Below are positions 1 through 21,767 of a stretch of 21,767 bases of DNA, in pieces. A program made the position numbers and the translations under genes. This DNA is from a virus. The notes beneath the pieces are model-generated. The model was not told the origin of the DNA. It saw only the letters and a program-made list of their open reading frames with translations, and ran no database searches. Each line of letters begins with the position of its first letter. Position 1 is the stretch's first letter. The DNA lies in IMG/VR virus record IMGVR_UViG_3300033153_007349, positions 1 to 21,767 of that record; one strand, given 5' to 3'.

Positions 1-462
1 TGCATGCATGATCGCATAGCTTTCAAATACTTTCCAGCTAGCCCAATGACCACCTGCGTAGCCAATGCCAGGCTCTACAGTAATAAGATCAGGATGGGCG
101 TCACACACAGGGCGTGTACCACTACCCCAAAAAGGCAGAATAAAATCAAATTTCTTCTTTCTGAGGGCAACTTCTTCAATCGCATTCTTATAGAAGGTTT
201 GATACGCATGGTCGCCTGTGTTGAAGGTGAAAAAATTCTTTCTCCAATCATAAGAACCATATGCAACTTCTAGGTCTGCATTGGTTGTTACTGTTACGTG
301 CTCTGTACAATCAAGGTCACTATCTTCATGACCATAATGGATTACTTCATGACCGCGTTCGGTCATCATCTTGCCGAACTTTACTACCTTTTGGGTGTAA
401 GCACAAGCAACGTACTCTTTACTAGACACCGTATGAGGGAGACCTAGAATATGGAATCGCAT
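1..462 (-). CDS. Glycosyltransferase, N-terminal part (runs off left edge)
   Basis: An open frame of 154 codons starts at ATG 462-460 and has no stop before base 1, so only the N-terminal part is visible. The product begins [11 protein letters not shown] and continues with a Rossmann-like pattern: an N-terminal beta strand, a helix carrying [12 protein letters not shown], then [10 protein letters not shown]. Farther on come FDFILPFWG and a glycine-rich [12 protein letters not shown] segment. From memory this resembles GT-B fold glycosyltransferases found in phages and other aquatic viruses; the donor and acceptor cannot be told from this half. It lies downstream of the fibre genes on the same strand, but with a sigma70-like promoter of its own (488-516). 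The ribosome site is weak (GGTAAGA about 14 bases before ATG). It might modify host glycans or decorate the virion fibres; both are inference. I am fairly sure it is a real gene and moderately sure of the family. Confidence 0.75.
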
Positions 463-487
463 ATCAATAATATAGTCTTACCTATGT

Positions 488-516
488 ATTATATCACCCC
501 AGCTCTTCTGTGGCAA
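488..516 (-). promoter_or_regulatory. Sigma70-like promoter for the glycosyltransferase gene
   Basis: On the minus strand there is TTGCCA (511-516; one mismatch to the -35 consensus), a 17-base spacer, and a perfect TATAAT (488-493). A start site about 6-8 bases on would give a leader of roughly 20 bases before ATG 462. The -35 lies inside the 3' end of the gene before it. The other promoter candidates in the window are of the late TAAATA type, so this gene may be read by host RNA polymerase holoenzyme at another time. Confidence 0.6.
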
Positions 517-997
517 GATTAAAAATATCTTCTGCTTCCTCTTGGGCTTGCTCATCTTCTAAGACAGCTTGAGCACGATTCTCCTCAATCACAGCCAACC
601 TTTGCATAAGAGTCTCGCTATCAGGAGGAGTAATTAACTCTAGCATGCGGTCTAAAACCTCAGTATTCCCTTCCCGAGCCAGTTGCTGAGCACCAAAAAC
701 TAGATAAGGATCCTCTAGTGGATTGATGATTTGAAGGATGGGATCAGCTGATACTACCTCTTCCTCAGGTTCGACACTCTCTTCCATAATGCGCTGCGAG
801 TGGCGACTCTCCCCCACGCTAATATGTGGATTGGCGAGAGTCTCTGGTGCAGGATAAAACTCAGGATCATGGAAAGAAACCATATGATCAATTTCTTCTG
901 GCGTAGCAGCTGAGGAGATGGCTACAACAGAGCGACTACCATCCTCAAATTGAACCACAATCTGGGAGGGAACGATTTGTTGAATAGTGTATTGCAT
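494..997 (-). CDS. Acidic protein of unknown function following the fibre genes
   Basis: A 167-residue protein I do not recognise with certainty. The first 45 residues (MQYTIQQIVP, then VVQFEDGSRSVV) look like a small beta domain of a type common at the N-terminus of short cyanophage proteins. The rest is very acidic, with EEEVVS near the middle and an E/A/Q-rich, probably helical tail (ENRAQAVLEDEQAQEEAEDI). No signal peptide or membrane segment is seen. It follows the adhesin-like gene, with a CTAAATA element 21 bases before the ATG. By position it could be a fibre-assembly chaperone, as small acidic proteins after fibre genes often are, but nothing in the sequence proves this. Confidence 0.7.
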   Translation of the reverse strand: MQYTIQQIVPSQIVVQFEDGSRSVVAISSAATPEEIDHMVSFHDPEFYPAPETLANPHISVGESRHSQRIMEESVEPEEEVVSADPILQIINPLEDPYLVFGAQQLAREGNTEVLDRMLELITPPDSETLMQRLAVIEENRAQAVLEDEQAQEEAEDIFNLATEELG

Positions 998-1018
998 GAT
1001 GTAATTATACCATAGGAT

Positions 1019-1025
1019 TATTTAG
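1019..1025 (-). promoter_or_regulatory. Late-promoter-like CTAAATA element
   Basis: CTAAATA on the minus strand, 21 bases upstream of the ATG at 997. It overlaps the TAA stop of the preceding gene. The same heptamer recurs at similar spacing before other genes here and shares the TAAATA core of the T4-type late promoter (TATAAATA; NATAAATA in cyanophages). Confidence 0.45.
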
Positions 1026-2062
1026 GGGGAGATATTGCCGAGGACACTACCTAGATTGGTCCATGTGACGAGATTATTATTGACAATGTAGAAGCCACCT
1101 GAGAAACCTGGCTGACCATTTTGAGTAGGAGCATCATAAGGATAACCAGCAGCGCTGGGCTCGCCGTTGGCACCATCGCCACCAGGCTGACCCCATGTAC
1201 CGCCGTCACCGCCGACACCACCATTGCCGCCAGGAATGTTATTACCACCAACAGGACCGCTGCCAGGAGAGCCTGGAGTGGGGCTAGGAGTGGGGAGATA
1301 ACCTTGACCGATGCCCCCGAGACCACCTGCTTGACCACTACCAGGAGCACGGGGGAATGATGGAGGTGTGCCAGGGAAGTTCTGGCAACACGTTGGAACA
1401 CAGCACCCAGGAGCACAGAAGCAATTCTGTCCCGTAGGGCTCTGTCCTGGAGGGCAGCCACCACAACAAGTTCCCTGACCAGTGGGAATACAGGATGGAC
1501 CTTGACCTGGATTGATGTTTCTACCATCTCCACCCTGTCCACCGATGCCACCCGCACCACCACCAGCGTATACCTGACCCTGATTGTTAATGCTAATAGG
1601 TGTGAGGGTGAGAATAGCTGTACCACCATCACTGTCTACACCACCAGCGCCCTGAATATCCCCTGCGTTGGAAAGGCTTAGAGAAGCGGATCGAACGGGA
1701 ATAGTCATAGCGGGAGTCGCCGCCACGGTACCCCCCACCACTACTCCACTCTCAATGTTTATCTGGATCGGTAGAGCTGATGCCCATGCGGTGGGATCAA
1801 ATGCATCCACTACTGCCTTGATATCCAAATCTTCATAAGGAGATCCAGCCAGACTCAACGCGATTACAATACCCTTAGAGGCACCATAAAAGTCGGCAAG
1901 TTGAATCGTCAGCCCAGGTACATTAGGAATATTCGCATTAGGAGGAGAATCGGGAACAAGAGCCCCCCCGCGATAATACTGACTAATACTTACGGGGTTA
2001 CTAGCATCAAATTCATCACGTATCTCTGAAAAACGAAGAGTACCAGATGTGGGGAGAGTCAT
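1022..2062 (-). CDS. Glycine-rich fibre-tip or adhesin-like protein with a cysteine cluster
   Basis: 346 residues. Residues 1-64 ([14 protein letters not shown] to LADFYGASKG) form a small N-terminal module that I know from many phage fibre-like proteins. Residues 65-165 look like a beta domain. From 166 to about 325 it is very glycine-rich (GGGAGGIGGQGGDG; GGNGGVGGDGG), interrupted by ten cysteines between 191 and 226. The end (VTWTNLGSVLG) resembles the closing motif of glycine-rich phage tip proteins. Glycine-rich runs of this kind form polyglycine-II sandwiches in T-even gp38 adhesins; equating the two is inference. The ATG overlaps the stop of the S74 fibre gene (ATGA), so the two are probably translationally coupled. 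A role in receptor contact is likely but unproven. Confidence 0.75.
   Translation of the reverse strand: MTLPTSGTLRFSEIRDEFDASNPVSISQYYRGGALVPDSPPNANIPNVPGLTIQLADFYGASKGIVIALSLAGSPYEDLDIKAVVDAFDPTAWASALPIQINIESGVVVGGTVAATPAMTIPVRSASLSLSNAGDIQGAGGVDSDGGTAILTLTPISINNQGQVYAGGGAGGIGGQGGDGRNINPGQGPSCIPTGQGTCCGGCPPGQSPTGQNCFCAPGCCVPTCCQNFPGTPPSFPRAPGSGQAGGLGGIGQGYLPTPSPTPGSPGSGPVGGNNIPGGNGGVGGDGGTWGQPGGDGANGEPSAAGYPYDAPTQNGQPGFSGGFYIVNNNLVTWTNLGSVLGNISP
1385..1492 (-). other. Cysteine cluster inside the glycine-rich domain
   Basis: Codons 191-226 of the adhesin-like protein hold ten cysteines (191, 199, 200, 203, 214, 216, 220, 221, 225, 226), including three CC pairs, spaced by P, G and Q. Cysteine is scarce in the neighbouring fibre proteins. 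The pattern suggests a disulfide-knotted loop or a metal site. Confidence 0.6.
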
Positions 2063-4533
2063 TACTCATTACCTTTAAGTCTTTCCACTTCTTCTTTGAG
2101 TTCTTTAATAGCCTCAATTAGAAGGGGAACAAGCTTTTCATACTTAACTGTCTTATATTCTTCTCCGCTGACAGAGTACTCCTCATTATCAGATGTGTAA
2201 GAGCTATCAAAAGGAGCACGCTTCACAATTTGAGGCAAAACTGCCTCCACTTCCTGTGCAATGACACCCACATGCTCTTCCTTTTGGAAACCATAACTCA
2301 GAGCAACCTCGTTTGGTTCATAAGTTACACCACGTAGGCTGCATACCTTCTCCAACGCATTATCAAGAGGCTTGATATTGTGCTTAAGGCGAAGATCCGA
2401 GAAGAAAGCAGTGATATCTCCAGTGGCACGGATCTCTCCAGTGACACCTGAAGCGGCAGTGCCTACTCCAAAAGAATCAAACTGTACATCTTGAGCCTCA
2501 AAACCACCAGCGGAATCACGCGAGATTATGGCATTTACAGTATTGGTTGGGGTGGCATTAGAAGTAACGGTAAAAGTAATAGGACTTTGACCATCATAAG
2601 TAGCCGAACCACTGAGACCAGGACCAGCAGTAGCTAACGTTAGAGTTGAACCACCTACGGGGATGGTGATGTTTTGAGAACCATCAAATGCAATACCATT
2701 AATAGTACGAGCTGTTTGAAGAACGGTGGCACTATTTGCATTACCTAGAAGGCTAGCAGTAATCTGGTTAGCTGAGAAGTTACCCGACGCATTACGCGAC
2801 ACAATGGTACTGTTATTATTAGCTGACGTGGCATTACTAGTTACAGTGAAGGTAGTATTAGCTCCACTAAAACTAGCCGAACCAGACAAGCCCGTTCCTG
2901 AAGTACCCATAGTTAAGGTACCAACCGTAGCCGCGTCAATAGTAATATCGGAGGTACCATCAAAAGCAACTCCGTTGATTAAGCGGGGCGTAGCTAGCTT
3001 GGTCGCATCTGCCGCTAGAGTAGATGTATCAGCATTACCAGTTACATTACCAGTTAAGTTAGCAGTTACCGCAGTAGCATTAAAAGACCCACTGGGATCA
3101 CGATAGACAAGGGTGTTGGGTGAGCTATTGGATGTGGCATTGCTGGTTACAGTAGCTGTTACGTTAGCAGAGCCATTGAAACTGTTAGGATTGACGCTTA
3201 GCCCATTGCCACTTACTGCAACATCAAAGTCATTATTAACTTGATTGGCACTCGTCGCATTTCCATTAAGTGGACCAGTGAAAATACCAACCACGTTGCC
3301 AGTGACATCACCAGTTACATCACCTGTGATATCCCCAAAGAACTGGGGAGCTGTGAAGTTGACGTTAGAAATCCAAGTATTATTTACATTAGTCCAAGAG
3401 ATTTCCTTTGGTGTGGTTCCCAAGAGAGTGATACCACCACCCTCAGCTGTCACATTACTAGGAACAGGAACGTTACCAAGAGTAATGTTCCTATCTTCCA
3501 CTAGAAGATCCTGCGTATCGATAGTGGTAGTTGTACCGTTGACCGTGAGATCCCCTTGAATAACTACATCCCCATCTGCATTAATATCTTGTACAAAGAA
3601 AGAACCTGTGGGATCTCTAAAGACTAAAGTATCACCTAGATTGGAGGAGGTGCCATTACTAGTTACGGTGAAAACCGTGTTACTACCATTGAATACCGAA
3701 GTACCCGACAAGCCATTCCCACTGGTAGTCATAGTCAGGATACCAGCGGTACCTGCACTCACAGTAATGTCCTGTGTTCCGTCAAACAAGACGCCATTAA
3801 TTCTTCTACCAGGATTGAGCAAGACAGAATATCCTGACACATCCGCATCAATGGGATTGGCAGCAGTTAAAGTAGTCCCATCAAACGTAAGGTTGTTGCT
3901 TCCTTGGAATGCAACACCATTACTGTACATGACAGCATCTGGTGGACCAACAGCTGCAACAACACCAGTAGCACCTGTGGAACCAGTAACACCTACAGGA
4001 CCTGGAGGTCCATTAAAACCAGTGGCTCCTGGAGGTCCTGGAGGACCTGACTGCCCCTGAATACCAATGGGACCTGTTGCACCAGCAGGACCAGGAGAAC
4101 CAGGACCACCTGGAGAACCTACACCCGTAGCGCCTGTTGCACCACGAGGACCGAGAGTGCCAGCAATACCAGGGGCACCTTGATCGCCTTTAGGACCACG
4201 GGGACCCTCAAAGCCTCTGGGTCCTGTAGCGCCATCAGGACCAGGCTGAGTACCTGGAGGTCCTGGAGGACCAGGAGTAACAGAAGTAGCACCAGGAGGT
4301 CCTGGAACACCTGTGGCACCAGTGGGACCTGAGGCGCCAGTAGCCCCTGCGCCAGGACCTGTAGCACCAGTCGCGCCAGGAGTTCCACTCCCTGCAGCAG
4401 ACCAATAGCCAGGACCTGTTGTGGCTAGGGGATCGGCTCTATAAAATCTATAAGTTACGCCCGTTTCGGGGTCCGTAAAAGTAAACGAACCATCACCGAG
4501 TTGTCCTTCAGTATCTGGAAAATTAATAGGCAT
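2062..4533 (-). CDS. Collagen-like tail fibre with C-terminal self-cleaving S74 chaperone
   Basis: 823 residues in four parts. Residues 1-48 are a small N-terminal module ending GYWSAAG, like the start of the 1301-residue fibre. Residues 49-192 are collagen-like Gly-X-Y. Residues 243-684 hold four related repeats of about 70-85 residues with INGVxFDG, GNGLSG, TVTSN and SRDxxGxF signatures (the second lacks the INGVxFDG opening). The last 112 residues are an intramolecular chaperone (peptidase S74 family): [12 protein letters not shown], then [17 protein letters not shown] and a C-terminal coiled coil ([15 protein letters not shown]). Ser712 and Lys717 sit where the autocleavage Ser/Lys pair lies in endosialidase-type chaperones, so the trimer probably cuts off its chaperone after folding. 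A good ribosome site (AAGGA, 9 bases before ATG) supports the start. This is very likely a trimeric host-recognition fibre. Confidence 0.9.
2482..3807 (-). repeat. Four degenerate protein repeats in the S74 fibre shaft
   Basis: Codons about 243-317, 433-501, 516-599 and 608-684 each carry variants of INGVxFDG, an SGxGLSG turn, FTVTSNxT, and a closing (F/Y/S)RDxxGxF. The second copy lacks the INGVxFDG opening. Between copies 1 and 2 lies an unrelated segment with [12 protein letters not shown]. Such repeats are usual in trimeric fibre shafts. Confidence 0.65.
3958..4389 (-). repeat. Collagen-like Gly-X-Y tract of the S74 fibre
   Basis: Codons 49-192 encode Gly-X-Y triplets rich in GATG, GPP and GPR (for example [16 protein letters not shown]), with a few short breaks. 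At DNA level this gives a 9-base periodicity. The tract presumably forms a triple-helical stalk. Confidence 0.85.
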
Positions 4534-4579
4534 CGTTTAGTTCCTTACAAGCTTATTCATCACTAGGATTCCCCTCTAC

Positions 4580-4587
4580 TATATATA
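4580..4587 (-). promoter_or_regulatory. Possible late promoter before the S74 fibre gene
   Basis: TATATATA on the minus strand, one mismatch from TATAAATA, 46 bases before ATG 4533, in one of the longest intergenic gaps of the window (4534-4593). The spacing is longer than at the other candidates, so it is uncertain. Confidence 0.3.
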
Positions 4588-4593
4588 ATCGTT

Positions 4594-6555
4594 CTAAACA
4601 GGGATGATCGCAAAATAGTTATACTCCAAGTTAACAGCCCCTTGAGAGTTAGTACCAGTGAAGAGAAAAAAGCCATTTGTAGTAGGAGTGGAAATATTTA
4701 CAACCCCAGTACTAGTTGAGGAGCCAGAGATGAAGATATAGTCTGCGTTTGGTTGTGGTGTGGAAAATGTAACCGTATACCTACCAGTATTAGTCTTCAC
4801 AATACTACCAATACCTTGTGAAGCTCTAATTGGAACTGGTAATCCAGTACCATTAAGACCATTAAAGTTGCAATAGATAGGAAAGCCAGTACCTGCAGGA
4901 CCAGTGGCACCCTGGACGCCAGTGGCACCTTCCGCACCAGTTAGACCTGTAGGAATAAACTCTACGGTCACATCTTCACTGTTGGCGAAGATTTCACCAC
5001 TCAATGGTGTTACGGTGAAGCGGGCACGAGTCGCAGGATCACCTGCAGTATTAGTACCTTCTACGATAAAGATCGCTGTTGTTGTGGCGCCGTTAGTATT
5101 TGATTTAACAATAAGGGTGCCTCTATTGTCAGTTCTACCTTGTGTTGCCCAAGTGGCGATGTAGTCTTCCTGATCATTGCCATCCCTATCAACATTGTGG
5201 ATACCAATTTGAGTAATGCTAGCGAAAGTACTATTGTTAAATCTTATTTGACCACTGTTTGTGTTGTTGGCGTTGGTATTGGTTACAAATGTATATTGCA
5301 ATCCACCCTTATCACCTTGTGGACCTGTAGCGCCAGTGTCACCCTGCACGCCAGTGGCACCTTGAGGACCTGTAGCGCCAGTGGCACCTTGAGTTGATGC
5401 GGGACCAGGGGGACCTTGGGGACCAGTAGCACCAGGAGGACCCGAAGGACCAGTAGCCCCTGTAGCACCATCACCCGTGCCTCCTCCTCCATTGGGGTTG
5501 GTATCTACCCATTGAGCCGTACCACCTGGCTGAGTTTCAATATAGTAAATATAAAATCTACCATCCTCATCGTTCCACCAGAGGCTGCCATTAACTGGAT
5601 TAGGGGGTGGAGTGGAGCTAATAGTAACTAGAGCAGCGGCTCCTCCCCCACCAGGGCTAGTGTCTACCCACTGAGCAGTTCCGCCTGGAGTATCCTCAAC
5701 ATAATAAACAAACAGTCTGCCATCCTGACTATTCCACCATAGCTGACCTTCCGTGGGATTTCCTGGAGGAGTAGTACTAACAACTACTGGAGGATCTCCT
5801 CCACTACCCCCACCTGGACTGGTATCAACCCACTGTGCAGTATTGCCATCATTATAGTAAACAAATAACCTCCCATCCTCATCGTTCCACCAGAGAGCAC
5901 CAGGAGCAACATTACTGGGAGGAGTAGAACCAATGATGACGAGAGCATCTCCACCAGCACTAGGACTTGTATCTACCCACTGTGCCGTATTACCGTCATC
6001 ATAATAAACGAACAGCCTACCATCAGAGTCGTTCCACCAGAGAGCCCCAGGAGACACGCTTGGGGGAGGAGTACTAGAAATAATTACAGGAGCACTACCA
6101 CTCCCCGAAGGATTAGCATCTACCCATTGCGCAGTACTCCCATCATCATAATAAACAAACAGTCTGCCATCCTCACTGTTCCACCACAGATCCCCCTGCC
6201 TCGGATCTAGAGGGGGAGTGGGTGAAATAGTTACTATACCCCCTCCCGTGCCACCACCAGGACTGGCATCTACCCATTGGGCGGTGTTACCATCATCATA
6301 ATAAATGTAGAGTCTCCCCTCATTGTCGTTCCACCACAGTTGACCTGGAGTAGCTGGCTCAGGAGGAATCTGACCAATGGTAACAACGACCTGACCCCCA
6401 ACAAGGATGGAGGTGAGGTCGGTGGATTCAAGCGCCTGGTCGGTTTGATTGTAAGTAACAATTTGATTGACAGGAACCTGTCTTCTCGTTGTAAGTTGAA
6501 CTAAACCATCTTGCCTGACCAGGAGAGTACCATTACTGGGTATCTTGTCGATCAT
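4594..6555 (-). CDS. Fibre protein with six tandem W-rich repeats, short collagen stalk and head domain
   Basis: 653 residues. After an N-terminal segment of about 55 residues come six tandem repeats of 49-52 residues (about 56-359), each with LWWN..DGRL.VYY and a TAQWVD end, joined by Gly/Ser linkers. A collagen tract follows (360-418), then a beta domain (419-535) opening LQYTFVTNTN with RFNN and RGTLIVKSN, then a second very short collagen piece (about 536-557). The last 95 residues (NFNGLNGTGLPVPIR, TGRYTVTF, NADYIFISGS) look like a head domain common at the ends of phage fibres. The ATG overlaps the TAA stop of the 1301-residue gene (TAATG), suggesting coupled translation. It is probably a structural fibre; its binding partner is unknown. 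Confidence 0.8.
   Translation of the reverse strand: MIDKIPSNGTLLVRQDGLVQLTTRRQVPVNQIVTYNQTDQALESTDLTSILVGGQVVVTIGQIPPEPATPGQLWWNDNEGRLYIYYDDGNTAQWVDASPGGGTGGGIVTISPTPPLDPRQGDLWWNSEDGRLFVYYDDGSTAQWVDANPSGSGSAPVIISSTPPPSVSPGALWWNDSDGRLFVYYDDGNTAQWVDTSPSAGGDALVIIGSTPPSNVAPGALWWNDEDGRLFVYYNDGNTAQWVDTSPGGGSGGDPPVVVSTTPPGNPTEGQLWWNSQDGRLFVYYVEDTPGGTAQWVDTSPGGGGAAALVTISSTPPPNPVNGSLWWNDEDGRFYIYYIETQPGGTAQWVDTNPNGGGGTGDGATGATGPSGPPGATGPQGPPGPASTQGATGATGPQGATGVQGDTGATGPQGDKGGLQYTFVTNTNANNTNSGQIRFNNSTFASITQIGIHNVDRDGNDQEDYIATWATQGRTDNRGTLIVKSNTNGATTTAIFIVEGTNTAGDPATRARFTVTPLSGEIFANSEDVTVEFIPTGLTGAEGATGVQGATGPAGTGFPIYCNFNGLNGTGLPVPIRASQGIGSIVKTNTGRYTVTFSTPQPNADYIFISGSSTSTGVVNISTPTTNGFFLFTGTNSQGAVNLEYNYFAIIPV
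5479..6390 (-). repeat. Six tandem 49-52-residue W-rich repeats
   Basis: Codons 56-359 contain six copies with spacing of about 150 bases. Constant features are TPP or IPP near the start, an LWWN core, DGRL.VYY or close variants, and QWVD before a Gly/Ser linker. Copies 5 and 6 share an extra PGG before TAQWVD, so they may derive from one another most recently. Confidence 0.85.
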
Positions 6556-9500
6556 TATGCAATGCCTGTAATAATGCCATTAGTCACTGTAACAGTATCC
6601 CCATCCCCGTTGGTAAAGGTACCAGTGAATCCAGTGAGAGGATTAACATACTGAACACCTGCAACCGAAATATCCCAGAATGCACCGTCTAATGAGCCTG
6701 TGCCAATTACGTTTTCAGTTCCACCAGCAAACACATAGGTGTCAGTATCAGAATAGAAGTAACCTGTGAGTACTTCTTGGCGATCAAACCTATCTTGCGT
6801 AGACTTAAAGTAGATGAAGACAGTGGACAGAGGAGCAGCATTATCTGCAACCGTATCAAGATAGCCAGACTGATCATTACCAAAAATGGAAGTGCGACTG
6901 ATAATAGAGAAATTAGACTGACCATTTACAGACTGTGGTTGAGTGGGATCCTCTTGCAAGAACTGACCTGACACGAGTGTAGGATAGTTAGCAGCTGTGT
7001 TGAGGGTCCATGTAGATGTAGTTGGGGGAGTGAAGAAGCTGGTGCTGATTTCACAGAGAGCTTCTAGAGAAACTTCACTACCAGTTCTACCACCATTATC
7101 TAGGAAGATATCGATGAACGTTCCCGCTCCAGTTGTAACAGGAGCCGAGACTGCAGCCACATCATATGTGTAGACCGTAGCTGGAACAGAGAGATTGCGG
7201 ATGAATAGAGTCGCACCCTGAACCACCTGAGTAGTGAGAAGAGTGGTCTGATCATTACCAGGATCATCAAAGACTGATAGACGCAAATGTCTTAACTCAG
7301 TATTATTAGCAGGACTTCCTAGAACAACATCCGTATAGCCATTACCATTGGCGGAACCCATTCTTACGAAGCTGTTTCTCTGCCAGGTATCACTAGACGC
7401 ACCCTGTGGACCTTGAGCCCCAGGTACGCCAGGGCTGCCGCCTGGACCAGTTGGACCAGGGAATCCTTGTGTACCAGGAGGACCAGTAGGACCTTCGGGA
7501 CCTTCAATGCCCTGATTACCAAGAGGTCCTTGAATACCAGTAGCACCAACAGGACCAGTAGAGCCAGTTGCACCAGTGGCACCAGTAGGACCGATGACAC
7601 CCGTTGCACCAGTGGCACCTGTAACGCCTGCAGGACCAGGACCACCGCTAAGACCTTGCAATCCCTGTGGACCTTCGATACCTTGAGTACCAACTAACTG
7701 ACCTACCGATACCCATGCAGCACCATCCCAAGTGAAACCTTCATCGTCAGCGATGACATAATAAAGATCACCAGCTGTGCCAGGGGTGGGAATGGAAGCT
7801 TGGTTAGCAACCGCACCAGTTAACTGAAGACCACCAGGACCTTGAGGACCAGTTGCGCCCTGTACACCAGTGGCACCAGTAGCACCACCAACGAATCCTG
7901 GAGGACCTTGGGGACCTTGAGCACCTTGAGGACCAGTAGGACCGAGCAAGCCAGTAGCACCTGTGGCGCCGCTGGTGGGACCTGGAGGACCTGCAGGACC
8001 TACGGGACCTGTAGGACCGTCATTACCTGTAGGACCTTGAAGACCAGTGGCTCCGAGTCCACCATCGGTACCCGACTGACCTTGATTTCCCTGTACACCC
8101 GTCGCACCAATAGGACCAGTGGCACCAGTAGCACCATTGAGACCAATACCAGGGAAGCCTTGAATACCTGTAGCACCAATAGGACCTTGGAGACCTGTAG
8201 CTCCTGGAACGCCAGTCGCACCATCCGTACCATTAGTACCAGGAGTACCATCATTACCAGGAGTGCCTGGAACACCAGAGAAACCAGTAGCTCCTGTTGC
8301 ACCTGTTGCGCCATTAGGAGGACCTGGAGGACCTTGGAGACCTGTAGCACCAGTAGATCCTTCAGCACCTGTAGCGCCAGTAGTACCAGTAGCACCGTTT
8401 GGTGGACCTTGAGGACCAGTAGAGCCTTGAATACCTGTAGCTCCTGTTAAGCCCGTTGCACCTACGGGACCTGTAGGACCAGTAGAACCAGTAGCGCCAT
8501 TAGGGGGACCAGGAGGACCATTCTGACCTGCAGGACCAATCGGACCAGTAGCACCCGCAATACCCGTAGCACCAGTCGCGCCGTTAGCAGGACCTGGAGG
8601 ACCAGCGGGACCAGGAGGACCACCTGGAGATGGAGTGGCAGAAGAAATACCAATTACTTGGACATTCCATGGAGCGGCAACTGAAGAAGTGCCGTTATAT
8701 AGTTCGATAGTATTACCAACGTAGATATAAGTATCAATACTACTGTAGTAATAACCACCACCAACTTCAAAGCGGAAAAATGCGCCTTGATCTAGTTGAT
8801 ATTGGAAGTTGTTTAGACCAGGAACATTAGCTAGAGGTTCAAAGAAGTATAGAGAAGCATCTCTGCCTAGTTCATCAACTGGATTAAAAGCAACGTACTT
8901 GGGATAACCATTAAACTCAAACTCGTTATCAATGGTTACTTCACCCTGCGCGGTGGGGAAGGTGATAGGAATAACACCAAAGCTAATTTGTTGCTGCGCA
9001 GTTGTACGGCTGTTGGTAAAGGTGACGTTTTCATCAGCTCCATTACCGAGAACACCTGAACCAGAACCATCACTAACTAGAATAGTGTAGCACTGAACTC
9101 CGTTAGATGTAGTCTCACCTGCATTAGCACGCACAGTGTAACTATAAGTAGCAGCTGGAGTTAGATTATTCGTGACGGTAATAACATCGCCAGGTAACAA
9201 GTTGGCGGGGAAGGTCCCTGTACTGAAACTGGGGAACTTCATAACGCGGAGATCCGCATCAGGAGAGTTAGCTACCACACGGAAGTTATCAGCAGCCAGA
9301 CGAGAAACGGAAGGATCCCAGAAATAAGTAATACCGCCAGCTGCACCAGTTAAACCAGTGGCACCTGTAGATCCTGTAGCCCCACGGAAGCCTTGAGGAC
9401 CGTTAGGACCTGTTGGACCAGTTGCACCTGTAGAACCAGCACCAGTAGCACCAGGAGGACCTTCAGGACCAGTAGAGCCAGTTGCACCAGGCTGACCAAT

Positions 9501-10460
9501 ACCAGTAGGACCATCGGGACCTGTAGCACCCGTTTCACCTTGGGGACCAGTGGCACCCGTGGCACCAGATGCACCAATACCAGTAGCACCTGTTGCTCCA
9601 TTGGGGGGACCAGGAGGTCCTACAGGACCCGTTGCACCAACGCCAGTAGCACCTGTAGATCCTGTAGGACCAGTGAATCCAGTCGCACCAGGAAGACCTG
9701 TAGGACCATTAGGACCAGTAGCCCCAGGCTCACCAGTAGGACCAGTGGAACCAGTTGAACCAGGAACTGTAGAGTCTGCGCCAGTTGCGCCAGTTAGACC
9801 CGTGGCACCAGTTGCACCTGTAGAGCCCTGTGGACCAGTTGCACCAGTAGCACCACCAGGAGATCCACCAGGACCAGTTAGACCAGTAGCACCTGTAGCA
9901 CCAAATCCACCTAGAGCACCTGTAGCTCCAGTAGCACCACTAGGACCCTCAATACCAGTCGCCCCTGTAGCACCATCAGGGGGACCTGGAGGTCCTTGTT
10001 GACCAGTTGCACCAGGAACACCTGTAATACCTTGAGGACCTGTAGCACCCGTTGCACCACCAGCAGGACCTACGGGACCTTCAGGACCTACGGGTCCAGT
10101 CGCACCAGTGGAACCTAGGGGACCAGTCGCACCTGTAGTTCCTGGAGGTCCTTGAGGACCAGTTGCACCACCTGGAGAACCAGCAGGACCTGTTGCCCCT
10201 GTTAAACCAATAAATCCGCGCTTACCTTCGACCCCTGTAGCACCAGTAGAGCCTTGGGGACCACGATTACCAGGATGACCTGAAGCACCAGTAGCACCAG
10301 AGCCAGTGGCGCCAGTCGGTCCAGTGGCACCTGTAGCGCCGACGCCTGTACCAGGACCAATAGCTGACCAAAACTCACCCTTCCAAACGTAGGTAATATT
10401 GGTATCAATATCTAGAAAAGTATCCCCTGGTTGTGGATTAGCGGGAAATTGAATTGACAT
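6555..10460 (-). CDS. Giant collagen-like tail fibre with three collagen tracts
   Basis: 1301 residues, the largest gene here. Residues 1-37 ([12 protein letters not shown], then [12 protein letters not shown]) form an N-terminal module like that of the S74 fibre, probably the attachment end. Collagen tract 1 spans about 38-376, a beta domain about 377-610, collagen tract 2 about 611-877, a small W-containing insert about 878-923 ([23 protein letters not shown]), collagen tract 3 about 924-1021, and a C-terminal beta domain about 1022-1301. The two large beta domains seem related: both have a YxYxxxDTYxxxG stretch followed by a W-containing strand. Collagen triplets are mostly GATG and GPxG with Thr often in the Y place. 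The ATG fits the conserved N-terminal module, but no clear SD is seen; CTAAATA lies 31 bases upstream. It has no S74 domain, so trimerisation must come from another part. Confidence 0.85.
7398..7691 (-). repeat. Collagen tract 3 of the giant fibre
   Basis: Codons about 924-1021, continuous Gly-X-Y with [14 protein letters not shown] at the start and [12 protein letters not shown] at the end. Confidence 0.8.
7830..8630 (-). repeat. Collagen tract 2 of the giant fibre
   Basis: Codons about 611-877, Gly-X-Y triplets with repeated [11 protein letters not shown]-type interruptions where one extra residue breaks the triplet register. Confidence 0.85.
9333..10349 (-). repeat. Collagen tract 1 of the giant fibre
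   Basis: Codons about 38-376, the longest Gly-X-Y stretch of the window, dominated by [10 protein letters not shown] with periodic one-residue interruptions (for example [14 protein letters not shown]). Confidence 0.85.
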
Positions 10461-10491
10461 TACTATAGAATACTATAAGGTGGTGCTGTTA

Positions 10492-10498
10492 TATTTAG
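10492..10498 (-). promoter_or_regulatory. Late-promoter-like CTAAATA element before the giant fibre
   Basis: CTAAATA directly after the TGA stop of the preceding gene and 31 bases before ATG 10460, in a 38-base gap. It matches the heptamer found before other genes here. The gap also holds a weak AT-rich inverted repeat (10464-10477) close to the start codon. Confidence 0.45.
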
Positions 10499-11158
10499 TC
10501 AGTTCCCGAAGAGTCCCCCCGTGACATTTCCAATCACACCACCCACTGCATCGGTGATAGCTCCTGTAATAAGAGAGGAAAACTGATCAGGAGAATTAAC
10601 CAAGTCTCCCGCAAGGTCAGTAATACCACTAAAGGGAGACGCAAGCATGGAAAACTTGTCGGCAGGCAAACCTGTTCCTTCAAATACTTTGTATGCCCAT
10701 TGCTCTTCTGGCTCTAAAAGATTACCTTTAAGACCATCTTTTTCAAGGGTGTTTCCTGATACTAGAACACGACCCGAACCAGCACGTAGATTGACATTTC
10801 TACCCCCTACAATATCCACATCCTCATCAGCTTGAATGATGACATTCTTACCACGAATACGCACAGCTCCATTCTGGTCAGCAGTGATGACAACATCACC
10901 ATTCTTACCAGCGATGACAACATCAATACCACTTTCTTTAGACTGAGCACCTCCTACAATTTCAACAGTCTTGTCATTATAGATGTGGAAGATACCGTTC
11001 TGTTGATGAGCAATTTCTAGAGTATTATCGTCATCAGTTGTGGACTGCTGAACGTAGACTTTAGGACCCCCTGCATCCACCTCGGGATTCTGGATGTCAA
11101 TTCTAAAGCGGGAGCCATAGCTGTTTAATATTCTTCTTTCCCAGTTTGGATTAGCCAT
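10499..11158 (-). CDS. Beta-helical spike-like baseplate protein
   Basis: 219 residues. Residues about 25-135 consist of short alternating strands (VYVQQS, IFHIYNDKTVEIVGG, DVVIAG, DVVITADQNGAVRIRG, NVIIQADEDVDIVGG, NVNLRAGSGRVLVSG). This is the pattern of a triple-stranded beta-helix such as the C-terminal spike of T4 gp5 or VgrG. The tail end is Gly/Val-rich (GAITDAVGGVIGNVTGG). It directly follows the gp5 reading frames, 2 bases away, with GGAG 8 bases before its ATG. The domain could thus be the spike tip part that T4 carries inside gp5, here as a separate gene. The fold is inferred from pattern alone. Confidence 0.75.
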   Translation of the reverse strand: MANPNWERRILNSYGSRFRIDIQNPEVDAGGPKVYVQQSTTDDDNTLEIAHQQNGIFHIYNDKTVEIVGGAQSKESGIDVVIAGKNGDVVITADQNGAVRIRGKNVIIQADEDVDIVGGRNVNLRAGSGRVLVSGNTLEKDGLKGNLLEPEEQWAYKVFEGTGLPADKFSMLASPFSGITDLAGDLVNSPDQFSSLITGAITDAVGGVIGNVTGGLFGN

Positions 11159-11160
11159 GA

Positions 11161-12000
11161 TTAGTTCTCCAGACAGTCAATGATTTCGATGAGTTCGGCA
11201 CGAGTAACTCTTTCATTTAATGTGCCTGGTAGATTTCCATCCTGAATATCTTCAAGAGGGGGAAGAGGAATAAGAATAGGGCGAAGGTTGAGTCCCTTCC
11301 CCACCTTCACATTACATGTAATAACCTCACCCGTTCTGCCATCATAAATGCACTCATCTCGATAAACGCCATTGGGAGGAATAGCAGGCACGCTGAAGGG
11401 AAAATTGAGGGTGGGGATATCGGGAACCTGTACAATATTTATTGGGAGCACAGCAGTTACTTTGCCATCTTCATCAGTAATGACTTCATATTCACCACCA
11501 TACTGATCTTCCACAATACCAGGAACATAACCAGAACCGCCAGCTACAACCTCCACTGTATCTACCACAAAGAGATCTTCCCCAGCTGCTGGATAATCTA
11601 CGCCAGGTTGAATAATATAGATGCGACTCACCTTTCCATCTTTGATGACTGCCTGAGCCTGAGCCCCACGACCTAATCCACAGTTATCGGTGATAGTTAC
11701 AAAGGGAGGATAAACATAGCCACTACCCCCATCAAGTACCTCTACCGATACAATTCCACCCTGCACTTGACTAACGGTGCGAGGATCTACTGATGCGGCA
11801 TAATCTCCCACAATAGGTCTGGCTACTGCACCCGAACCACGACCCCCAAAAATAGTAATAGTGGGTGCATAGCAAGTATCGGGAGGGGCAGTCGTGCAAC
11901 CATTGAGTGACTGTTGCTTACTACTCTCACTGCTAAGAATAGGGAAAGCGCCAAAGGTCTGGTCAAAAAGACTATCAGTGGTTTTACATTTCCCCCACAC
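11161..12000 (-). CDS. C-terminal part of gp5 in the -1 frame, or separate gene from GTG
   Basis: 279 codons in the -1 frame relative to gp5, opening with GTG right after an in-frame TAA. The product has two related beta segments with GGSGYV (VSVEVLDGGSGYVYPP; VEVVAGGSGYVPG) and a helical end (RVTRAELIEIIDCLEN). This region reads as normal protein, whereas the overlapping gp5 frame reads as low-complexity hydrophobic sequence. Two explanations stand: a -1 frameshift at G GGA AAT (11988-11994) that would join 377 gp5 residues to 275 residues from here (652 in all), or independent initiation at GTG 12000, which has AGGGA 8 bases upstream. A missing G in the G5 run would also split one gene this way. 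I favour one polypeptide. Confidence 0.7.
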   Translation of the reverse strand: MWGKCKTTDSLFDQTFGAFPILSSESSKQQSLNGCTTAPPDTCYAPTITIFGGRGSGAVARPIVGDYAASVDPRTVSQVQGGIVSVEVLDGGSGYVYPPFVTITDNCGLGRGAQAQAVIKDGKVSRIYIIQPGVDYPAAGEDLFVVDTVEVVAGGSGYVPGIVEDQYGGEYEVITDEDGKVTAVLPINIVQVPDIPTLNFPFSVPAIPPNGVYRDECIYDGRTGEVITCNVKVGKGLNLRPILIPLPPLEDIQDGNLPGTLNERVTRAELIEIIDCLEN

Positions 12001-13118
12001 TTATTCGGTCCCTGTCCTACACTGAGCAAACCGCCCGAGAAATCTCTAACAATATCCACCGAGGAACGCAAGATGGAAGTAGCTGCAAAACCTCCACTTA
12101 GGATTTCTGCCACCCCATTGAGAAGAGGCTGAAGACCCCTATCAATATCATTAATGATGGCATTCACAAGGGCGGCTGTGAATTGAGAACCTGCACACTC
12201 ACTAAAGTTCGCGTTGTTTGCAACTGCATCCCTAATAAGAGCATCAACCGTATCTAAAAGCTCGTCTACAACCTTCGCAGCTAAGAGTGAAATTGCCTCC
12301 TGAAGGGCTAGAACTGCAGGCATAAGTGCTTCCATAGCAGCTTCGCCAGCTTCCTGAGCAATGATGGGATTCTGCGTAGTGGCTAAGACTGCTGCATAAA
12401 TGGTATCGTAAAGAGCTTTAAGACCTTGATTTAGGACGGGAGTAAGAGCATTGAATACGTTATTAAAAAGGTCGCCAACATAAGGATTAACAAGAGAATG
12501 GACCCTATCAATAGCGCCCTGAATAATGCTGTCAACGTAAGCACTATCGGTAGTACGGGAGATTTGATTGAATAGATTGTTGATCTCTGAAATAATCGCA
12601 TTAGTTTTATATGAGTTAGGATCGCAGGTATCTGCGGGAATCATCGTGTCCCCAACCACGTTAGAAAACTCTCGGGTAGGAGTTGTGGGAGAACTATCCG
12701 CGTTGGATTCATTCGATTCAGTAGTAGGAGTCTTAGGATTACGATCTTTATTGGGAGTAAAACCTGTTTGAGGAATATAACCATCCGAGTCATTAGGTTC
12801 CCCGTTTCTTACTTCAGTGGTGCGAGGAAGAACACCTGTGATGACTGGCTGTTGTTCATCCCTATCCAGATAAGCAATCGAGACAGTATCACCTACGTTC
12901 AACTGAGGAGTTTGTACATAATTAGCTCCACCAGATCCCGCAGTTACAGGTAGCAGCACCTGTGCCCAAGGCAAATCTTTGTCGGGAAGGACACTCTTAT
13001 CGGGAGTATGCTTATCAAAGATGCGAACCTTGTAGCGCTGCGCCCAACCAGCACCATCAACCTGCGTGCCCTGAGCCTCAACGGGTGCAATTCTGCCAAA
13101 GTATAATCGATTGTTCAT
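11823..13118 (-). CDS. gp5: Baseplate hub spike protein gp5 (OB-fold), N-terminal frame
   Basis: 431 codons. Residues 1-100 (NNRLYFGRIAPVEA, then RYKVRIFDKHT, WAQVLLPVTAG, VGDTVSIAYLDRDEQQPVITG) are the OB-fold of T4 gp5-type spike proteins. A low-complexity linker rich in N, T, P and S follows (about 105-150), then a long helical region (165-350). I see no lysozyme motif, unlike T4 gp5; the lytic enzyme seems to be the separate protein two genes upstream. The last 54 residues after Asn377 (VKPLIVFLTRPLALSLFLAV...) look like out-of-frame translation of the gene in the -1 frame, with which this frame overlaps by 178 bases. The real product probably shifts frame at 11988-11994. It starts 2 bases after the gp27-like gene. 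Confidence 0.85.
   Translation of the reverse strand: MNNRLYFGRIAPVEAQGTQVDGAGWAQRYKVRIFDKHTPDKSVLPDKDLPWAQVLLPVTAGSGGANYVQTPQLNVGDTVSIAYLDRDEQQPVITGVLPRTTEVRNGEPNDSDGYIPQTGFTPNKDRNPKTPTTESNESNADSSPTTPTREFSNVVGDTMIPADTCDPNSYKTNAIISEINNLFNQISRTTDSAYVDSIIQGAIDRVHSLVNPYVGDLFNNVFNALTPVLNQGLKALYDTIYAAVLATTQNPIIAQEAGEAAMEALMPAVLALQEAISLLAAKVVDELLDTVDALIRDAVANNANFSECAGSQFTAALVNAIINDIDRGLQPLLNGVAEILSGGFAATSILRSSVDIVRDFSGGLLSVGQGPNKCGGNVKPLIVFLTRPLALSLFLAVRVVSNSHSMVARLPLPILAMHPLLLFLGVVVRVQ
11988..12013 (-). other. Candidate -1 frameshift site in gp5 (G GGA AAT)
   Basis: In the gp5 frame the codons TGT GGG GGA AAT contain the heptamer GGGAAAT (11994 down to 11988) in the X XXY YYZ register, one base from the known lambda tail-gene heptamer GGGAAAG. 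An SD-like AGGGA (12009-12013) lies 14 bases upstream, at the far end of the stimulatory range. A slip gives ...NKCGGN then CKTTDSLF in the downstream frame. No strong stem is obvious just downstream; CACTG/CAGTG can pair only over about 50 bases. A missing base in the G run is a serious alternative. Confidence 0.5.
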
Positions 13119-13120
13119 AA

Positions 13121-14458
13121 TTAACGATTAGTCTTGTAGAGTCCGTAAGTGTCACGGAGAATAACCATTCCCGTATAGGAAGATTTATAATCAAAATGGT
13201 GATTTATTTCTTTAATCATAAAGATGCCGCTTATATGACCCGAATCGAACGTGTCCCTAGGACTATTGCTGATCTTAGGGAAGCGACATTCAATAATATC
13301 ACCAGCATAAAGGCTAGTATTGAGAGGAACTTGAATATAAACAACCTGAGTGAACAAGGTATTATACCTCATCTTACGTTGGGTGACAAATTTATCAATG
13401 TCTTGAGTTGTCTCTTTAGTAACTCCCGTAGCAATAGTTCCAAAGTCTTGAATTTCGGTAATAATATCACTGGCTTCCTTCCCATAGTTTACCGAACTGT
13501 CAGCAAGTTTTAGCTTATTTGCATCATAACGATTTCCCAAATTTTTCATGTTACTAATATAAGTATCCGCATCAAACTGATCCAGTTCACTGCTGACTGT
13601 AAAATTGATGGGATTAAAAAATCTTTTAATAGTGGAATAAGTACCTGCACGCAATTTATTAACTAGATCATTATTTTGAAGCACTAGATAATCACTGATC
13701 TTAAAATCGAGCGAAGGTAGATCTGGAGTGGGGAAGTAGGTTAGAGCATTTTCAACAACCTGAGTGGAAGTATAGACAGCTTTGACTGGTTGCGTCATCA
13801 ACGCATCAATAGACCTAAAGTTAAATCCTTCAGCTGTCTGATAGAAAAAGAAGCCTGCACTTCCTCCATTCACATCAGGGGAAACTGCCTTGGACGCTAA
13901 AGTAATAAGAGTCTCGAAGGGGGTGTTGGTGTTACCCATAAATCCCACCTGATTAGAAGTCTTATCAATCTTATTAATGCGAGCACCAGGAAAACTATCC
14001 TTAAGAATTTTTGCTACCTGATCACTAATAGCCCCCGATTTACTATAGGCTTCTTGTAAGCCAATCAATTCATTCTTAATGGTGGGTTCAGGGACAAGAC
14101 TTAAACTAAAAAATTCTCTATTAGTCTCACGAATAATATTTCTAATATTGCTAATAAAGAGGGGATTAGAATCTTGAGTGACAAACTGCAAGTCTACGTT
14201 GGTTTCCGAGTTCGCTAAAATCCTCAAGTCACACTTCTCTCCACCCTGGAGTTTCATACCTTCATAGATGGAAACATAGTCTCCATCATCATCTTCAATT
14301 GCACCCCCAGAATTAGCTATCTGCAGCTTCACGCTAATACTAGGAGAAAAAAGATCCTCATAATAATCAATAATACCACAGCCCTCGCGAATATCCGCCG
14401 TTCTACCATCAAGACCAGTTAAGGTAATGACATCAAATATAGATGGCTTGGTGGACAT
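13121..14458 (-). CDS. Baseplate hub protein, gp27-like
   Basis: 445 residues. The start (KPSIFDVITLTGLDGRTADIREGCGIIDYYEDLFSPS, in pieces) followed by VKLQIANSGG and LQGGEKCDLRI fits the tube-like beta domains of T4 gp27 and phage late-control D/VgrG-type hub proteins. The C-terminal part (VVYIQVPLNTSLYAGDIIECRFP, GHISGIFMIKEINHHFDYKSSYTG) looks like a second barrel containing the usual Gly-Asp before a strand. It precedes gp5 by 2 bases, as expected since gp27 and gp5 form one hub complex. A GATAAATA late promoter is 24 bases before the ATG. The family is assigned from pattern and position rather than clear identity, so moderately sure. Confidence 0.75.
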   Translation of the reverse strand: MSTKPSIFDVITLTGLDGRTADIREGCGIIDYYEDLFSPSISVKLQIANSGGAIEDDDGDYVSIYEGMKLQGGEKCDLRILANSETNVDLQFVTQDSNPLFISNIRNIIRETNREFFSLSLVPEPTIKNELIGLQEAYSKSGAISDQVAKILKDSFPGARINKIDKTSNQVGFMGNTNTPFETLITLASKAVSPDVNGGSAGFFFYQTAEGFNFRSIDALMTQPVKAVYTSTQVVENALTYFPTPDLPSLDFKISDYLVLQNNDLVNKLRAGTYSTIKRFFNPINFTVSSELDQFDADTYISNMKNLGNRYDANKLKLADSSVNYGKEASDIITEIQDFGTIATGVTKETTQDIDKFVTQRKMRYNTLFTQVVYIQVPLNTSLYAGDIIECRFPKISNSPRDTFDSGHISGIFMIKEINHHFDYKSSYTGMVILRDTYGLYKTNR

Positions 14459-14482
14459 TACAAATAATAAGAGCCGTTACTC

Positions 14483-14490
14483 TATTTATC
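14483..14490 (-). promoter_or_regulatory. Late promoter GATAAATA before the gp27-like gene
   Basis: GATAAATA on the minus strand matches the NATAAATA late promoter of T4-like cyanophages, 24 bases before ATG 14458. It overlaps the TGA stop of the lysin gene (TGATAAATA). It could start a hub-fibre transcript. Confidence 0.6.
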
Positions 14491-15787
14491 AGGTCAAAAC
14501 AGTATTAGTTTGCTTCATAATAATGACATTTTCACCCCCTAAATTGGTCCTCAAGGACGCCGCTGCTAAGGTAAGATCTCTGGCTCTTTCTTCTGCGGTA
14601 CCCGTCATATTGGAAGCAGTGCTCGTGGTCCCCTTCTTCAGTCTTCCAATTTCAAGGAGATTAAGGAAAGCTTGAGGATTAATCTGCTGGTCTCCCGAAA
14701 GAACTTCATAATGTAGGTGCTCGCCTGTACTATGCCCTGTATTACCAATCTCACCAATTACTGTGCCTGCAACATATCTTTGACCACTCTTCACCATAGC
14801 CTTGCGTAGATGGGCATATCTATAAGTATAACGTCCTGCTTTAATCTCCACCATAATACCATAGCCTCCAGCCGTACCAGAGAAAGTAACAGTTCCATTA
14901 ATTTTAGCTGCCACATACCAGCCCTTACCCCCACTGGTACCAATATCAATGCCTTTATGATCAGTGGAACCAATGCCCCCAGGAGAAGCACGGAGACCAA
15001 AATCACTAGTCTTACCCACAGGTCCCGTACCCCCTTCCCCCGCAGACTTAGAGAACTGCTCGTAGGGAATTTTGTCTGTAAGCATGGAAGCACCGTTATC
15101 CTCAGCTGGGTCAGGAGCTTGCATGCTCCCACCCCCACTTTTCTGTGTATTGTCATTCACTTGCCCAAAGCTACCCATGAGTTCCTCGGGAGATACTGTA
15201 GCTTTGTTCAAGCCATCACCCGAATAGTAGCTTTGCCCCCTATTTACGGTCCTTGTATTCCCTTTCGTGGTGCTTAGCACAGGAAGACCTGCCCACTCCA
15301 TAGCAAGCCTTCTAGCCGCTTCTAGGGGGTTATCCTTGACCATATCCACAGTAACTCCTCTCTTTTTCTCGATGAGAGCAATTGCCATCTTGTCTTGGTT
15401 TGCTGGAGAGAAGATATCATCACCAGAGAGCCCTGCATTGGCTGCCTGATCAAGAATATTCATAAATTGATAGCGTCCTGCTGCTGCCGAACCACGACTA
15501 CCAGCGGTACGCGACTGCCAATCATCGGCTTCCGCAATGGTCATTTGAGATAGACCTACCTTCGTTCTACCAGGATAAACGGAGTCATAAGAACCTCCCA
15601 CCGACTCAGCTTTAGCAATAAGCTCTAAGACAGGACCCCATCCCTCTTTTCCTGCACTAGAACCTTGAGAACCTCTACCAAAAGCACTGGTAGTAGGCTG
15701 AGTATTCTGCTCTGCCGCAACTGCCGTGGCTTTTTTAACAGCCTCCTCCAAACCTTCGCCGTTATCCCTCACTTCGGTTCCATACAT
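14489..15787 (-). CDS. Tail lysin: lambda R-like transglycosylase plus M23 endopeptidase
   Basis: 432 residues with two peptidoglycan-cutting domains. Residues about 48-190 resemble the lambda R (GH104) lytic transglycosylase: LELIAKAESVGGSYD with Glu61 in the place of the catalytic acid, AAGRYQFM, IFSPANQDKMAIALIEKKRG, and AARRLAMEWAGLP. A Gly/Ser-rich linker follows. Residues about 260-375 are an M23 (LytM-like) peptidase: GIGSTDHKGIDIG with His277 and Asp281, YAHL with His326, and GEHLHYEV with His357/His359, the complete zinc and catalytic set. The first cuts glycan strands, the second peptide cross-bridges. There is no signal peptide, and the gene lies between the tape-measure and hub genes, so it is probably carried in the tail for entry rather than used for final lysis. 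Its start overlaps the preceding gene by 26 bases. Confidence 0.9.
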   Translation of the reverse strand: MYGTEVRDNGEGLEEAVKKATAVAAEQNTQPTTSAFGRGSQGSSAGKEGWGPVLELIAKAESVGGSYDSVYPGRTKVGLSQMTIAEADDWQSRTAGSRGSAAAGRYQFMNILDQAANAGLSGDDIFSPANQDKMAIALIEKKRGVTVDMVKDNPLEAARRLAMEWAGLPVLSTTKGNTRTVNRGQSYYSGDGLNKATVSPEELMGSFGQVNDNTQKSGGGSMQAPDPAEDNGASMLTDKIPYEQFSKSAGEGGTGPVGKTSDFGLRASPGGIGSTDHKGIDIGTSGGKGWYVAAKINGTVTFSGTAGGYGIMVEIKAGRYTYRYAHLRKAMVKSGQRYVAGTVIGEIGNTGHSTGEHLHYEVLSGDQQINPQAFLNLLEIGRLKKGTTSTASNMTGTAEERARDLTLAAASLRTNLGGENVIIMKQTNTVLT

Positions 15788-16373
15788 TTTTCATCTCACT
15801 GAAGGAAGTATTAATCTCTTCCACTCCCTCATCCATCTCCAGTTTAGCCTCTCTTAGCCTCCCCGAAGTATCATTAAAATCAAATTCAGAGATGTTTTTG
15901 AGAAAGGCTTTAGTAATGTTCACCATACCAGTAAAGGTTGTTCCAACCGCACGAAGTGCGTTCTTTACTGTAGCAACAAATATCCTTGCTTTCTTAGTAA
16001 ATATTTTAACCTCTTTAATAATAGAGGGAAGATTATCGATCACCCACGCAGCAAGAAGTTTCCACAAAGCGTTGAGTGGTTTAACTACAATATTTTTAAA
16101 GAGAGACTTGGTAAACCTTTCTTTTTTTTCTCCTCTCTCTTCTTTAGCCATACGCTCATCATCTTGGCGATATCTTTTTTTGAGCTCTGCCTTCTTTTTT
16201 TTCGCTTCCTTATATCTTATATTTGCTTGGCGTAGCTGGTCGGCAGTTCTACTCCCTAGGTCACTCCCAAAGTCCATCACTGACCTAGCCCCACCACGAA
16301 ATGAAGCTGCCCCTCTAGTGAGAGACTGCCCAACACGCAATGCAGCGCCAGAAATAGGAGATACAGCTGCCAT
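15762..16373 (-). CDS. Tail protein sharing a motif with the tape measure
   Basis: 203 residues. Residues 45-90 are a highly charged K/E/R coiled-coil-like helix (KEAKKKKAELKKRYRQDDER). Residues 94-126 carry NIVVKPLNALWKLLAAW and IDNLPSIIKEVKIF, nearly the same as a block in the 611-residue protein encoded just before it. The rest is helical (KNALRAVGTTFTGMVNITKAFLKN). It starts 3 bases after the stop of that protein and overlaps the lysin gene at its end. I do not know a family name. It may be a short tape-measure paralogue, a hub plug, or an internal tail protein delivered with the lysin. No clear SD is present; translation may be coupled to the preceding gene. Confidence 0.75.
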   Translation of the reverse strand: MAAVSPISGAALRVGQSLTRGAASFRGGARSVMDFGSDLGSRTADQLRQANIRYKEAKKKKAELKKRYRQDDERMAKEERGEKKERFTKSLFKNIVVKPLNALWKLLAAWVIDNLPSIIKEVKIFTKKARIFVATVKNALRAVGTTFTGMVNITKAFLKNISEFDFNDTSGRLREAKLEMDEGVEEINTSFSEMKNVWNRSEG

Positions 16374-16376
16374 GAC

Positions 16377-18212
16377 TTATGATGAAAGTAAATCGAATTT
16401 TTCGGTAGCATAGATTCTATAGAAATCCATATCAGGATCTCTGGTGAGATATGCAGGGGCAACATCGGCTGAAGCGCCGCTTGATTCCTGTGCAGGTTCC
16501 TCGGGCTTTCTTAGATCGGTTACCGTCCCTGGCAATTCAATAAAAGTTACATTGCTACCATAAGCGCTCTTGATTTCCATACCATCAGGAGTACTTCCAC
16601 CCACTTTGGAACTAAAATCAGGAGTGCGAGTTCCCATCTCACCACTGGCAGGTGCAGGGGGAGATCCTGTTCCAATTTCACTGGCATCCCCTGTCAAAGT
16701 ATCTTTGACTGCGGCTACTATTCCACCTCCAGCTACTACATTCTCAGTTCTTGTATTACCAGTCCAAGCCTCATATCTGCCAGCCCCATATTGATCACCA
16801 ACCGCACCGACAGCAGCGCCAGCTAGACCCCCCACTTTAGCACCCACAGATGCCGAGACGCCCCCCACGATAGAGGAACCAAGGGCACGAATAATTGCCT
16901 CGGTCCAAGTCTGTCCAGCTACCTGTTTGTTAAGGGCTAGGTCGATGGCAAAGCCAATACCAGGAACTAATCGAACCGCATTTCCCAGTAGCCTACCAAC
17001 TTTACCTATACCTTTAGCCAGGGCGGGAAACTTGTCAATAATGGGACCTAGAGCTTGCTTAATCCAACCCGTCCTGTCCGCTGCGTCCCTGACAGGAACA
17101 CCTGCAAACTTGGACATTTTATCGCTAAGAGAGCCACCCACATTAGCCAGAGCATTACGCCCCTGATCCATAAGATCCTTACCAAATCCAGTAAGCTGTT
17201 TAAAAATATTCTTGATGGACTTAGGTTTAGGTGCAGGATCACCTCCTGGGAGAGCAACATTAGCAAAGGGGCGATTAGCACGCAATGCGGCTCTTTGAGA
17301 GCCAGCCGCAGTTCTGCCAGTTGCTCTAGCACCACCAGCTCCCCCTCCTCGGGGTCTAATAGCATCCGCAATTCCCTTAATACCTTTCGATGCCCATGCG
17401 GATAACGCTTTAACTCCCTTTTCTAAGAGTTCACCCAAATACTTAGTAATAGTATTAAGTACTTTACCTCCGATGGTGGCGGCTTTTTTGCCCATCCACA
17501 GTCCCAGATCCAAAGCCTTCTTAGCTACGAATCTGATTGCTTTATTAACTCCCTTTAGAGTATTGTCGATAATACTCCAAGCACCTCTAACGCGAGTCAG
17601 ATCATTTTCAAGAAACTCCTGCAGAGTGGGGAGTTCATCCATAAAGGTTTGTACCTTCTCCATAATAGCGGGAAGGTTATCAATAGCCCACGCACCCACC
17701 AATAACCAGAGAGCTTTGCGCAGCCTCTCCAAAAAGCCTCCGACAGGCTTTACAATTTTCCTACCAGCTGCTTGACCAGCACGAATAAAACCAGAAGTAG
17801 CCTTGGCTAAGTTGTCAAGTACAAACTCTCGGGCTCTACGTAGCTTATTAACTCTTTCCTTTTCTAATTGATCAGTCTCTTTCTTCTCAGCAGCAATCTC
17901 CGCCTTTCTAGTATCTAAAACTGAGGTGAAGAGAATTTGAATATTCTTTTTGTTCTCCTCTACTTGCTCACCGATATTCTCGGCAGTCTTCTCATAAGTC
18001 TTTTGTAGAGTCTGGACAATCTCACCCAGCTTTGGCTTGGAGATAACAATAGCAGACTGTGGACTGACACCAGGGCGAGCAGAATTGGCGCCTGCACCAG
18101 AACCCCCACCCATACCTCTAGAGGCGCGGAACATGGCTACGCGCTGCTCTTTAGTTAGATAGGTGCCTGTCTGCGGGTCAACTCCCTTTGTAGCGGCGCC
18201 GAATAGATCCAT
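16377..18212 (-). CDS. Tape-measure protein candidate (gp29 position)
   Basis: 611 residues, close to the 590 of T4 gp29, the tape measure that sets tail length. A Gly/Ser-rich start is followed by a long coiled coil (about 60-130, EIVQTLQKTYEKTAENI... ETDQLEKERVNKLRR), then the IVKP...ALWLLVGAW.IDNLPAI block (152-190) shared with the next gene. More helical, K/A/G-rich sequence follows, then a hydrophobic Gly/Ala-rich stretch (IVGGVSASVGAKVGGLAGAAVGAVG, about 440-475 in parts) able to enter membranes, and a low-complexity tail. Placed right after the gp26/gp51 pair, where tape-measure genes normally stand. The ATG overlaps the TAA of the small gene (TAATG) with AGGG 7 bases upstream. Assigned by size, helix content and place, not by clear identity to gp29. 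Confidence 0.7.
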   Translation of the reverse strand: MDLFGAATKGVDPQTGTYLTKEQRVAMFRASRGMGGGSGAGANSARPGVSPQSAIVISKPKLGEIVQTLQKTYEKTAENIGEQVEENKKNIQILFTSVLDTRKAEIAAEKKETDQLEKERVNKLRRAREFVLDNLAKATSGFIRAGQAAGRKIVKPVGGFLERLRKALWLLVGAWAIDNLPAIMEKVQTFMDELPTLQEFLENDLTRVRGAWSIIDNTLKGVNKAIRFVAKKALDLGLWMGKKAATIGGKVLNTITKYLGELLEKGVKALSAWASKGIKGIADAIRPRGGGAGGARATGRTAAGSQRAALRANRPFANVALPGGDPAPKPKSIKNIFKQLTGFGKDLMDQGRNALANVGGSLSDKMSKFAGVPVRDAADRTGWIKQALGPIIDKFPALAKGIGKVGRLLGNAVRLVPGIGFAIDLALNKQVAGQTWTEAIIRALGSSIVGGVSASVGAKVGGLAGAAVGAVGDQYGAGRYEAWTGNTRTENVVAGGGIVAAVKDTLTGDASEIGTGSPPAPASGEMGTRTPDFSSKVGGSTPDGMEIKSAYGSNVTFIELPGTVTDLRKPEEPAQESSGASADVAPAYLTRDPDMDFYRIYATEKFDLLSS

Positions 18213-18385
18213 TAACTACCCTGTTGTTGTTTTGCCTCTTGTTCCTCGATCCATTGCTTGAGAAGTACGATGTAAATTTCGCGTTCCCAAGGGAACATAT
18301 TTTCTAGTTCACTTAAACTATATTTATGGTGCTGGACGAGGGCAAAGTTGGTCTTATAGTATGACTCAAGGTCTTCATGAGCCAT
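18212..18385 (-). CDS. Small gp51-like tail-assembly protein, or the C-terminal half of a gp26 fusion
   Basis: 57 codons from ATG 18385 (MAHEDLESYYKTNFALVQHH, then SLSELENMFPWEREIYIVLL). From memory this resembles the small protein that follows gp26 in T4-like cyanophages, annotated there as gp51-like hub assembly factor. The ATG is two bases beyond the gp26 stop and is buried in a 10-bp stem-loop, with AGG only a base or two away, so free initiation looks poor. An earlier in-frame ATG at 18424 (70 residues) has GAGGAA 8 bases upstream and is an alternative start. The frame is also reached by a -1 slip at the end of gp26, giving a 295-residue fusion. In the lambda G/GT system such a fusion is the tape-measure chaperone. 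TAA overlaps the tape-measure ATG. Confidence 0.7.
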   Translation of the reverse strand: MAHEDLESYYKTNFALVQHHKYSLSELENMFPWEREIYIVLLKQWIEEQEAKQQQGS

Positions 18386-18415
18386 ACCTACGCGAAAAAA
18401 GATTGCAATCCTTCC
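18359..18415 (-). other. Candidate programmed -1 frameshift signal linking gp26 to gp51
   Basis: Minus-strand order: SD-like GGAAGGA (18409-18415), 8 bases, slippery heptamer T TTT TTC (18394-18400) exactly in the gp26 frame, 6 bases, then a stem-loop with arms GTATGGCTCA (18378-18387) and TGAGTCATAC (18359-18368), 9-base loop, one G-U pair, and a further possible G-U at the base. Slipping yields ...LQSFF then RVGMAHEDLESYY. All three usual elements of bacterial -1 frameshifting are present at usual distances. The gp26 stop is only three bases after the heptamer's next codon begins. Confidence 0.75.
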
Positions 18416-19098
18416 AGAACACATTCATTCACTTCCTCGGTATTTGGATTGGTTACCATGATGACGTGCTTGAGTTTAGGCATTGTGAGGAAAAATTCTT
18501 CTATCTTTTGGAACTGTGAAGGTTGTAATGACTCAACCCATTCCACTAGCTCTTCTTCAGTAGAATCAGCCGCTGTAAAAGACTCCTCTTCGGTATAGAT
18601 TTGACCAATGCAGTTAGCAATAAGCTTAAAGCTCTGCTCTACACTGATGTCTTCGATGTCAGCCGACAGAGCCATATCAACAGTGGGATACTTCATCTCC
18701 ACCGACCACTTATTATCGAGTTTAATTTTATTGGTGTGGGCATCATCCATCATAACCCCCACTTCACTAAGGTGAATGGTAAGGGGAACTTGGGTTACAC
18801 CGTCATCTGCACAAGTATAGATGACTTCTACATCCTCACCAACCGAACGACCACGGATAGCGAGGAAGAGATATTCAACATCGAAAGTCGCTAGTTCGTC
18901 AACGTTAAAACCACGTGTGAGAACACAAGCATCGATAACAGCTTTAATCGCATTAATCACTTCACGCTCACTTCCGCTTTCGCGAGCTAAGATGAGGACC
19001 TTTTCTTCTTTAACTAGGTAAGGTCTAAACTTAATTTTCTTTCCTGTAGAAGGAACAGTCAGTTCATGATTGACATGCGCAATCTTAGGCAATGACAT
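18388..19098 (-). CDS. gp26: Baseplate hub subunit gp26
   Basis: 236 residues. The opening LPKIAHVNHELTVPSTGKK, then IKFRPYLVKEEKVLILARESG is the signature of the T4 gp26-type base plate family (Pfam T4_baseplate). The middle (VEYLFLAIRGRSVGEDVEV) and the end (FQKIEEFFLTMPKLKHVI, ECVLEGLQSFF) also fit. In T4 the product acts in hub assembly. Members resemble the chaperones encoded just before tape measures in other tailed phages. It is followed by the gp51-like frame, and its last codons (TCT TTT TTC GCG TAG) form the slippery site. A CTAAATA element is 22 bases before the ATG, and GAGAG is the likely ribosome site. Confidence 0.85.
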   Translation of the reverse strand: MSLPKIAHVNHELTVPSTGKKIKFRPYLVKEEKVLILARESGSEREVINAIKAVIDACVLTRGFNVDELATFDVEYLFLAIRGRSVGEDVEVIYTCADDGVTQVPLTIHLSEVGVMMDDAHTNKIKLDNKWSVEMKYPTVDMALSADIEDISVEQSFKLIANCIGQIYTEEESFTAADSTEEELVEWVESLQPSQFQKIEEFFLTMPKLKHVIMVTNPNTEEVNECVLEGLQSFFA

Positions 19099-19120
19099 AA
19101 TAAATCGCTCTCAGTATAAT

Positions 19121-19127
19121 TATTTAG
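19121..19127 (-). promoter_or_regulatory. Late-promoter-like CTAAATA element before gp26
   Basis: CTAAATA, 22 bases before ATG 19098, containing the TAA stop of gp53. It could start a transcript for gp26, the gp51-like gene and the tape measure. Confidence 0.45.
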
Positions 19128-19774
19128 GGACTTGTATTGAGAGTATTTGTGGTTCTAATGGTCTTTTCATTAATAAATTCGGAGTTAAATCCATACGTAG
19201 AAATATCACGCATATCGTCTAGGAACTGACCTAGGTAAATTGGTTTGAGAACGTAAATAGTTTTCTTTTCATCGTTGATCTGTGTCTCATAATCAAAGTT
19301 AGTGATTGCTGTCACTGGATTAATGGTCAACTGAGGTAACTCGGGATTGGGAATAGTAAAATTAGAATCTACCACCTGCCCTGCAGGGAGAATTAATTTA
19401 CCTTCACTGTTCTTCACTTCCGTAGTTTCATAGTAACGAACGTCCAACATTCCAGATTCTCCGTATTTTTCTACGCAAAAGTCATAGAGCTGTTGAGCAT
19501 TAAGAGGGGTCTGATTCTGGTAACTAATAATATCCGCACAAATACGAATAACCCAATCTAAATTGGGATCTCCATACAATTCATCAGCAATTTCATCAAG
19601 TCTCTGGTTTTCTAAGATAACATACTTATCAAATACGGTAAAAACATTTTGGAGATCATCACGAAGCTTTCCTCTAATGAAGATATTCTTCATGAGGATA
19701 TAATCTAGTGAGCCTGTGCTATCACTTAGAAAATTTTGATATTCAACATTAGGTAGCTCTCTAAAATAAGTCAT
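19124..19774 (-). CDS. gp53: Baseplate wedge subunit gp53
   Basis: 216 residues. The pattern YFRELPNVEYQNFL, KNIFIRGKLRDDLQNVFTVFDKY, then ILENQRLDEIADELYGDPNLDWVIRI (in pieces) is that of T4-type gp53, including the LysM-like segment in which DE.AxxxYGDPxLxWVI is typical. T4 gp53 ties wedges together around the hub. The size is near T4's (196 residues). The ATG overlaps the preceding stop by one base, with GGAG about 10 bases upstream. A confident call. Confidence 0.88.
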   Translation of the reverse strand: MTYFRELPNVEYQNFLSDSTGSLDYILMKNIFIRGKLRDDLQNVFTVFDKYVILENQRLDEIADELYGDPNLDWVIRICADIISYQNQTPLNAQQLYDFCVEKYGESGMLDVRYYETTEVKNSEGKLILPAGQVVDSNFTIPNPELPQLTINPVTAITNFDYETQINDEKKTIYVLKPIYLGQFLDDMRDISTYGFNSEFINEKTIRTTNTLNTSP

Positions 19775-20730
19775 TAGAAACCAACTCCATCGAGATCATT
19801 CTCATCAAGATTGTCATAATCCTCTGAATAGACGGGGCTCAACTCAGTAAATCGTAACCGCATCTGAATTTTAATAGGGCTTCCATCATCATACGTGATA
19901 TAGGGACCCGCACCAACATAGTTTACACTCATGCTCCTTAAAGCACATGGTTGCATGGTAAAGAGATAAGGATGCTTCTGTCCACCCTTTCTAAATTCCA
20001 TATCGAAAATATCTGGAGCTTTAATAAAAATACCCCTAGCCTGAGAATTCCCCCCTGTAACTGTTGTTTTAGCAGCCATTCTCCTCTTTAAGACTTTAAT
20101 AATTCTCCTTACTCGTTGAGCCTCAGGTTGAGATCTGGGCGTAAAAGTAAAATTAAAGTCATAAGTTTTTAAGTTAACCCCCTGAAATAGAAGCTCTAGG
20201 TTGGGGTTGAGTACCTGACCTTGAGTTCTGCTAACTAACTTATCGGGATCTATGTTGGCATTGAATTGATTGACTCCACCTGCAATCAACGCATCCCTAA
20301 TCGATCCTCGGGTATTTTCATCCAACGCATCATAAGCCGCCTTAAGTTTTCCGCCACTATCTGCAAGTGCCTGGGTTAAGCCACCAATCCCCTTACCCAC
20401 ATTAGCACTCGTGACAAAATCCTGAGCAACACCAAAGGCAGCAGCTCCGAGAGGATCCAACTGATCATCATTCCACTTTACAGAATTTCCATCAGCCACG
20501 TTTTCAGGAACTGGGAGCTGAATGGTTTCAAGACGCCTTATTGTACCGTTTCTATTGGCTTCTTCTATTCTTTTAGTAGTTCTAGTGAAGAGAAAGGGTG
20601 TGTTGGTATCACTCTTAAGTGTAGGTGGCTTATATTCACTCACCCTGATAACTAGATAATCCGTCTCAGGACCAATTGCCTCTGTAAGCGGATATCTTAA
20701 AGCGGCATCTGGGTTAGGTTTGCGTGCCAT
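19774..20730 (-). CDS. gp48: Baseplate tail-tube cap gp48
   Basis: 318 residues. The N-terminus (ARKPNPDAALRYPLTEAIGP, then TDYLVIRVSEY) is what I know from cyanophage gp48 proteins. The C-terminal half carries a tube-like fold: YDFNFTFTPRSQPEAQRVRRI, PDIFDMEFRKGG, MQPCALRSMSVNYVGAGPY, IKIQMRLRFTELSPVY. In T4 gp48 (364 residues) sits on the hub with gp54 as the platform for tube polymerisation. AAGGAG about 12 bases before ATG and CTAAATA at 23 bases support the start. It overlaps gp53 by one base. Confidence 0.85.
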   Translation of the reverse strand: MARKPNPDAALRYPLTEAIGPETDYLVIRVSEYKPPTLKSDTNTPFLFTRTTKRIEEANRNGTIRRLETIQLPVPENVADGNSVKWNDDQLDPLGAAAFGVAQDFVTSANVGKGIGGLTQALADSGGKLKAAYDALDENTRGSIRDALIAGGVNQFNANIDPDKLVSRTQGQVLNPNLELLFQGVNLKTYDFNFTFTPRSQPEAQRVRRIIKVLKRRMAAKTTVTGGNSQARGIFIKAPDIFDMEFRKGGQKHPYLFTMQPCALRSMSVNYVGAGPYITYDDGSPIKIQMRLRFTELSPVYSEDYDNLDENDLDGVGF

Positions 20731-20753
20731 TAGGGAAAAGCTCCTTACGTGGT

Positions 20754-20760
20754 TATTTAG
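20754..20760 (-). promoter_or_regulatory. Late-promoter-like CTAAATA element before gp48
   Basis: CTAAATA, 23 bases before ATG 20730, containing the TAA stop of the gp54-like gene; AAGGAG follows as the ribosome site. Confidence 0.45.
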
Positions 20761-21488
20761 CTAACTAAGTTGACGAACCTATTCACCAAGTTGACCGCAT
20801 TTTGCCCCTGTTCCGTCAAATCACGAATAGTGGAAAATAAATTATTAGAAGTAAGACTGGCACGAGCATAGCTATCAATAGAGCCTGCAATAAAACGATC
20901 ATACTTAAAAGTACAATTGATTTTCATGATATTACCCAAATTACCCCCTTTAGGACCATACGACAAAGCGATGGGATTGATAGCTTTAGGGAAAAGACCG
21001 AGAAAAGAGTATTCAAAAACTCTTTGGAGTTTATTCTCAAATTTAAAAATTTTGGTACTTCCCGATTTATACTGATCGGGATATCTGATGCGATAATTGT
21101 AATTAGAATTGGCGTAAAGGGGATTAATGCCCGTTCCATTCCCACTGACCGCATATTCCATCCAGTGCTCTAAAAATTTAAGACCACGATACTCAGAATC
21201 ACAGTAAAAAGAGATGGTGAGGTCACTAAAGGCTTTTTGATAAACGAAGTTCTCAGTTACTCCCATGAAGTTTTGAGATTGAGTATCAGCTAGAGAAGTG
21301 CCTGGAAGTTGAGCATCATAAGCACATAAACCCCAATCACGCTGAAAAAAAGTATTCTCTACACCCCTTTGATTTACATACGTAGTTAAAGAGGGGCTTA
21401 GACCACCGAACTGCATTTCGTAGTAATTGTCCCTAGACAAATTACCAATAAGTGGCTTTACTTCGTCAATAGTAAGTATTCTAGGCAC
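20757..21488 (-). CDS. gp54: Tail-tube initiator, gp54-like
   Basis: 243 residues with a GTG start (GTG CCT AGA). The part LTISFYCDSEYRGLKFLEHWMEY, RYPDQYKSGSTKIFKFE (in pieces), FLGLFPKAINPIALSYG and IMKINCTFKYDRFI follows the same order as T4 gp54 (ISFRMDSEA..., GCIPISVSAPELSYDG, FDVTFAYRVM) and the gp19 tube fold. gp54 is the ring on which the tube starts to grow. It is shorter than T4 gp54 (320 residues). It is next to gp48, the usual partner. No clear SD precedes the GTG; a CATAAATA late promoter is 25 bases upstream. It might instead be another tube-like baseplate protein. Confidence 0.75.
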   Translation of the reverse strand: MPRILTIDEVKPLIGNLSRDNYYEMQFGGLSPSLTTYVNQRGVENTFFQRDWGLCAYDAQLPGTSLADTQSQNFMGVTENFVYQKAFSDLTISFYCDSEYRGLKFLEHWMEYAVSGNGTGINPLYANSNYNYRIRYPDQYKSGSTKIFKFENKLQRVFEYSFLGLFPKAINPIALSYGPKGGNLGNIMKINCTFKYDRFIAGSIDSYARASLTSNNLFSTIRDLTEQGQNAVNLVNRFVNLVS

Positions 21489-21489
21489 A

Positions 21490-21496
21490 CTAAATA
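21490..21496 (+). promoter_or_regulatory. Late-promoter-like CTAAATA element for the plus-strand gene
   Basis: CTAAATA on the plus strand 22 bases before ATG 21519. It faces a CATAAATA on the other strand, so the 30-base gap would hold two divergent promoters. Confidence 0.4.
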
Positions 21497-21513
21497 ATTC
21501 GGGGTTCTGTATC

Positions 21514-21521
21514 TATTTATG
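21514..21521 (-). promoter_or_regulatory. Late promoter CATAAATA before the gp54-like gene
   Basis: CATAAATA matches the cyanophage NATAAATA late consensus, 25 bases before GTG 21488. It heads the whole minus-strand tail block and overlaps the start codon of the divergent gene. Confidence 0.6.
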
Positions 21522-21767
21522 GCTCGAACTATAAAATACACATGGGATACTTTCGCCGTCTCTGAGTTTTTAGGTATCGAATATGAGGGTGTCATTGAAG
21601 AAACCTTCGAGTGTGATAACTGTCCTCCCAGTGGGTATCGCTTAGGTTCTCCCCTGCATCCACCCGAGCACGCCAAGAGCTACACGGTCATGAAGGACGG
21701 TGAGCGCGTAGATTTTCACAATCTAGCCAAGTTCTGTCGCGACAATAAGCTAAAAGAGAAGCCTTTG
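21519..21767 (+). CDS. Protein of unknown function, N-terminal part (runs off right edge)
   Basis: 83 codons open from ATG 21519 to the window end. It begins MARTIKYTWDTFAVSEFLG and includes ECDNCPPSGYRLGSPLHPPEH, then a piece with DGERVDFHNLAKFCRDNKL. The F.NL.kFCR.N.L motif is like small modules found in phage homing-endonuclease-associated and other short proteins, so DNA binding is possible, but I do not recognise the family. The CxxC at ECDNC could be half of a metal site. It is divergent from the tail block, with no good SD. Confidence 0.6.
   Translation, partial: MARTIKYTWDTFAVSEFLGIEYEGVIEETFECDNCPPSGYRLGSPLHPPEHAKSYTVMKDGERVDFHNLAKFCRDNKLKEKPL

Follow-up and report, generated by a model that had tools for sequence, protein, structure and literature searches.

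A conserved -1 frameshift site between gp26 and "gp51" points to a tail assembly chaperone locus in T4-like cyanophages

In the genome records that we inspected, gp26 and gp51 are annotated as separate genes, or the second of them carries no annotation at all (Aeh1, Maynard, Menlow and 3M). The locus described here raises the question of whether these two reading frames encode two independent proteins, or a short protein and its frameshifted extension.

The gp26-gp51 junction in a cyanophage tail module

The window, i.e., the entire 21,767-nt stretch of IMG/VR record IMGVR_UViG_3300033153_007349, derives from a metagenomic ocean cyanobacterial virus. Gene-by-gene matching of the whole window revealed a T4-like cyanophage tail module on the minus strand, which comprises genes for the tail tube, the tube cap, a gp53-like wedge protein, gp26, a gp51-like protein, a 611-aa protein, and M23-peptidase and hub proteins; the first three of these genes are located upstream of gp26. 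The features of the junction are as follows.

18388..19098, minus strand: gp26, the short tail assembly chaperone (TAC-N), 236 aa (PF12322, phrog_150, fold model)
18409..18415, minus strand: Shine-Dalgarno (SD)-like GGAAGGA, with 8 nt between motif and heptamer (direct reading)
18394..18400, minus strand: slippery heptamer TTTTTTC, X_XXY_YYZ register (T TTT TTC; direct reading)
18359..18387, minus strand: stem-loop, putative stimulator, 10 bp with a 9-nt loop (recoding null and covariation)
18212..18394, minus strand: -1 frame extension (TAC-C), named gp51 or baseplate hub assembly catalyst in relatives (phrog_634, phrog_150, alignments)
16377..18212, minus strand: next gene, 611 aa, putative tape measure (position and phrog_3405)

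On the minus strand, the 3' end of gp26 reads ...GGA TTG CAA TCT TTT TTC GCG TAG, which places the heptamer two codons ahead of the gp26 stop codon. The initial annotation had described most of this arrangement from the sequence, and our reading agrees with it throughout: T TTT TTC lies in the correct register, exact to the base at 18400-18394; GGAAGGA is found exactly 8 nt upstream (18415-18409); and a 10-bp stem with a 9-nt loop begins 6 nt past the heptamer, its arms being GTATGGCTCA (18387-18378) and TGAGTCATAC (18368-18359) with one G-U pair among the 10 bp. An extra outer G-U pair could lengthen this stem to 18358/18388. The -1 frame runs without a stop codon from the heptamer into the gp51-like protein, as had been claimed, and yields an unbroken fusion of 295 aa (...LQSFFRVGMAHEDLESYYK...).

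Other minus-strand genes of the window show irregular frames or repeats. The gp5-like hub/lysozyme gene (11161-13118) shifts frame near position 12000 beside a G run; both of its parts are in one frame in S-CAM7, relatives possess intact copies, and this frame change is probably a sequence or assembly indel. At 14489-16373 two overlapping ORFs of 203 aa and 432 aa, the latter with the M23 peptidase, each match a different portion of the 653-aa family phrog_3572; the 203-aa ORF also matches an ACG-2014f protein labelled peptidase M23; judged by these matches, the gene is split in the window and single in some relatives. In the region 2062-10460, tail fibre-like genes encode extended collagen-like Gly-X-Y repeats (GATGATGPQ).

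Conservation of the heptamer and its flanking elements

For the comparison of junctions, gp26 relatives were taken from IMG/VR irrespective of what follows the gene, and 128 distinct junctions were obtained; since these sequences are mutually related, the counts given below are not independent, although the set includes 24 TAC-C sequences that differ from one another by more than 30%. The alignment of related junctions that the initial annotation had proposed as a check shows the heptamer and the -1 register to be conserved in 128 of 128 cases. T TTT TTN is present in register in all of them (106 with C, 17 with T and 5 with A as the last base), and this comparative evidence excludes chance. 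In all 128 junctions the -1 frame stays open for 55-67 codons past the gp26 stop, and the +1 frame closes early in most relatives. The position of the gp26 stop drifts between 0 and 24 nt after the heptamer; the heptamer itself stays put. The residue ahead of the two phenylalanines is variable (S, N, D, A, T or G), and the third base of its codon is T in every junction, compared to 81% T in such a position in the gp26 bodies; the first Phe codon is likewise always TTT (128/128), compared to 75% TTT in the gp26 bodies. Among isolates, both the heptamer with its T run and the -1 extension are kept in S-PM2, S-CAM7, ACG-2014f, S-SSM7, P-HM1, P-RSM6 and Melnitz, and also in the more distant Aeh1, nt-1, phiM12 and Mendera. 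In the Aeh1 record, an unannotated gap (3217-3384) between gp26 and the next gene contains the -1 extension.

In 124 of the 128 junctions, 8-9 nt separate the end of the SD-like core from the heptamer. This core is encoded by a Glu-Gly pair, for which the Glu codon is GAG in 109 of 122 cases, compared to 31.5% GAG in the gp26 bodies. This bias indicates that the RNA is selected at this position, and not the protein alone.

The stem of the window has a calculated folding energy of -14.9 kcal/mol, which is unremarkable by folding alone since its z value is only -1.8 when compared to dinucleotide shuffles. Such shuffles are a weak null model for the hairpin (mean z -0.96), and the synonymous-recoding null was decisive: compared to recodings that preserve the -1 protein, the window stem reached z -3.8 (p 0.003), and the 50-nt region following the slip site gave a mean z of -2.31 (SE 0.12) over 121 junctions when the -1 frame was recoded synonymously. 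Covariation was assessed in an ungapped alignment of the window and its 76 nearest relatives. In this alignment 77% of the cells are paired at the window stem, compared to 27-50% in slid controls; 38 cells are changed in both arms, compared to 13.7 +/- 3.0 in shuffles; and the covariation score is 0.207 versus 0.136, with none of 500 shuffles scoring as high. Columns 21-35 pair as U-A, G-C or A-U, so that a codon's wobble base tracks the middle base of another codon. Sub-clades outside these 76 relatives possess other hairpins at nearly the same place, and some have none. Compensatory stem changes, which the initial annotation had proposed to look for, were thus found; the stem itself belongs to several sub-clades and not to all. 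Because the heptamer is invariant while the hairpins differ or are absent by sub-clade, the stem appears as a replaceable stimulator and the heptamer does not.

In about ten relatives a short palindromic stem, located just past the slip site, replaces the long one and displays paired substitutions (GGTTC/GAACC, GATCC/GGATC, GGTCC/GGACC). Considered as a family-wide feature, this short stem showed no excess over shuffles in the whole set, and it was retained as a sub-clade feature only.

Identity of the encoded proteins and alternative readings of the junction

The gp26 protein matches PF12322 (T4_baseplate; E 8e-66) and phrog_150 (E 2e-70), and T4 gp26 aligns over its full length with the window's gp26 family (E 1e-17). 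Searches of the gp26 sequence against solved structures gave no match, and fold comparison alone succeeded. With the AlphaFold model (pLDDT 86.5) as the query, the top PDB match in Foldseek was the HK97 tail assembly chaperone 2ob9, with a probability of 0.97 and a weak E value of 0.29. By VIA-align, residues 1-86 of gp26 match 2ob9 with Z 7.8 (rmsd 3.9, 84 aligned), where a Z near 8 can also reflect a common structural arrangement; 3fgx gave Z 8.0 (rmsd 3.8, 86 aligned) and 3klu YqbN gave Z 7.4 (rmsd 4.1, 86 aligned). All three matches fall on gp26 residues 1-95, and the next unrelated entry has Z 2.5. The modelled N-terminal domain of gp26 therefore matches a TAC-like fold.

The gp51-like segment matches phrog_634 (E 1e-28) and also positions 231-278 of phrog_150; its protein alignment is conserved, and the resulting profile matches the C-terminus of T4 gp51. 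T4 gp51 itself covers positions 13-280 of phrog_150, including the TAC-C part, and the match of T4 gp26 ends at 235. Based on this coverage we read gp26 as TAC-N and the -1 segment as TAC-C; T4 gp51, which spans both parts, corresponds to a complete TAC-NC. A direct profile match of T4 gp51 to the gp26 alignment was short and probably misregistered and was set aside; the homology was settled by the PHROG scan. On these sequence relationships, the "gp51" of the window, which comprises the TAC-C part only and lies co-directionally with gp26 in its -1 frame, most plausibly represents the C-terminal extension of a tail assembly chaperone made by frameshifting. The start codon of the following 611-aa gene overlaps the TAC-C stop codon by one base (TAATG). 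The 611-aa protein matches phrog_3405, a family to which no function is assigned, and has homologues in 49 Synechococcus phages that cover at most 73% of it; its gene would be that of the tape measure.

We therefore consider it highly probable that the TAC locus of this T4-like cyanophage uses a -1 frameshift to give both TAC-N and a 295-aa TAC-NC (gp26 and gp26-51), which would coat the tape measure. Most ribosomes would read gp26 through to its stop codon. A minority would pause at TTTTTTC, kept in place through pairing of the upstream SD-like GGAAGGA with the 16S rRNA and through the stem-loop past the heptamer; both tRNA-Phe would then slip back by one base, and translation in the -1 frame would provide the 295-aa TAC-NC as the minor product. 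As with lambda gpG/gpGT, TAC-N and TAC-NC would together form a coat on the product of the downstream tape measure gene, and TAC-C would serve to bring in the tail-tube subunits. The initial annotation had likewise proposed a gp26/gp26-51 pair made by a -1 frameshift just before the tape-measure position; the heptamer, the register and the compensatory changes support it, and production of the fusion, the proportion of the two products and a part in building the tail are inferred.

Other readings of the junction have to be weighed against ribosomal frameshifting. An independent gp51 could be translated from the ATG at 18385, through reinitiation or through coupling to the preceding translation of gp26, with the poly-T tract being incidental; this ATG lies 2 nt past the gp26 stop and five codons after the slip site, and GenBank records list gp51 as a separate gene. 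Such a start codon is, however, not a general property of the locus: the -1 frame of 13 of the 128 junctions contains neither ATG nor GTG nor TTG ahead of codon +16, and in Aeh1 the earliest possible start is codon +20. The SD-like motif, moreover, is spaced for the heptamer and lies approximately 23 nt from the gp51 ATG, and this ATG forms part of the 5' stem arm, which bears out the initial annotation's remark that the stem covers it. An independently initiated gp51 also leaves the invariance of the heptamer, with its fixed synonymous positions, unaccounted for, and the T4 counterpart is a TAC-N plus TAC-C protein. We regard this alternative as very unlikely.

The same fusion might arise from transcriptional slippage on the T run, which has six T residues in all relatives and seven in 17 of them. 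Efficient transcriptional slippage usually requires longer runs, and in five relatives TTA breaks the second Phe codon. Furthermore, slippage by the RNA polymerase would not require that the run keep a single codon register, that an SD-like element lie at a constant distance from it, or that a hairpin in the translated region undergo compensatory changes, and we judge such slippage to be even less probable than an independent gp51. That the two frames merely reflect an indel introduced by sequencing or assembly into a truly single-frame gene is refuted by the relatives, given that the two-frame layout recurs in 128 junctions and in finished isolate genomes; the metagenomic origin of the window, and the other gene in it that seems to shift frame at a homopolymer, speak for an indel, whose likelihood we nevertheless consider negligible.

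Relation to known chaperone loci

In phage lambda, the G/GT genes encode a short chaperone and its -1 frameshifted extension immediately upstream of the tape measure gene (PMC5009743). The window shares with this system the short chaperone and the -1 extension and, provided that the 611-aa gene encodes the tape measure, would also share the place in front of it. No sequence similarity of the lambda protein to gp26 is detectable, and the lambda slip site is G GGA AAG, whereas in the window T TTT TTC is flanked by an SD-like element and a stem-loop. A conserved -1 TAC frameshift with a T-rich site before the tape measure gene has also been described for the Vandenendeviridae/Andersonviridae (phage Adele; PMC12846349); these are other phage families, with GTTTTT as the slip motif instead of TTTTTTC.

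Tail assembly chaperone genes of T4-like phages were identified by Vladimirov, Gautam and Davidson (2022, Virology), according to passages of PMC12846349 and PMC10885494; the former, citing that study, mentions poly-T -1 signals in the TAC-N genes of some T4-like groups, and the latter separate short and fusion copies in other groups. As far as these passages convey, the genes concerned belong to the same 26 and 51 families as those of the window. The 2022 abstract reportedly proposes that TAC-NC frameshifting is conserved in several T4-like groups and that the T4 group uses separate genes. Many tailed phages, T4 relatives among them, are known to frameshift in this way. This type of locus is thus already known and its biology largely described, and the window is a very well supported new example of it. 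In the limited literature searched, we found no description of the stem covariation, the codon bias at the SD-like element or the Ackermannviridae site (see below), and searches combining gp26, gp51 and frameshifting turned up unrelated phages only.

T4 itself differs from the window. Its genes 26 and 51 are separate and adjacent but divergently transcribed; gene 51 encodes a 249-aa full-length chaperone, whereas the window possesses the TAC-C part only, in a co-directional -1 frame. Gene 26 of T4 ends with GAG TTC TTT GAG, without a heptamer, and the -1 frame at this point is gene 25. Owing to the divergent orientation and to a gp51 that contains both TAC-N and TAC-C, T4 has no frameshift here. 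The initial annotation had placed T4 genes 26 and 51 side by side and knew of no frameshift; they are indeed adjacent and T4 has none, but their divergence had been missed, and frameshifting in T4-like phages had already been described.

The gp26 homologues of the Ackermannviridae (about twenty genomes, among them Maynard, Menlow, Bue1 and 3M) belong to the same family and keep the -1 TAC-C extension, which has no start codon near the junction and carries no annotation in the records of Maynard, Menlow and 3M. In place of T_TTT_TTC, their site reads [AG] [AG]TT TTC followed by AT[TC] T[AG]A (GAGATTTTCATTTAA), at which perfect re-pairing is possible for the second codon only. This [AG]_[AG]TT_TTC resembles the G_GU-type shift site of T7 gene 10 (PMC5009743). 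Tentatively, and with slightly less than an even chance of being right, we propose that the Ackermannviridae make the same chaperone pair at a site of the T7 gene 10 kind, that the T run was fixed family-wide while hairpins were swapped between clades, and that the T4 branch lost the site on gaining a full-length copy. In the Vibrio phages K369 and K469 the -1 extension is open and no X_XXY_YYZ heptamer is present, the site being A_CTT_TTC or G_CTT_TTT; the gp26 stop and a start codon overlap in these phages, and this start may be used.

Collectively, the slip site, the SD-like element and the hairpin form a clean cassette with natural compensatory variants, and T4 provides the contrast, with a separate gene for each of these two products. 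Our analysis indicates that gp26 is a tail assembly chaperone in cyanophages and not a baseplate hub protein, and the protein named "gp51, baseplate hub assembly catalyst" in cyanophages is most plausibly the C-terminal portion of this chaperone, made by frameshifting, rather than a separate catalyst.
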